The notes under the pieces: generated by a model
The model's database searches: none
Seen by the model: only the letters and a program-made list of their open reading frames with translations
What the model was told of the DNA's origin: nothing
Shown here: piece by piece, positions 1 to 64,000 of the stretch
Numbering within the stretch: position 1 is the stretch's first letter
Layout of the letters: every line of letters starts with the position of its first letter
Made by a program: the position numbers and the translations under genes
Source of the DNA: Inmirania thermothiophila
GTDB lineage: Bacteria; Pseudomonadota; Gammaproteobacteria; DSM-100275
DNA length: 64,000 nt
Assembly: GCF_003751635.1 (NCBI RefSeq)
Contig: NZ_RJVI01000002.1
Location: forward strand, 607,986-671,985
Direction: 5' to 3'

Positions 1-74
1 GTCCGCGCCGCCGCCGTGGGCCATCTCCACCACACCGCGCCGCAGGTCCAGGGGTCGCCCGTAGTCGCTGCGCC

Positions 75-78
<4 letters not shown>
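1..78 (-). CDS. hypE: Hydrogenase maturation factor HypE (N-terminal fragment)
   Basis: Only the first 26 codons are inside the window; the gene continues beyond the left edge. The start reads MRRSDYGRPLDLRRGVVEMA and then HGGGG, the usual HypE N-terminus. HypE dehydrates the HypF-carbamoylated C-terminal cysteine to a thiocyanate that supplies the cyanide ligands of the [NiFe] site. The ATG overlaps the TGA that closes the hypD reading frame (ATGA), which indicates translational coupling and supports this start. It is the last visible gene of the leftward hupK-hypABFCDE operon. Recognition rests on a short stretch plus position after hypD. Confidence 0.85.
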
Positions 79-1807
<1,729 letters not shown>

Positions 1808-1811
<4 letters not shown>

Positions 1812-2038
1812 GCCACCCCTCCCGCCTCGCCCATCTCGGCGAAGAGGGCCAGGGTCCGCTCCGCCTCCTCGGGGTCCAGGCGCGAGAGGGCGTAGCCCAC
1901 GTGGACCACCACGTAGTCGCCCACCTCGATCCCCTCCACCAGGGCCACCGAGATGCGCCGCCGCACCCCGCCCATGTCCACCATCGCCTCCTCCCCGGGC
2001 AGCAGCTCCACCACCCGGGCCGGCACCGCTAGGCACAT
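1808..2038 (-). CDS. hypC: HypC/HupF family hydrogenase maturation chaperone
   Basis: This 76-residue protein begins [20 protein letters not shown], the signature of the HypC family. The conserved Cys2 forms a complex with HypD and later with the hydrogenase large-subunit precursor. The C-terminal part (GDYVVVHVGYALSRLD) is also typical. It overlaps the end of hypF by 10 nt and its stop overlaps the hypD start, in the canonical hypF-hypC-hypD-hypE order. A second paralogue (hybG, 10423-10677) lies in the structural operon; this copy, adjacent to hypD, is probably the general one. Confidence 0.96.
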
Positions 2039-4419
2039 GCGAATCCCCCCTCCGGGACCACCGGCCCCGGCTCCATCCCGCGCCGCAGGGCGTCGCGCAC
2101 GATCCACGCCTGCCCGAGGGCGAGCCCGCCGTCGCCCGCCGGCACCGCCCGCGCCTCCAGCACCGCAAGCCCCTGCGCCTCGAGCCGCGCGCGCAGCGCC
2201 GCGGCGAGCAGCGCGTTGGCCATGCAGCCGCCGCCGAGGGCCACCGTGCCGGCCCCCGCCTCGCGCGCCGCCGCCGCCGCCCACCGCGCCAGCGCCTCGG
2301 CCACGGTGGCGTGGAAGACCGCCGCCGCCTCCGCGTCCCGCGCCGGCCGCCCGGCGAGCCACTGGAGCAGCGGCAGCAGGTCGAGGCCCGCCGGGGTGGT
2401 GCGGAAGCCGTCCGGCAGCGGCGGCCGCGGCACCGCCCGCCGCGCCAGCGCCTCCAGCGCCATCGCCGCCTGCCCCTCGTAGCTGCTGTGAAGGCACAGC
2501 CCGAGCAGCGCCGCGGCGGCGTCGAAGAGCCGCCCGAGGCTGGTCGTCGGCGGGCAGCGCACGCCGCGCGCCAGCATCGCCGCCACCGCCTCCGCCGCCG
2601 GGCCCGGGAAGCGCCGCGCGATCTCGCCGCCGCGCCCGAGGCGATGCAGCACCGCCGCCGCCATCCGCCAGGGCTCGCGCGCGGCGGCGTCGCCCCCCGG
2701 CAGCGGCAGCGGCACGAGCGCCCCCAGCCTGCGCCAGCGCGCCCCATGCACCCACAGCAGCTCCCCACCCCAGGCCGCGCCGTCGGTGCCGAGCCCGACG
2801 CCGTCGGCGGCGATCCCCACCACCGGGCCCGCGGCACCGTGCTCGGCGCAGACGGCGCCCACGTGGGCGTGGTGGTGCTGCACCGCCCAGCAGCCGACCC
2901 CCAGCTCCGCCGCGAGCCGGCGGGCGAGGGCGGTGCTGGCGTAGTCCGGGTGCAGGTCGTGGACCACCGCCTCGGGCCGCACCGCGAGCACCCGCATCAG
3001 GTGCGTCGCCGCCTCGGCGAGGGCGAGGCGGGCGGCGCGGCTGTCGAGATCGCCCACGTGCTGGGCCGGGAAGGCCTCCTCGCCGCGGGTCAGGCAGGGC
3101 GCGTTTTTGAGGTGGGCGCCGAGGGCGAGCACCGAAGGGCCGCCGGCGCCGAGCGGGACCGGCTCCGGCGTCCACCCCCGCCCCCGCCGCAGCAGCCGCG
3201 CCCCGTCCGGCTCCGGCCGCAGCAGGCTGTCGTCGGCGCGCACGAGGATGACGCGGTCGTGGACGAGGAAGGCATCGGCGATGCCGGCGAGGCGCTCGCG
3301 GGCCTCCTCGTCGCCGATCACCAGCGGCTCGCCGCCCGGGTTGGCCGAGGTCATCACCAGCGCGAGCGGCAGCGGCCGCCCGAGCCACGCCGTCCCCTCG
3401 GGCCGCCCCGCGGCCTCGTGGAAGAGCAGATAGTGCACCGGGGTGTAGGGCAGCATCGCCCCGAGCCAGGCCACCCCCGGCGCGACACCGGCAAGCTCGG
3501 CGTCGCAGCCCGGGGCCTTGGGCAGGAGCACGATGGGCCGGCGCCGGTCCTCCAGCCAGCGCCGCCCCGCCGCGTCCACCTCCGCCCAGCGCGCGGCGGA
3601 TGCGGCGTTGAGCACCATCACCGCGAAGGGCCGCGCCGGGCGGCGCTTGCGCGCGCGAAGCCGCGCCACCGCGCCGGCATCGTCGGCGCGGCAGGCGAGG
3701 TGATAGCCGCCGAGGCCCTTGACCGCGACGATGGCGCCCGCCTCCAGCAGCGCCCAGGCCGCGGCCACGGGATCGCCGCCCGTCTCGCCCCCGTCCGCGC
3801 CCACCAGCCGCAGGCGGGGGCCGCAGCGGGGGCAGGCGTTGGGCTGGGCGTGGAAGCGGCGGTTGCCCGGATCGCGGTACTCGGCGGCGCAGTCCGGGCA
3901 CATGGGGAAGGCGGCCATGGAGGTCTGCGCCCGGTCGTAGGGGAGCGCCCCGGTGATGGTGAAGCGCGGCCCGCACTGGGTGCAGTTGATGAAGGGGTGG
4001 CGGTAGCGGCGGTCCGCGGGGTCGAAGAGCTCGGCCAGGCACCGGGGGCAGGTGGCGACGTCGGCCGGGATCCCGGTGCGCACCCGGCCCGGGCCGCTCG
4101 CCGCGATGACGAAGCCCTCGTGCCCCTCGGGCTGCGCCCGCCGGCGCTCCAGCGCCGCCACCGTGGCCAGGGACGGCGCCTCCGCCACCACCCGCGCGGC
4201 GAAGCGGTCGAGGGCCTCCCCCGCACCCTCGGCGTGGATCAGCACCCCGTCGCCGTCGTTGCGCACCCAGCCCGCGATGCCCAGCTCGCGCGCCAGGTGC
4301 CAGACGTGGGGCCGGAACCCGACCCCCTGGACGGATCCGCGCACGCGCAGCCGCTCCGCCCGCCGGGCGGGGGCGGCATCGGTCGCCGCGCTCAGCCCTG
4401 CAGCCGCCGCTCGATCCAC
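2029..4419 (-). CDS. hypF: Carbamoyltransferase HypF
   Basis: HypF transfers the carbamoyl group from carbamoyl phosphate to the C-terminal Cys of HypE, the first step of cyanide-ligand synthesis. Visible domains in order are: an N-terminal acylphosphatase-like domain ([16 protein letters not shown]); two zinc fingers (CPRC...NCTQCG and CPDC...ACPRCG); a YrdC-like domain ([14 protein letters not shown]); and a C-terminal Kae1-like domain with [11 protein letters not shown]. The length, about 796 residues, is slightly above the usual 750-780. The start is uncertain. I chose a GTG at 4419 inside the hypB end (about 28 nt overlap), because the only in-frame alternatives are a CTG at the hypB stop or a GTG that truncates the acylphosphatase strand. 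Confidence 0.95.
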
Positions 4420-5171
4420 GCGATCCAGGCCTCCATCCCCTCGCCGGTGCGCGCCGACAGCCGCAGGACCTCGATGCCGGGATTGACGCGGCGGGCGTGG
4501 TCCACGGCGCGCTCGACGTCGAAGTCCACGTGCGGCGCGAGATCCACCTTGCCCACCAGCATGAGCCGGGCGGCGGCGAACATGTCCGGGTACTTGAGCG
4601 GCTTGTCCTCGCCCTCGGTCACCGACAGGATCACCACCTTCGCCGCCTCGCCGAGGTCGAAGGCCGCCGGGCACACGAGGTTGCCCACGTTCTCGATGAA
4701 GAGGACGCCGCCGCGCGCGAGCGGCAGCCGCGCCATGGCGTGCCCCACCATGTGGGCGTCGAGATGGCAGCCCTTGCCGGTGTTGACCTGCACCGCGGGG
4801 ACGCCGGTGGCGCGGATGCGGTCGGCGTCGGCGCTGGTCTCCTGGTCGCCCTCGATCACCGCCGCCGGCACCCGCCCCGCCAGCCGCCGCAGCGTCTCCA
4901 CCAGCAGCGTGGTCTTGCCCGCCCCCGGGCTCGACACGAGGTTCAGCGCGAGCACCCCCAGCTGCGCGAGCCGCCGCCGGTTGGCCTCGGCGTAGGCGTC
5001 GTTCTTGGCCAGCAGGTCCTGCTCGATGCGCAGCATGCGCGCCGGATCCAGCCCCGGGGCGTGGGCATGCGCCGGCCCGTGGCCGTGCCCGGGTCCGTGG
5101 TGGTGGTCATGCCCGTGGGCCTCGCCCTCGATCCGCACCTCGCCCTCGCCGCAGCCGCAGACGCCGCACAT
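4392..5171 (-). CDS. hypB: Nickel-binding GTPase HypB
   Basis: HypB delivers nickel to the hydrogenase large subunit with HypA. The 259-residue protein opens with [10 protein letters not shown], carrying the high-affinity CxxC site. A His-rich nickel-storage stretch follows at residues about 19-42 ([19 protein letters not shown]). The GTPase domain has the P-loop [11 protein letters not shown], the metal-site motif [13 protein letters not shown] and VGKVDL as the guanine-binding region. The ATG lies just after the hypA stop. The His-rich arm suggests nickel buffering, consistent with a nickel transporter gene in the neighbouring hyb operon. Confidence 0.97.
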
Positions 5172-5172
5172 C

Positions 5173-5514
5173 TCAGTCCACCTCCAGGTCCAGCACCCGC
5201 ATCGCATCGCCCCCGCGCACGCCGAGGCCGTAGCCGCCGCAGCGCGGGCAGGGATCGTAGCGGTGCGCAATCTCCACCTCCGCCTCGCAGGCCATGCACC
5301 AGGCCCGCCCCGGCGGCTCCAGGATCTCCAGCGCCGCGCCCTCGGCGACGCTGCCCCGGGTCACCACGTCGAAGCCGAAGCGCAGCGCCTCCACCTCGAC
5401 CCCGGCGAGCCGCCCCACCTCCAGCCGCACCCGTCGCACGCGGCGGAAGCCGTGCCGGCGCTGCTGCTCCTCGATGAGCTGCAGCAGGCTCTCGCACAGC
5501 GCCATCTCATGCAT
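5173..5514 (-). CDS. hypA: Nickel metallochaperone HypA
   Basis: This 113-residue HypA begins [10 protein letters not shown]; the N-terminal MHE supplies the nickel ligands (His2 and Glu3). The zinc-binding domain is at residues about 73-95 (CMAC ... CPRCGG, four cysteines). It inserts nickel together with HypB. The start overlaps the hupK end by 8 nt. The canonical hypA-hypB order follows. Confidence 0.96.
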
Positions 5515-6454
5515 CGGCCTGCTCCATCCGCCACGGGACGCAGGGGTCCACCGCCGCCACCAGCCGCCCCGCCGCCGCCGGCCCGAGACGGGCCAGCGCC
5601 GCCGCCACCGCACCCCGCGGATGCAGGTTGCCCTCGGTGGGGGCGACGATGCGGTAGCGGCGGATGCGCCCGCCCGCAAGCGCCACCTCATGCACCAGCA
5701 GCCCCCGCGCCGTCTCCACGAGGGCCACGCCCCGCCCCGGTCCGAGCCGCCAGCTCGCCACCGCCTGCGGCCACGGCCCCTCCACCGCGAGGCGGGCGAG
5801 CTCCACCGCCTGCGCCAGCACCCGCGCCGCCACCCCGCCACCCGCCGCAAGCAGGCGTCGCCGCACCCCCGCCGCGGCGCGCTGCCGGGCCAGGGGCCCG
5901 CTCTGGGCGGGCACCGCGCCGCCGAGCCGCCGCTCGGCCTCGGCGCGCCCGAACCGCGGCCAGGCGGCCTCCGCCGCCGGCGGCGCCGCCTCCGCCTCCA
6001 GCGCCTCGCCCAGCGCCGCGAGGGGTCCATGCGCCGGCCATTCGCCGGTCCGCCGGACCGCCTCCAGCACCAGCGGTCCGCGCAGCCGCCCGGCCACGGC
6101 CCCCGCATCGGCCGCCTCCAGCACCGCCCGCGCCAGCGCCGCCTCCGGGGCGAGACCGAGCCTGCGCGGCCATGCCGCAAGCAGCGACAGCGCGAGCGCC
6201 CGCAGCCACTCCAGATGCTGCCGCGGGGAGGCCGGCCGCACCGCCCACGGCGCCCCCGCCGCGGCATCGCAGGCCGCGGCGAGCGCCACCCCCTGGCCCG
6301 CGCCGCAGACCGCGAAGAGCCGCTCCACCCGCGCCCGCGCCGCCTCCGGGGCGAGCCCCGCGAGCCCCCGCCCGCCGCCCAAGGGCGGGCAGTAGACGAC
6401 GGGCTCCCTCGCCCCCGGCCGCACCACCAGCTCGCCTGCCGCCGGACCCGGCAC
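5507..6454 (-). CDS. hupK: HupK-like hydrogenase assembly protein (degenerate large-subunit homologue)
   Basis: The C-terminal half resembles a [NiFe]-hydrogenase large subunit: LVHEVALAGGRIRRYRIVAP, TEGNLHPRG and a final VDPCVPW. The metal-binding CxxC pairs are lost, however: the L1-like site reads CGAGQGVALAAACDA and the C-terminal site keeps one Cys. This is the pattern of HupK, thought to act as a scaffold during large-subunit cofactor assembly in proteobacterial hup/hyp clusters. The GTG start at 6454 follows a strong GGGGAGGGG ribosome site, giving 315 residues. It is the first gene of the maturation operon, overlapping hypA. A sigma-54-like promoter lies 35-50 nt upstream. Symbol by family resemblance. 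Confidence 0.75.
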   Translation of the reverse strand: MPGPAAGELVVRPGAREPVVYCPPLGGGRGLAGLAPEAARARVERLFAVCGAGQGVALAAACDAAAGAPWAVRPASPRQHLEWLRALALSLLAAWPRRLGLAPEAALARAVLEAADAGAVAGRLRGPLVLEAVRRTGEWPAHGPLAALGEALEAEAAPPAAEAAWPRFGRAEAERRLGGAVPAQSGPLARQRAAAGVRRRLLAAGGGVAARVLAQAVELARLAVEGPWPQAVASWRLGPGRGVALVETARGLLVHEVALAGGRIRRYRIVAPTEGNLHPRGAVAAALARLGPAAAGRLVAAVDPCVPWRMEQADA

Positions 6455-6488
6455 CGTCCCCTCCCCTGCACGACCGGCATCCCCGGGA

Positions 6489-6504
6489 TTCAAGAACGGT
6501 GCCA
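6489..6504 (-). promoter_or_regulatory. Candidate sigma-54 promoter of the hupK-hypABFCDE operon
   Basis: On the minus strand the sequence reads TGGCACC-GTTC-TTGAA, close to the -24/-12 consensus TGGCACG-N4-TTGCW with exact 4-nt spacing. The GG of -24 is intact; the C of the -12 GC is replaced by A. A start site about 12 nt downstream would lie just before the hupK ribosome site. The resemblance to the element before hybO (16277-16293) supports it. Confidence 0.45.
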
Positions 6505-6642
6505 CCCCCTGGACAGCCGCTGACCACCTGATGAAACAGCCCTTTCCACCTCGTCCCCGGCGGCAGACTGGATAGCATGCTTCCACCCGGCATGGCAATC
6601 TGAAAAACGCTCTTCCGCTCGCCGTCCAGCCGGGGCCGCGGT

Positions 6643-6671
6643 TTGCCGCCGCCCCCGCGGCGCGCTAGATT
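6643..6671 (+). promoter_or_regulatory. Possible sigma-70 promoter of hupUV
   Basis: TTGCCG (6643-6648) and TAGATT (6666-6671) are separated by 17 bp and lie 37 bp upstream of the hupU ATG. Both hexamers are partial matches. There is no good sigma-54 element on this strand, which fits low constitutive expression of an H2 sensor, but the call is weak. Confidence 0.3.
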
Positions 6672-6707
6672 CGCCCCAACCCCACGGTGGAGAGGCCCTG
6701 CGCACCC

Positions 6708-7754
6708 ATGACGTCGGCCCCGCTGCGCATGCTCTGGATCCAGTCGGGCGGGTGCGGCGGCTGCACCCTATCGCTGCTCTGCGCCGAACGCCCCGACCTG
6801 GAGCGCGCGCTGGCGCTGCACGGGATCGAGGTCCTCTGGCACCCGGCCCTGAGCGAGGCCACGGGCAGCGAGGCCGCAGCCCTCCTGGACGGGGCGGCGC
6901 GCGGCGAGACCGTGGTGGATATCCTCTGCGTGGAGGGCGCGGTCCTGCGCGGGCCCCACGGCAGCGGCCTCTTCCACCGCCTCGGCGGCGTTCCCGCCCG
7001 CCAGCGCATCGAGCGCATCGCGCGCCGGGCGCGCCACGTGGTGGCGGTGGGCACCTGCGCCGCCTTCGGCGGCATCAGCGCCGCCGGGGCCAACGAGCTG
7101 GAGGCCTGCGGGCTGCAGTACGAGCGGGAGGAGCCCGGGGGACTCCTGGGGGCGGGCTTCCGCTCGCGCGCGGGGCTGCCCGTGATCAACGTCGCCGGTT
7201 GCCCGACCCATCCGGGCTGGGTCCTGACCACGCTGGCGCTCATCGCCCGCGGCGAGCTGGGCGCGGGGGATCTGGACGAGCTCGGCCGCCCGCGCTTCTA
7301 CGCCGCCCGCCTCGCCCACCACGGCTGCGACCGCAACGAGTTCTACGAGTTCAAGGCCAGCGCCGAGCGGCCCGGCCAGGGCGGCTGCCTCATGGAGCAT
7401 CTGGGCTGCAAGGGCACCCAGGCCCACGCCGACTGCAACCTCCGGCTGTGGAACGGCGAGGGCTCCTGCACCCGCGGCGGCTACGCCTGCATCCGCTGCA
7501 CCGAGCCGGACTTCGCCGACCCCGGCCACGGCTTCCTCTCGACCCCCAAGATCGCCGGGATCCCGGTGGGCCTGCCGCTGGACATGCCCAAGGCCTGGTT
7601 CGTCGCCCTCGCCTCCCTCGCCAAGGCCGCCACCCCCGAGCGGATCCGCGTCAACGCCCACGCCGACCGCGTCCTGGTGGCGCCGCGGACGCGGCCGCGC
7701 GCGGCCCCGGACGGGTCCGCGGCGAAGGCGCCGGGCGGGAGGCGGCGCCGGTGA
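6708..7754 (+). CDS. hupU: Regulatory (H2-sensing) [NiFe]-hydrogenase small subunit HupU/HoxB
   Basis: The small subunit carries the iron-sulfur relay of a hydrogen sensor. LWIQSGGCGGCTLSLLCA near the N-terminus is the proximal-cluster Cys pair in the form typical of HupU/HoxB. VGTCAAFGG, NVAGCPTHPGW, CNLRLWNGEGSC and CIRCTEPDF supply the remaining cluster ligands. It has no Tat signal peptide and no C-terminal membrane anchor, unlike HybO further right, so it is cytoplasmic. The ATG at 6708 gives 348 residues; a GTG 21 nt upstream is an alternative. Its stop overlaps the hupV GTG. It probably signals H2 through a HoxJ-type histidine kinase to a HoxA-type activator, neither of which is in this window. 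Confidence 0.9.
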   Translation: MTSAPLRMLWIQSGGCGGCTLSLLCAERPDLERALALHGIEVLWHPALSEATGSEAAALLDGAARGETVVDILCVEGAVLRGPHGSGLFHRLGGVPARQRIERIARRARHVVAVGTCAAFGGISAAGANELEACGLQYEREEPGGLLGAGFRSRAGLPVINVAGCPTHPGWVLTTLALIARGELGAGDLDELGRPRFYAARLAHHGCDRNEFYEFKASAERPGQGGCLMEHLGCKGTQAHADCNLRLWNGEGSCTRGGYACIRCTEPDFADPGHGFLSTPKIAGIPVGLPLDMPKAWFVALASLAKAATPERIRVNAHADRVLVAPRTRPRAAPDGSAAKAPGGRRRR

Positions 7755-9199
7755 CGCGGCTCATCGTCGGCCCCTTCAACCGCGTCGAGGGCGATCTCGA
7801 GGTGCGCCTCGAGGTGGCCGAGGGCGTCGTGCGCAGCGCCCGCGTCAGCTCCCCCCTCTACCGCGGCTTCGAGCGCATCCTGCTCGGGCGCGAGCCCCTC
7901 GACGCGCTGGCCATCACCCCCCGCGTCTGCGGCATCTGCTCGGTGGCCCAGTCCATGGCCGCGGTCACCGCGCTGCAGGCGCTGGCCGGCATCGAGCCCC
8001 CGCCCAACGGCCTGCACGCCGCCAACCTGGTGCTGGCGGCGGAGAACCTCGCCGACCACCTCACCCACTTCTACCTCTTCTTCATGCCGGACCTGGCGCG
8101 GCCGGTCTACCGCGACCGCCCGTGGCACGGGTCCGTGGCCGCGCGCTTCCGCGCCGCCGGCGGCAGCGCCCGCCCGCCGATGCTGGCGGCGCGGGCACGG
8201 CTCCTGCACGTGGTGGGGCTGCTCGCCGGGCGCTGGCCCCACACCCTGGCCTTCCAGCCCGGCGGCAGCACGCGCGCCGTCGGCGCCGCGGAGCGCCTGC
8301 GCCTGCTGGAGATCCTCGCCGAGGTGCGCGCCTTCCTGGAGGCGGAGCTCTTCGGCGCGCCCCTGGAGGCGGTGGAGGCCCTCGACGGCGTCGCCGCCCT
8401 GCGCGCCCGGCTCGCGGCCGAGGGACCCGAGCGCTGCGACCTGCTGCGCCTGCTCGCCGCCGCGGAGGACCTCGGCCTCGACGGGCTCGGCCGCATCCGT
8501 CTGCCGCTCATGAGCTACGGCGCCTACCCCGGGACCGACGGCCCCCTCTTTCCCGCAGGTCTCCTGCGGGACGGCCGCCCCGAGGCCCTCGATCCCGACG
8601 CCATCACCGAGGATCACAGCCACGCCTGGCTGCGCCGCGGCGCCGCCCCGCTCCCGCCGGCGGAGGGGACCACCGAGCCCGACCCCGAGGCCCCCGGGGG
8701 CTACACCTGGTGCAAGGCGCCGCGGCTTGCGGGGAGCCCGGTGGAGGTGGGCGCGATCGCCCGCCAGGCCCTCGCCGGGCACCCCCTGGCGCTGGACCTG
8801 GTGCGCGAGGGGACCCACGTCCTCGCGCGGGTGCTGGGACGGCTCCTGGAGTGCGCCCGCCTGGTGCCGGCCATGGAGCGCTGGGCCCAGGCGCTGGAGC
8901 CCGAGGCACCCTTCATCGCGCCGGCCCCGTCCGTGCCGGACGGGCGCGCCGCAGGCCTGGTGGAGGCCGCCCGCGGCGGTCTCGGGCACTGGATCGAGGT
9001 CGCGGGCGGACGGATCCGGAACTACCAGATCGTGGCCCCCACCACCTGGAACTTCTCGCCGCGGGACGCCGCCGGGGTGCCGGGCCCGCTGGAGCAGGCC
9101 CTGGTCGGCGCCCCGGTGCGGCCCGGCGAGACCGACCCCGTGGCGGTGCAGCACGTGGTCCGCTCCTTCGACCCCTGCATGGTCTGCACCGTGCACTGA
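7751..9199 (+). CDS. hupV: Regulatory (H2-sensing) [NiFe]-hydrogenase large subunit HupV/HoxC
   Basis: This is a large subunit with the [NiFe] site: RVCGICSVAQ (C60, C63) and C-terminal DPCMVCTVH (C476, C479, H482). Two features mark it as a regulatory hydrogenase. A glutamine (Q67) replaces the His after the first CxxC, and the protein ends exactly at the His of the last motif, so there is no C-terminal peptide for a maturation protease. GTG start overlapping the hupU TGA (GTGA); 482 residues. It converges with the hyb operon, 11 bp separating the two stops. Confidence 0.92.
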   Translation: MTRLIVGPFNRVEGDLEVRLEVAEGVVRSARVSSPLYRGFERILLGREPLDALAITPRVCGICSVAQSMAAVTALQALAGIEPPPNGLHAANLVLAAENLADHLTHFYLFFMPDLARPVYRDRPWHGSVAARFRAAGGSARPPMLAARARLLHVVGLLAGRWPHTLAFQPGGSTRAVGAAERLRLLEILAEVRAFLEAELFGAPLEAVEALDGVAALRARLAAEGPERCDLLRLLAAAEDLGLDGLGRIRLPLMSYGAYPGTDGPLFPAGLLRDGRPEALDPDAITEDHSHAWLRRGAAPLPPAEGTTEPDPEAPGGYTWCKAPRLAGSPVEVGAIARQALAGHPLALDLVREGTHVLARVLGRLLECARLVPAMERWAQALEPEAPFIAPAPSVPDGRAAGLVEAARGGLGHWIEVAGGRIRNYQIVAPTTWNFSPRDAAGVPGPLEQALVGAPVRPGETDPVAVQHVVRSFDPCMVCTVH

Positions 9200-9210
9200 G
9201 GGGCCGCCGC

Positions 9211-9936
9211 TCAGGGCAGCAGCGCACCCCCCGCGACCCCCAGTTCCCAGACCATGCGGGCACCCAGCCCGAGGGTGAGGAGCCCGATGGCGGCCTGCAC
9301 GCCGTTGTGGGCCCAGGTGAGGGCGCGGGCCGACCAGGCCAGCGGCACGCTCATGGCCGCCGAGAGCAGGCCCATGCCGAGGATGGAGCCGAGGCCGAAG
9401 ACGGCCACGTAGAGGAGCCCGAGGGCGGTGCCGCCCACCGCCCCGGCGGCGAGCACCAGGAGCGCCGCCGAGCCCGCCATGCCGTGCATCATCCCCACCG
9501 CCAGGGCCCGCAGCGGCAGCCCCGCGGGGTGGCGGTGGACGTGGCGCGCGGGGTCGTGGGGCCCTGCCTCGCCGCGGTGGGCGTGGGCGTGCAGGTGCAC
9601 CCGCCCGTCCTCGTGGGCGTGGGCGTGGAAATGGACGCGCTCGCGCACGAGCCGGCGCAGGACGTCGAGGCCGAGGAGCACGAGCATGACCCCCACGGCG
9701 AGCTCCAGACGCTGCGCCGTCTCCTCGGTGAGCGTCGCCCCGCCCGCCAGGACCGCCACCGCCACCGCGAACAGGGTCAGCGTGTGGCCGACCCCCCACA
9801 GTACGCCCTTCCACACCGTCTCGCGCCGGCTGGCGCTGCCCGTGGCGAGCGAGGCGACGGCGGCGACGTGGTCGGCCTCCACGGCGTGGCGCATGCCGAC
9901 GAGAAAGCCGAGGGCGAGGACGTGGACGAGGCTCAC
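9211..9936 (-). CDS. Nickel/cobalt transporter-like membrane protein (NicO/UreH type)
   Basis: A 241-residue polytopic protein. The first helix carries GMRHAVEADHVAAVA, close to the HX4DH nickel-recognition motif of NiCoT/NicO transporters. A central His-rich loop at about residues 100-137 (HFHAHAHEDGRVHLHAHAH) would bind metal, and a second motif, GMMHGMAGSAALL, resembles the UreH/NicO family. It is the last gene of the hyb operon, with its GTG overlapping the hybE stop, so its likely job is nickel supply for the hydrogenases. Cobalt or another divalent metal is not excluded. Confidence 0.75.
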   Translation of the reverse strand: MSLVHVLALGFLVGMRHAVEADHVAAVASLATGSASRRETVWKGVLWGVGHTLTLFAVAVAVLAGGATLTEETAQRLELAVGVMLVLLGLDVLRRLVRERVHFHAHAHEDGRVHLHAHAHRGEAGPHDPARHVHRHPAGLPLRALAVGMMHGMAGSAALLVLAAGAVGGTALGLLYVAVFGLGSILGMGLLSAAMSVPLAWSARALTWAHNGVQAAIGLLTLGLGARMVWELGVAGGALLP

Positions 9937-10442
9937 GCGCCGGCCTCCGCCCGGCGCGCGCAGCGCCCGAGCCCGAGGAGGCCGCGGCGCCCGGGATCCG
10001 GCGCCGGCGCCTCCTGCGCCCCCTCGGGCGCGCGCAGCAGCAGCTCCATCACCTCCGCCGCCGTGCGCTCGGCGGTCTCCGCGTCCGGGAAGCAGTGCAC
10101 GGGCGAGGCCAGGGAGCAGAAGAGGTAGCGCCCCACCTCCTCCACCTCGCCCGCGGTGAAGCGGTACGCCCCGGAGGGGAAGCGCAGGGTCACCCGTTCC
10201 CCCGTCGCCGCCTCGGGCAGGGGACGGGTGCCGTCCGAGAGGACCATGAGATTCATGAACCAGGGCGTCACCAGGACCCCCACCCAGCGCCCCGCATCGG
10301 CGAGACGGCGAAAGCCCACCGCCCTGACCCGCAGGGCCGGGTTCACCAGCGGCAGACCCTGCATGGACTCGCGGTGGATGCGCTCGAAGACCCGCTCCAG
10401 CAGCGGCCCGGGCCCACCGACGCTACCAGCCGACGGCTCCAT
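9933..10442 (-). CDS. hybE: [NiFe]-hydrogenase assembly chaperone HybE/HupJ
   Basis: The sequence NPALRVRAVGF followed by WVGVLVTPWFMNLMVL is diagnostic of the HybE/HupJ/HoxT family. These chaperones guard the small-subunit precursor and coordinate its export by the Tat pathway. The ATG at 10442 gives 169 residues; the longer open frame upstream only overlaps hybG. Its position after hybG and before the nickel transporter fits an assembly module for the HybO/HybC enzyme. Confidence 0.88.
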   Translation of the reverse strand: MEPSAGSVGGPGPLLERVFERIHRESMQGLPLVNPALRVRAVGFRRLADAGRWVGVLVTPWFMNLMVLSDGTRPLPEAATGERVTLRFPSGAYRFTAGEVEEVGRYLFCSLASPVHCFPDAETAERTAAEVMELLLRAPEGAQEAPAPDPGRRGLLGLGRCARRAEAGA

Positions 10443-10677
10443 CCGGTGCCTCCCCGCCCTCCCCGAGGAGGGCCTCGATCTCCGCCAGGGCCTCACGGGC
10501 CCGCTTCGGCTCCACCTTCTCGTAGGCGAAGCCCCCCGCCTGCACCAGCACATAGTCGCCCGGCACCACCGGCGCGTCGAGCAGCAGCAGGCTCACCTCG
10601 CGCCGCCGGCCGAAGGCCTCCACCACCGCGGTGCCCTCCCCGACGGCCACCACCTGCGACGGCACGGCGAGGCACAT
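10423..10677 (-). CDS. hybG: HypC-family chaperone HybG/HupF
   Basis: This 84-residue protein begins MCLAVPSQVVAVGEGTAVVE and contains PGDYVLVQAGGFAYEKV, the HypC-family fold with the essential Cys2. Being encoded between the HybD-type protease and HybE, it is probably the copy dedicated to the HybC precursor (HybG in E. coli, HupF in rhizobia). It overlaps hybE by 20 nt. Confidence 0.9.
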   Translation of the reverse strand: MCLAVPSQVVAVGEGTAVVEAFGRRREVSLLLLDAPVVPGDYVLVQAGGFAYEKVEPKRAREALAEIEALLGEGGEAPDGAVGW

Positions 10678-10682
10678 GGCGC

Positions 10683-11165
10683 TCAGGCCGCGCGATGCAC
10701 CGGCTCGCGCCCGAGACGGCGCAGCTCCGCCACCACCTCGGCCAGCGCCCGCGGCAGCGCCTCGCGCACCGGCTCCGAGAGGGCGAGCCCCGTCTCCAGC
10801 GAGGCCGGCACCACGCCCACGAGGGTGAGCCCGCGCGGCGTCTGCTCGCACAGCGCGAGCGCCGCCAGCACGTCCGAGAGCCCGAGCTGGTGCGGCGAGA
10901 TGGGGCCGCGGAAGTAGGCCCCCACGGCCTCGTCCCGCAGCACCAGCACGCACCCGGGCGGGCCCTCGGCCTTGACGGCGTCGATCACCACCACGTGCTC
11001 GCGCCCCGCCATGAGGTCCAGGAGCTCCATCCCCGCGGTGCCGCCGTCCACCACCTCCACGTCGGCCGGCAGCACCCAGTCCCGCTCCAGGGCGCGCACC
11101 GCGTGCACGCCGAGGCCCTCGTCCGAGAGCAGCAGGTTGCCGATGCCGAGGACCAGGACCGCCAC
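10683..11165 (-). CDS. hybD: Hydrogenase maturation protease HybD/HupD
   Basis: This endopeptidase removes the C-terminal peptide of the large subunit after nickel insertion. MAVLVLGIGNLLLSDEGLGV carries the nickel-binding Glu16, DAVKAEGPPG the Asp region and SPHQLGLSD the His ligand, all features of the HyaD/HybD family. The 160-residue length is normal. The GTG start lies 3 nt after the hybC stop. Its likely substrate is HybC, whose C-terminal extension of 15 residues is visible; HupV has none. Confidence 0.93.
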   Translation of the reverse strand: MAVLVLGIGNLLLSDEGLGVHAVRALERDWVLPADVEVVDGGTAGMELLDLMAGREHVVVIDAVKAEGPPGCVLVLRDEAVGAYFRGPISPHQLGLSDVLAALALCEQTPRGLTLVGVVPASLETGLALSEPVREALPRALAEVVAELRRLGREPVHRAA

Positions 11166-11168
11166 GGC

Positions 11169-12872
11169 TCAGCTGACCTTGACCTGCACCGCGCGCCCCG
11201 TCGCCGGGTCGTGCAGGTGCACCGCGCAGGCCAGGCAGGGGTCGAAGCTGCGCACGGTGCGCAGCACCTCCAGCGGCTGCTCGGGATCCCGGACCGGGGT
11301 GCCCACCAGGGCCGCCTCGTAGGGGCCCGGCTCGTCATCGGCGTTGCGCGGCGCGGCGTTCCAGGTGGTGGGCACCACGCACTGGTAGTTGCGGATCTTG
11401 CCGTCCTCGATCACGACCCAGTGGGAGAGGGTCCCGCGCGGGGCCTCGTGGAAGCCGAAGCCGCGCACCTCGCCCTTCGGGAAGGACGGGGGGTTGAAGG
11501 TGTCGTGGTCGCCACGGGCGATGTTGTCCATGAGCAGCCGCCACTGCGCCACCAGGTTGTCGTAGAGGATGGCGGTGCGCACCACGCGCCCGGCATGCCG
11601 CCCGAGGGTGGAGTGCAGCGCCGAGAGGGGCACGTCCTTGCCGGTGAGCGCGGCGACGGTCTGCACCAGCTCGCCCACGTAGCGGCGCGCGCCCTCGTGG
11701 CCGGCGGCGTACATGCACAGCACGTTGGCCAGCGGCCCCACCTGCGCGGGGTCGCCGCGGAAGGTGGGCGACTTGATCCAGGAGTACTTGCCCTCGTCCT
11801 GGAAGTCCGTGTACTGCGGCTCGGTGCGCCCCTCCCAGGGGTGCAGCGGCCCCTCGTCGCGGTACCAGGCGTGCCGGGCGGCCTCGGCGACGCTGTCGCG
11901 GAAGGCGGCGTCGCCGAAGCTGCGGATGGGCGTGAAGCCGCCCTCCAGGTCGGCGCCGCGGATGTAGCCGCCCGGCATGGCGAAGCGGGTGCCCTTGCCG
12001 TCCAGGGGCAGGTCCGGCACCGAGAGGTAGTGGGTGACGCCGCTGCCGTGGCCGGCCCAGTCCAGGTAATGGGCGGCCACCACCGCGACGTCCTTGAGGT
12101 AGACCTGATGGATGAAGTCGTGCAGCCGGTCGATGGCGGCCTTGATGAGCATCAGCCGCTCGATGGTGAGCGTCGACTGCGAGTCCGGGTTGATGGGATT
12201 GGCCACGCCGCCCACGGCGAGGTTCTGGATGTGCGGCGTCTTGCTCCCGAGGGTGGAGACGATCTTGTTGGCGATGCGCTGGTACTCGAGCGCCTGCAGG
12301 TAGTGCGCCACCGCGATCAGGTTCACCTCGGGGGGCAGCCGCATCTCGGGGTGGCCCCAGGCGTGGTTGGCGAAGACGCCGAGCTGGCCGCTGGCGACGA
12401 AGCCCTTGAGCTTGTCCTGGACGCGGCGCATCTCGTGGACGCTGTTGCCGGGCCACTCGGAGAGGCTCTCCGCAAGCTGCGCCGCCTTGCGCGGATCGGC
12501 CTTGAGGGCCGAGGTGATGTCCACCCAGTCCAGCGCCGCCAGGTGGTAGAAGTGCACGATGTGATCGTGGATGCCGTGCGCGGCGATGATCATGTTGCGG
12601 ATGTACTGGGCGTTGAGCGGCACCTCGAGGTCGATGGCGTTCTCCACCGCACGCACCGAGGTGATGGCGTGCACCGTGGTGCAGACGCCGCAGATGCGCT
12701 GGGTGAAGATCCATGCATCGCGCGGATCGCGCCCGATCAGGATCTTCTCGATGCCCCGCCACATCTGCCCCGAGGCCCAGGCCTTGACCACCCGGCCGTC
12801 CTTGACCTCGCAGTCGATGCGCAGGTGTCCCTCGATGCGCGTGACCGGATCGATGGTGATGCGAGTCGACAC
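11169..12872 (-). CDS. hybC: Membrane-bound uptake [NiFe]-hydrogenase large subunit (HybC type)
   Basis: This is the catalytic large subunit. RICGVCTTVH supplies C61, C64 and H68, and DPCLACAVH near the end supplies C546, C549 and H552. A 15-residue tail (LHDPATGRAVQVKVS) follows H552 and would be cleaved by HybD. The start RITIDPVTRIEGHLRI is typical of group 1 enzymes. The GTG start follows GGGGGAGAG and gives 567 residues, as in the family. The order hybO-hybA-hybB-hybC matches hydrogenase-2 of E. coli (group 1c), which oxidises periplasmic H2 and passes electrons via HybA/HybB to quinone. Confidence 0.97.
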   Translation of the reverse strand: MSTRITIDPVTRIEGHLRIDCEVKDGRVVKAWASGQMWRGIEKILIGRDPRDAWIFTQRICGVCTTVHAITSVRAVENAIDLEVPLNAQYIRNMIIAAHGIHDHIVHFYHLAALDWVDITSALKADPRKAAQLAESLSEWPGNSVHEMRRVQDKLKGFVASGQLGVFANHAWGHPEMRLPPEVNLIAVAHYLQALEYQRIANKIVSTLGSKTPHIQNLAVGGVANPINPDSQSTLTIERLMLIKAAIDRLHDFIHQVYLKDVAVVAAHYLDWAGHGSGVTHYLSVPDLPLDGKGTRFAMPGGYIRGADLEGGFTPIRSFGDAAFRDSVAEAARHAWYRDEGPLHPWEGRTEPQYTDFQDEGKYSWIKSPTFRGDPAQVGPLANVLCMYAAGHEGARRYVGELVQTVAALTGKDVPLSALHSTLGRHAGRVVRTAILYDNLVAQWRLLMDNIARGDHDTFNPPSFPKGEVRGFGFHEAPRGTLSHWVVIEDGKIRNYQCVVPTTWNAAPRNADDEPGPYEAALVGTPVRDPEQPLEVLRTVRSFDPCLACAVHLHDPATGRAVQVKVS

Positions 12873-12919
12873 GTTGTGCTCTCCCCCGATGAAGACGTGG
12901 AACCGCCCCGTCCCCGGCC

Positions 12920-14059
12920 TCAGGCGGCCCGCGCCGGCGCCGCCAGCACCGGCAGCCGCTTGACCGCCACCAGGTAGACGAGGATCTCGAAGGCCACCAG
13001 CCCCACCGTGACCAGGATCTCCTCCGCGGACGGGAAGTAGACGTAGCCCGGCCTCGCGAGGAAGCCGATGAGGAAGGCGTTGAGCCGGTAGAGCGCCCCG
13101 GCCAGCCCCAGCGAGAGGGCGGCGAGGAACAGCCACGGCGCCCGCCGCCCCAGCGGCCCGGCCAGCACCACCACCGGGAAGACGAACAGCGCCGTCTCCA
13201 GCAGGAAGAGGTTGCCGCGCAGATCCCCCGCCAGGGCATCGCCCAGCGCGCCCCGCATCGCCAGGTCCCCGAGGCGCAGCGCGAGGTAGGCCACCGTGAG
13301 CCCCAGCGCGCCGCGCCCGAACCCCGTCAGCAGCGGCTTCTCCAGCTCGTGCCGAAGCCCCGCCGCGGCCATCGCCGACTCGAAGATCACGATCGCGAGC
13401 CCCATCAGGATCGCGGTCAGGAGGGCGAAGAACGGCTGCAGCGCCATCGACTGCCAGAGGGGGTGGATCTTGTACCCGGCCGAGATCAGGAGCGAGCCGA
13501 GCGAGGACTGGTGCATGGTCGGCAGCACGAGCCCGAGGGCGATGAAGAGGAAGAGCCAGCGCTCGAGCCGCCGCCGCAGCCGCGTCCAGCGCGCCGCCTC
13601 CGCCACCACCGGCAGGAACTCGACGGCGAGGACCAGCACGTAGGTGAACACGCACAGGCCCACCTCCAGCATCACCGAGTTCACGTTCACCTGCCAGGGC
13701 AGGAACATGTTGTAGAAGTTGCCGTAGCGCCCCATGTCGATGAACGCGGCGGCGCCGCCGAGGCCGTAGCCGAGCAGGCTCGCCAGCAGCGCCGGGCGCA
13801 CCAGCGGGTGGTAGCGCCCCTTGTTGAGGACGTAGACGGTGAAGGCCACCACGTAGCCGCCGCAGGCGAAGGCGGTGCCGATGACGATGTCCGCCACCAC
13901 CCAGAGCCCCCACGGGTAGCCGCCGTTGAGGTGGGTCACCGCCCCCAGGCCCAGCGCGAAGCGCTTGGCCAGGATGAGGCCGGCCACCGCGGCCAGCGCC
14001 GCCAGCACCAGGGTCGGGATCGTCAGCAGACGGCCGCCGACGGGACGTGCCTCGCTCAT
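12920..14059 (-). CDS. hybB: HybB, NrfD-type integral membrane subunit of hydrogenase
   Basis: A 379-residue protein with about ten hydrophobic helices of the NrfD/PsrC family, predicted to exchange electrons with quinone in the inner membrane. Recognisable stretches are PWGLWVVADIVIGTAFACGGY and LPTMHQSSLGSLL. Its ATG overlaps the hybA stop (ATGA). In the hydrogenase-2 architecture HybB links HybA to the quinone pool and can couple H2 oxidation to proton translocation. No haem-binding motif is needed and none is evident. Confidence 0.93.
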   Translation of the reverse strand: MSEARPVGGRLLTIPTLVLAALAAVAGLILAKRFALGLGAVTHLNGGYPWGLWVVADIVIGTAFACGGYVVAFTVYVLNKGRYHPLVRPALLASLLGYGLGGAAAFIDMGRYGNFYNMFLPWQVNVNSVMLEVGLCVFTYVLVLAVEFLPVVAEAARWTRLRRRLERWLFLFIALGLVLPTMHQSSLGSLLISAGYKIHPLWQSMALQPFFALLTAILMGLAIVIFESAMAAAGLRHELEKPLLTGFGRGALGLTVAYLALRLGDLAMRGALGDALAGDLRGNLFLLETALFVFPVVVLAGPLGRRAPWLFLAALSLGLAGALYRLNAFLIGFLARPGYVYFPSAEEILVTVGLVAFEILVYLVAVKRLPVLAAPARAA

Positions 14060-15045
14060 CGCTCCTCCTCCCTGCCGTCGTCGCGGCCCACCTCGCCGCG
14101 CCGCTCGACGTTGCGCCGCACGATCCAGGCCAGCCCCGCGAAGGCCGCCACGGGCGCGGCGAAGCCCTTGTAGAGGGTGTGCTGCACGGTCTCCGAGATG
14201 GAGGCGTAGGACCGCTCGGGCAGCCGCGGCAGCCCGAGGTACTCGTGCGGCACCCCCGTGAGGTAGAGCACCTGCGTGCCGCCGAGCTCCTTCTCGCCGT
14301 AGATGTGCTGGACGTAGCGCGGCGCCGGGCGCACGTGCCCGACCCCGGCCCCCACCCGCTCGCGCGGATAGCGGTAGGGCTCACCCGGCTTAAGGGCGAG
14401 CCGGCGCCGGGCCTCGGCGAGCAGCTCCTCGCGGGTGCCGAAGAGCGACGCCCCCGTGGGGCAGACCTCGACGCAGCCCGGCAGCAGCCCCTGGTCGAGG
14501 CGCGCCACCCCGGGCTGGTTGCAGAACTCGCACTTCTGGATCCGCCCGTAGGGCTCGTGGAACTCGTACTTGGGCACGTCGAAGGGGCAGGCGTAGACGC
14601 AGTAGCGGCAGCCGATGCAGGCGTCGGGGTCGTTGGTCACCACCCCGGTCTTCGGGTCCTTGCGCATGGCGCTGACCGGGCAGACCGAGACGCAGCTCGG
14701 GTCCACACAGTGCAGGCAGTGCCGCTTGACGAAGGCGTAGCCGTCCTCTTCGTCGTCCTTGTTGCGCGCCGCGCCCCGCTTCCAGACCTTGATGACGTTG
14801 CGCGTCCTGCCGGAGAGGTCGCGCGGGGCGTCCCACTGCGTCTCCTCGCCCATGGGCTCGGGCGGCATGCCGTTGATCCGCTTGCACGCCGCCATGCAGG
14901 CCTTGCAGCCGACGCACAGGGTCGAGTCGTAGAGCATGGCGTAGCCGTCCGGGATCGGCTCGAGATTGGGACGCGCCGCCGCCGGGGCGGCGGCCCCGGC
15001 AAGCCCCAGCCCGCCGGCCGCCTTGAGGAAGTCGCGTCGCTTCAT
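14056..15045 (-). CDS. hybA: HybA, Tat-exported four-cluster ferredoxin subunit of hydrogenase
   Basis: MKRRDFLKAAGG is a twin-arginine signal. Four 4Fe-4S motifs follow: CVGCKACMAACKR, CLHCVDPSCVSVCPVSA, CIGCRYCVYACPFDVP and CEFCNQ ... GCVEVCPTGA. The C-terminus has one hydrophobic helix (GFAAPVAAFAGLAWIV), so the protein is periplasmic and membrane-anchored. It transfers electrons from HybO to HybB. The 329-residue length and the position after hybO are as in hydrogenase-2 operons. Confidence 0.94.
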   Translation of the reverse strand: MKRRDFLKAAGGLGLAGAAAPAAARPNLEPIPDGYAMLYDSTLCVGCKACMAACKRINGMPPEPMGEETQWDAPRDLSGRTRNVIKVWKRGAARNKDDEEDGYAFVKRHCLHCVDPSCVSVCPVSAMRKDPKTGVVTNDPDACIGCRYCVYACPFDVPKYEFHEPYGRIQKCEFCNQPGVARLDQGLLPGCVEVCPTGASLFGTREELLAEARRRLALKPGEPYRYPRERVGAGVGHVRPAPRYVQHIYGEKELGGTQVLYLTGVPHEYLGLPRLPERSYASISETVQHTLYKGFAAPVAAFAGLAWIVRRNVERRGEVGRDDGREEER

Positions 15046-15057
15046 CCCCCGCCCTCC

Positions 15058-16206
15058 TCAGGCCTCGCCGTCCTGCCCGTCCTGCGGCTTCTCGGCCGCG
15101 GCGAGCCGGCGCGTGGCCATCGCCGCGGCCCCCACCACGACCCCGCCCACCGCGCCGAGCAGGGCCGCCGCGGTGGGCGTGACGCCCTCGCCCACGGGCT
15201 CGTCCACGCGCGGGAAGGTGGCCGGCGGGGCGTAGGTCTTGACCTCGGCGAGCTCGTGGATGGCCTTGGTGAAGCCCACCCCCTGCTCGGTGCAGCCGAA
15301 GCAGGGGTGGCCCGTGCCCACCGGCCAGCTGCCCACGCCGACGTCGCCGAAGAGGATCTGCGGGCAGTTGGCGTAGGTCTCCGGCCCCTTGCAGCCGAGC
15401 TTGTAGAGGCACCAGCCCTTGCGGTGCCCCTCGTCGCCGAACTGGCGGGCGAAGCGCCCGGCATCGAAGTGCGCCCGACGCTCGCAGTTCTCGTGGATCA
15501 GCCGCCCGTAGGCGAAGCGCGGACGCCCGTAGGCGTCGAGCTCGGGGGCCTTGCCGAAGGTGAGCAGGTAGAGGACGGTGGAGAGGAAGTTGTACGGGTT
15601 GGGCGGGCAGCCCGGGATGGTGATCACGGTCTTGCCGGCGAGGACCTGGGGCGCGCCGCGGGCCCCGGTGGGGTTCGGCCCACTGGAGGGGATCCCGCCC
15701 CAGGAGGCGCAAGAGCCGATGGCGAGGATCGCCGCCGCCCCCTCGGCCGCCTCGCGCACGTGCTCCAGCATGGTCCTGCCCGCGATCTTGCAATAGACGC
15801 CGTCGTCCTTCGTGGGGATGGCCCCCTCGATGACGAGGACGTACTTGCCCCAGTTGGTCTTCATGGAGTCCCGCTTGGACTTCTCGGCCCAGTGCCCGGC
15901 GGGCGCGCACAACGTCTCGCTGTAATCCAGGGAGACGGTGTCCAGGATCAGCGCCTCCAGGGTGGGGTGCTCCGCCCGCAGCAACGACTCGGTGCAGCCG
16001 GTGCATTCCTGGCCCGAGAGCCAGATCACGGGCGGCCGGCGCGGCGCATCCGCCGCCTCCACCATGCGCGCAAAGCCCGCCGTGGTGAGCCCCATGGTCC
16101 CGGCCAGGGTGCCCATGAACTTCATGAAATCGCGCCGCGAGCAGCCGATGCGCGCGGCCGCCGCGGCACCGAGATCCGTGCGCTCGATGAGCTCCTCGAT
16201 GTTCAC
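15058..16206 (-). CDS. hybO: Membrane-bound uptake [NiFe]-hydrogenase small subunit (HybO type)
   Basis: The small subunit has a Tat signal with SRRDFMKF at residues 23-30, a proximal-cluster motif SGQECTGCTESLLR, GSCASWGGI, GCPPNPYNFL, and distal/medial-cluster motifs (GCKGPETYANCP, CFGCTEQGVGF). A C-terminal hydrophobic helix (AAALLGAVGGVVVGAAAMA) anchors it. The GTG at 16206 follows GGGGGAGA and gives 382 residues; an upstream in-frame ATG at 16317 would add a tail that overlaps the promoter. First gene of the structural operon. Exported with HybC as a folded dimer. Confidence 0.95.
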   Translation of the reverse strand: MNIEELIERTDLGAAAAARIGCSRRDFMKFMGTLAGTMGLTTAGFARMVEAADAPRRPPVIWLSGQECTGCTESLLRAEHPTLEALILDTVSLDYSETLCAPAGHWAEKSKRDSMKTNWGKYVLVIEGAIPTKDDGVYCKIAGRTMLEHVREAAEGAAAILAIGSCASWGGIPSSGPNPTGARGAPQVLAGKTVITIPGCPPNPYNFLSTVLYLLTFGKAPELDAYGRPRFAYGRLIHENCERRAHFDAGRFARQFGDEGHRKGWCLYKLGCKGPETYANCPQILFGDVGVGSWPVGTGHPCFGCTEQGVGFTKAIHELAEVKTYAPPATFPRVDEPVGEGVTPTAAALLGAVGGVVVGAAAMATRRLAAAEKPQDGQDGEA

Positions 16207-16276
16207 CGCTGTCTCCCCCGTTTCCGCAGATGCCGACCCGGACGCCGGGGCCGGGCATGGCTCCAGCCCATCGCGG

Positions 16277-16293
16277 AACAAGATCCGTGCCAA
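16277..16293 (-). promoter_or_regulatory. Candidate sigma-54 promoter of the hyb operon
   Basis: On the minus strand: TTGGCACG-GATC-TTGTT, a full match to the -24 element and correct N4 spacing, with the -12 GC changed to GT. The predicted start lies about 59 nt upstream of the hybO GTG. Hydrogenase operons in many proteobacteria are transcribed by sigma-54 with HoxA/HupR-type activators, which fits the HupUV sensor encoded nearby. Confidence 0.6.
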
Positions 16294-16403
16294 TGCGGCG
16301 CGCCGCCGCGCGCCCACGCAAAAACGGGGACTTGCCGCAGTCGTTGGAGGGCGCCGCCGGATCGCGCCTGCTCAGAGGCCTTCCGATCCGGCCGCGGAGG
16401 TGG

Positions 16404-17285
16404 TCACGGCGTTTCCGGCGCCTCGAAGAGCAGACCGCGCAGCAGCGCGCTCACCGGCGAGGCGGGATCGGCCAGGGTCTCGACGATGGAGAAGTGGTGG
16501 CGGCCCGGCACCTCCACCGCCTGCACCCGGTGACCCGCGGCGCGGGCGGCGTCGGCGAAGGCCGACTGCTGGCGGCGGAACTCGTCGCTCTCGGCGCCGC
16601 CCACGGCAAGCACCAGCCACCGCGGCGGCACCCCCGCGGCGAGGTGCAGCGGGCTCGGCCGCGCCACGTCCTCGGGCGCGAGCCGCAGGTCCGCCTCCAG
16701 GTAGGAGAGGCGGATGGGCTCGAGGTCGTAGACCCCGCTCAGGCACAGGGCGCCCCGGACCAGCTCCGCCGGCACCCCCGGGTGCTGCTGCCAGGGGGTG
16801 AGGAGCAGCATCGCCGCGAGGTGAGCGCCGGCCGAGTGCCCCGCCGCCACGATGCGCCCGCGGTCGAATCCGAGCCGCGCCGCACCCTCCCACAGCCACA
16901 GCGCCGCCTCGCGCACCGCGGCCACGATCTCGTCGAGCGGCGCCTCCGGCGCCAGCGGGTAGCGCGGCAGCGCCACCGCCGCGCCCGCCTCCACCCACGG
17001 CACCGCGAGGAAGGAGAAGAGGTCCTTGTCGAGGCTTCGCCAGTAGCCGCCGTGGACGAACAGCAGCAGGGGCGCCCCCGTCCTTGCGGGCGGGAAGTAG
17101 TCGAGCTCGCAGCGGGGGCACGCACCGTAGGCCAGGTCCCGCTCCGCCCGCAGCCGCGCCCGCGCCGCCGCGCTCGCCGCCTCCCAGCGGCGGAAGTACG
17201 CCCCGTGCTCCGGCACCGCGGCGCGCGCGTCGTACTGGGCGTCCAGGGCCGCCCGGTCGTAGCCGCGATAGACCGGCCCGCCCAT
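16404..17285 (-). CDS. Alpha/beta hydrolase (kynurenine formamidase/esterase-like)
   Basis: A 293-residue alpha/beta hydrolase. HGGYWRSLDK is the oxyanion-hole motif of the hormone-sensitive-lipase/formamidase group; GHSAGAHLAAM contains the nucleophile Ser; RHHFSIVET near the C-terminus holds the catalytic His. The N-terminal MGGPVYRGYDRAALDAQY resembles proteins annotated as arylformamidase-like esterases. No kynurenine-pathway gene is nearby, so the substrate is unknown. It lies 6 nt downstream of sixA on the same strand, probably one transcript. Confidence 0.8.
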   Translation of the reverse strand: MGGPVYRGYDRAALDAQYDARAAVPEHGAYFRRWEAASAAARARLRAERDLAYGACPRCELDYFPPARTGAPLLLFVHGGYWRSLDKDLFSFLAVPWVEAGAAVALPRYPLAPEAPLDEIVAAVREAALWLWEGAARLGFDRGRIVAAGHSAGAHLAAMLLLTPWQQHPGVPAELVRGALCLSGVYDLEPIRLSYLEADLRLAPEDVARPSPLHLAAGVPPRWLVLAVGGAESDEFRRQQSAFADAARAAGHRVQAVEVPGRHHFSIVETLADPASPVSALLRGLLFEAPETP

Positions 17286-17291
17286 CCCCGC

Positions 17292-17753
17292 TCAGGCGCA
17301 GAGCCCCGGATAGAGGGTCCAGACGATCACGCGCCGATCCTCCTCCTCGGTGCGCGCCAGGGCCACGATGCCGCCGTTGCGGAAGCGGATCACGGCCGGC
17401 TCCGGCGCGCCCGTGACCAGGTAGGCCGCGAGCCGCTCGAGATGCGGCAGATGGCCCACGATCATGACGTCGCGCTCGTCGTGGAGCTCGGCCGCGATGC
17501 GGGCGGGGTCGGCCTGCGGCCCCAGGTGGCGCTGCTCGGCCGTCCCCTCCGGCGGCGCCAGCGCCTCGGCGAGGATCGCCGCGGTCTCGGCCGCCCGGAG
17601 CCTGCCGCTGTGCAGGATGCGCCGCGGGCGCACCCCGATGCGTGCCGCCGCCTCGGCCACCCGCCGCACCTCCGCGGCGCCGGCCTCGGTGAGGGGCCGT
17701 TGCGGATCCTCCGCCTCGCTCTTCGCCCGCCCGTGCTGGACCAGGTAGAGCAT
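17292..17753 (-). CDS. sixA: Phosphohistidine phosphatase SixA
   Basis: The N-terminus MLYLVQHGRAKSEAEDPQRP contains the RHG-type motif (here QHG) with the catalytic His of the histidine phosphatase superfamily. VGHLPHLERLAAYL carries the second conserved His. At 153 residues it has the short SixA form, which removes phosphate from His-containing phosphotransfer proteins. The family's Arg in RHG is replaced by Gln, as also seen in other short SixA proteins. Confidence 0.82.
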   Translation of the reverse strand: MLYLVQHGRAKSEAEDPQRPLTEAGAAEVRRVAEAAARIGVRPRRILHSGRLRAAETAAILAEALAPPEGTAEQRHLGPQADPARIAAELHDERDVMIVGHLPHLERLAAYLVTGAPEPAVIRFRNGGIVALARTEEEDRRVIVWTLYPGLCA

Positions 17754-17854
17754 GACACGCCTCCCCCTCCGCCGCCCCCAATTCTAGCCCCGCCTCGCGG
17801 CCGCCGCGGGCGTGGCCTAGACTGGGGGCGACAGGCCGGAACGGAGCGAAGGCG

Positions 17855-18022
17855 ATGGAGGAGAAGGGGGGCTACCAGGGACCGGAGCGGCGGCGCTACC
17901 AGCGCCGCGAGAACCCGGACCGGCGCGCCATGGTGCGCTACGAGCCGGACAAGACGCCGCGGCGCAGGCTTGCCGACCGGCGGCGGGCCGCCAGCGTATG
18001 GGACGGCCGAGAGCGCTTCTGA
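17855..18022 (+). CDS. Small basic hypothetical protein (55 aa)
   Basis: A short frame beginning MEEKGGYQGPERRRYQRREN and ending WDGRERF. It is strongly charged, with repeated Arg pairs (PERRRYQRRENPDRR, TPRRRLADRRR), no membrane segment and no recognised domain. The upstream GGAGCGAAGG can serve as a ribosome site. It is the only plus-strand gene here, divergent from sixA and convergent with the next small gene. Reality as a gene is inferred from start, ribosome site and sensible composition. Confidence 0.5.
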   Translation: MEEKGGYQGPERRRYQRRENPDRRAMVRYEPDKTPRRRLADRRRAASVWDGRERF

Positions 18023-18023
18023 G

Positions 18024-18173
18024 TCAGCCGCGGGCGCGGAACGGGATGATCTCGGCGCCCCGCGCCGGGGGGACGTCCTCTGCGCGGCGCGCCCCGCCGC
18101 CCGCACCCAGCAGCGCCCCCAGGAAGAGACCGATGGCCACGCCCAGCCAGAGCATCAGCAGCCCGAACAGCAT
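18024..18173 (-). CDS. Small single-helix membrane protein (49 aa), hypothetical
   Basis: The frame begins MLFGLLMLWLGVAIGLFLGA, one clear transmembrane helix, followed by a short polar tail ending [14 protein letters not shown] lies 8 nt upstream of the ATG. A longer frame from 18302 is possible but its extra N-terminus is low-complexity. Function unknown. It converges with the 55-aa gene, their stops almost touching. The 270 bp upstream (18174-18443) hold a short A/T-rich stretch (around 18260-18275) that may be its promoter. Confidence 0.45.
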   Translation of the reverse strand: MLFGLLMLWLGVAIGLFLGALLGAGGGARRAEDVPPARGAEIIPFRARG

Positions 18174-18443
18174 GGTCTTGCCCCCCGTGCCTTGCGGATT
18201 GCGCCCCGCGGCGCGCGGCCTCCCGCCCCCGTCCCTGGCCTCCCTGAGGACCGTCCTCAGCATATCATAAGCAAATCCTGCGCCAAGGCCGCCGGACCGC
18301 ACCCGGATCCAGCAGGATCAGGCCCGTGCGCCATCCCGCCGCGACCGCCTGCGGCAACCTCCCGCCGCCCGCCTTGCCGGTTCCGGGAGCCGGTTCCCGC
18401 TGCCGGGAACGGTTCGTCGGCGCCGCGCCTGCGGCACGCCGCC

Positions 18444-19244
18444 CTAGGCCGCCTCGGCGAGGAAGCCCCGCAGCGCGTCGAGGACCGCGTCCGGGGCCTC
18501 CACCATGAGCATGTGCCCGGCCCCCGGGACCACCACCTCGCGCACCCCCGGCAGGGCGTCGAGGAGCGGCCGCGCCGCACGCGGCGGGGTCATGCGGTCG
18601 GCGCCGCCGAGGATCGCCAGCACCGGGCAGCGCACCCGGCGCGCGCGCTCCAGCCCCGCCGCATAGGCGTTGCAGGCGGCGAGGTCGGTGTAGAGCACCC
18701 CCGGAGCGGCCCGCTCCAGGAGGCGGATCCCCGCCCCCAGCATCCACATCCCCGGCACCGGGTGGCCGCCCAGGTGCATGGCGCTCCCGTGGCCCCACAG
18801 ATTGACCATGTCCAGGGCGGCGTGGTCGTCGGCCCGCGCCGCGGCGAGCAGCGCCTCGTTGACCGCCATGGGAAAGGTGGTCCCCACCAGCACCAGCGCG
18901 GCGGCCCGGTCGGGCTCCGTCGCCGCCGTCTCCAGCGCCACCAGCGAGCCCATGCTGTGCCCGGCCAGCACCGCGCGGCCCGCCCCGGCGGCCTCCAGCA
19001 GCGCCGCCGTCCACCCCGCCAGGTCCTCGATGCGCGGCAGCGGCGGCCCCTCGGAGCGCCCGTGCCCCGGCAGGTCCACCGCGAGCACGCGCCAGCCGTG
19101 GTGGGCGAGGTACCGGCTCTGCCACAGCCACACCGTGTGGTCCTGGGCGGAGCCGTGCAGCAGCACGACGGCCGGCCGCGCGGGGTCGTCCGGCCGCCCG
19201 CCGGTGTAGACGTGGACCCGCCGCCCCTCGACCCTCAGCTCCAT
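18444..19244 (-). CDS. Alpha/beta-fold hydrolase
   Basis: A 266-residue alpha/beta hydrolase: LLHGSAQDHTVW (oxyanion hole), DLPGHGRSEGP, GHSMGSLVAL with the nucleophile Ser, GGADRMTPP with the Asp and GAGHMLMVEAP with the catalytic His. The pattern is that of generic esterases/haloperoxidase-like hydrolases; the substrate cannot be predicted. It follows metY with 10 bp between, so it is probably cotranscribed, which may hint at an acyl-homoserine or thioester role, but that is inference. Confidence 0.85.
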   Translation of the reverse strand: MELRVEGRRVHVYTGGRPDDPARPAVVLLHGSAQDHTVWLWQSRYLAHHGWRVLAVDLPGHGRSEGPPLPRIEDLAGWTAALLEAAGAGRAVLAGHSMGSLVALETAATEPDRAAALVLVGTTFPMAVNEALLAAARADDHAALDMVNLWGHGSAMHLGGHPVPGMWMLGAGIRLLERAAPGVLYTDLAACNAYAAGLERARRVRCPVLAILGGADRMTPPRAARPLLDALPGVREVVVPGAGHMLMVEAPDAVLDALRGFLAEAA

Positions 19245-19254
19245 GGTGCCCTCC

Positions 19255-20547
19255 TCACTTCTGCGCCGCGCGCAGGGCGGCGGCCAGATCCTCGATCAGG
19301 TCCTGCGCATCCTCCAGCCCCACCGAGAGGCGGATGAGCCCCTCGTCGATGCCGGCCTCGCGCAGCGCCGCGGGGTCCATGCGGTGGTGGGTGGTGCTGG
19401 CGGGGTGGATGACCAGGGAGCGGGCGTCGCCCACGTTGGCCAGGTGCGAGAAGAGGCGCAGCCGCTCGATGAAGCGCCGCCCTGCCTCGCGCCCGCCGCG
19501 GATCGCGAAGCTGACGATGGCCCCGGCCCCGCGCGGGAGCAGCCGCGCCGCCAGCGCCCGGTCCGGATGGTCGGGGTGCTCGGGGTAGCGCACCCACGCC
19601 ACCGCCTCGTGGCCGGCCAGGAACTCGACGATGCGGCGGGCGTTGTCCACGTGGCGCGCCATGCGCAGGGGCAGGGTCTCCAGCCCCTGCAGGATGTGGA
19701 AGGCGTTGACCGGGCTCATGCAGGCGCCGAAGTCGCGCAGCCCCTCGCGGCGGGCGCGGGCGATGAAGGCGGCCGGCCCGTACTCCTCGGCGAAGTCGAG
19801 GCCGTGGAAGCCCTCGTAGGGCTCGGTCAGGGTCGGGAAGCGCCCCGAGGCCTCCCAGTCGAAGGTGCCGCCGTCCACCAGCAGGCCGCCGATGGCCACG
19901 CCGTGCCCGCCGAGGAACTTGGTCGCCGAGTGCAGCACCATATCCGCCCCGTGCTCCAGGGGGCGCAGCAGGTAGGGCGTGGTGAGGGTCGAGTCCACCA
20001 GCAACGGCAGCCCCGCCGCGTGCGCCACCTCCGCCACCGCCGGGATGTCCAGCACCTCCAGGCCCGGGTTGCCGATGGTCTCGGCGAAGACCAGGCGCGT
20101 CTCGGGGCGGATGGCGCGGCGGAAGGCCTCCGGATCGCGGGGGTCGACGAAGGTGGTCTCGATGCCGAAGCGCGGCAGCGTGTAGGCGAGCAGGTTGTGC
20201 GAGCCGCCGTAGAGCGAGCGCGAGGCGACGATGTGCCCGCCCGCGCCCATCAGGGTCGCCACCGCGAGGTGCAGCGCCGCCTGCCCGCTCGCCGTGGCGA
20301 CGGCGCCGACGCCGCCCTCGAGGGCGGCGATGCGCTCCTCGAGCACCGCCGTGGTGGGATTGGAGATGCGCGAGTAGACGTGCCCCGGGCGCTCGGCGTT
20401 GAACAGCGCCGCGGCATGGTCGGTGTCGCGGAAGACGAACGACGTGGTGAAGTAGATGGGCGTGGCGCGGGCGCCGAAGTCGCCGTCCGGCCGCTGCCCG
20501 GCGTGCAGGGTCAGGGTGTCGAAGCGCGGATAGTTGGGACCCCCCAT
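19255..20547 (-). CDS. metY: O-acetylhomoserine sulfhydrylase (MetY family)
   Basis: A 430-residue PLP enzyme of the Cys/Met metabolism family. The PLP lysine is in [31 protein letters not shown] and [11 protein letters not shown] are family signatures, and [17 protein letters not shown] is typical of MetY. The C-terminal [15 protein letters not shown] closes the fold. It makes homocysteine from O-acetylhomoserine and sulfide, a direct sulfhydrylation route suited to a sulfide-rich organism. Length and motifs favour MetY over MetB or MetZ, but O-succinyl substrate cannot be excluded. Confidence 0.88.
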
Positions 20548-20579
20548 CGTTCCCCCTCCCTCGGTCGAGGCCGCCTACT

Positions 20580-21713
20580 CTAGCGCGACCCGCCTCCGGC
20601 CGCGAGCCGGCGGCGCAGGCGGGCGCAGCGCCGCGCCCGCGCCGGCCCCGGCGGCAGCCGCTCGGCCCAGGCGAGCGCGGCGGCGAAGTCGCGGCGCACG
20701 TGCTCGTGGTACTTGGCCAGCCGCTCCACGGCGCCGGCATCCCCCACCGCCGCCAGCCGCCGCCACAGGGGGAGCGCCGCCTCGGTGCAGCCGGCGCGGC
20801 GCAGCAGCTCCGCCCGCTCGCGCATGGCGGCCACGCCCTCGGCGGCGGCGATCACCGCGCAGGCCTCGGCGAGGCGCCCGGCGCGGGCCAGCGCCCGCGC
20901 CACCCCCACCCCATCGGCGCCGTGGCGGTGCGGTGCGCGGTGGGCGTGCGCCAGGCGCGCGAGGAGCTCGGCGAGCACCGCGACGTCGCGGCGGTTGTGG
21001 GCGACGACGCGGGCCACGGTCGCGGCCTCGCCGAGGCGCAGCCAGGCGAGCCACGCCGCCGGGGCCTCGCTGCCCGGCAGGTCCCCGCGCCGCGGCCGCC
21101 CCAGGATCTCGGCCTCCACGCGGGCCAGGCGGCAGTCGGCGAGGCGATGGCCCCAGGCCCTGCGCACCCCGTGGAGGAGGTCGATGTGGCCGCGGTGCGC
21201 CGGCAGGGCCACCCCGGCGAGGCGGGCCCGCGCCTGGATCAGCGGCAGGTCGAAGCTGCGCCCGTTGTAGCTCACCAGCGCCGCCCCCCTGAGCCAGGGT
21301 GCGGCCGCCTCGTAGAGCGCGGCCTCGCCGGCGAAGGCGGTGAGCAGGAGCTGGCGCAGGCGCAGCGCCCCGCCCTCGATGCGCGCAAGCCCCAGGAGGA
21401 AGACCGCGGTGCCGCTCCCGCCGGCGAGCCCCGTGGTCTCGGTGTCGATGAAGACGAGCTCGTCCGGCGCCACCCCTGCGGCCTCGGGCAGCGCCTCGAG
21501 CGGCGCCGCGGCGAGCGCCCGCGGCAGCGGCAGGCGGGCCTCCAGCGCGAGCAGCCCGGGTGCCGGCTGCCGCGCCCCGAGCCGTGCCGCCAGCGCCCGC
21601 TCGGCGGCGGCGCGGCGCCGCCGCTCCCGCTCCGCCAGCCCCCCGAGGGGGGCCGGCCGCGGCGCGCCGGCCTCGCGGCGCAGCCGCGCCAGCCGCGCGC
21701 TAAGGTCCGTCAC
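20580..21713 (-). CDS. mrfB: MrfB/YprB-like DEDDh exonuclease
   Basis: The central domain is a ribonuclease H-like 3'-5' exonuclease: FIDTETTGLAGGSG (Asp/Glu), SYNGRSFDLPLI (Asp) and VVAHNRRDVAVLAEL (His/Asp). The C-terminal region is helical with TPR-like character. It overlaps the end of the adjacent helicase gene by 14 nt. This pairing of a YprB-type nuclease with a YprA-type helicase is the MrfAB architecture, known in Bacillus to repair mitomycin C damage independently of UvrABC. Function here by homology and neighbourhood. Confidence 0.8.
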   Translation of the reverse strand: MTDLSARLARLRREAGAPRPAPLGGLAERERRRRAAAERALAARLGARQPAPGLLALEARLPLPRALAAAPLEALPEAAGVAPDELVFIDTETTGLAGGSGTAVFLLGLARIEGGALRLRQLLLTAFAGEAALYEAAAPWLRGAALVSYNGRSFDLPLIQARARLAGVALPAHRGHIDLLHGVRRAWGHRLADCRLARVEAEILGRPRRGDLPGSEAPAAWLAWLRLGEAATVARVVAHNRRDVAVLAELLARLAHAHRAPHRHGADGVGVARALARAGRLAEACAVIAAAEGVAAMRERAELLRRAGCTEAALPLWRRLAAVGDAGAVERLAKYHEHVRRDFAAALAWAERLPPGPARARRCARLRRRLAAGGGSR

Positions 21714-24093
21714 CGGCGAGCAGCTCCAGCACCCGCAGCGCCGCCGCCCGCGGCGTGCGCACCCCGGCCTCGTCGCCCGCCAGCACCGGGCCGACGCAGG
21801 CCGGGCAGCCGGCCCGGCAGGCGCACTCGCGCACCAGCGCCAGCGCCCCCGCCACCACCTGCGCCCGCGCCTCGTACAGCGGCTCCGACAGGCCGATCCC
21901 GCCGGGATAGGCGTCGTAGAGAAAGACCGTGGGCCGGAAGCGGGCGAGCGCCCCCGCCTCCAGCGCCGACCCGTCGGCGCCGCGGATGCCGCCCCGCCCG
22001 TCGGCCCCCACCACCGAGCACCAGCCGGCCTCGCCGTCGCCCACGGCGCGGCCGAGGTCGCGCGGCTCGGCCATGAGGTGCAGCGCGGCCACGTGGTGGA
22101 GGGCGTAGGCAGCCCCGAGGAAGCCGTCGAGGGCCTCGTCGCGCGAGGCGAAGGCGCGCTCGAGGGCCTCCGGGTCGAGCTGCCACCACGCCGCCGTGGT
22201 GTGCATCTCCTGGTCCGGCAGCCGGACCTCGCCGTAGCCCACGTTCTCGTGGCTGTAGTAGCGGATCTTCTTGTAGCCGGCGACGCGGCGGACGAGGTGG
22301 ACCTCGCCGTGGGCGGCGACGGCGGCGCCCCAGCGCGCGGCCGCGCAGCGGTCGAGGATGCGCAGCCGCGCGTAGTCGATGGCCTCGGTGTAGTAGTCGG
22401 CGCGGGTCGGCCGGACGTAGGCCTTGCGCCCCGTCCAGTCGAGGCGCTCCACCTGGTAGGGGCGGGCCTGCACCAGGTAGATGGCCCCCTCGTAGAGGGT
22501 CACGGGGGCGCTGGCGTAGTCCACCTCCGCGATGACCCGGCCGCCGTCGGCGCTCTCGTCCACGACCACGAAGTTGCCCTCCGCCACCGAGCGCAGGCTC
22601 ACCGAGTTGGCCGGATAGCTGTCGGCGATCCAGTGCCACCGCCCGCCCTCGCGGTAAAGCACGCCCTGGGCCTCGAGGTAGGCCAGCAGCTCGCCCACGT
22701 CCACCCCGCCGAAGCGCTCGCCGTCGCGGAAGGGCAGCTCGAAGGCGGCGCAGCGGACGTGGTCGAGCAGGATCAGGAGCTGGTCCGGGTCGATGCGCGC
22801 CCGCTCCGGGCTCGCCTCCAGGAAGAACTCCGGGTGGCGGATCACGTACTGGTCCAGGAGGTCGCTCCCCGCCACCAGGACCCCGAGGGCGGGCCGCCCC
22901 CGGCGCCCGGCGCGGCCGAGCCGCTGCCAGGCCGCGGCGACGCTGCCGGGATAGCCGTTGAGCACGGCCACGTCGAGGCCGCCGATGTCGACGCCGAGCT
23001 CCAGCGCCGAGGTGGCCACGACGCAGTGCACCGCGCCCTCGCGCAGGGCCCGCTCGGTGGCGCGCCGCGCCGTCGGCAGGTAGCCGCCGCGGTAGCCCGC
23101 CACCCGCGGCGGGCGACGCGGATCGCGGTCGAAGACGTCCTTCAGGTAGCGGGTGAGGATCTCCACCATGAGGCGCGTGCGCGCGAAGACGATGGTGCGA
23201 AGCCCCGCCCGCACCGCGGCGCGGGCGATGCGGGTGCTCTGGGAGCGGGCCGAGGCGCGGATCCCGAGGTCGGGATTGACCACCGGCGGGTTCCACAGCA
23301 GCAGGTGGCGCGCCCCCGCCGGCGCCCCGCTCTCGGTCACCGCCTCCACCGGCGCCCCCACGAGGCGCTCGGCGAGCTCGCGCGGATTGCCGATGGTGGC
23401 CGAGCACAGGATGAAGACCGGCTCCGCACCGTAGAAGCGGGCGATGCGGCGCAGCCGCCGCAGCACGTTGGCCACGTGCGAGCCGAAGACCCCGCGGTAG
23501 ACGTGCAGCTCGTCCACCACCACGTAGCGCAACCCCTCGAACAGCCGCGCCCACCGGGTGTGGTGCGGCAGGATGCCCTGGTGGAGCATGTCCGGGTTGG
23601 TGACCACGATGTCGGCGCGGGTGCGGATGGCGCGGCGGGCATCGCCCGGGGTGTCGCCGTCGAAGGTGTCGGCGCGGACCCCGAGCCCGCCCGCCTCGTC
23701 GAGGGCGAGCAGCTCCGCCACCTGATCCTGGGCCAGGGCCTTGGTGGGGAAGAGGTAGAGCGCCCGGGCGCCCCCGCCGAGCACCGCCTGGAGCACGGGC
23801 AGGTGATAGCAGAGGGACTTGCCCGAGGCCGTGGGGGTGGCCACCACCACGTGCCGCCCCGCGGCCACGTGGGCCCAGGCCTCGGCCTGATGGCTGTAGA
23901 GGGCGCGGATCCCGCGCGCCGCAAGCGCCGCCTCCAGGCGCCGGTCGAGCCCGCCCGGCAGGGGTGCGGTGCGCGCCGGCCGCGGCGGCAGGGTGACGGC
24001 GGCGGTGATGCGGTCGCGGTAGCGCCGGCCGAGCCGCGCCGCCAGGCGCGAGACCGGATCCGGCGCGGCGAGCTGCTCGGCGGGCGCGGACAT
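21700..24093 (-). CDS. mrfA: MrfA/YprA-like superfamily 2 helicase with C-terminal zinc site
   Basis: A 797-residue DEAD/H helicase: ATPTASGKSLCYHLP (Walker A), VVDELHVYRGVFGSHVANV (motif II), VATSALELGVDIGGLD and QRLGRAGRRGRPALG (motifs V-VI). The C-terminal DUF1998-type region ends in CACRAGCPACVG, four cysteines likely to bind zinc. These are features of YprA/MrfA. It is divergent from a lexA-like gene, and the shared intergenic region holds two direct-repeat LexA-type operators, so SOS control is likely. Start MSAPAEQLAAP. Confidence 0.87.
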   Translation of the reverse strand: MSAPAEQLAAPDPVSRLAARLGRRYRDRITAAVTLPPRPARTAPLPGGLDRRLEAALAARGIRALYSHQAEAWAHVAAGRHVVVATPTASGKSLCYHLPVLQAVLGGGARALYLFPTKALAQDQVAELLALDEAGGLGVRADTFDGDTPGDARRAIRTRADIVVTNPDMLHQGILPHHTRWARLFEGLRYVVVDELHVYRGVFGSHVANVLRRLRRIARFYGAEPVFILCSATIGNPRELAERLVGAPVEAVTESGAPAGARHLLLWNPPVVNPDLGIRASARSQSTRIARAAVRAGLRTIVFARTRLMVEILTRYLKDVFDRDPRRPPRVAGYRGGYLPTARRATERALREGAVHCVVATSALELGVDIGGLDVAVLNGYPGSVAAAWQRLGRAGRRGRPALGVLVAGSDLLDQYVIRHPEFFLEASPERARIDPDQLLILLDHVRCAAFELPFRDGERFGGVDVGELLAYLEAQGVLYREGGRWHWIADSYPANSVSLRSVAEGNFVVVDESADGGRVIAEVDYASAPVTLYEGAIYLVQARPYQVERLDWTGRKAYVRPTRADYYTEAIDYARLRILDRCAAARWGAAVAAHGEVHLVRRVAGYKKIRYYSHENVGYGEVRLPDQEMHTTAAWWQLDPEALERAFASRDEALDGFLGAAYALHHVAALHLMAEPRDLGRAVGDGEAGWCSVVGADGRGGIRGADGSALEAGALARFRPTVFLYDAYPGGIGLSEPLYEARAQVVAGALALVRECACRAGCPACVGPVLAGDEAGVRTPRAAALRVLELLAGDGP

Positions 24094-24167
24094 GGGCGAT
24101 CCTCCGCGGGCGCCGCCCCGCGATACCCGCCCCGAGGACGCGGCATCGGCGGCGGCCCGGCGCGCGT

Positions 24168-24214
24168 GTTCTCATTCCGTTCTCTGGTAGGATCATAGAG
24201 AACACGGGGAGAAC
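24168..24214. promoter_or_regulatory. Paired LexA-type operators between mrfA and lexA
   Basis: GTTC-TCATTCC-GTTC occupies 24168-24182 and, in the opposite orientation, GAAC-ACGGGGA-GAAC occupies 24200-24214. Each is a GTTC-N7-GTTC direct repeat, in the extended form GTTCTC-N5-GTTCTC. Their centres are 32 bp apart, about three helical turns. This is the motif known for alphaproteobacterial LexA, not the CTGT-N8-ACAG of enterics. The lexA start is 9 bp after the second box. Confidence 0.75.
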
Positions 24215-24223
24215 GGACAAGGG

Positions 24224-24823
24224 ATGCACGACCTCAGGGGACGCCGGCGGGAGATCCTCGAGCGGCTCCTCGCCCGCGCCCGCGCGGGCGCGCCGCCGCC
24301 GACCCTCGACGAGCTCTGCGCCGAGCTCGGCCTGCGCTCGCGCGGCGCGCTGCATCGCCACGTGCAGGCGCTGGTCGCGGCGGGCTGGCTGGAGCCGCCG
24401 CGGGGGCGCCCCGGGCTGCGCCTCAGCGCGCGCGCCTTGGCGGAGGCGGAGGGGCTGCCGCTGCTCGGCCGCATCGCCGCCGGCCGCCCCATCGAGGCCG
24501 TCGCCGACCCGCGCCGCGTCCCGGTGCCCCCCGCACTGCGCACCGCGCGCCCCTGCTACGTTCTGGAAGTGCGCGGCGACTCCATGATCGAGGACGGGAT
24601 CCTCGACGGCGACTGGGTCGTGGTGGAGGCGCGCGAGCACGCCCGCAACGGCGAGGTGGTGGTGGCCCTGATCGACGGCGCCGAGGCGACCCTCAAGCGC
24701 ATCGAGCAGCGCCCGGGGGAGGTGGTCCTCCACCCCGCCAACGCGGCCATGGCGCCGCTGCGCTACGCGCCGGAGCGGGTGCGCATCCAGGGCGTGGTGG
24801 TGGGCCTGATGCGGCGCTACTGA
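24224..24823 (+). CDS. lexA: LexA-like SOS repressor
   Basis: A 199-residue protein with an N-terminal winged helix (LDELCAELGLRSRGALHRHV) and a C-terminal S24 autoprotease domain. The self-cleavage site is Ala86-Gly87 (GRIAAGRPIEA); the catalytic Ser120 is in RGDSMIEDG and the Lys158 in EATLKRIE. The recognition helix differs from E. coli LexA, in line with the direct-repeat operators just upstream. It probably represses itself and the divergent mrfA-mrfB genes. Whether it is the only LexA of the organism cannot be told here. Confidence 0.9.
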   Translation: MHDLRGRRREILERLLARARAGAPPPTLDELCAELGLRSRGALHRHVQALVAAGWLEPPRGRPGLRLSARALAEAEGLPLLGRIAAGRPIEAVADPRRVPVPPALRTARPCYVLEVRGDSMIEDGILDGDWVVVEAREHARNGEVVVALIDGAEATLKRIEQRPGEVVLHPANAAMAPLRYAPERVRIQGVVVGLMRRY

Positions 24824-24887
24824 CCCGGCCCCGGTCCGCGCCGCGCCACGGCCACGCGGCGGCGCCTTCGTGGTAACGTACGCGGCC

Positions 24888-25271
24888 ATGTTCCGCGAGC
24901 TTCTGGTCACCGTCGCGGTCGCGGCCATCGTCTACGCCGTCGTGCGCGCCCGCACCCGCGCCGCCGCGGTGGGGCGGCAGCAGCGCAGCCCCCGGCCCGC
25001 GGAGGTCTTCCCCTGGCGGCAGGCGGCCTGGACCTTCGTCGCCCTCACCCTCCTCATCGGGACCGCCATCGGCTACCACCAGTGGCGCGCCCGTCAGGAG
25101 GTGCTGCTGGTGCGGGTGGTCAACGGCGCCACCGGCGAGGTCGCCACCTACCGGGCCCGGCGCGGGGCCATCCGCGCCCGCGCGTTCGAGACCGTCGACG
25201 GGCGCATCGTGACCCTGGCCGAGACGGAACGGCTGGAGGTCCTGGACCGACCCCTGGAGGAGAGACCATGA
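24888..25271 (+). CDS. Hypothetical membrane protein (127 aa)
   Basis: Two predicted helices near the N-terminus (LLVTVAVAAIVYAVV and AAWTFVALTLLIGTAIGY) precede a 60-residue polar C-terminal domain containing VLLVRVVNGATGEVATYRAR. I do not recognise a family. The stop overlaps the ATG of the cupin gene (ATGA), so the two are translationally coupled. The ATG at 24888 starts directly before the first helix; a GTG 18 nt upstream is an alternative. Confidence 0.7.
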   Translation: MFRELLVTVAVAAIVYAVVRARTRAAAVGRQQRSPRPAEVFPWRQAAWTFVALTLLIGTAIGYHQWRARQEVLLVRVVNGATGEVATYRARRGAIRARAFETVDGRIVTLAETERLEVLDRPLEERP

Positions 25272-25597
25272 GTGAAGGCGGCTTCCACCACCCCGACCGC
25301 GATGCGGCCTACGACGAGGCGCGGCTGGCCAAGCGCAACCTCTGGTCCTCGCCGCACCTCGTCTGCGACTACTACGGGCTCCTGCCCGGCCAGGCGCAGA
25401 AGGCGCACGCCCACGCCGGCAACGACAAGCTCTACTGCGTCCTGCGGGGCCGCGTGGAGGTGCAGCTCGGCGAGACCCGGCGCGAGCTCGGCCCCGGCGA
25501 GGTGGCGGTGGCCCCCGCCGGGGTGGTCCACGGGCTGCGCAACCCCGGTCCCGAGCCCGCCCTGGTCCTCACCGTGATGGCCCCGCCGCCGGCCTGA
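25268..25597 (+). CDS. Small cupin-domain protein
   Basis: A 109-residue single-cupin protein. The metal-binding motifs are seen as KAHAHAGNDKLYCVLRGRVEV (motif 1) and GPGEVAVAPAGVVHGLRNPG (motif 2, with His). It starts ATG after GGAGGAGAG and overlaps the preceding membrane-protein gene. Cupins of this size include isomerases, dioxygenase fragments and metal-dependent binding proteins; substrate unknown. Confidence 0.85.
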   Translation: MSEGGFHHPDRDAAYDEARLAKRNLWSSPHLVCDYYGLLPGQAQKAHAHAGNDKLYCVLRGRVEVQLGETRRELGPGEVAVAPAGVVHGLRNPGPEPALVLTVMAPPPA

Positions 25598-25638
25598 TCC
25601 CCCGTCCTGGCTACCCCCACCGGGGGACCCGCGGGGGC

Positions 25639-25667
25639 TTGCCAAACCGCCCGCCTTGGCGCATGAT
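25639..25667 (+). promoter_or_regulatory. Possible sigma-70 promoter upstream of the 25751 gene
   Basis: TTGCCA (25639-25644) and CATGAT (25662-25667) with 17-bp spacing, about 85 bp before the next start codon. The intervening leader is GC-rich with a GGCCGG-TTCA-GCCGGCC hairpin (around 25683-25699). No known riboswitch class was recognised. Confidence 0.35.
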
Positions 25668-25750
25668 CGCGCGCCATTCAGGGCCGGTTCAGCCGGCCCC
25701 GCGCCCAATGGAGGCGTACCCTTCGGGGCGGTGGCAGGGGGTCTCAAGCG

Positions 25751-26146
25751 ATGGACCCGGGCGGCCGACAGAAGAGGCGGGACTGGCGCGAGGGCGAGGG
25801 CATGGGCGCACCCGCAGCCAGGCATCGGGCCGACGAGCTCAGCGTCGATCGGCTGGCGCGCGAGAGCCGACGCTACGCCGGCTCCTGCGGCACCTCCGAG
25901 CGCGCCGCCGGCGCCGGCCTGCGCCCCGCCTTCCGCGACCGCGACACCGGCGAGGTCTTCCTCGCCCGCTTCGCCGACGGCCGCCCCGCCCCCCTGCACA
26001 TCCTCGACGGCCTCCCGGCCCGCTACGTCACCCGCCGCGACGCCCGCGGCTGCGTCCTCGCCGTCACCGCGGCCATCGAGGCCGGCTTCGTCGACGCCCT
26101 CGGGTTCTTCCTCACCCGCGCCGAGGCCGCCGCCCGCTACCGCTGA
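25751..26146 (+). CDS. Hypothetical protein (131 aa)
   Basis: No family recognised. The body (VDRLARESRRYAG, LRPAFRDRDTGEVFLARFAD, APLHILDGLP, AIEAGFVDALGFFLTRAEA) has ordinary mixed composition and no membrane segment. The first 17 residues are highly charged, and an in-frame ATG at 25802 after GAGGGCGAGGG may be the true start. Its stop lies 3 bp from the convergent stop of the sulfatase-fold gene. Confidence 0.6.
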   Translation: MDPGGRQKRRDWREGEGMGAPAARHRADELSVDRLARESRRYAGSCGTSERAAGAGLRPAFRDRDTGEVFLARFADGRPAPLHILDGLPARYVTRRDARGCVLAVTAAIEAGFVDALGFFLTRAEAAARYR

Positions 26147-26149
26147 GGC

Positions 26150-28012
26150 TCAGCGGGCGAGGAAGCGCGACATCTCCGCGAGCGCCGCCGCCATCACGGC
26201 CCCGTCCGGCCGCGCCTGCGGCAGCGGCCGCCAGGTGCGGTAGTCGTAGGCCTCCAGCGGCCGCATCTGCTCCGAGACGAAGACGCGCCCGCCGCTCGCC
26301 ACCGCGATCCGCCCCCAGCTGCCCAGGACCCGGAAGGGGCGCGGCGAGGTGTCGATGAGGGGCCGCCCGTTGGCGTAGCTCCCCGGCGGGCTCGTGCAGC
26401 CGAGGGCGTCGCCCAGGAGGGTGGGCAGCAGGTCCACGTGGCTGGTGGGATGCGTGAACACGCGGTGCGTCCCGCCCGGCCAGCGCACCAGCAGCGGCAC
26501 CTGCACCTGCCAGGGCGAGAAGTTGCTGTTGTGGCCCCAGAAGTTGCCCCCGGTCTCGTTGAACTCCTCGCCGTGGTCGGAGGTGACCACCACCACCTGC
26601 GGCCGCCCCCGGCGCTCCAGTGCCTCCACCACCTGCGCCACGAGGCGGTCGTCGTACCAGATGGCGTTCTTGTATCGGTTGCGGTAGGGGACGGGGTCGA
26701 AGTCCGGTCCCAGGGCGAGGAAGTCGATGCGCGCCCACACCGGCCGGAACGGCGCCGGCGGCTGCGGCGGGTAGTCCTTGCCGTGGGGGGCGTCGTAGTA
26801 GAGGAAGGCGAACAGGGGGCGCGGGTCGTCGGGGTCGAGCTCGGCGAGGAAGCGCTCGGTCATGCGCCGGTCGCGCTCGGCCACCGAGCGGCCCGGGATC
26901 TCCAGGGTGATGCGGTCGCGCACGTTGGCGAAGACGGTGGCATCGAAGGGGGGGCTTGCGAGGCCCGCGCTGCCGTAGGCGAGGATGCGGTAGCCGCGCG
27001 CACGGAGGGCGTCGAAGAGGACGCTGCCGCGCTGGGCCCGCTTCATCGGGTCCCAGTAGCTCGCCACGAGCCCGGTCATGAGGCTGAAGACCCCGTAGCG
27101 CGAGGCGTTGCCGCCGCTCAGGTGATCCGTGAACACCCAGGCCTGCCGGCCGAGGCGCCAGAGGTTGGGCGTCACCTCCGGGTCCAGCATGTCGAAGCGC
27201 CAGCTGTCGATGACCACCACGACGATGTCGGGGGCGGGGCCGTCGGCCGGGCAGCGCAGCGGCGCGAGGGGATAGCGCAGGGTGCCGCCGGCCGCGGCCA
27301 GCGCCGCCCCCCGCGGCGGCTCGATCCCGAACCGCTCGCGCAGGAACTTGCGCGCGGTGGCCGGCGCCACCACCGGAAGGAGCCGCCCGTGGCGGGTGAT
27401 GGCCGCATCGCCGCGGGCGTCGGCCACCGCGTGATAGGCGTTGGCGGCGAGCAGCAGTGCCGCCATCGCCCCCGCCACCGTCCACCCCCGGCGCAGCCTG
27501 CCGGCCCCGAGCGCCCGCCACACCGCCGCCGCAAGCCCGGCGCAGAGCAGCAGCAGCAGCGCCACCACACCCGCCGCCGCGGCCACCGTGCCGCTGCCCA
27601 GCGGCAGCATCCGCCCCGCCGCCCCGCCGGTGAGGATCTCCCACACGAAGCCGTTGAGATGGAAGCGGTAGAGGCGGTAGACCACCGCGTCCACGCCCAC
27701 GAAGGCGGCGGCCGCGGTCCCCAGCGCCACCCCCAGCGCCAGCACCGCGGTCCGGCGCCCCGTGAGCAGCGCCGCAAGCGCCAGCGGCGGCCAGAGCAGG
27801 AGGAAGACCAGGCCCGTCAGGTGCGCCGGGACAATGGCGAGGACGAAGGCCCACTCCCGCGCCGAGGCGGGCGCGCCGGACCCGCCCAGCACCTCGGCGA
27901 GATACCAGAGGCTCTCGATCCAGAGCAGGCCCGAGACGCCGAACAGGAACCAGCCGCTCCAGCGCAGCAGCCGCCCCCGCGCCCCCATGAACGACCCGCG
28001 ATCCCGTGGCAT
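26150..28012 (-). CDS. YejM/PbgA-like inner-membrane sulfatase-fold protein
   Basis: The N-terminal about 200 residues hold five hydrophobic helices (DUF3413-like), followed by a periplasmic alkaline-phosphatase/sulfatase-fold domain. Metal-site motifs are VVVVIDSWRFDML and VVTSDHGEEFNETG; the nucleophile region reads GGNASRYGVFSL. This layout is that of YejM/PbgA (LapC), which controls LPS synthesis through the LapB-FtsH-LpxC axis in enterics and senses LPS. The ATG at 28012 after GGAG gives 620 residues, slightly above E. coli YejM. Role here by homology. Confidence 0.8.
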   Translation of the reverse strand: MPRDRGSFMGARGRLLRWSGWFLFGVSGLLWIESLWYLAEVLGGSGAPASAREWAFVLAIVPAHLTGLVFLLLWPPLALAALLTGRRTAVLALGVALGTAAAAFVGVDAVVYRLYRFHLNGFVWEILTGGAAGRMLPLGSGTVAAAAGVVALLLLLCAGLAAAVWRALGAGRLRRGWTVAGAMAALLLAANAYHAVADARGDAAITRHGRLLPVVAPATARKFLRERFGIEPPRGAALAAAGGTLRYPLAPLRCPADGPAPDIVVVVIDSWRFDMLDPEVTPNLWRLGRQAWVFTDHLSGGNASRYGVFSLMTGLVASYWDPMKRAQRGSVLFDALRARGYRILAYGSAGLASPPFDATVFANVRDRITLEIPGRSVAERDRRMTERFLAELDPDDPRPLFAFLYYDAPHGKDYPPQPPAPFRPVWARIDFLALGPDFDPVPYRNRYKNAIWYDDRLVAQVVEALERRGRPQVVVVTSDHGEEFNETGGNFWGHNSNFSPWQVQVPLLVRWPGGTHRVFTHPTSHVDLLPTLLGDALGCTSPPGSYANGRPLIDTSPRPFRVLGSWGRIAVASGGRVFVSEQMRPLEAYDYRTWRPLPQARPDGAVMAAALAEMSRFLAR

Positions 28013-28149
28013 GTCCCCGACTCCCGCCGCGACGGCCGCCGATCCTGCCAGAGGGGACCCGCCGGCGCAACGCGGCGGCGCGGGGGGATGACAGGAGCGC
28101 CGCCGGCGGGCAGGATGGGAGGCGACGGCACCGGCGGGAGACGCGGGCG

Positions 28150-28521
28150 ATGACACGGGAAGCGAAGCTCGTCTGCTGGCGCTGCGGCACCGCCCTCGAC
28201 GGCATCGGGCCGCGCCTCGGCCGGCGCGATGCCTGCCCCGCCTGCCGCGCCGAGCTCCACGTCTGCCGCATGTGCGCCCTGTACGACCCGGCGGCCGCGG
28301 GCCAATGCCGCGAGCCCGTGGCCGAGCCGGTGGCGGAGAAGACGCGGGCCAACTTCTGCGGCTACTTCACGCCGCGCCCCGGGGCCTACGCCCCCCGCCC
28401 CGACGACGGCGCGGCACGCCGGCGCCTGGCCGCGCTCTTCGGCGAGGACGACGCCGCGGACGCCCCGGATGCGGCGGCCGACCCGGCGGAAGCCGTGCGG
28501 CGCCTCTTCGGCGAGGACTGA
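28150..28521 (+). CDS. Zinc-ribbon hypothetical protein (123 aa)
   Basis: The N-terminal half has four Cys pairs or singles suited to zinc binding: CWRCGTALDG, CPACRAELHVCRMC and a later CREP...FCGYF. The C-terminal half is acidic and Ala-rich with a repeated motif (RLAALFGEDDA and RRLFGED). I know such proteins only as conserved hypotheticals of gammaproteobacteria. Divergent from the sulfatase-fold gene. Confidence 0.7.
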   Translation: MTREAKLVCWRCGTALDGIGPRLGRRDACPACRAELHVCRMCALYDPAAAGQCREPVAEPVAEKTRANFCGYFTPRPGAYAPRPDDGAARRRLAALFGEDDAADAPDAAADPAEAVRRLFGED

Positions 28522-28541
28522 GCCCCTGCGCCCCCGTGCCC

Positions 28542-30683
28542 TCAGCGCGCCGGCAGACGCCCCCGCAGCCCCTCGGCCCCGCGCACCGGCCCGCCCATGC
28601 CGGCCGCCACGCGCAGCGTCCCGACCTCCCGCGCACCCCGCCCGTCCGCCAGCCGCAGCAGATAGCGCCCCGGCGGCAGGTCCGCCGGCAGCGTCAGGCG
28701 GAAGACCCCGCCAGCGGCCCGCGCCGAGACGTCCGGCAGCGGCCGCAGGGCCGCCACCGCCTCCGGCGCCGGCGCGCCGTAGACCGCCTCCGGGTCAGCC
28801 GCCAGCCGGTCCACCGCGGCCGCCAGCGGCTGGCGCCGCGCCGGCCCGAGGCCGTCCGCCCCCACCGCCGCGGTCACCAGCGCACCCGCGCCCGCCACGT
28901 GCAGGACCGGTCCCGCCAGCGCGAGCGCCCGCGCGCCGGGGACCACGAGCCGCCCGGCCGGGGACCACCCCCCCGCCGCCGCGCGCCGCCAGCACGCCAC
29001 CTCCGCCGATTCCGCGAGGGCGCAGAGCAGCCCGCCCTCCGCGGCGAGGCGCACCAATCCCGCCGCCGCCGGGACATCCGCGTCGGCCGGGCCGCCGTCG
29101 AGGCGCCGCCCCTGCAGCCGCCCGTCGGCCCCGATCCAGTAGAGGACCCCGGCCGCCACCGCCGCATCCCGCCACGGACCGGCCACCGCCAGCGCGGGGC
29201 CGTCCGCCGCACCGGCGCGCAGGACCACCAGCCCCGCCGCCGGATCGCCGGCCGCCACCCAGCGTCCGTCGCTCCACACGCGTCGGACCGGCATGCCGAC
29301 GGGATGCCATCCCCGCAGCGCCGGGGCATAGGGATCGGACAAGTCCACCTCCCCCACGCCCAGGCCGCCCAGCGCCACCCAGACCCGCCCACCGGCCGCG
29401 GCCACGTCGGCCACCCCGGCGGCGGCCAGCATGGAACCCGCCCAGGTGGGGTTGAGGGGGTTGCGCACGTCGAACACCAGCAGACCGCCGTGGCCCGCCG
29501 CAGCCAGCAGCCACCGTCCGCTGCGGGCCAGCCCCCGCACCTCCGCCCCCCGCGGGTAGCCGTCGGTGACCCGCATCCGCCCCGGCTCGCCCACGTCGAC
29601 GGCGAGCATCCCCGCCCACCAGTCCAGGACGTAGGCGCTCGTCCCGCGCAGGGCGACGCCCCACGCCATGCCCGGGGTGTCGAGGACACCGAGGAGCCGC
29701 GGCGCCGCGGGGTCGGCGAGGTCGTAGACGCGCAGCCCCGCATCCCAGTCGGCGACGTAGAGGCGGCCGTCGGCGAGCGCCAGCCCCCGCGCCGGCCCCG
29801 GCATCGCCAGCCGCCCCCGCAGGCGCGGGCGGGCGGGATCGGCGAGGTCCAGGACCAGCACGCCGTCGTCGTAGGTCCCGACGTAGGCCAGCGTCCCGGC
29901 CAGCACCACGTCCTCGGCGTCGAGCCCTTCGTGGCGGTAGCGGCCGCGGAGGCGCGGATGCGCCGGGTCCGAGAGGTCCAGCGTGAGCACGCCGCCCTCG
30001 GCGTCGGCGACCACGCCCAGGGTCCCCCGCACCGCCACCGACCAGGCCTTGCCCGGGGTGTCCAGGGTGGCGACGAGGCGCGGGCGGGCGGGATCGGTGA
30101 CGTCGATCACGTGCAGCCCGGCCCGGTGCGCCGCGAGATAGAGGCGCTGCCCCGCCGGCACCGGGGTGTAGGCGAGCCCAGGCAGCGCCAGCCGCGCCAG
30201 CAGCCGCGGCCGCCGTCGGTTGCGCACGTCCACCACCGACAGGCCGCGGTCGTCGTCGGCGACGTAGGCGATGCCGTCGCGGACCGCCACCCCCTTGGCC
30301 GAGCCGGGGGTGTGGAAGGTGGTCACCAGGCGCGGTCGCGCCGGATCGCGCAGGCTGTAGATGCGCAGCCCCGCGAACCAGTCCGCGACGTAGAGCCAGT
30401 CGCCCTCCACCGCCGCCCGGCGCTGGCCGCCGAAGTTCACCCCCTCGCCCGGGCCGAGGCCCTCGTTGCCGAAGCGCGGCCCTCCGGCGCCCGCCGCCGG
30501 CTCCAGCCACAGCCGGGCCCCCGCGCGCACCCCCGGCACGGTCACGCGCACCGTCTCGCCGGGCCGCGCCGCCGCCGGCTCCAGCCGCGCCGGCCCCGGC
30601 GCCGCGCACCCGGCCAGCGCCAGCGCCGCCAGCGCCCCGAAGACGCCGCCGAGCCGCCCTCTCCTCCCGAATCCAGCCGCCAT
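28542..30683 (-). CDS. LVIVD-repeat beta-propeller lipoprotein
   Basis: A 713-residue lipoprotein with signal and lipobox ALAALALAGC. At least seven repeats follow a pattern like LYVADWDAGLRVYDLADPAAPRLLG, the LVIVD repeat that forms beta-propeller blades. The C-terminal part (LPADLPPGRYLLRLADGRG) looks like a beta-sandwich domain. Probably anchored in the outer membrane and facing the periplasm or surface. The ligand is unknown. The ATG follows GGGGGAGG. Confidence 0.8.
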   Translation of the reverse strand: MAAGFGRRGRLGGVFGALAALALAGCAAPGPARLEPAAARPGETVRVTVPGVRAGARLWLEPAAGAGGPRFGNEGLGPGEGVNFGGQRRAAVEGDWLYVADWFAGLRIYSLRDPARPRLVTTFHTPGSAKGVAVRDGIAYVADDDRGLSVVDVRNRRRPRLLARLALPGLAYTPVPAGQRLYLAAHRAGLHVIDVTDPARPRLVATLDTPGKAWSVAVRGTLGVVADAEGGVLTLDLSDPAHPRLRGRYRHEGLDAEDVVLAGTLAYVGTYDDGVLVLDLADPARPRLRGRLAMPGPARGLALADGRLYVADWDAGLRVYDLADPAAPRLLGVLDTPGMAWGVALRGTSAYVLDWWAGMLAVDVGEPGRMRVTDGYPRGAEVRGLARSGRWLLAAAGHGGLLVFDVRNPLNPTWAGSMLAAAGVADVAAAGGRVWVALGGLGVGEVDLSDPYAPALRGWHPVGMPVRRVWSDGRWVAAGDPAAGLVVLRAGAADGPALAVAGPWRDAAVAAGVLYWIGADGRLQGRRLDGGPADADVPAAAGLVRLAAEGGLLCALAESAEVACWRRAAAGGWSPAGRLVVPGARALALAGPVLHVAGAGALVTAAVGADGLGPARRQPLAAAVDRLAADPEAVYGAPAPEAVAALRPLPDVSARAAGGVFRLTLPADLPPGRYLLRLADGRGAREVGTLRVAAGMGGPVRGAEGLRGRLPAR

Positions 30684-30800
30684 CGCCCTCCCCCGCTCCA
30701 CCGCAAGGCCCGCCATTGTAGCCGCCGCGCGGCCGGGGCTCGTCTGGTGAGCCCGTGAGCGGGCATCATGTGCGCCACACCCGGGCCACGGAGGCGCCCC

Positions 30801-33800
30801 TTGCTCACGGTCCATCACGGCAACCGCCTGGAGCGGCTCGCGGCGCGGCTCGCGACGGAGCTCGCCTTACCCCGCGGCGATGCCCTCACCCCCGACACCG
30901 TGGTGGTGCCCAACGCCGCGGTGGGGCGCTGGCTCGCCCTGCGCCTTGCCGACCACCTGGGCATCGCCGCCAACCTCCGGCTCCTGCTCCCGGCGGAGTT
31001 CGCATGGACCCTCTTCGCCCGCCTCCTCGGCGACGTCCCCGCGCGCACCGGCTACGACACCGAGGCCCTCACCTGGCGTGTGCTCGCCGCCCTCGAGGGC
31101 GACCTCGCGGGGCTCGAGCCGCTCGCCGGCTACCTCGCGCGCGCCGGACGGGACCCGCGCCAGCGGCTGGCGCTGGCGCGCCGCCTCGCCGCCGTCCTCG
31201 ACGTCTACCAGACCCACCGGCCGGACTGGATCCTGCGCTGGGACAGCGCCGCGGAGGCGCCCGACGACCCGGTGCTGCGCTGGCAGGCCCGCCTCTGGCG
31301 CCGCATCGCCCCCCGCGGCGCGCCCCACTGGCCGTGCCTGCTCCGCCGCTGCCTCGAGCGGCTCGCGGCCGACGCGCCGCCGCCCGGGCTGCCGCCGCGG
31401 CTCGACCTCTTCGCCCTCCCGGCGCTCTCGCCGGGCTACCTCGACCTCCTCGAGGGCCTCGCCCGCCACATCCCCGTCGCCCTCTACGTCCTCGACCCCT
31501 GCCGCGCCTACTGGGGCGACGTGGTGCCCGAGCGGCTGCTCGCCCGCCGCGCCGCCGAGGGCCGCCCCCTGCCCCACGCCGAGAGCGGCCACCCGCTGCT
31601 GGCCTCCCTCGGGCAGCAGGTCCAGGCCTTCCTCGACGCCCTCTGGGCGAGGGACGTGCACGACGAGGACCACTTCGAGGCCCCGTCGGAGGCGACCCTG
31701 CTCGGACGCATCCAGCGAGACATCCTGGACCTGCGCCCCCCCGCCGGCGAGCCCCAGCGGCTCGCGGAGACGCAGTCGCTGCAGATCCACGTCTGCCACG
31801 GCCCCCTGCGCGAGGTGGAGGCCCTCCACGACCGCCTTCTCGACCTCTTCGCGCGCCAGACCGACCTCGCCGCCACCGACGTCGCGGTGCTGGTGCCGGA
31901 TCTCGCCACCTACGCCCCGCTGGTGGAGGCGGTCTTCGGCGCCGCCGGGCGCATCCCCTACACCGTCGCCGAGCGCGCCGCCGCCGACGGCGCGCCCCTG
32001 GTGACCGGCTTCCTGGGGCTGCTGGAGGCGGCCCGCAGCCGCTTCGAGGTGGATCGCATCGCCGACCTCCTCGAGATCGCCCCCGTGCGCCGGCGCCTCG
32101 GGCTCGGGGAGGGCCAGCTGCCGCTGCTGCGGCACTGGCTGCGCAGCGCCGGGGTGCGCTGGGGGCGCGACGGCGCCCACCGCGCCGCCGAGGGCCTGCC
32201 CGCGGTGGAGACCCATACCTGGGCCGAGGGCCTGCGCCGCCTCCTCCTCGGCTACGCCCTGCCGGGCGAGGGCGAGCGCCTCTACGACGGACTCGTCCCC
32301 TGCGACGACGTGGAGGGCCAGGACGCCGAGGCGCTGGGCCTGCTGTGCCGGTTCGTGGAGGCGCTCGGCGCACTCGGCGCGGCGCTCGCCGAGCCGAGGC
32401 CGCCGGCGGCGTGGCGCGGCTTCCTGCTCGACGTCGTGGCGCGCTTCCTCGCCCCGGGCGAGGCGGACGAGAGCGAGCACCGCAGCCTCTGCGAGGCGGT
32501 GGAGGCGCTCGCCGCCGACGCCGAGGCCGCCGGCTTCGACCGCCCCGTCCCCTTCGCCGTCGTGGAGAGCGAGCTGCGCCGGCGCCTCGCCCGCCCCCGC
32601 GGCGGCAGCCCGCGCCTCGCCCGCGGCGTCGTGGTCGGCCCCATGCGCGCGCTGCGCGGGCTGCCCTTCCGCGTCGTCTGCCTGCTCGGCCTCAACGACG
32701 GCGACTTCCCCCGCGTGCGCGCCGACGACGGCCTCGACCGCACGCGGGCGCACCCCCGCCGCGGCGACCCCGACCCCCGGGCCGAGGATCGCGGGCTGTT
32801 CCTCGACGCCCTCCTCAGCGCCCGCGACGCCCTCCATCTCAGCTACGTGGGCCGCGACGAGCGCGACGACAGCCCCCGCCCGCCCTCCGTGGTCCTCGCC
32901 GAGCTCATGGACCTGGTGCGGAGCCTCCACGGCGAGGAGGGCCTGCGGCGGATCACCGTCGTCCACCGCCTCCAGCCCTTCCATCCGGACTACTTCCGCC
33001 CGGACGGCCCCCTCTACAGCCACGACGCGACGCTGTGCGAGGGCGCCCGCCGCCTCGTCGCCCGGGAGCCGGACCCCACGCCCCCCGAGCGGCGGCTGTT
33101 CCCGGCGCCCCTGCCGGCGCCGGAGGAGCCGGAACTGACCCCGCAGGCCTTCGCCCGGCTGCTCCGCCACCCGGTGGACTTCCTCCTGCGCGAGCGCCTC
33201 GGGGTGCGCCTCGAGACCGCGCCGGAGGTGCTCGAGGCCCGCGAGCCCTTCCTTCCCGACCCGCGGCAACGCCAGCGCCTGCGCGCGGTCCTGCTGCGGC
33301 GGGCCCTGCGCCAGGGCGCCCCGCCCGACCCCGGGGAGGCACGCGCCCTGCTCTCCGGCCTCGGCCTCCTCCCCCACGGCGAGGCGGCCGCCGCGCTCGC
33401 GGCCGGGCGTGCCCATGGCGAGCTGGCCGCGCTCTGGGCCCAGGCCGCGCCCCATCTCGCGCGTCCGCCGCGTCCGCCGCTGCCGGTGGACCTGGAAGCG
33501 GGGCCCCTGCGCGTGCGCGGCGTCCTCGACGACCTGCGCGAGCACGGGCGGCTGGTGCTCCTCGCCGGGCGGCTGCGCGCCCACCACCTCGTGGAGCACT
33601 GGGTGCTGCACCTGCTCGCCGGCGCCGTCCTCGCGACGCAGGGGGAGCCGGCCCCGCCCACGCACCTCGTCGCCCACGGTAGCCTCGCCCGGCTCGCGCC
33701 CACGGATGCCGGGACCGCGGCGGCGGCGCTGCAGGCCCTGGGGGCGCTCGCCGCCCAGGCCCTGCGCAAGCCCGTGCCCTTCGTGCCCGTGGTGTGGCTC

Positions 33801-34019
33801 GCGGAGGTCGCCGATGCGCTGCGCGAGGCGGGCCTGCCCCACGTCACGGCGCGGGATCCGGCCACGGCCTGGGAGGGCAGCGACTACGTCACCGCGGCCC
33901 GCGACGATCCGGCCCTGCGCCTCGTCTTCGGCGAGGGGCGCGAGGCCGACGAGCTGGATTTCGCGCATCCCCCCGGCCTGCTCGGGATCCTGCTCGCCGG
34001 CCTGGAGGGGGTGCGATGA
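30801..34019 (+). CDS. recC: Exodeoxyribonuclease V subunit gamma RecC
   Basis: RecC recognises Chi and holds the split strands in the RecBCD nuclease-helicase. Motifs such as LTVHHGNRLERLA at the N-terminus, VLVPDLATYAPLVEAVFG and VVGPMRALRGLPFRVVCLLGLNDGDFPR identify it. The true start is probably TTG at 30801, 6 nt after GGAGG and matching the usual RecC N-terminus; an ATG 33 nt upstream is an alternative. The length of about 1072 residues is normal for short RecC proteins. It overlaps recB by ATGA. Confidence 0.95.
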   Translation: MLTVHHGNRLERLAARLATELALPRGDALTPDTVVVPNAAVGRWLALRLADHLGIAANLRLLLPAEFAWTLFARLLGDVPARTGYDTEALTWRVLAALEGDLAGLEPLAGYLARAGRDPRQRLALARRLAAVLDVYQTHRPDWILRWDSAAEAPDDPVLRWQARLWRRIAPRGAPHWPCLLRRCLERLAADAPPPGLPPRLDLFALPALSPGYLDLLEGLARHIPVALYVLDPCRAYWGDVVPERLLARRAAEGRPLPHAESGHPLLASLGQQVQAFLDALWARDVHDEDHFEAPSEATLLGRIQRDILDLRPPAGEPQRLAETQSLQIHVCHGPLREVEALHDRLLDLFARQTDLAATDVAVLVPDLATYAPLVEAVFGAAGRIPYTVAERAAADGAPLVTGFLGLLEAARSRFEVDRIADLLEIAPVRRRLGLGEGQLPLLRHWLRSAGVRWGRDGAHRAAEGLPAVETHTWAEGLRRLLLGYALPGEGERLYDGLVPCDDVEGQDAEALGLLCRFVEALGALGAALAEPRPPAAWRGFLLDVVARFLAPGEADESEHRSLCEAVEALAADAEAAGFDRPVPFAVVESELRRRLARPRGGSPRLARGVVVGPMRALRGLPFRVVCLLGLNDGDFPRVRADDGLDRTRAHPRRGDPDPRAEDRGLFLDALLSARDALHLSYVGRDERDDSPRPPSVVLAELMDLVRSLHGEEGLRRITVVHRLQPFHPDYFRPDGPLYSHDATLCEGARRLVAREPDPTPPERRLFPAPLPAPEEPELTPQAFARLLRHPVDFLLRERLGVRLETAPEVLEAREPFLPDPRQRQRLRAVLLRRALRQGAPPDPGEARALLSGLGLLPHGEAAAALAAGRAHGELAALWAQAAPHLARPPRPPLPVDLEAGPLRVRGVLDDLREHGRLVLLAGRLRAHHLVEHWVLHLLAGAVLATQGEPAPPTHLVAHGSLARLAPTDAGTAAAALQALGALAAQALRKPVPFVPVVWLAEVADALREAGLPHVTARDPATAWEGSDYVTAARDDPALRLVFGEGREADELDFAHPPGLLGILLAGLEGVR

Positions 34020-37000
34020 GCCGGTCCGCGCAGCCGACGCAGCGCCCCGCTCCCTTCGACCCCCTCGAGGTGCCCGTCGCCGGGTGGAACCTGGTGGAGG
34101 CGAGCGCCGGCACGGGCAAGACCTGGAGCCTCGTCACCCTCTACGTCCGGCTCGTCGCCGAGTGCGGCCTGCGCCCGGAGCAGATCCTCGCCATCACCTT
34201 CACGCGCGCCGCCACCGCCGAGATGCGCGAGCGCATCCGCGCCCGCCTCGTGGGGCTCTGGCAGGCCTGCCGCGGCGGTGCGCCGGAGGACGAGGCCATG
34301 GCGCGCCTGCTCGCCCGCCTGCGCCGCGACCCCGGTCTCGAGGCCGCGGCCGGGCGCCTGGAGCGGGCGGTGCGCGACTTCGACCTCGCCGCCGTGCACA
34401 CCATCCACGCCTTCTGCCAGCAGGTGCTGGCGGAGCACGCCTTCACCGGCGGCGCCGCGCTGGATGCCGAGCTGGACGAGGACACCGCCGAGGACGTGCG
34501 GGCGGTGCTGGAGGACTTCTGGCGCCGACGTATCGCCCCCCTGCCCCCCGATCTCCTGGAGGCCTTCGCCGAGGTCTGCCCGGACCCCGCCGCGCTGCAG
34601 CGGACGCTGCGGGACCTGCTGCCCAAGCCCTACCTCCGCGTCCCCGAGGGGTGGCACGGCGGCGACGGGCCCGATCTCGGCCCCCTCCTCGCGCACCGGG
34701 ACGAGGCCTGGGCGGCGGTGCGTGAGGCCGCGGCCGATCTCGACTCCGCCGGCGCCGTGCTGGAGGCCTTCCTCGCGGGCGACTGCCGGCTCAACAGCCG
34801 CGACCGGATCCGCCGCGGGTTCGAGGCCCTGCGCGCGGCGCTCGGCGGCGACCGGCCCCCGCCCCTCGACGACGACCTCGCCGCGATCCGCGCCGCCCAC
34901 CTGGCGCGCTGCACGCGCAAGGGGGGCACGCCCCCGGACCACCCCCTCTTCCGGCGCATGGAGGCCTACGCCGAGGCCGCCGAGGAGCTCCGGCAGGCGC
35001 TTGCGCGGCGCGTCCCCGGCCTCCTCGTCGAGGCCCTGAGGACGGTCTGGCGCGAGCTCCCGGCAAGACTCGAGGCCGACGGCCGGCGCGCCTTCGACGA
35101 CCTGCTGCGCGGCCTCCAGCGCGCCCTCGAGGACCGCACCCGGGGCGAGGCCCTGGCCCGCGCCGTCGCCGAGCGCTTTCCCGTCGCCCTGGTGGACGAG
35201 TTCCAGGACACCGACCCCATCCAGTACGCCATCCTCCGCCGCATCTACGGCGGGGGGCGGGGCCGCGCGGTCTTCCTCGTGGGCGACCCCAAGCAGGCCA
35301 TCTACGCCTTCCGCGGCGCCGACGTCCACACCTACCTCGCCGCCGCCGGCGCGGTGGACCGCCGCTACGCGCTCACCGTGAACCGGCGCGCGACCCCGCG
35401 CCTGGTGGCCGCCTTCAACGCCTTCTTCGGCCGCATCACCGATCCCTTCGGCGCCGTCCCCATCGCCTATCCCCCGGCGGAGGCCACCGCCGATCCCCCC
35501 CTGCGCCTGCTCGTGGACGGCGAGGAGCCGGCGCCGCTGCGCCTGCGGGTCGTGGAGGGCGCGCCTCGCGACCGCGCCGCCACCGCCGTCACCGTGGCCG
35601 CCATCCGCGAGCTCCTCGCCCTCGGCGCGGCCGGGCGCGCCGTCCTCGTCGGCCGCGACGGCGCGCGCCGCCCCCTCGCGGCCCGGGACATCGCCGTGCT
35701 CACCCGCTCCAACGCCCAGGCCGAGACCATGCGCCGGGCGCTCGCGCGCGCCGGCATCGCCGCCGCCTGCGCCACCCAGGCCTCGGTGTTCGAGAGTGCC
35801 GAGGCGCGCATGCTGCTGCGCGTCCTCGCCGCGGTCCTCGCCCCCGCCGACGACGGCGCCCTGCGCGCGGCCCTGCTCACGCCGCTCTTCGGCCTCGACG
35901 CCTGCCAGCTCGACGCGCTCCCGGCGCGGGAATACGACGACCTGGTGCAGGAGGCGGCGGAGCTCGGGCGGCTCTGGCGCGAACGCGGGTTCATGCCCAT
36001 GTTCCGCGCCCTCCTCGCCCGCCGCGGCGGGGCCGCCCGCCTCCTCGCCGGACCCGACGGGGAGCGCGCCATGACCAACCTGCGCCACCTCGCCGAGCTC
36101 CTGGAGGCCGAGGCCGACGCCCGCGGGGCCCGCCCCGAACGGCTCCTCGACTGGCTCGCCGAGCGCGTCCACGGCCTCGTCCCGGCAAGCCCGGTGCACC
36201 AGCTGCGCCTGGAGAGCGAGGGCGAGCTGGTGCAGATCCTCACTATCCACCGCAGCAAGGGCCTGGAATTCCCGGTGGTCTTCTGCCCCTTCCTGAACGG
36301 CGGTCTGGGGCCGGTGCGGGAGCCGCTCGCCGCGGCCCACGACGAGGACGGGCGGGCGGTCCTCGTCCCCGACCCGGACGGTGCGTGGGAGGAACGGATC
36401 CGTGACGAGCGCTGCGCCGAGCTGCTGCGGCTGCAGTACGTGGCCCTGACCCGCGCCGCCTGCCTGTGCGAGATCGCCTGGTGGGTGCCGCCGCCGCGGT
36501 CGCAACAGCGCTGGAGCCCGCTCCGCCACATCGCCGAGGGCGCAGCCGGCCCCGCCGATCTCGCCGGCCCCGACATCGTCGTCCTGCGCGGCCCGCCGCC
36601 CGAGGCGCCGCCCGCGCCCCCGGCGGAGACCGCCGCCGAGCCCCTCGCCGCGCGCACCCCGCCGGCGGTGGATCCGGGACCGCGCCTGACCAGCTTCACC
36701 GCCATCGCCGCCGGGGTCGAGGCGGTGGCCGACCACGACCCCGAACCCGCCGCCCCCGCGGCCGAGGACGGCGGCGAGGGCATCCACGCCTTCCCCCGCG
36801 GCGCCGTGCCCGGGAGCTGCCTCCACGCCGTGTTCGAGGCCCACGACTTCGCCGCCGCGGACCGCGCCGCACTGGAGCGGCTGTGCACCGAGCGGCTGCG
36901 GGCCTTCGGCCTCGAGACCTCCTGGACCCCGGTGCTCGCCGACGCGGTGGAGCGCACCCTCGCCACCGCCCTCGACGACGCCGGCCTGCGCCTCGCCGGC

Positions 37001-37516
37001 CTGCCGCGCGCGCGGCGGAGCGACGAGATGGTCTTCCACCTCCCGGCGCGGGTGGAGCCCGCCCGCCTCGCCGCGGTCCTGCGGGCGCACGGCGCCGCGC
37101 CCCACCGCCGCCTCGCCGAGCGCCTCGCCGGGCTGCCATGGGCGCCGCTGCAGGGCTACCTCACCGGCGCCATCGACCTCGTCTTCGAGGCCGACGGCCG
37201 CTACTGGATCGTCGACTACAAGTCCAACCGCCTCGGCCCCACCGCCGAGGACTACACCCCCGAGCGCATCGCGCGCGCCATGGACGAGCGCCTCTACACC
37301 CTGCAGTACCTACTCTACACCGTGGCCCTGCACCGCCACCTCGCGCGGCGGCTGCGCGGCTACGACTATGCGCGCCACTTCGGCGGCGTCTTCTACCTCT
37401 TCGTGCGGGGCATGGACCCCGCCACGGGACCACGCCGCGGGGTCTTCGCCGACCGCCCGCCGCGGCCGCTGGTGGAGGCCCTCGACGCCTGCTTCCGCGG
37501 GGACGGTGCGGCATGA
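34016..37516 (+). CDS. recB: Exodeoxyribonuclease V subunit beta RecB
   Basis: A 1166-residue UvrD-type helicase fused to a nuclease. LVEASAGTGKTWSLVTLYVRL is Walker A; VALVDEFQDTDPIQYAIL the DExx motif; QILTIHRSKGLEFPVVFCP motif V; VALTRAACLCEIAW motif VI. The C-terminal nuclease domain retains GAIDLVF and YWIVDYKSNRLG (the catalytic Asp-Lys pair, about residue 1066). Coupled to recC upstream and recD downstream by ATGA overlaps. Confidence 0.97.
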   Translation: MSRSAQPTQRPAPFDPLEVPVAGWNLVEASAGTGKTWSLVTLYVRLVAECGLRPEQILAITFTRAATAEMRERIRARLVGLWQACRGGAPEDEAMARLLARLRRDPGLEAAAGRLERAVRDFDLAAVHTIHAFCQQVLAEHAFTGGAALDAELDEDTAEDVRAVLEDFWRRRIAPLPPDLLEAFAEVCPDPAALQRTLRDLLPKPYLRVPEGWHGGDGPDLGPLLAHRDEAWAAVREAAADLDSAGAVLEAFLAGDCRLNSRDRIRRGFEALRAALGGDRPPPLDDDLAAIRAAHLARCTRKGGTPPDHPLFRRMEAYAEAAEELRQALARRVPGLLVEALRTVWRELPARLEADGRRAFDDLLRGLQRALEDRTRGEALARAVAERFPVALVDEFQDTDPIQYAILRRIYGGGRGRAVFLVGDPKQAIYAFRGADVHTYLAAAGAVDRRYALTVNRRATPRLVAAFNAFFGRITDPFGAVPIAYPPAEATADPPLRLLVDGEEPAPLRLRVVEGAPRDRAATAVTVAAIRELLALGAAGRAVLVGRDGARRPLAARDIAVLTRSNAQAETMRRALARAGIAAACATQASVFESAEARMLLRVLAAVLAPADDGALRAALLTPLFGLDACQLDALPAREYDDLVQEAAELGRLWRERGFMPMFRALLARRGGAARLLAGPDGERAMTNLRHLAELLEAEADARGARPERLLDWLAERVHGLVPASPVHQLRLESEGELVQILTIHRSKGLEFPVVFCPFLNGGLGPVREPLAAAHDEDGRAVLVPDPDGAWEERIRDERCAELLRLQYVALTRAACLCEIAWWVPPPRSQQRWSPLRHIAEGAAGPADLAGPDIVVLRGPPPEAPPAPPAETAAEPLAARTPPAVDPGPRLTSFTAIAAGVEAVADHDPEPAAPAAEDGGEGIHAFPRGAVPGSCLHAVFEAHDFAAADRAALERLCTERLRAFGLETSWTPVLADAVERTLATALDDAGLRLAGLPRARRSDEMVFHLPARVEPARLAAVLRAHGAAPHRRLAERLAGLPWAPLQGYLTGAIDLVFEADGRYWIVDYKSNRLGPTAEDYTPERIARAMDERLYTLQYLLYTVALHRHLARRLRGYDYARHFGGVFYLFVRGMDPATGPRRGVFADRPPRPLVEALDACFRGDGAA

Positions 37517-39339
37517 GCCGGCTGCTGCAGCGCTGGCTGGACGCGGGGCGGGTGCGCGACCTCGACGTCCACTTCGCCCGCACGCTGGGCGCCGACGACG
37601 ACGCCGTCGCCGCCGCCTTCGCCCTCGCCAGCCAGGCCACCGGCCTCGGCCACGTCTGCCTCGACCTCACCGCCCTCGCCGCCCGGGGCGGCGATGCCGG
37701 AGACTGGCGTCCGCCGCCGCTGGCGGAGTGGACGGCACGGCTGCGCGCCCACCCCCACGTCGGCGCCCCCGGCGAGGCCCGCCCCCTGATCCTCGACCAC
37801 GCAGGCCGCCTCTACCTCTACCGCTACTGGGCCTACGAGCGCCGCATCGCCGAGCGCCTCGCCGCCCTCGCCGCGCCGCGCACCGACGCCCCCGAGGCGG
37901 CCTGGCTGCGCCGGCGCCTCGAGGAGCGCTTCCCGGACCCGCCCCCCGGGGCGACCGTGGACTGGCAGCGGGTCGGCGCCGCCGTCGCCCTCCTGCGCGG
38001 CCTGTGCGTGCTCTCCGGCGGCCCCGGCACCGGCAAGACCACCACCATGGCGCGCGTCCTGGCGCTGCTCGCCGAGCACCGCGGCCCGCGCCTCCGCGTC
38101 GCCCTCGCCGCCCCCACCGGGAAGGCCGCGGCGCGCATGCAGGACTCGGTGCGCGCCCTGCGCGCCGCGGGCGCGCTCCCGGCGGAGGTGGCCGCGGTCC
38201 TGCCCGAGGAGGCCCACACGCTGCACCGGCTGCTGGGCCTGCACCCGCTGACGCGCCGCCCGCGCCACGGCCCCGATCACCCGCTGCCCCACGACGTGGT
38301 GGTGGTGGACGAGAGCTCGATGGTGGACGTCGCCCTCATGGCCCGGCTCCTCGACGCCTTGCCGCCCCATGCGCGCCTGCTCCTCCTGGGCGACAAGGAC
38401 CAGCTCGCCTCGGTGGAGGCGGGCAGCGTGCTCGCGGACCTCTGCGGGCCGGCGCCGGGCTTCACGCCGGGGTTCGCCGACACCCTCCGCGAGGCCACGG
38501 GGCAGCCCGTGCCCGCCGGCCCATCCCCGGCGCCGGGGCCGCTGCAGGACAGCATCGTGCTCCTGCGGCACAGCCACCGCTTCCGCGACGACGGCGGCAT
38601 CGGCGCCCTCGCCCGCGCGGTGCAGTCCGGCGACACGGCGGCGGTGACGGCCGCCCTGCGCGCCCGGGACCCCGCCGTCCGCTGGCGGGACACGCCCGAC
38701 CTGCGCGCCCGCGACGAGGCCCTCGCCCGCCGCGCCCCGGCGCTGTTCGAACCCGCCCTCGCGCGGGCGCGCCCGGGTGCCGATCCCCTCGACGTCCTGC
38801 GGGCCTACACCGCCTGGGGCGTGCTCTGCGCCCACCGCGAGGGGCCCGCCGGGGCCCGCCGAATCAACCGCGTGGTGGAGGCCGCCCTCGCGGGTGCCGG
38901 CCTCGTCCCCCCCGACCGGGCCTGGTACCCGGGCCGCCCCGTCATGGTCCTCGGCAACGACTACACCCTGCGGCTGTTCAACGGCGACATCGGCGTCGTC
39001 CTGCCCGATGACGACGGCACCCTGCGGGTCTGGTTCCCGGCCCCCGACGGCGGCCCGCCACGGGCCTTCGCCCCGGCACGGCTGCCCGCCCACGAGACCG
39101 TCTACGCCATGACCGTGCACAAGAGCCAGGGCTCGGAGTTCGCGCGGGTGCTGCTGATCCTGCCGGAGCGGCCCACGCGCGTCCTGACCCGCGAGCTCCT
39201 CTACACCGGCATCACCCGCGCGCGGGAGGCGGTCGAGGTCTGGGGTCCGGCCGAGGTGGTCGCGGCCGCGGCGGCGACCCCGACCCGGCGCAGCTCCGGG
39301 CTGCGCGACGCGCTCTGGCCGCAGGCGGCGGCGCAGTGA
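37513..39339 (+). CDS. recD: Exodeoxyribonuclease V subunit alpha RecD
   Basis: A 608-residue SF1B 5'-3' helicase. [20 protein letters not shown] is Walker A and [21 protein letters not shown] motif [22 protein letters not shown] motif [23 protein letters not shown] motif [17 protein letters not shown] motif VI. Start overlaps the recB stop. The gene is followed by a perfect GC-rich stem-loop, then tRNA-Pro on the other strand. Confidence 0.97.
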
Positions 39340-39357
39340 CATCCGCGCCGACGGAAA

Positions 39358-39378
39358 CGGCCGCCCCCGGGGCGGCCG
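39358..39378. terminator. Stem-loop between recD and tRNA-Pro
   Basis: CGGCCGCCCC pairs with GGGGCGGCCG around a one-base centre. On the minus strand it is followed by TTTCC and lies about 20 bp downstream of the tRNA-Pro 3' end, so it may terminate the tRNA transcript; it may also end recBCD transcription on the plus strand, although no long T-run is present. Confidence 0.5.
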
Positions 39379-39396
39379 CGTAATCCTCCGATTTCG

Positions 39397-39474
<78 letters not shown>

Positions 39475-39542
39475 TGTGGGAAAGGGCCCGGCGAGCGGGC
39501 GCGGCCATGATAACTGATCCGCCCCGCGGTTGTGAAACCGCC

Positions 39543-39899
39543 TCAGCCCTTGAGGATGCGCAGGACCTCCTCGAGGTCCTGGCGGAGCTGGCGCACGATC
39601 TGCCGACTCTGCTCGAGATCGCGCCGCCCGGCCTCGCCCGCGAGCCACTGGCGGGCGCCGCCGATGGTGAAGCCCTGGTCGTAGAGGAGGCTGCGGATCT
39701 GGCGGATGACGATGACGTCCTGGCGCTGGTAGTAGCGGCGGTTGCCGCGGCGCTTGACCGGCTTGAGCTGCTCGAACTCCTGCTCCCAGTAGCGCAGCAC
39801 ATGCGGCTTGACGCGGCAGAGCTCGGCCACCTCGCCGATGGTGAAGTAGCGCTTCGCCGGGATCGGCGGAAGGTCGTCGTCGCTACCGGCTTCCAGCAT
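39543..39899 (-). CDS. MerR-family transcriptional regulator adjacent to ihfA
   Basis: A 118-residue MerR-like protein: [22 protein letters not shown] is the winged-helix DNA-binding domain, followed by a helical segment [20 protein letters not shown]. There are no effector Cys residues, so it is not a metal sensor. This gene is regularly found directly after ihfA in pseudomonads and relatives, where its role is unclear. It overlaps the ihfA end by 17 nt. Confidence 0.88.
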
Positions 39900-40203
39900 C
39901 GCGCTCGTCCTCGCCGCCGGTGTAGGCCTCGACGCGCTGCTTGAGCTTCTGCCCCGCGCGGAAGGTCACCACGCGACGGGCGCTGATGGGGATCTCCTCC
40001 CCGGTCTTGGGGTTGCGGCCGGGGCGCTCGTTCTTGTCCCGGAGGTCGAAGTTGCCGAAGCCCGAGAGCTTGACCGACCGCCCCGCCTCCAGCGCCGAGC
40101 GGATCTCCTCGAAGAAGGCCTCCACGAAGTCCTTGGCCTCGCGCTTGTTGAGCCCGACCTCCTCGAAGAGCCGCTCCACCATGTCCGCCTTCGTCAGTGC
40201 CAT
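39883..40203 (-). CDS. ihfA: Integration host factor subunit alpha
   Basis: A 106-residue HU/IHF family protein. [20 protein letters not shown] and [20 protein letters not shown] are the IhfA signatures, the latter including the beta-arm proline that intercalates DNA. It forms a heterodimer with IhfB and bends DNA, for example at sigma-54 promoters. It follows pheT with 5 bp between, as in E. coli. Confidence 0.97.
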
Positions 40204-40208
40204 CGACC

Positions 40209-42587
40209 TCAGTCCCTCAGCGCCGCCCCGAGCCGCTCCCCCAGCAGCCGCGTCACCCTCTCCATGACGGCATCCACCTCCTCGTCCTTGAGCGTGCGCG
40301 CCTGCGCCTGCAGGGTCAAGCCCAGGGCCAGACTTTTCTTCGTCGGTTCAATGCCCTTGCCGCGGTAGACGTCGAACACGGTGAGCCCCACCAGGAGCTC
40401 GCCGGCGGCCTCGCGCACCACCCCCGCCACCGCCGCCGCCGGGGTCGCCTCGTCCACCACCACGGCCAGGTCGCGCCGGATGGCCGGATGGCGCGAGATG
40501 GGGCGGAACCGCGGAATCCCCGTCTCTTCCAGCGTCGCCAGCGAAAGCTCGAAGAGGATCGCCCCCCCCTTGAGGTCGAGTTCCCGTTCTGCCGCGGGAT
40601 GCAGGGCCCCCATCCATCCCACCGTGCGCCCCGCCCGCTCGATGCGCGCCGACTGGCCGGGGTGGAGCGCCGGGTGATGCTCGGGGACAAACATAACTTC
40701 CTGATTCCAGCCGGTCAACGAAAGCAGCGCCTCCACGTCCGCCTTGACGTCGTAGAAGTCCACCGGCCGCCTCGGCTCGCCCCACTGCTCCGGCAGGGCG
40801 TCCCCCGCCGCCACCCCGGCCACCATCGGCTCCTGCACCAGCCCCTCCTCGCCGGGGAGGAAGCGCAGGCCCACCTCGAACAGGCGCACCCGCTCGCGCT
40901 GGCGGTTGCGGTTGTGCCGCAGGGCCCCCAGCAGCCCCGCCCACAGCGTCGTCCGCATCACCGCCATCTCCGAGGAGATGGGGTTGGCGAGCCGCAGCGG
41001 CGCGCGCCCCGGGTCGAGCACCGCCTGCACCGCGGGGTCCACGAAGCTGAAGGTGATCGCCTCCTGGTAGCCGCGATCCACCAGCGCCGCGCGCACGCGC
41101 GCAAGCGCCACCCGCCCCTCGGGGCAGGGCAGCATCGCCGCCGGCATCGCCGGCAGCGCCTCCGGCACGCGGTCGTAGCCGCGCACCCGCGCCACCTCCT
41201 CGACCAGGTCCTCCTCGATGGCGATGTCGAAGCGGCGGCTCGGCGGCACCACCTCCCAGCCCTCGCCGGTGGGCGTGACCTCCATGCCGAGGCGCTCGAG
41301 GATCGCCTCCACCTCGCCCGCCGGGACCGCAGCGCCCAGCACCCGCTCGAGACGGCGGTGGCGCAGGCGCACGCGCGGGCGGGCCGGCAGGTGCTCGGGC
41401 GCGACGGCCTCGATCACCGGCCCGGCGCGCCCGCCGCAGATCTCCAGCAGCAGCGCCGTCGCCCGCTCCATGGCCGTGCGCTGAAGCTCGGGATCGACGC
41501 CGCGCTCGAAGCGGTAGCCGGCGTCGGTCTGCAGCCCGTAGCGGCGCGCGCGCCCGAGGATCGCCCGCGGCGCGAAGAAGGCGCTCTCGAGGAGGACGTC
41601 GCGGGTCTCGGGCCCGACGCCGCTCGCCTCCCCGCCCATGATCCCGGCGAGCGCCACCGGCCCCGTGTGGTCGGCGATCACCAGCACCTCCGGGTCGAGG
41701 GCGACCTCGCGCCCGTCCAGCAGCCGCAGCCGCTCGCCCGCCTCGGCGCGGCGCACGCGGATGCCGCCGCGCAGCCGCGCAAGATCGAAGGCGTGCATGG
41801 GCTGGCCGAGCTCGAGCAGGACGTAGTTGGTCACGTCCACCAGCGGCCCGAGGCTGCGGATGCCGCTGCGACGCAGCCGCTCGCGCATCCACAGCGGCGT
41901 CTCGGCGGCGGGATCGACGCCGCGGACGATGCGCCCCACGTAGCGAGGGCAGCCCTCGGCGTCGAGCAGCTCCACCGGCAGCGCATCCTCGATGGCCGCC
42001 GGGACCGGCTCGATGGCGGGCGCGCGCAGCGGCGCCCCGGTGAGCGCCGCCACCTCCTGCGCGATCCCGGCGATGCCGAGGCAGTCGCCGCGGTTGGGGG
42101 TCAGCTCGATCTCGAGGCAGCGGTCGTCCAGGGCCAGCGCCTCGCGCAGGTCGGTGCCCGGGGCGAGATCCGCCGGCAGCTCCATGAGGCCGTCCGACTG
42201 CTCGGCAAGCCCCAGCTCCCGCGCCGAGCACAGCATGCCCTCGGAGGCGACGCCGCGCAGCTTCGCCCGGCGGATCCGGACCCCCTCCGGGAGGCGCGCG
42301 CCGACGCGGGCGAAGGGCGCGTGCAGGCCCTCGCGCACGTTGGGGGCGCCGCACACCACCTGCCGGGGCTCCGGGCCGCCGTCGTCCACCTCGCACACGC
42401 GCAGCCGCTCGGCGTCCGGATGCGGCGCCACCCGCCGCACGCGCCCCACCACCACCCCCTCGAAGGGCGGGGCCGCCGGCTCCACCGCCCCCACCTCGAG
42501 CCCGGCCATGGTCAGCCGCTCGGCCAGGGCCGCCGTGTCGAGGTCGGGGTCCACCCACTCACGCAGCCAACGTTCGCTGAATCGCAT
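40209..42587 (-). CDS. pheT: Phenylalanyl-tRNA synthetase beta subunit
   Basis: A 792-residue PheT (E. coli 795). It starts [18 protein letters not shown] and has the N-terminal tRNA-binding domain ([20 protein letters not shown]), the B3/B4 domain, the B5 domain and a C-terminal anticodon-binding ferredoxin-like domain ([17 protein letters not shown]). It joins PheS as an alpha2-beta2 enzyme that charges tRNA-Phe and edits Tyr. 22 bp separate it from pheS. Confidence 0.97.
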
Positions 42588-42609
42588 GCCTTCCCACCCG
42601 TGGCGCCGT

Positions 42610-44089
<1,480 letters not shown>

Positions 44090-44102
44090 CGTCCCCCCTC
44101 CC

Positions 44103-44300
44103 TCAGGCGTATGGCAGCAGACGGCGCACGGCGCGCACGTCGGCGTCGGCGATGAGCGCCGTCTTGCGCAGCTGGCGCTTGCGCTTGGGGCTCTTCTTCG
44201 TGAGGATGTGGTTGTGGTGCGACTGGGCGCGCTTGAAGCGGCCCGTGGCGGTGCGCTTGAAGCGCTTCGCCGCCCCGCGGTTGGTCTTCAGCTTCGGCAT
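44103..44300 (-). CDS. rpmI: 50S ribosomal protein L35
   Basis: 65 residues beginning [20 protein letters not shown] and ending in the basic tail typical of L35. It sits between infC and rplT in the conserved thrS-infC-rpmI-rplT order. Expression is probably set by L20 binding the leader, as in E. coli. Confidence 0.98.
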
Positions 44301-44376
44301 TTTTTCACCTCTCGACGCAGGTTTCTGTTGCGGGCGGCCCAGGCAAATGCCACCGGCCCGGCCGCCCCGGCGCCCC

Positions 44377-44910
44377 TCAGCCCTGCTGGGGGCGCTTCTT
44401 GGGGGCGATCACCATCACCATCTGACGCCCCTCGAGCTTGGGATACTGCTCGACGGTGCCGTACTCGGCGAGGTCCCGCTCCACCCGCTCCAGCAGCCGC
44501 AGCCCGATCTCCTGATGGGCCATCTCGCGGCCGCGGAAGCGCAGCGTCACCTTCGCCTTGTCGCCGTCGCCGAGGAAGCGGATGAGGTTGCGCAGCTTGA
44601 CCTGGTAGTCGCCCTCGTCCGTCCCCGGCCGGAACTTGATCTCCTTGATCTGGATCTGCCGCTGCTTCTTGCGGGCGGCGGCGCGCTTCTTGCTCTGCTC
44701 GAAGCGCCACTTGCCGTAGTCCATGATGCGGCAGACCGGCGGCCGCGCATCCGGGACGATCTCCACCAGGTCCAGCCCCGCCTCCTCGGCGATGCGGCGT
44801 GCCTCGTCGGTCGGCACGATGCCGACCTGCTTTCCGTCGGGATCGATCAGCCGCACCTCACGGACGTTGATGTCGTCGTTCAGGCGCAGCGGCTTGTCGT
44901 CGGCAGCGAT
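44377..44910 (-). CDS. infC: Translation initiation factor IF-3, with AUC start codon
   Basis: The N-terminal domain ([20 protein letters not shown]) and C-terminal domain ([20 protein letters not shown]) are canonical. No ATG, GTG or TTG is in frame early enough; the first such codon (GTG at 44856) would cut off the conserved N-terminus. An ATC at 44910, 8 nt after GGAGG inside the thrS end, gives the expected 177 residues. Rare AUU/AUC starts are a known feature of infC, because IF-3 discriminates against them and so limits its own synthesis. The start lies 3 nt after the thrS stop. Confidence 0.93.
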
Positions 44911-44913
44911 ATC

Positions 44914-46839
44914 TCAGCCCTCCAAAGCAACGCGGCCGAGCCGCGCAACGTCCTCGGCGAGACGGGCGGAGAACGCATCCGGGGACATCGTCCCCAGGTC
45001 CTCGCCGTCGCGCGTGCGCACGGCCACGGCCGCCTGTTCGACCTCGCGGTCCCCCACCACGAGGAGATAGGGGATGCGCTGAATCGAGTGCTCGCGGATT
45101 TTATAGCCGATCTTCTCGTTCCTCAAGTCGGCCTCCACGCGGAAACCCCGCTTTTCAAGGGCTTCGCGCACCTCGGCCGCCCACGCGGCATGGCGGTCGG
45201 TGATCGTGAGCACCACCGCCTGGACCGGGGCGAGCCAGGGCGGCAGGGCGCCCGCGTGGTGCTCGATGAGGATGCCGATGAAGCGCTCGAGCGAGCCCAG
45301 GATGGCCCGGTGCAGCATCACCGGCGTGCGGCGGCTGCCGTCCTCGGCCACGTACTCGGCGCCGAGGCGCCCCGGCATGGAGAAGTCCACCTGGATCGTG
45401 CCGCACTGCCATACCCGATCGAGGCAGTCGCGCAGCGAGAAGTCGATCTTGGGCCCGTAGAAGGCGCCCTCGCCCGGCTGCAGCGTCCAGTCGAGGCCCT
45501 TGGCCTCGAGCGCCTCCTCCAGCGCCTTCTCGGCCTTGTCCCAGACCTCGTCCGAGCCGACCCGCTGCTCCGGCCGGGTGGAGAGCTTGACGATCACCTC
45601 GTCGAAGCCGAAGTCGCGGTAGACCTCGAAGAGCAGGTCCACGAAGGCCGAGACCTCGTCCTGGATCTGGTCCTCGGTGCAGAAGATGTGGGCGTCGTCC
45701 TGCACGAAGTTGCGCACCCGCATCAGCCCGTGCAGCGTGCCCGAGGCCTCGTTGCGGTGGCAGGAGCCGAACTCGGCGAGGCGCAGCGGCAGGTCGCGGT
45801 AGCTCTTCAGCCCCTGGTTGAAGATCTGGATGTGGCAGGGGCAGTTCATGGGCTTGATGGCGTACTCGCGGTCCTCCGAGCGCGTGGTGAACATGTCCGC
45901 GCGGAATTTCGCCCAGTGCCCGGAGCGCTCCCACAGCGAGCGGTCCACGATCTGAGGCGTGCGCACCTCCTGGTAGCCGCGCCCGCGGATCTTGTCGCGG
46001 ATGTACTGCTCGACGATGCGGTAGACGGTCCAGCCCCGCGGGTGCCAGAAGACCATCCCCGGCGCCTCCTCCTGGAAATGGAAGAGGTCGAGCTTGCGGC
46101 CGATCTTGCGGTGGTCGCGCTTCTCCGCCTCCGCCAGCCGGTGCAGGTAGGCCTTGAGCTCCTTGCGGTCGCGCCAGGCGGTGCCGTAGATGCGCTGCAG
46201 CATCTCGTTGCGCGCATCGCCCCGCCAGTAGGCGCCGGCCACGTTCATCAGCTTGAAGGCCTTGAGCCGGCCGGTGCTCGGCACGTGCGGGCCGCGGCAC
46301 AGATCCACGAAGTCCCCCTGCCGGTAGAGGGAGATCTCCTCGCCCTCGGGGATGTCGCGGATGATCTCGGCCTTGTACCGCTCCCCCATCTCCTCGAAGA
46401 AGCGGATCGCCTCCTCGCGCGGCATCACCTGGCGCTCCACCGGGATGTCCGCCGCGGCGAGCTCGCCCATGCGGCGCTCGATGGCCTCGAGGTCCTCGGG
46501 CGTGAAGGGGCGGGCGTAGGCGAAGTCGTAGTAGAAGCCGTTCTCGATCACCGGCCCGATGGTGACCTGCGCCTCCGGATAGAGGGACTTCACCGCCTGG
46601 GCGAGCAGATGGGCCGTGGAGTGGCGGATGATCTCCAGCCCCTCCTCGTCGCGCTCGGTGACGATGGCCACCTCGGCATCGCGGTCGATGACGTGCGAGA
46701 GGTCCACGAGGCGGCCGTCGACGCGCCCCGCGATCGCCGCCCGCGCCAGCCCCGGCCCGATGGCCTCGGCCACCTCGCGCACCGTCACCGGCGCATCGAA
46801 GCCGAGCCGCTTGCCGTCCGGCAACGTCACCACCGGCAT
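44914..46839 (-). CDS. thrS: Threonyl-tRNA synthetase
   Basis: 641 residues (E. coli 642). It begins [20 protein letters not shown] (TGS domain), continues with the editing domain and the class II core, including [10 protein letters not shown] (zinc-binding Cys) and [20 protein letters not shown] (motif 2), and ends with the anticodon-binding domain. GGAGG lies 6 nt before the ATG. It charges tRNA-Thr. It heads the thrS-infC-rpmI-rplT-pheS-pheT-ihfA-merR run. Confidence 0.98.
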
Positions 46840-46881
46840 CCGACACCTCCTCTCGTCCCCGGGCGCCCCCCGCGCCCGACG

Positions 46882-46907
46882 AAAAAGGGCACTGCCGCGC
46901 AGTGCCC
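46882..46907 (-). terminator. Intrinsic terminator in the thrS leader (candidate attenuator)
   Basis: The minus strand reads GGGCACTGC-GCG-GCAGTGCCC followed by TTTTT, a perfect 9-bp stem and T-run. It lies between the thrS promoter (46965-46993) and the thrS start (46839), so transcription must pass it. This suggests attenuation, but no Thr-rich leader peptide or T-box sequence was found. Confidence 0.6.
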
Positions 46908-46964
46908 GCAGGCCCCGGAAAGGGCGCCCTGCATCGCGCCCCCCAGCGCGCCAAGCCGCGGCGC

Positions 46965-46993
46965 AGGCTAGCACCGGGCCGCCCCCGTGTCAA
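46965..46993 (-). promoter_or_regulatory. Sigma-70 promoter of thrS
   Basis: TTGACA (plus coordinates 46988-46993) and TAGCCT (46965-46970) on the minus strand with 17-bp spacing. The -35 is a perfect match; the -10 is partial. It gives a leader of about 120 nt that contains the hairpin at 46882-46907. Confidence 0.65.
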
Positions 46994-47155
46994 ACCGCGC
47001 GGACCCAAGGCGCGTCTCTAACCGCTTGTTCCTGCGGCATTTCCCGGATGGACCCGCGTCCCGCCGGCGGCCCCCCGAGGGATCCCGCCGCGGCATCGCC
47101 CCGCCCGACGTCCGGGTGTGATCCCGGCCGCCCCCGCGCAGGCCTTGCGCCAACG

Positions 47156-47185
47156 AAAAAAGGGCTGCGCCCGATGCGCAGCCCT
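47156..47185 (-). terminator. Intrinsic terminator of tRNA-Val
   Basis: On the minus strand AGGGCTGCGC pairs with GCGCAGCCCT across a 5-nt loop, followed by a T-run. It lies 7 bp downstream of the tRNA-Val 3' end, so the tRNA is probably transcribed alone. Confidence 0.9.
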
Positions 47186-47192
47186 TTGCGGT

Positions 47193-47269
47193 TGGTAGGC
47201 GCGATTGGACTCGAACCAACGACCCCCACCATGTCAAGGTGGTGCTCTAACCAGCTGAGCTACGCGCCT
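47193..47269 (-). tRNA. tRNA-Val (GAC)
   Basis: Complete 77-nt cloverleaf: acceptor AGGCGCG/CGCGCCT, D-arm GCTCAGCTGGTTAGAGC, anticodon stem CCACC/GGTGG with loop TTGACAT (anticodon GAC), T-arm GGTTCGAGTCC and an encoded CCA. Confidence 0.97.
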
Positions 47270-47358
47270 GCAGCGGCGCTAAAAGATACCCGCGGGCGGC
47301 ATCCATGGCAAGCCGGATCCGGGCCCGGCAGCGCCCCGGCGCGGGCCGCCGCCGGCAC

Positions 47359-47382
47359 GGGGGCGGCCCGCGGGCCGCCCCC
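47359..47382. terminator. GC-rich stem-loop downstream of the cytochrome c gene
   Basis: A perfect 24-bp palindrome GGGGGCGGCCCG-CGGGCCGCCCCC, 6 bp after the stop of the leftward cytochrome gene. No T-run follows, so it may be a processing/termination structure in a GC-rich genome rather than a classical terminator. Confidence 0.5.
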
Positions 47383-47388
47383 GGCGCC

Positions 47389-47964
47389 TCAGGAATGGCC
47401 GTCCCCGTCTCCGTGGCCGCGCGCTTCCTGCGCCGCGGCGGTGCGGCCGCGGTGGAAGGCCTGGTGGACGTAGGTCAGCACCGCCCACCGCTCGGCCTCG
47501 CTGAGCATGCCCTTGAAGGCGGGCATGGCCGAGCCCGAGCTGCGGAAGGGCTCCACCGTGCCCCCCTCGCTCACGCGCCAGAAGAGGTAGGCATCGCCCT
47601 TGGTGCCGGTGCCCCCGTGGAAATGGCGCGTGAGGTCGGCGGGCTTGTGCTGCAGGCTGGCCGCCATCGGCCCGGTGCCGCGGCCGTCGCTGCCGTGGCA
47701 GACGGCGCAGTTGCGCTGGAAGATCTCCCGCCCCCGGGCCGCGAGGGCGGCATCGTCCCAGCGGTCCCAGCGCCGGCCGGCGTACTCCGCCGGCGGATCC
47801 ACCCAGCGGTCGTGGGCATGCCCGCCCATGGCGCCGTGCCCCTCCGCCATGGCCCCGCCGTGACCGCCCCCATGGCCGCCCCCGGCCATCGCAGCCCCGG
47901 CCGCAAGTCCAACGACGAAGACGATGCCCGCCACCCGGGCGCCCCTGTTCGCTCCACGCTTCAT
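47389..47964 (-). CDS. Periplasmic c-type cytochrome
   Basis: A 191-residue protein with signal peptide (MKRGANRGARVAGIVFVVGL), a Gly/His/Met-rich stretch (residues about 28-50) and one haem-attachment site, CAVCHGSDGRGTG. The distal methionine is probably in SAMPAFKGMLSEAE. These traits fit a class I cytochrome c similar to those in cytochrome oxidase or sulfur-oxidation chains. The Gly/His/Met-rich arm could bind metal. GGAGG precedes the ATG. Confidence 0.85.
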   Translation of the reverse strand: MKRGANRGARVAGIVFVVGLAAGAAMAGGGHGGGHGGAMAEGHGAMGGHAHDRWVDPPAEYAGRRWDRWDDAALAARGREIFQRNCAVCHGSDGRGTGPMAASLQHKPADLTRHFHGGTGTKGDAYLFWRVSEGGTVEPFRSSGSAMPAFKGMLSEAERWAVLTYVHQAFHRGRTAAAQEARGHGDGDGHS

Positions 47965-48039
47965 GTCGCAATCCTCCACGATGTGCTCCACTCGCGCGGC
48001 CCCGCAGGACCGCGCAGGACGATTCCCGATGCGCTTCGA

Positions 48040-48423
48040 TCAGGCGTGGAGGAGCGGAGCGGGCGGAAGGCGCAGGCGCCGCAGGAGGAGATAGAGCGGC
48101 CTTCGGCGGCGCCGACGCACCAGGCGCCTGAGCAGCCGCGGCGCGACGCCGCCGCCCGCAAGGGCAAGGGGGAACACGGCCGGCGGCAGCACCGGGGCCC
48201 AGGCGCCGCCGCCGTCCTGGCCCTTGCCGGCGAGGGCCGGCACCCAGCCGCCGTCGAGGCCGACGTCGCAGTGCGCACCGCTGCCGGCGACGAGACCGCT
48301 CTCGACGTGCGGCAGCGCGGCATGGGCGACCTCGCACCAGGGCCGCCCCGCCACGAGGACCCAGGCCGCCACCAGGAGGACGAGCCAGAACCGCAGCGGC
48401 CGCCGCGTCTTCCCCTTCCCCAT
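48040..48423 (-). CDS. Hypothetical exported protein (127 aa)
   Basis: A signal peptide is likely (FWLVLLVAAWVLVAG, cleavage near VAHA-ALPH). The mature part has Cys near HCDVGLDG and ends in an unusual Arg/Leu-rich tail (RRLVRRRRRRPLYLLLRR). I do not recognise a family; it is loosely like DUF2946-type small proteins found next to metal-handling genes. It lies upstream of the cytochrome gene on the same strand. Confidence 0.5.
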   Translation of the reverse strand: MGKGKTRRPLRFWLVLLVAAWVLVAGRPWCEVAHAALPHVESGLVAGSGAHCDVGLDGGWVPALAGKGQDGGGAWAPVLPPAVFPLALAGGGVAPRLLRRLVRRRRRRPLYLLLRRLRLPPAPLLHA

Positions 48424-48480
48424 GAGGCCCGAGGGTGACCCAGGACCAGCCCGTCCGTCAACCCGGCGCCGCGGTCGGAT

Positions 48481-50535
48481 TCACGCCCCCGCCGCGCGCG
48501 GCGCGTCCTCGTCGGGCAGGCCGAGGCCGAAGCGGCGGATGCGGCGGATCTCGTCGCGCAGCCGCGCCGCCTCCTCGAACTCGAGGTCGCGGGCGTGGCG
48601 GTACATGCGCTCCTCGAGCTCGCGGATGCGCCGCGCGAGCACCTCCGGCGGCTCGCGGTAGTGCGCCGCCTCCTCGGCCACCGCGTCGGCGCGGCGGGCC
48701 GGCCCGGGCGCCCCCGGGCGCGCCGCCTCCATGATGTCGGCCACCGCCTTCTCGATGCTGCGCGGGGTGATGCCGTGGGCCTCGTTCCAGGCGAGCTGCC
48801 GCCGCCGGCGCCGCTCGGTCTCGGCGATCGCCCGCTGCATGGAGCCGGTGACGGTGTCGGCGTAGAGGATGGCCTTGCCGCGCACGTTGCGGGCGGCCCG
48901 GCCGATGGTCTGGATCAGCGACCCCTCCGAGCGCAGGAAGCCCTCCTTGTCGGCGTCGAGGATGGCCACCAGCGACACCTCGGGCAGGTCCAGACCCTCG
49001 CGCAGGAGGTTGATGCCGACGAGGACGTCGAAGGCGCCGAGCCGGAGGTCGCGGACGATCTCCACCCGCTCCACGGTGTCGATGTCGGCGTGCAGATAGC
49101 GCACGCGCACGCCGTGCTCGTGCAGGAACTCGGTGAGGTCCTCCGCCATCCGCTTGGTTAGCGTGGTGACGAGGACGCGGTCGCCCAGGGCGACGCGCTC
49201 GCGGATCTCGGACAGCAGGTCGTCCACCTGGGTCGAGGCCGGGCGCACCTCCACCTCCGGGTCCACCAGCCCCGTGGGCCGCACCACCTGCTCCACCACC
49301 TGGCCCGAGCGGGCGAGCTCGTAGGGCCCCGGGGTGGCGGAGACGTAGATGGCCTGCGGCGCGCGGGCCTCGAACTCGTCGAAGCGCAGCGGCCGATTGT
49401 CCAGCGCCGAGGGCAGGCGGAAGCCGTACTCCACCAGCGTCTCCTTGCGCGAGCGGTCGCCGCGGTACATGCCGCCGAGCTGCGGGATGGTGACGTGGCT
49501 CTCGTCCACGATGAGGAGCGCATCCGGCGGCAGGTAGTCGAGCAGCGTCGGCGGCGGCTCGCCCGGCCGGCGCCCGGAGAGATAGCGGGAGTAGTTCTCG
49601 ATCCCGGCGCAGTAGCCGAGCTCGAGCATCATCTCCATGTCGTAGCGGGTGCGGCTCTCGAGGCGCTGGGCCTCGAGCTCGCGGCCGGCCGCCCGCAGCT
49701 CGGCGAGGCGGGCCTCGAGCTCCTCGCCGATGGCGGCCACGGCGGCCTCGATGGTGGCGCGGGGCGTGACGTAGTGGGTCTTGGGGTAGACGGTGTAGCG
49801 GGGCAGGTCGGCGAGCACCTCGCCGGTGAGCGGGTCGAACAGGCGCAGCGCCTCCACCTCCTCGTCGAAGAGCTCCACCCGCACCGCCTCGCGCTCGGAC
49901 TCGGCCGGGTGGATGTCGATGACGTCGCCGCGCACGCGGTAGGTGCCGCGCTCGAGGGCGACGTCGTTGCGCCGGTACTGGAGCTCGGCGAGCCGGCGCA
50001 GGATCGCGCGCTGGTCGACGAGGTCGCCGCGGCGAAGATGCAGCACCATCCCGTGGTAGGCCTCGGGGTCGCCGAGGCCGTAGATGGCCGAGACCGTGGC
50101 CACGATCACCACGTCGCGCCGCTCCATCAGGGCCTTGGTGGCCGAGAGGCGCATCTGCTCGATGTGCTCGTTGATGGAGGCGTCCTTCTCGATGTAGGTG
50201 TCGGTGCTGGGGACGTAGGCCTCGGGCTGGTAGTAATCGTAATAGGAGACGAAGTACTCCACCGCGTTGCGGGGGAAGAAGGCGCGCATCTCGCCGTAGA
50301 GCTGCGCCGCCAGGGTCTTGTTGGGGGCGAGGATCAGGGTCGGCCGCTGCACGCGGGCGATGACGTTGGCCATGGTGAAGGTCTTGCCCGACCCGGTCAC
50401 ACCGAGCAGGGTCTGGTGCGCGAGCCCGTCCTCGAGCCCCCGCACGAGGGCCTCGATGGCGGCGGGCTGATCCCCCGCGGGCTCGAAGTCGGCCACCAGC
50501 TCGAAGGGGCGGGCGGCGGGCTTTTCGTGCTGCAT
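48481..50535 (-). CDS. uvrB: Excinuclease ABC subunit B
   Basis: A 684-residue Uvr[19 protein letters not shown] is Walker [21 protein letters not shown] the beta-hairpin that inserts into damaged [21 protein letters not shown] the DExH motif and [19 protein letters not shown] motif VI. The C-terminal UVR motif ([16 protein letters not shown]) contacts UvrC. The ATG after ATAGTGACGCC gives the normal length. Divergent from the aminotransferase gene; no GTTC-N7-GTTC box is seen in the 57-bp gap. Confidence 0.97.
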
Positions 50536-50592
50536 GGCGTCACTATAAGATGGGCGACCGCCGTTCGGGTTCCTCACCATAGGAAGACGCCA

Positions 50593-51777
<1,185 letters not shown>

Positions 51778-51926
51778 CCCGCCGGAGGCGCGGGCACCCG
51801 CCCGCGCCCCGCCCGACATCCCGCGTCGGCGTCGGCTGACACAAACCCTCGCCGATCCGCCATGGCCCCGTCGCGGCCCGCGTCGTAGCCTTCCGGCGGG
51901 CATCGCATGGGACGCGAGGAGCCGCC

Positions 51927-52466
51927 ATGGACGGCCGGGCCTCTCGCCGCGGCGCAGGCTACACCCTCCAGGAGGCGCTCGTCGCCCTCGCCGTCGGCGC
52001 TTTCGTCACCGCGGGCGTCGTCCCGACGCTCGCCGACCTCGTCGCCGGCGAGCGCGTCACCGCCGCCCTCAACGACCTCCTCGCCGACCTCCACGCCGCC
52101 CGCGCCGCCGCCGTCCAGCGCCGCGGCCAGGTGGTCCTCTGCCCCTCCGCCGACGGCGCCGCCTGCCTCGCCGAGCCGCACTGGGAACGGGGCTGGATCG
52201 TCTTCGTCGACACCGACCGCGACCGCGAGCACGACGCCGGCGAGCCGCTGCTCTCGGCGCACGGCCGCCTCGCCGGCCTGACCCTGCGCTCGAGCCTCGC
52301 CCGCCGCCGCATCGCCTACCGCCCCGACGGCACGTCCCCCGGCACCAACGCCACCCTCACCGCCTGCCCCGCCACCGACGTCCCGCCCCGGCGCATCGTC
52401 CTCTCCAACACCGGCCGCCCCCGCATCGCCGAGGCCGCGCCCTCCGCCTGCGCCGGCACCGCCTGA
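51927..52466 (+). CDS. FimT/GspH-like type IV pseudopilin
   Basis: The N-terminus [20 protein letters not shown] is a type III signal: a Gly before the aromatic residue, Glu5 and one hydrophobic helix. The usual GF is GY. The C-terminal globular part ([38 protein letters not shown]) matches the FimT/GspH minor-pseudopilin domain of the type IV pilus or type II secretion system. 179 residues; GAGGAG precedes the ATG. No other pilus gene is nearby. Confidence 0.8.
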
Positions 52467-52552
52467 CCCCGCCCCTTCCCCCCGCCGGCGGCAGCGGCCT
52501 ATCCTTGCCCGCGGGGACGCCCCCTGGCGCCTGCACCGCAAGGAAGACGCCC

Positions 52553-53173
52553 ATGCCGGATCCTGCCGCCCTGCTCGCCTTCTTCGCCGCCTCGGTGCTC
52601 CTCGCCCTGGCCCCGGGGCCCGACAACCTCTTCGTCCTCGCCCAGTCGGCCCAGCACGGCGCCCGCGCCGGCCTGCTCGTCACCCTCGGCCTCTGCACCG
52701 GCCTGCTGGTGCACACCGGCGCCGTCGCCCTGGGTCTCGCCGCCCTCCTCGCCGCCTCCACGGCCGCCTTCACCGCCCTCAAGCTCGCCGGCGCCGCCTA
52801 TCTCCTCTGGCTCGCCTGGCAGGCCTGGCACGCCGCGCACCCGGCCGCCACCCCGGCCCTCGCCGGCCCCCGCCGGCGCGCCCTCTACCTGCGCGGCATT
52901 GTCATGAACGTCACCAACCCCAAGGTGACGCTGTTCTTCCTCGCCTTCCTGCCCCAGTTCGCCGACCCCGCCCGCGGCCCCGTGGCGCCCCAGGTCCTCG
53001 CCCTCGGCGCCCTCTTCATCCTCGCCACCATCCTCGTCTTCGGCGCCGTCGCCCTCCTCGCCGGCGGCATCGGCGCCTGGCTGCGCCGCACACCCCGCGC
53101 GGGCCTCGCCCTCAACCGGCTCTCGGCCCTGCTCTTCGCCGGCCTCGCCCTGCGCCTCGCCACCGCGCGCTGA
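52553..53173 (+). CDS. LysE/RhtB-family amino-acid exporter
   Basis: A 206-residue membrane protein with about six helices. The family motif is seen in LLALAPGPDNLFVLAQSAQHG near the N-terminus and in IVMNVTNPKVTLFFLAFLPQF in the middle. It probably exports amino acids or related metabolites across the inner membrane. The ATG follows AAGGAAG. No local link to a biosynthetic gene. Confidence 0.88.
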   Translation: MPDPAALLAFFAASVLLALAPGPDNLFVLAQSAQHGARAGLLVTLGLCTGLLVHTGAVALGLAALLAASTAAFTALKLAGAAYLLWLAWQAWHAAHPAATPALAGPRRRALYLRGIVMNVTNPKVTLFFLAFLPQFADPARGPVAPQVLALGALFILATILVFGAVALLAGGIGAWLRRTPRAGLALNRLSALLFAGLALRLATAR

Positions 53174-53189
53174 GGACCCGGGACGACGG

Positions 53190-53218
53190 TTGACCCCCCT
53201 CACGCCTTGCCCTACGAT
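53190..53218 (+). promoter_or_regulatory. Sigma-70 promoter of tRNA-Asn
   Basis: TTGACC (53190-53195) and TACGAT (53213-53218) with 17-bp spacing, 26 bp before the tRNA 5' end, as expected for a tRNA promoter. Confidence 0.75.
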
Positions 53219-53244
53219 AGCGGCCCGCTCGCAAGCGGCACCGT

Positions 53245-53320
53245 TCCCCGGTAGCTCAGTTGGTAGAGCAGCTGGCTGTTAACCAGCGGGTCGGCGGTTC
53301 GAGCCCGTCCCGGGGAGCCA
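53245..53320 (+). tRNA. tRNA-Asn (GTT)
   Basis: Complete 76-nt cloverleaf: acceptor TCCCCGG/CCGGGGA, D-arm GCTCAGTTGGTAGAGC, anticodon stem CTGG/CCAG with loop CTGTTAA (anticodon GTT), T-arm GGTTCGAGCCC and an encoded CCA. A near-copy of its last 23 nt recurs at 53472-53494, which makes it the likely integration site of the defence island to its right. Confidence 0.97.
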
Positions 53321-53330
53321 TTCCCGAAAC

Positions 53331-53363
53331 AAAAGGCCTGGCAACCCACACCAGGCCTTTTTC
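53331..53363 (+). terminator. Intrinsic terminator of tRNA-Asn
   Basis: AAAAGGCCTGG pairs with CCAGGCCTTTTT across a 9-nt loop, ending in a T-run (plus strand), 10 bp after the tRNA. Confidence 0.92.
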
Positions 53364-53471
53364 GTTTGTCCGACCCAGGCTCTCACCGCCTCTCGGCGGC
53401 TGACCGCCGCCATCCCTGGCCACGGCCCTTCCGGCGCACTGCGTGCGTCCGATTCCGCTCCCGGCGGAATC

Positions 53472-53494
53472 TTCGAGCCCGTCCCCGGGAGCCA
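53472..53494 (+). other. Near-copy of the tRNA-Asn 3' end (candidate att site)
   Basis: The 23 nt TTCGAGCCCGTCCCCGGGAG plus CCA match positions 53298-53320 of tRNA-Asn at 22 of 23 bases. Only the T-arm/acceptor part is present, as expected for an integrase attachment-site duplication; no integrase gene is visible. The rest of the 53364-53696 gap shows no gene; it holds GC-rich sequence and, near its end, the brxF ribosome site AAGGAG. Confidence 0.7.
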
Positions 53495-53696
53495 GACCCC
53501 ACCAAGGCCCGGCGCCCCCCCGGCGCCTGCCCCGCGGGCTCCGGCATCCCACACGGTCCGCGCCCGCCTGTTGGCCGCCCCCGCAAGGCCATGCCATCCT
53601 TACCGTTGTCGCCGCCGCCGGCGGCCTCCGCCGGCCGCAAACCACCGGCCCCGGAAGCAGAAGGAACGCACCGAGACAGCAAGGAGCACATCCCCG

Positions 53697-54185
53697 ATGG
53701 CGGAGCCCTTGGCGGATCAGGTCCTGCGAAAGATCGGCGAGGTGTGCTCCCTCTATCACCGCCTGATCCTGATGGTGGGCCCGGCGGGAAGCGGGAAGAC
53801 GTCCGCGTTGCAGGAGGTGTCGGCCTCGACCTCCGCACCGCTCGTCAACGTCAATCTCGAGCTGTCTCGCCGGATGCTGGACCTAAGCGCACGCCAACGG
53901 GCTCTGCAGGCTCCAAGGCTCTTGGGCGAAATCGTGGGTGAAGCCACAGGCGAGCTGGTTTTGCTTGACAACATCGAGATCCTTTTCGATGTCCACCTGA
54001 AGCAGGACCCTTTGCGTCTGCTTCAGGGATTGTCCCGGAACAAGACGATCGTGGCCGCCTGGAGCGGATCTATCGTGGATGGTCACATGACCTACGCTGT
54101 CCCGGATCACCCCGAATACCGCTGCTACCCGCTTCGTGATTTTCTGGTGGTGAATCTGGACCCAGGGAGCGGGAAGAGAAGATAG
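53697..54185 (+). CDS. brxF: BREX type 3 P-loop protein BrxF
   Basis: A 162-residue ATPase. Walker A is GPAGSGKT at residues 28-35 and a Walker B-like LVLLDNIEILFD follows at about 87-98. The frame CSLYHRLILMVGPAGSGKT and the C-terminal DHPEYRCYPLRDFLVV match the small BrxF proteins that open BREX type 3 operons. Its biochemical role is not established. AAGGAG lies 10 nt before the ATG. Codon use is visibly less GC-biased than in genes to the left, marking the start of an acquired segment. First gene of a rightward run with brxC and pglXI-like genes. Confidence 0.85.
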   Translation: MAEPLADQVLRKIGEVCSLYHRLILMVGPAGSGKTSALQEVSASTSAPLVNVNLELSRRMLDLSARQRALQAPRLLGEIVGEATGELVLLDNIEILFDVHLKQDPLRLLQGLSRNKTIVAAWSGSIVDGHMTYAVPDHPEYRCYPLRDFLVVNLDPGSGKRR

Positions 54186-54195
54186 GGATCGCGGC

Positions 54196-57100
54196 ATGAG
54201 CAGTGTGCTGCAATCAATGATCAGGGCACTGGATCTAGAGATTGCCGCTATCAAGAAGAAAGGGGGGGGCACTCAGGTCGAGCTGCGTGGCGGTGAGCGC
54301 GTCGGCCAGGCCGAAGGGTCGTGGCTCTACAGCTTTGTGGTAACCGAGGACCTGAATCTACGTGACGACACACCTGTGCGGGTCGCGGTCGGCCAAGAGG
54401 ACGTGCGTGGCGTCATCGTGTCGCTCAAGGACGGCGTGCTACTGGTCGCTCTCGAGCAGGATCTCGGACTCAGGATCGCGGCCGCGCGGCTGGTCGCCGA
54501 TGACGCGTTCCTCATCGAGCGTCTCATGGAGCGACTCCAGAAGGTCCAGAGCGGCGAGGTCCAGCATTGCCGGTCGGCCGCAGAGCGCGCGATCGGACAG
54601 GCCCCGCCGGACACGGCCGATGTGGAGCCGCACCCGAGCGTGACGAGCGACGGTGCGCTGAACGCGGATCAGATGAGTGCCCTGCGCCGCTCGCTCGGCA
54701 GCGATACGACCTTCGTCTGGGGTCCGCCCGGCACAGGCAAAACGACGACGCTCGCACGCATCGTTGAGGGCCATTACCGTGCGGGGCGTTCAGTGCTCCT
54801 CGTTTCCAACACGAACATCGCCGTCGACACCGCGCTCGAGCGAGTGGCTGAACGTCTCAAGGGCGAGCCTGAGTTCCACCAGGGCCTCGTAATCCGGCAG
54901 GGACCGGTCGTAAAAGAGGAGCTGCGCTGCCGATTCGGCTCCCAGGTGATCCTCGATGAGATCGTCGCCCGGCTTGGCGAGGGGCTTCACAGCGAGAAGG
55001 ACGCCATCACTCGCGAAGCCGCCTCGCTCGAGGCCGAAGAGCGCTCCCTCGCGGCTGCGCTCCGGGACCTCGAGACGGTGGCGCAGGCCCGCCAGACCCT
55101 CGAGGCCCGCAGCCGGGCGCGCGAGACTGCGCTGTCCACGATCGACGCGCGGGAGCGAGAGGCGAACAGCCACCGTGAGCGTGCGGCGAAGCTTGCGGCT
55201 GACCTAGAGCGGGCCCGGAGGATGGGTGCGATCCGGCGCTTCTTCTCCGGGCTCAATCCAGAGCGACTGGAGCGCGAGCGGGCGGCGGCGGAGCGGCAGG
55301 CCCAAGCGGCGACCGAGGCGGCCCGCGCGCTCGCCGCGGACATCCCCAAGCTCGACACCGAGATCGCGGCTCTCCAGGCGGAGGTCAACACCCTGTTGAC
55401 GAGCATCGCTCATCATCCGCCCGAGCCGGCGATCCGCGATCGTCTCCAGACCGTGCGCGAGCGCCTGAGGGAGATCCACGAACGCATCGCCACCATCGAT
55501 CGCGAACTGGCCACCCTCGAGCAGGAGGTGCTCGGCCGCTGCCGGATCCTCGCGACCACGGTCTACCGCACCTACCTCGGCAGCGGCCTGCCTCGCCAGT
55601 TCGACGCCGTCGTGATCGACGAGGCGTCGATGCTGATGCCGCCGCTCGTTTACTACGTGGCAGGGCTCGGTACCTCCTCTGTCACCGTCGCCGGCGACTT
55701 CCGCCAGCTCCCGCCGATCGTGATCTCCGACGGTCCGCTCGCCGAGGAGTGGCTCAAGTGCGACGTCTTCGAGAAGGCCGGCATTCCCAAGCGCCTGGCG
55801 AAGCGCCAGCCGACGCCACACCTGGTCGCCCTTGGCATCCAGTACCGGATGCGCGAGCCGATCTGCGCGGTGATCAACGACCTCTTCTACGCTGACCGTC
55901 CGCTGCGCACCGATCCCGCCGCAGGCCGAGGCGGCGGCGACTTCCCGCTCGGCACGGCACCGCTCCTCTACGTGGACACGACGCAGTTTCATCCGTGGAC
56001 CGCCCTCCGTGTGGGAACCTATTCCCGGTACAACCTCTTCCACGCGCTGCTCGTACGGAACATCGTCCTGCACCTGGCCGAGACCGGCTTTCTCCCGCCA
56101 GCCGGCGAACCCAACGAGGCTGTGGGCGCGGTGGCGCCCTACGCATCGCAGGCGCGCCTGATCCAGGCCCTGCTCGACGACCGCCTCGGAGAGCGCGCTG
56201 TAGGGATCGCAGCCACCGTCCACCGCTTTCAGGGCAACGAGAAGCGAGTGATGCTGCTCGACTTTACCGACTCGCTCGGCGTGAGGCTGGGCCGCTTCCT
56301 GCGGGCGACGCGGATCGAGGAGGACGGCGCGCGGCTGCTCAACGTGGCGGTGAGCCGCGCGCGGCACCACGTCGTCCTCGTCGGGAACTTCGAGTACCTG
56401 CGCGCCAAGGCGCCGCGCGGCGGCTTCGTGCACGGGCTGATCGAGCACTTCGAGACCCATGGCGAGGCCCTCAACCTCGGCATGTTGCTCCCGCTGGCCG
56501 AGCGCGACTGGATCGACGGCCTGCACCAGGTGCTGCCCGCCGGATTCGATCTGCACGAGGGGACGGCCGGGGTCTTCACGGAGGGAACCTTCTACCCGGC
56601 CTTCGCTCGGGACCTGGAGCGCGCCACCAAGTCGATCGTGATCCTCTCCCCCTTCGCGACCGGCCCGGGCACGGCGCGCTGGGCCGAGGCGCTGCGGGCA
56701 GCGGTCGCGCGCGGCGTGCGGGTGCGCGTGGTCACCCGTCCTGCGGAGGAGTTCGGCGTCGGGGGCACTGCCGAGGTGAGCGAGGTGGTCCGCGGCCTGC
56801 GCGAGATCGGTGTCACCGTGGACCTGCGCGCGCGTATGCATGAAAAGGTCGCGATCCTCGACGGCCGCATCCTGTGGCACGGCTCGCTCAACATTCTCTC
56901 CCACCGCGACACTTCGGAGAGCATGCTGCGCCTCAAGAGCCCGGCCGCGTGCCGGCAGCTCGGCCGCTTCCTCAGCCCACCGGCCGGCCGCCGCGAGGAG
57001 GACGCGCCGGCCTTCGCCGCTGCCGCCAATCCGGAGTGCCCGAAGTGCGGCGGACCGACGGTGTGGAGGGACGGGCGGTACGGCATCTGGTTCGAGTGCG

Positions 57101-57315
57101 AGGACCCCGATTGCGACGGCAAGATCGATGCCCGCCGTCGCGGTGCCGGCGGAACGCGCGGCGGAGAACGGCGCAGAGGCACACGGGCGACGGGTAGCAT
57201 CCCCTGCCCCGAGCCCGGATGCAGCGGTACGCTGCGCGAGTGCAACGGCCGCTACGGAGCGTTCCTGGGCTGCTCAAACTACCCGAAATGCCGACACACA
57301 GAACCCGTGGAGTAA
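54196..57315 (+). CDS. SF1 helicase fused to PLD-type nuclease and zinc-finger domains
   Basis: A 1039-residue multidomain protein. The Walker A is [17 protein letters not shown] (about 174-190) and the DExx motif VVIDEASMLMPPLV (about 471); VHRFQGNEKRVMLLDF and LNVAVSRARHHVVLVG are UPF1/DNA2-like motifs V-VI. A coiled coil of about 180 residues (270-450) sits between the helicase motifs. A phospholipase-D-like site follows with H882, K884 and D889 (MHEKVAILDG, then HGSLNIL); only one HKD is present, so a dimer would be needed. Two C-terminal zinc fingers end it: CPKCGGPT...CEDPDC and a topoisomerase-I-type CPEPGC...GCSNYPKC. It lies between brxF and brxC, a position not occupied in canonical BREX-3. 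Role inferred as DNA processing. Confidence 0.85.
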   Translation: MSSVLQSMIRALDLEIAAIKKKGGGTQVELRGGERVGQAEGSWLYSFVVTEDLNLRDDTPVRVAVGQEDVRGVIVSLKDGVLLVALEQDLGLRIAAARLVADDAFLIERLMERLQKVQSGEVQHCRSAAERAIGQAPPDTADVEPHPSVTSDGALNADQMSALRRSLGSDTTFVWGPPGTGKTTTLARIVEGHYRAGRSVLLVSNTNIAVDTALERVAERLKGEPEFHQGLVIRQGPVVKEELRCRFGSQVILDEIVARLGEGLHSEKDAITREAASLEAEERSLAAALRDLETVAQARQTLEARSRARETALSTIDAREREANSHRERAAKLAADLERARRMGAIRRFFSGLNPERLERERAAAERQAQAATEAARALAADIPKLDTEIAALQAEVNTLLTSIAHHPPEPAIRDRLQTVRERLREIHERIATIDRELATLEQEVLGRCRILATTVYRTYLGSGLPRQFDAVVIDEASMLMPPLVYYVAGLGTSSVTVAGDFRQLPPIVISDGPLAEEWLKCDVFEKAGIPKRLAKRQPTPHLVALGIQYRMREPICAVINDLFYADRPLRTDPAAGRGGGDFPLGTAPLLYVDTTQFHPWTALRVGTYSRYNLFHALLVRNIVLHLAETGFLPPAGEPNEAVGAVAPYASQARLIQALLDDRLGERAVGIAATVHRFQGNEKRVMLLDFTDSLGVRLGRFLRATRIEEDGARLLNVAVSRARHHVVLVGNFEYLRAKAPRGGFVHGLIEHFETHGEALNLGMLLPLAERDWIDGLHQVLPAGFDLHEGTAGVFTEGTFYPAFARDLERATKSIVILSPFATGPGTARWAEALRAAVARGVRVRVVTRPAEEFGVGGTAEVSEVVRGLREIGVTVDLRARMHEKVAILDGRILWHGSLNILSHRDTSESMLRLKSPAACRQLGRFLSPPAGRREEDAPAFAAAANPECPKCGGPTVWRDGRYGIWFECEDPDCDGKIDARRRGAGGTRGGERRRGTRATGSIPCPEPGCSGTLRECNGRYGAFLGCSNYPKCRHTEPVE

Positions 57316-57318
57316 ACC

Positions 57319-60300
57319 ATGAAATATGGAGACCTGATCCAATTCGAGCCCATCGAGTCCGTAGTCCAGCTACGGGATGCCGATGAGGCCGCAGCTGCCC
57401 GCCAGCTGGTCAGCACCTATGTCATCTCCGACGAGATGGCCGAGAAGCTGACCGGCCTTGTGATCCGCCAGCTTCAGTTCGACCAGCCCGTCGATAACAA
57501 GGGGCTGCTTGTCGTGGGCAACTACGGCACCGGTAAGTCACACCTGATGTCGGTGATCTCCAGCATCGCCGAGCACGCGGACCTGCTTTCCGCCCTGGGC
57601 AACGCACAGGTGGCACAAGCAGCAAGAGCGATCGCCGGCAAGTTCAAGGTGGTCCGCACCGAGATCGGGGCCACCACCATGTCGCTGCGGGACATCCTCG
57701 TCGGCGAGCTGGAAGAGCACCTGGCCGCCATGGGCGTGACCTACACCTTCCCGGATGCCAGCCAGGTCCCCAACAACAAGCGGGCCTTCGAGGAGATGAT
57801 GGCCGCGTTCCACCAGGAGTATCCGGACCATGGCCTGCTCCTGGTCGTGGATGAGCTGCTGGACTATCTGCGCACCCGCAAGGACCAGGAGCTGATCCTC
57901 GACCTCAACTTCCTCCGTGAGGTGGGCGAGGTCTGCAAGGACCTGCGCTTCCGCTTCATGGCGGGTGTGCAGGAGGCCATCTTCGACAGCCCCCGTTTCG
58001 CCTTCGTGGCCGATCAACTCCGCCGGGTCAAGGACCGCTTCGAACAGATCCTCATCGCCCGCAAGGACGTGAAGTTCGTCGTCGCCGAGCGCCTGCTCAA
58101 GAAGACCGGCGAGCAGCAGGCCAAGATCCGCGAGTACCTCACACCGTTCGCCAAGTTCTACGGCCACATGAACGAGCGGATGGACGAGTTCGTCCGCCTC
58201 TTTCCGGTTCATCCCGACTACATCGACACCTTCGAGCGCGTCACGGCGGTGGAGAAGCGCGAGGTGCTCAAGACCCTGTCGCTGGCCATGAAGGGGCTCC
58301 TCGATAAAGATGTGCCCGACGATCAGCCCGGCCTGCTTTCCTATGATAGCTACTGGAACACATTGCGGAGCAACCCGGCCTTCCGTGCCATTCCAGATGT
58401 GAAAGCTGTGATCGATTGCAGCCAGGTGTTGGAATCCCGGATCGAGCAGGCCTTCACCCGGCCGGCGTACAAGCCCATGGCGCTCCGCATCATCCACGCG
58501 CTCTCGGTCCACCGGCTGACGACCGGAGACATCTACGCACCCCTGGGCGCCACGGCCGAAGAGCTGCGCGACGCGCTCTGTCTCTACCAGCCCGGCATCG
58601 AGGACCTGGGCGGAGACCCGGCCGACGACCTCTTGTCCCAGGTGGAAACGGTCCTGCGCGAGATCCACAAGACGGTGAGCGGCCAGTTCATCTCCTCCAA
58701 CCCGGACAACCGGCAGTTCTACCTGGATCTCAAGAAGACCGACGACTTCGACGCGCTCATCGAGAAGCGCGCCGAGAGCCTCGATGCCTCCCAGCTCGAC
58801 CGCTACTACTACGAGGCCCTGAAACGGGTCATGGAGTGCACCGATCAGACCTACGTCACCGGCTACAAGATCTGGCAGCACGAGCTGGAATGGCTGGAGC
58901 ACAAGGCGGCAAGGCAAGGTTACCTGTTCTTCGGCGCTCCCAACGAGCGCTCGACGGCGGTACCGCCTCGTGATTTCTACCTCTACTTCATCCAGCCGTT
59001 CGATCCACCGCACTTCAAGGACGAAAAGAAGGCCGATGAAGTGTTCCTTCGCCTGACCAACACGGACGAAGAGTTTCGGACCGCGCTGACGAACTACGCC
59101 GCGGCGCTGGACCTCGCGTCCACCTCGAGCGGCCACGCCAAGGCTACCTACGAGTCCAAGGCTACCGGATTCCTGCGGGACCTGGTGGGCTGGCTGCAGA
59201 AGCACATGACCGATGCCTTCGAGGTGACCTACCAGGGACGCACCAAGTCGCTGGTCGAATGGGCCAAAGGCAAGTCCATCCGCGAGCTGTCCGGGCTCGC
59301 CTCCCATGAGCGGATCAACTTCCGCGACCTGGTGAACACCATCGCCGGCATCGTCCTGTCCGCACACTTTCAGGACCAGGCGCCCGAGTATCCGTACTTC
59401 TCGGTGCTCATCACGGGCCAAAACCGCGAGCAGGCAGCCCAGGACGCCCTGCGCGCCATCGCCGGACAGAATCGCACCAAGCAGGCGACCGCCGTGCTCT
59501 ACGCCCTGGAGCTCCTCGATGGCGAGCGGCTCGATCCGTACCGCTCCAAGTACGCGAAGCACATCCTGAACATCCTCAAGAAGAAGGGGCATGGCCAGGT
59601 GGTCAACCGCTCGGAGCTGATCCAGGAGGTCTACGGCGTTGAGTACTTCGCACCGGACAAGGGCTACCGTCTGGAGCGCGAATGGGCTGTCGTGGTCCTG
59701 GCCGCGCTGGTCTACTCCGGTGACCTGGTGCTTTCGATTCCCGGCAAGACGTTCGACGCCACCGGGCTGCCGCAGCTCGCCGCCACGCCGATGAAGGACC
59801 TGGTCGTCTTCAAGCATATCGAGCGGCCCAAGGACTGGAACCTGCCCGGCCTCAAGGCGCTCTTCGAGCTGCTCGGACTCACGCCGGGCATGGCACAGCT
59901 CGTCACCCAGGGCAAGGAAGAGCCGGTCCAGCAGCTCCAGAAAGCCATCTCCGCGGTGGTGGAGAAGCTGGTCCTGGTCCAGCAGAGTCTGCAAAGCGGC
60001 CTGCCGTTCTGGGGCAGGAACCTGCTCGCCGAGGAGGAAGCAGCCCAACTGCGCGACCGCCTCGACCAGACCAAGACCTTCCTGGAATCCCTCCAGGCCT
60101 ACTCCTCGCCCGGCAAGCTCAAGAACTTCCGCTACGACGCCCAGGAGGTGAAGCGTCACGAAGACAATCTTTCGGCCCTCTCGGAGATCGAGTCCCTGCA
60201 GGAGTTGGTGAGCGACCTGGGCCCGGTAGCCTCCTATCTCTCCACCGCCGAGGCGGTGCTGCCCACGAACCACGAATGGGTGGAGCGGATGAAGGCGACG

Positions 60301-61050
60301 CGAGATGCGGTGCTCGCGCAAGTGTCGGACCCGGCCCAGCGCACGTCCAGCGCTTTCCGCCAGCAGACCCTGCGCAAGCTCACCGACCTCAAGAAGTCTT
60401 ACGTGCAAGCCTATCTCGCCATGCACACCCGGGCCCGCCTGGGCGTGAACGAGGACAAGCGCAAGAGCGCGCTGATGGGAGACGAGCGGCTCAAAACCCT
60501 CTCGAGGCTCTCCACCATCGACCTGATGCCGCGCCAGCACCTGACCGATTTCCAGAACCGCCTGGCCGGCCTGAAGAGCTGCTTCGCGCTCACCGAGCAG
60601 GACCTCGACGCATCGCCGGTCTGCCCGCATTGCTCCTTCCGGCCCGGCACGGAGGGCGTGGCCGCACCTGCAGCGACGGTGCTCGAGCATCTGGACACGG
60701 AGCTGGACAAGCTCCTCGACGACTGGACCCAGACGCTGCTGGCCAACCTGGAGGACCCGACCACCCGCGGCAACCTCGACCTGCTCAAGCCCGAGCCCAG
60801 GAAGCTGGTGGACGCCTTCCTCAAGGAACGGAAGCTGCCCGACGCGCTGGGCCAGGATTTCATTCACGCCCTGCAGGAGGTGCTCTCCGGGCTGGTCAAG
60901 GTCGCGGTGAAGACCGAGGATCTGCGCGCAGCGCTTCTCAAGGGCGGCTCACCCGCGACGCCCGCGGAGATGAAGAAACGCTTTGAGGAATACCTCGATG
61001 AACTCACCAAGGGCAACGAGCCCGGCAAGGTCAGGATCGTGTTGGAGTAG
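57319..61050 (+). CDS. brxC: BREX ATPase BrxC (DUF6079-like)
   Basis: A 1243-residue P-loop protein. Walker A is [17 protein letters not shown] (about 65-81), followed by a Walker B region [15 protein letters not shown] (about 172-186); a zinc-type CPHC occurs near residue 1101. The N-terminus [20 protein letters not shown] and the overall length match BrxC/PglY-type proteins with DUF6079. BrxC is one of the conserved BREX components and forms a large ATPase complex with PglX and PglZ-type partners. It starts 3 bp after the helicase stop and lies upstream of the methyltransferase, as expected for BREX type 3. Confidence 0.82.
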
Positions 61051-61101
61051 GAACCACGAATGAACACGCATAGACACGAATGAAAAACGCAAGAATTGGA
61101 A
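61051..61101 (+). repeat. Short direct-repeat spacer between brxC and the AlbA_2 gene
   Basis: After the brxC stop, three 10-nt units occur in tandem: CACGAATGAA, CACGCATAGA, CACGAATGAA (61056-61085), followed by AAACGCAAGA. Period-10 repeats of this CACGAATGAA type resemble a dispersed element I recall from many bacterial genomes; here it fills the space in which the next gene's ribosome site would lie. Confidence 0.6.
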
Positions 61102-62505
61102 ATGGATCTGAACGAGCTGAAAACGCTGGTTGCTCGCGGAGAGTCTGAGATTTCAGAATTCAAGAAATCCACGGCCCAGCTACGCCGGGCGATGGAAACG
61201 CTCTGCGGCATGCTCAACGGCAGCGGTGGACGTGTGCTGTTCGGCGTCACGCCCCAGGGGCGCATCGTCGGGCAGGCGATCTCCGACAAGACGCTACGTG
61301 AGCTGGCCGACTGGCTTCGGCGCTTCGAGCCTCCGGCCACCATCACCCAGGCCCGCATTGACCTCGGGAACGGTAAGGAAGTGTTGATGCTGGAGGCGCT
61401 GCCGGATCCCGTCCGGCGCCCCTATGTCTTCGACGGCCGGCCCTATCAGCGGGTAGGCCCCACCACCTCCGTGATGCCCCAGGAAACCTACCATCAGCTT
61501 CTGGCCGAGCGCCCGGACAGCCGCACGCGCTGGGAGACACTTCTTGCCGAAGGATACGGCCCAACTGACCTGGACCAAGAGGAGGTCTTGCGCACTGTGC
61601 GTCTGGGCATCGCCGCCGGACGCTTGCCGGAGTCAACGGGCAATGATGTGCCCGACATCCTGAACCGCCTGGGGCTGCTTAAAGAGGGCAGACTGAACAA
61701 CGCCGCGGTGGTGCTCTTCGGTACCCGCTTCCTGCCCGATTATCCCCAATGCCAGCTGCGCATGGCCCGCTTCCGCGGGGTGAATAAGTCGGAGTTTCTC
61801 GACCAGCGCCAGATCGAAGGTCACGCCTTTGCCCTGCTCGACGAGGCCATGTTGTTTTTGCGCCGCCACCTTCCGGTGGCCGGCCGGATCGTGCCCGGCC
61901 TGTTCGAGCGGGAGGATGAGCCGCTGTTTCCGCTGGAGGCCTTGCGGGAAGCGCTGGTGAACGCCTTCTGCCACAGGGACTACACCATTGCAGGTGGGGC
62001 AGTCAGCCTGGCGATTTACGATGATCGCCTGGAGATCTGGAGCGACGGCACGTTGCCCGCCGGGCTTACACCTGATGATCTCAAGCGGGACCACCCGTCA
62101 AAGCCGCGCAATCCGCTGATCGCCAAGGTGTTCTACCTGCGCGGTGTCATCGAGCGCTGGGGCCGAGGCACACAGAAGATCGTCGAGCTCTGCGTCAAGG
62201 CGGGGCACCCGGAGCCCGAGTTCGGCGAACAGGCCGGCAGCGTTTGGGTGCGCTTTTTGCCCAGCGGCTACATCGCCCCGCACCGCGTAGCGCATGACCT
62301 CACCGAACGACAGCGGGAGATCCTGCACGTCTTGTCCAAAAAACCGTCTATGCCCCTGCGTGAGATTCGTTCCAGGTTGGAGAATCCGCCGTCTGACCGG
62401 AGGCTTCGCGAGGAGCTTTTGCATCTGAAGAAGCTGGGCTTGGTGTCGTCGTCGGGGCATGGCCGGGGATCTGCCTGGTCATTGGTGAGACAAGACAATG
62501 GATAA
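61102..62505 (+). CDS. AlbA_2-type ATP-binding regulator
   Basis: A 467-residue protein. The N-terminal AlbA_2 (Schlafen-like) domain is seen as ESEISEFKKSTAQLRRAMET and GGRVLFGVTPQGRIVGQ; a GHKL-type ATPase fragment follows (EALREALVNAFCHRDYTI, DRLEIWSDG, ERWGRGTQKI) and a winged helix ends it (LTERQREILHVLSKKPSMPL). This COG2865-like architecture is common in predicted transcription regulators near restriction and defence genes. It sits between brxC and the methyltransferase gene. The start is ATG 61102; a TTG 6 nt upstream is possible. No good ribosome site is visible. Confidence 0.8.
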   Translation: MDLNELKTLVARGESEISEFKKSTAQLRRAMETLCGMLNGSGGRVLFGVTPQGRIVGQAISDKTLRELADWLRRFEPPATITQARIDLGNGKEVLMLEALPDPVRRPYVFDGRPYQRVGPTTSVMPQETYHQLLAERPDSRTRWETLLAEGYGPTDLDQEEVLRTVRLGIAAGRLPESTGNDVPDILNRLGLLKEGRLNNAAVVLFGTRFLPDYPQCQLRMARFRGVNKSEFLDQRQIEGHAFALLDEAMLFLRRHLPVAGRIVPGLFEREDEPLFPLEALREALVNAFCHRDYTIAGGAVSLAIYDDRLEIWSDGTLPAGLTPDDLKRDHPSKPRNPLIAKVFYLRGVIERWGRGTQKIVELCVKAGHPEPEFGEQAGSVWVRFLPSGYIAPHRVAHDLTERQREILHVLSKKPSMPLREIRSRLENPPSDRRLREELLHLKKLGLVSSSGHGRGSAWSLVRQDNG

Positions 62506-62550
62506 GGCGGGGAATAAGGCGGAAATAAGGCGGCCTCATTTTGCCTTATT
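62502..62550 (+). repeat. Triple ATAAGGCGG repeat with inverted partner
   Basis: ATAAGGCGG occurs at 62502-62510, 62514-62522 and 62525-62533, then GCCTTAT at 62543-62549 in the opposite sense, which can pair with any of the three copies. The first copy includes the stop codon of the preceding gene. It lies in the 70-bp gap before the methyltransferase, whose AAGGAG ribosome site follows. Confidence 0.75.
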
Positions 62551-62575
62551 CAGCCAATAAAGGAGTGAAGTTCGC

Positions 62576-64000
62576 ATGAATTGCCCAGACCTTTTTGAAC
62601 ACCAGGAATTCAAAACCAGGAACCAGGGACCGGTCGAATGCCTTGGCCAGACATTCGACTCCGACGAGGCGCGGCGGGAGCACTTCCTTGGCCTCTTGCG
62701 CGATATGCTTACGGAACTCCACGCCAAGCTCGGCGGTGTGCCCTTTACCACGGTGGAAGACGCGATTCAGCGTCTCAAGTCTCTTCAGCATTGGCCGGTT
62801 GGAGACGAAAGGCGAATCAGGGAATTGGCGGAACGCATGGGTCAAGCGTCACGCGTCCAGCGTCTAGCGTCATCGGATACCGACGCGCGACGCACGACGC
62901 GCGACCTTCTGACGCTTTACAAGGACGAGGTCGGCTTCCCGCACGGGGAGATCGAGGACATCCTGAACCTCTCCGATCCTCCGTATTACACGGCGTGTCC
63001 GAACCCCTTCATCGCGAACTTCATCAAGCACTACGGCAAGCCCTATGATCCGAACGTGCCTTACAGCAAGGAGCCATTCGCAGCGGACGTAAGAGAGGGG
63101 AAGAACGATCCCATCTACAACGCGCACTCCTACCACACCAAGGTGCCGCATAAGGCGATCATGCGGTACATCCTGCACTATACCGAGCCGGGCGACGTGG
63201 TCTTCGATGGTTTTGCCGGAACCGGGATGACCGGCGTTGCGGCGCAACTTTGTGGTGACCGCAAGACGGTGGAGTCGCTTGGCTACAAGGTGGATGAGCA
63301 AGGCGTCATCTACCAGCAGGAGGAAGAAACGGATGAGTTTGGCAGAAGGCGCCCGGTCTGGAAGCCCTTCTCAAGGCTCGGCGCCCGGCGTGCCGTCCAC
63401 AACGACCTGTCGCCTGCGGCCACCTTCATCGCCTACAACTACAACACGCCGGTGGATGTGCCGGCCTTCGAGCGCGAAGCCAAACGCATCCTGAAAGAGG
63501 TGGAAGAGGAATGCGGCTGGATGTATCGGACGCTGCACACAGCGTCCTCCAGGATTGAGCAGCGAGGACTGAGCGATGAGTGGGCCGGCAAGCTCAAGGC
63601 CTGCAAGACAGTCGAGGAGATCCGCGCCTTACTCAGCCCTCAGTCCTCAGTCCTCGGCACTGTGAATTACACCGTCTGGTCGGATGTGTTTGTTTGTCCC
63701 GAGTGTACGCGGGAGGTGGTCTTCTGGGAAGCGGCGGTGGACAAGGAAGCGGGCAAGGTGCACAGCGAGTTTCCCTGTCCCCACTGCGGCGCCACACTCA
63801 CCAAGCGCAACATGGACCGCGCCTGGGTGACCCGCTACGACAAGGCCATCGGCCAGGCCATCCGCCAGGCCAAGCAGGTGCCGGTGCTGATCAACTACAG
63901 CGTGGGCAAGAAGCGCTTTGAGAAGACGCCCGACGCCTTCGACCTGGCGCTCATCGAGAAACTCGAGGCGCTGGACATTCCCTACTGGTTCCCGACCGAC
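62576..64000 (+). CDS. pglXI: PglXI-like adenine-specific DNA methyltransferase (3'-truncated by the window)
   Basis: One open frame of 475 residues continues past the right edge. The SAM-binding motif I is DGFAGTGMTG (211-220). SDPPYYTACPNPF (133-145) contains a DPPY and is typical of Zn-ribbon adenine methylases (COG1743); the zinc ribbon is C374, C377, C401, C404. This is the methyltransferase class called PglXI in BREX type 3. It follows brxF and brxC in the expected order, interrupted by the helicase-nuclease and AlbA_2 genes. The helicase BrxHII, PglZ and BrxA would be expected further right. GGAG precedes the ATG. Three repeat arrays are embedded in the frame. Confidence 0.85.
   Translation, partial: MNCPDLFEHQEFKTRNQGPVECLGQTFDSDEARREHFLGLLRDMLTELHAKLGGVPFTTVEDAIQRLKSLQHWPVGDERRIRELAERMGQASRVQRLASSDTDARRTTRDLLTLYKDEVGFPHGEIEDILNLSDPPYYTACPNPFIANFIKHYGKPYDPNVPYSKEPFAADVREGKNDPIYNAHSYHTKVPHKAIMRYILHYTEPGDVVFDGFAGTGMTGVAAQLCGDRKTVESLGYKVDEQGVIYQQEEETDEFGRRRPVWKPFSRLGARRAVHNDLSPAATFIAYNYNTPVDVPAFEREAKRILKEVEEECGWMYRTLHTASSRIEQRGLSDEWAGKLKACKTVEEIRALLSPQSSVLGTVNYTVWSDVFVCPECTREVVFWEAAVDKEAGKVHSEFPCPHCGATLTKRNMDRAWVTRYDKAIGQAIRQAKQVPVLINYSVGKKRFEKTPDAFDLALIEKLEALDIPYWFPTD
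62846..62905 (+). repeat. In-frame heptad inverted repeat within the methyltransferase
   Basis: GCGTC recurs at 62846, 62853, 62860 and 62867 (7-nt steps), then the complement GACGC at 62882, 62889 and 62896 (7-nt steps), forming a long imperfect palindrome around a 10-nt centre. It is translated as part of residues 90-110, a low-complexity Ser/Asp/Thr/Arg linker just before the conserved domain. Confidence 0.85.
63552..63655 (+). repeat. Second in-frame heptad inverted repeat within the methyltransferase
   Basis: GGATTGA (63552) and GGACTGA (63566) on the left are matched on the right by TCAGCCC (63633), TCAGTCC (63640) and TCAGTCC (63647), again in 7-nt steps and in inverse orientation. 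The arms are about 60 nt apart. The frame stays open across the element. Confidence 0.75.

Follow-up and report, generated by a model that had tools for sequence, protein, structure and literature searches.

Cohabiting LexA1 and LexA2 regulons are known from Pseudomonas putida and Xanthomonas axonopodis, according to Abella 2007 and Yang 2002 as cited in PMC9578287 and PMC3901139. Reviews assign the LexA box CTGT-N8-ACAG to beta- and gammaproteobacteria and GTTC-N7-GTTC to alphaproteobacteria, and describe changes of the motif as monophyletic (PMC3323433). Alphaproteobacterial LexA, for example that of Caulobacter, reads GTTCT-N6-GTTCT with a helix that carries H-R or H-K at two key positions, and is the main LexA, controlling recA and other genes (PMC3323433, PMC9578287). 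For the non-canonical LexA of Bacteroidetes, a model of duplication and divergence has been proposed, in which the extra LexA copy has come to differ in its motif and serves a regulon of its own (PMC8565304). The MrfAB proteins of Bacillus subtilis (YprA-YprB), an MZB-domain helicase and a DEDDh exonuclease encoded in one operon, have been described in two papers that do not mention control by LexA or the SOS response (0 occurrences; PMC11194089, PMC12458937).

Here, we describe a locus that shares features with each of these systems, within a window of 64,000 nucleotides from the gammaproteobacterium Inmirania thermothiophila (Table 1). As in P. putida and X. axonopodis, a second LexA exists beside a canonical one, has its own distinct box, and is predicted to control itself and linked damage genes. 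Unlike in those bacteria, this lexA2 is divergent from mrfAB rather than heading an imuA-imuB-dnaE2 operon, its box is GTTC-N7-GTTC, and imuA and dnaE2 lie elsewhere with LexA1-type boxes. The box and the two helix residues are those of alphaproteobacterial LexA, but the protein belongs to a distinct clade and is accessory to LexA1. Duplication, a diverged motif and a separate regulon are shared with the Bacteroidetes case, although the protein family and motifs there are different, both LexA proteins here being members of TIGR00498. The operon clearly matches both B. subtilis MrfAB structures, while differing from MrfAB as published in carrying LexA2 boxes.

Table 1. Features of the mrfAB-lexA2 locus (window positions) and of related loci in other genomes.
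Feature	Position	Strand	Basis or remark
mrfB, DEDDh-type exonuclease	20580..21713	-	PF13482; MrfB structure 8un9, E 2.7e-31
mrfA, MrfA/YprA-type superfamily 2 helicase with MZB domain	21700..24093	-	PF00270, PF00271, PF09369
Possible lexA2 promoter, GTGTTC-16-TAGGAT	24166..24193	+	weak, read by eye; overlaps box 1
LexA2 box 1, GTTCTC-N5-GTTCTC	24168..24184	+	exact match; over predicted lexA2 promoter
Predicted mrfA -10, TATGAT	24192..24197	-	promoter scan
LexA2 box 2, GTTCTC-N5-GTTCTC	24198..24214	-	exact match; coincides with the 17-bp spacer between the predicted mrfA -35 and -10
Predicted mrfA -35, TTGTCC	24215..24220	-	promoter scan
lexA2, second LexA repressor, 199 aa, winged HTH and S24 peptidase	24224..24823	+	
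dinB-linked LexA loci	L029, L033, L034, L037-L039, L042, L044, L045, L136, L138, L144		
Small membrane protein behind box, L208	G083:C7, about 124137-124304		
Small membrane protein behind box, L210	G133:C10, about 24900		

The mrfA product matched the B. subtilis YprA/MrfA structure 6znp with an E-value of 1e-221, and mrfB overlaps the mrfA stop codon, indicating an operon. Together, the two genes encode the components typical of MrfAB: a YprA-type helicase with an MZB domain and an adjoining RNase H-like DEDDh exonuclease. lexA2 is transcribed divergently, the intergenic region running from the end of mrfA at 24093 (minus) to the lexA2 start at 24224 (plus). Its product scored 146.9 bits against TIGR00498 over residues 1-198 (curated cut-off 110.95), contained PF00717, and aligned end to end with LexA proteins of solved structure. 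The Ala86-Gly87 cleavage site and the catalytic dyad Ser120/Lys158 are all present; cleavage site and dyad are retained in 49 of 50 LexA2 proteins. Judged by its sequence, the gene at 24224-24823 is that of a true LexA, the second of this genome. About 6 kb from mrfAB-lexA2, the window also contains recC (TIGR01450) and recB (TIGR00609) at 30768-37516 (plus), where no LexA2 box was found.

The initial annotation had pointed out two GTTC-N7-GTTC repeats in opposite orientations with GTTCTC cores, 32 bp apart between centres, and this can be read directly from the sequence. Box 1 runs from 24168 GTTCTCATTCCGTTCTC 24184 on the plus strand, and box 2, read on the minus strand from 24214 to 24198, is GTTCTCCCCGTGTTCTC; the region 24168-24214 reads in full GTTCTCATTCCGTTCTC TGGTAGGATCATA GAGAACACGGGGAGAAC. 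The centres of the 15-bp cores lie at 24175 and 24207, and a repeat finder combined both boxes into a single inverted repeat with arms of 18 nt separated by 11 nt. In the window, GTTC-N7-GTTC matched 3 times (0.54 expected) and GTTCTC-N5-GTTCTC twice (0.00 in 100 shuffles). Across the 2.6-Mb genome, the exact longer pattern occurs only in these two boxes; one mismatch added two more sites, the same number as the control pattern gave, and when as many as 3 mismatches were allowed, noise swamped the signal. No support emerged for an extensive LexA2 regulon in I. thermothiophila: other GTTC-N7-GTTC sites were about as numerous as control sites.

To place the boxes in a wider context, LexA2 relatives were selected by protein similarity alone, yielding 85 dereplicated upstream regions. 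GTTC-N7-GTTC was found in 49 of these and GAAC-N7-GAAC in 43, against about 0.15 in shuffles, while nearly all other spacings gave 0-3. At least one box in either orientation was present in 67 of the 85 (0.3 in shuffles), and a facing pair in 25; neither CTGT-N8-ACAG nor the Gram-positive GAAC-N4-GTTC was found in any of them. The site consensus is GTTCTC-N5-GTTCT(C/A). The exact box was absent from 13 of 59 LexA2 upstream regions, some of which possibly belong to operons or have misjudged starts. By comparison, gammaproteobacterial lexA1 genes carried CTGT-N8-ACAG in 13 of 23 cases and the direct repeat in none, and alphaproteobacterial-type lexA genes carried the direct repeat in 6 of 6, the class of these six genomes having been assigned by kinship and sequence. 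The same association was visible at the level of whole genomes: 36 genomes with such a LexA contained 43 exact boxes (5 for the control), while 36 genomes without it contained 9 (again 5 for the control), one of which immediately precedes a further LexA gene (G054). Several exact boxes lying off the locus in other genomes (L217, L218, L220, L221) fall within coding sequence and were discounted as chance matches. The pairing of LexA2 with this box thus recurs in dozens of related bacteria and, as far as sequences can tell, is conserved rather than an oddity of one genome.

The recognition helix follows the same division. It reads S-R-G-S-L-H-K in LexA2, S-K-S-G-I-H-R in alphaproteobacterial LexA and S-P-N-A-A-E-E in gammaproteobacterial LexA; in the protein studied here it is RSRGALHRH, compared with the canonical gammaproteobacterial RS(P/A)NAAEEH. 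At the positions of N-A-A-E-E in LexA1, LexA2 proteins have G-S-L-H-K, this LexA2 G-A-L-H-R, a related group of dinB-linked LexA proteins G-V-V-H-R, and alphaproteobacterial LexA S-G-I-H-R. H-K/R thus stands in LexA2 and the dinB-linked group where LexA1 has E-E, and alphaproteobacterial LexA has H-R. In the E. coli LexA-DNA complex, these helix residues face the DNA. The common box and the common H-K/R residues go together. LexA2 shows neither mark of a canonical gammaproteobacterial LexA, an upstream CTGT-N8-ACAG or an E. coli-type helix, and does have GTTC-N7-GTTC at its own promoter as alphaproteobacterial LexA does. The earlier description of the boxes as alphaproteobacterial in type agrees with the published motif (PMC3323433, PMC8565304), and they probably belong to LexA2.

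We infer that a second, specialised LexA uses the two boxes as its operators, repressing itself and mrfAB and releasing both after RecA-stimulated self-cleavage, a reading to which we assign a probability of about 0.87. A LexA2 dimer would bind each GTTCTC-N5-GTTCTC direct repeat, and bound LexA2 would close both divergent promoters, because box 2 lies between the -35 and -10 elements of mrfA and box 1 over the lexA2 promoter. Upon DNA damage, RecA filaments would stimulate cleavage of LexA2 at Ala86-Gly87 through the Ser120-Lys158 dyad. The promoters would then open and MrfAB would be made, a helicase and exonuclease pair that in B. subtilis repairs mitomycin-type damage, after which resynthesised LexA2 would reset the switch. 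LexA1 would run a separate set of genes through CTGT-N8-ACAG at imuA and dnaE2.

The arrangement of the promoters fits this proposal. TTGTCC-17-TATGAT on the minus strand was the sole sigma-70-like promoter returned by a consensus scan of the region (0.0 expected), and box 2 fills its 17-bp spacer exactly; the scan reported no lexA2 promoter. All 14 good lexA2-mrfA pairs have a gap of 17-19 bp between the facing boxes, which raises the possibility that the half-sites, four in all, act together as a large palindrome bound by one complex (a tetramer of LexA2 or a looped DNA, for example) instead of as two independent boxes; the perfect facing symmetry would also allow this. However, 42 of the 67 box-bearing relatives have boxes in one orientation only, so single boxes suffice, and in other contexts the facing gaps are scattered from 7 to 30. 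We consider a single large operator improbable, although it fares best among the alternatives. A geometry that is fixed everywhere was rejected, as it is fixed in lexA2-mrfA promoters only; with the gap varying from 7 to 30 elsewhere, any role of phasing would be confined to the divergent pair. The suggestion that the symmetric pair serves both divergent promoters is in keeping with centres about three helical turns apart in lexA2-mrfA promoters; such pairs are not exclusive to divergent promoters, however.

The genome encodes another LexA with an S24 peptidase domain, LexA1 (C2:425643-426218), which is intact and has an E. coli-type helix, F-R-S-A-N-A-A-A-E-H. CTGT-N8-ACAG occurs at four genomic sites, two of them directly before the mutagenesis genes imuA and dnaE2 (CTGTTTATATGAACAG and CTGTTCAAATGAACAG); those at C1:1071242 and C1:789712 lie inside or among coding sequence and are likely chance matches. 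As LexA1 is present and intact, and the imuA and dnaE2 boxes happen to hold GAAC or GTTC half-sites, LexA1 rather than the adjoining LexA2 might read the boxes at lexA2-mrfA, through cross-talk or a shared regulon. This is quite unlikely, given that its helix is E. coli-type, that all gammaproteobacterial lexA1 genes with a recognisable box have CTGT-N8-ACAG and none a direct repeat, and that across genomes the direct repeat tracks LexA2, not LexA1.

It had also been proposed that the LexA of this genome changed its specificity. A genome-wide change was rejected: LexA2 did not replace the gammaproteobacterial LexA, because LexA1 and canonical boxes exist elsewhere in the genome. LexA2 is, by all sequence indications, an accessory LexA and not a respecified main one, and two LexA networks coexist. 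A genome scan for GTTC-N7-GTTC upstream of recA and other SOS genes, suggested at the outset, recovered the exact pair at lexA2-mrfA and nothing within 300 bp of recA (C3:365482); nor did those 300 bp contain a canonical box, one of the two findings that were named together in advance as counter-evidence. The 300 bp upstream of lexA1 (C2:425643) similarly lacked both box types. Box-free recA and lexA1 genes are unusual for an SOS core, and within these 300 bp no LexA feedback on RecA is visible; RecA may be constitutive here.

The other proposed origin, acquisition of the LexA together with its operators, fared poorly as a recent import from an alphaproteobacterium. The box is the same as that of alphaproteobacterial LexA and the helix similar, and a joint clade of the two was not rejected (p-AU 0.41). 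In the free tree, however, LexA2 forms a separate gammaproteobacterial clade of 50 rows (support 100/99), apart from both LexA1 and alphaproteobacterial LexA, the latter on a long branch of 1.33. Its closest relatives are from Aquisalimonas, Sedimenticola, Chromatiales and Methylococcales, the relatives are spread over many gammaproteobacterial families, and none among the best 80 loci was labelled as an alphaproteobacterium. Recent transfer is accordingly not supported and very unlikely, while the p-AU of 0.41 neither demonstrates nor rejects a common, deeper ancestry. Finally, a functionless chance repeat, for which the shortness of the four-base core GTTC and the control-level number of isolated matches elsewhere in the genome might speak, is contradicted by the same placement, spacing and orientation in dozens of families and by its absence from shuffles, and has a negligible probability.

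Cohabiting LexA regulons and the alphaproteobacterial box are known; for the pairing of this box and helix in Gammaproteobacteria and for the link to mrfAB, no description was found in the papers searched. Our literature search, with most subscription journals outside its scope, found neither a GTTC-N7-GTTC LexA in Gammaproteobacteria, of which an earlier mention is possible, nor a description of LexA control of MrfAB. Across relatives, boxes precede lexA2, mrfAB, genes for Y-family polymerases and a gene for a small membrane protein. Close mrfA relatives were present in 8 of 143 gammaproteobacterial genomes, with LexA2 in all 7 not cut by a contig end. In G083 (locus L209), boxes also stand before an mrfA that is not linked to lexA2; for the mrfA unlinked to lexA2 in G133, no full box was seen in the 160 bp upstream. 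In the dinB-linked group, Y-family polymerase genes follow lexA; in L211 and L216 they are unlinked and preceded by a box.

With about even odds, these occurrences mark a widespread, undescribed second SOS circuit across Gammaproteobacteria, in which an old non-LexA1 lineage (LexA2 and the dinB-linked LexA) reads GTTC-N7-GTTC and has become dedicated to repair by MrfAB, to Y-family polymerases and possibly to the small membrane protein, parallel to the LexA1 network. If true, this would be the first direct link between MrfAB and SOS control. The locus itself would tie the MrfAB mitomycin-repair pathway, whose regulation the two papers on MrfAB do not discuss, to an SOS-type repressor. Both box types are present in a single gammaproteobacterial genome, probably read by two different LexA proteins, which offers a clean natural experiment on how a paralogue of LexA acquires or retains its own code with the fold unchanged and two key helix residues altered. 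A further prediction is that scans for LexA regulons in gammaproteobacteria overlook a second damage regulon when they use only the canonical box.

Several smaller observations were made among the relatives. The dinB-linked LexA genes seem to share an operon with the gene of a DinB/UmuC-like Y-family polymerase (WPRAI.LVDMNAFFAS.EQ) and have GTTC-N7-GTTC boxes. The small membrane protein has the motif M-x-DQV(R/K)xRVxx(I/L)M, and its gene follows exact LexA2 boxes in both G083 and G133; the protein is possibly damage-induced and perhaps a division inhibitor, and the I. thermothiophila genome has no clear homologue. In a third genome, a protein with the same motif is encoded directly upstream of lexA2 (L106, around 3765-4000). 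The lexA leaders of L137, L138 and L144, from Muproteobacteria/Acidiferrobacterales MAGs, share a near-identical repeated stretch, GACGAACGAGCGGAGCGAGTAGGGC.
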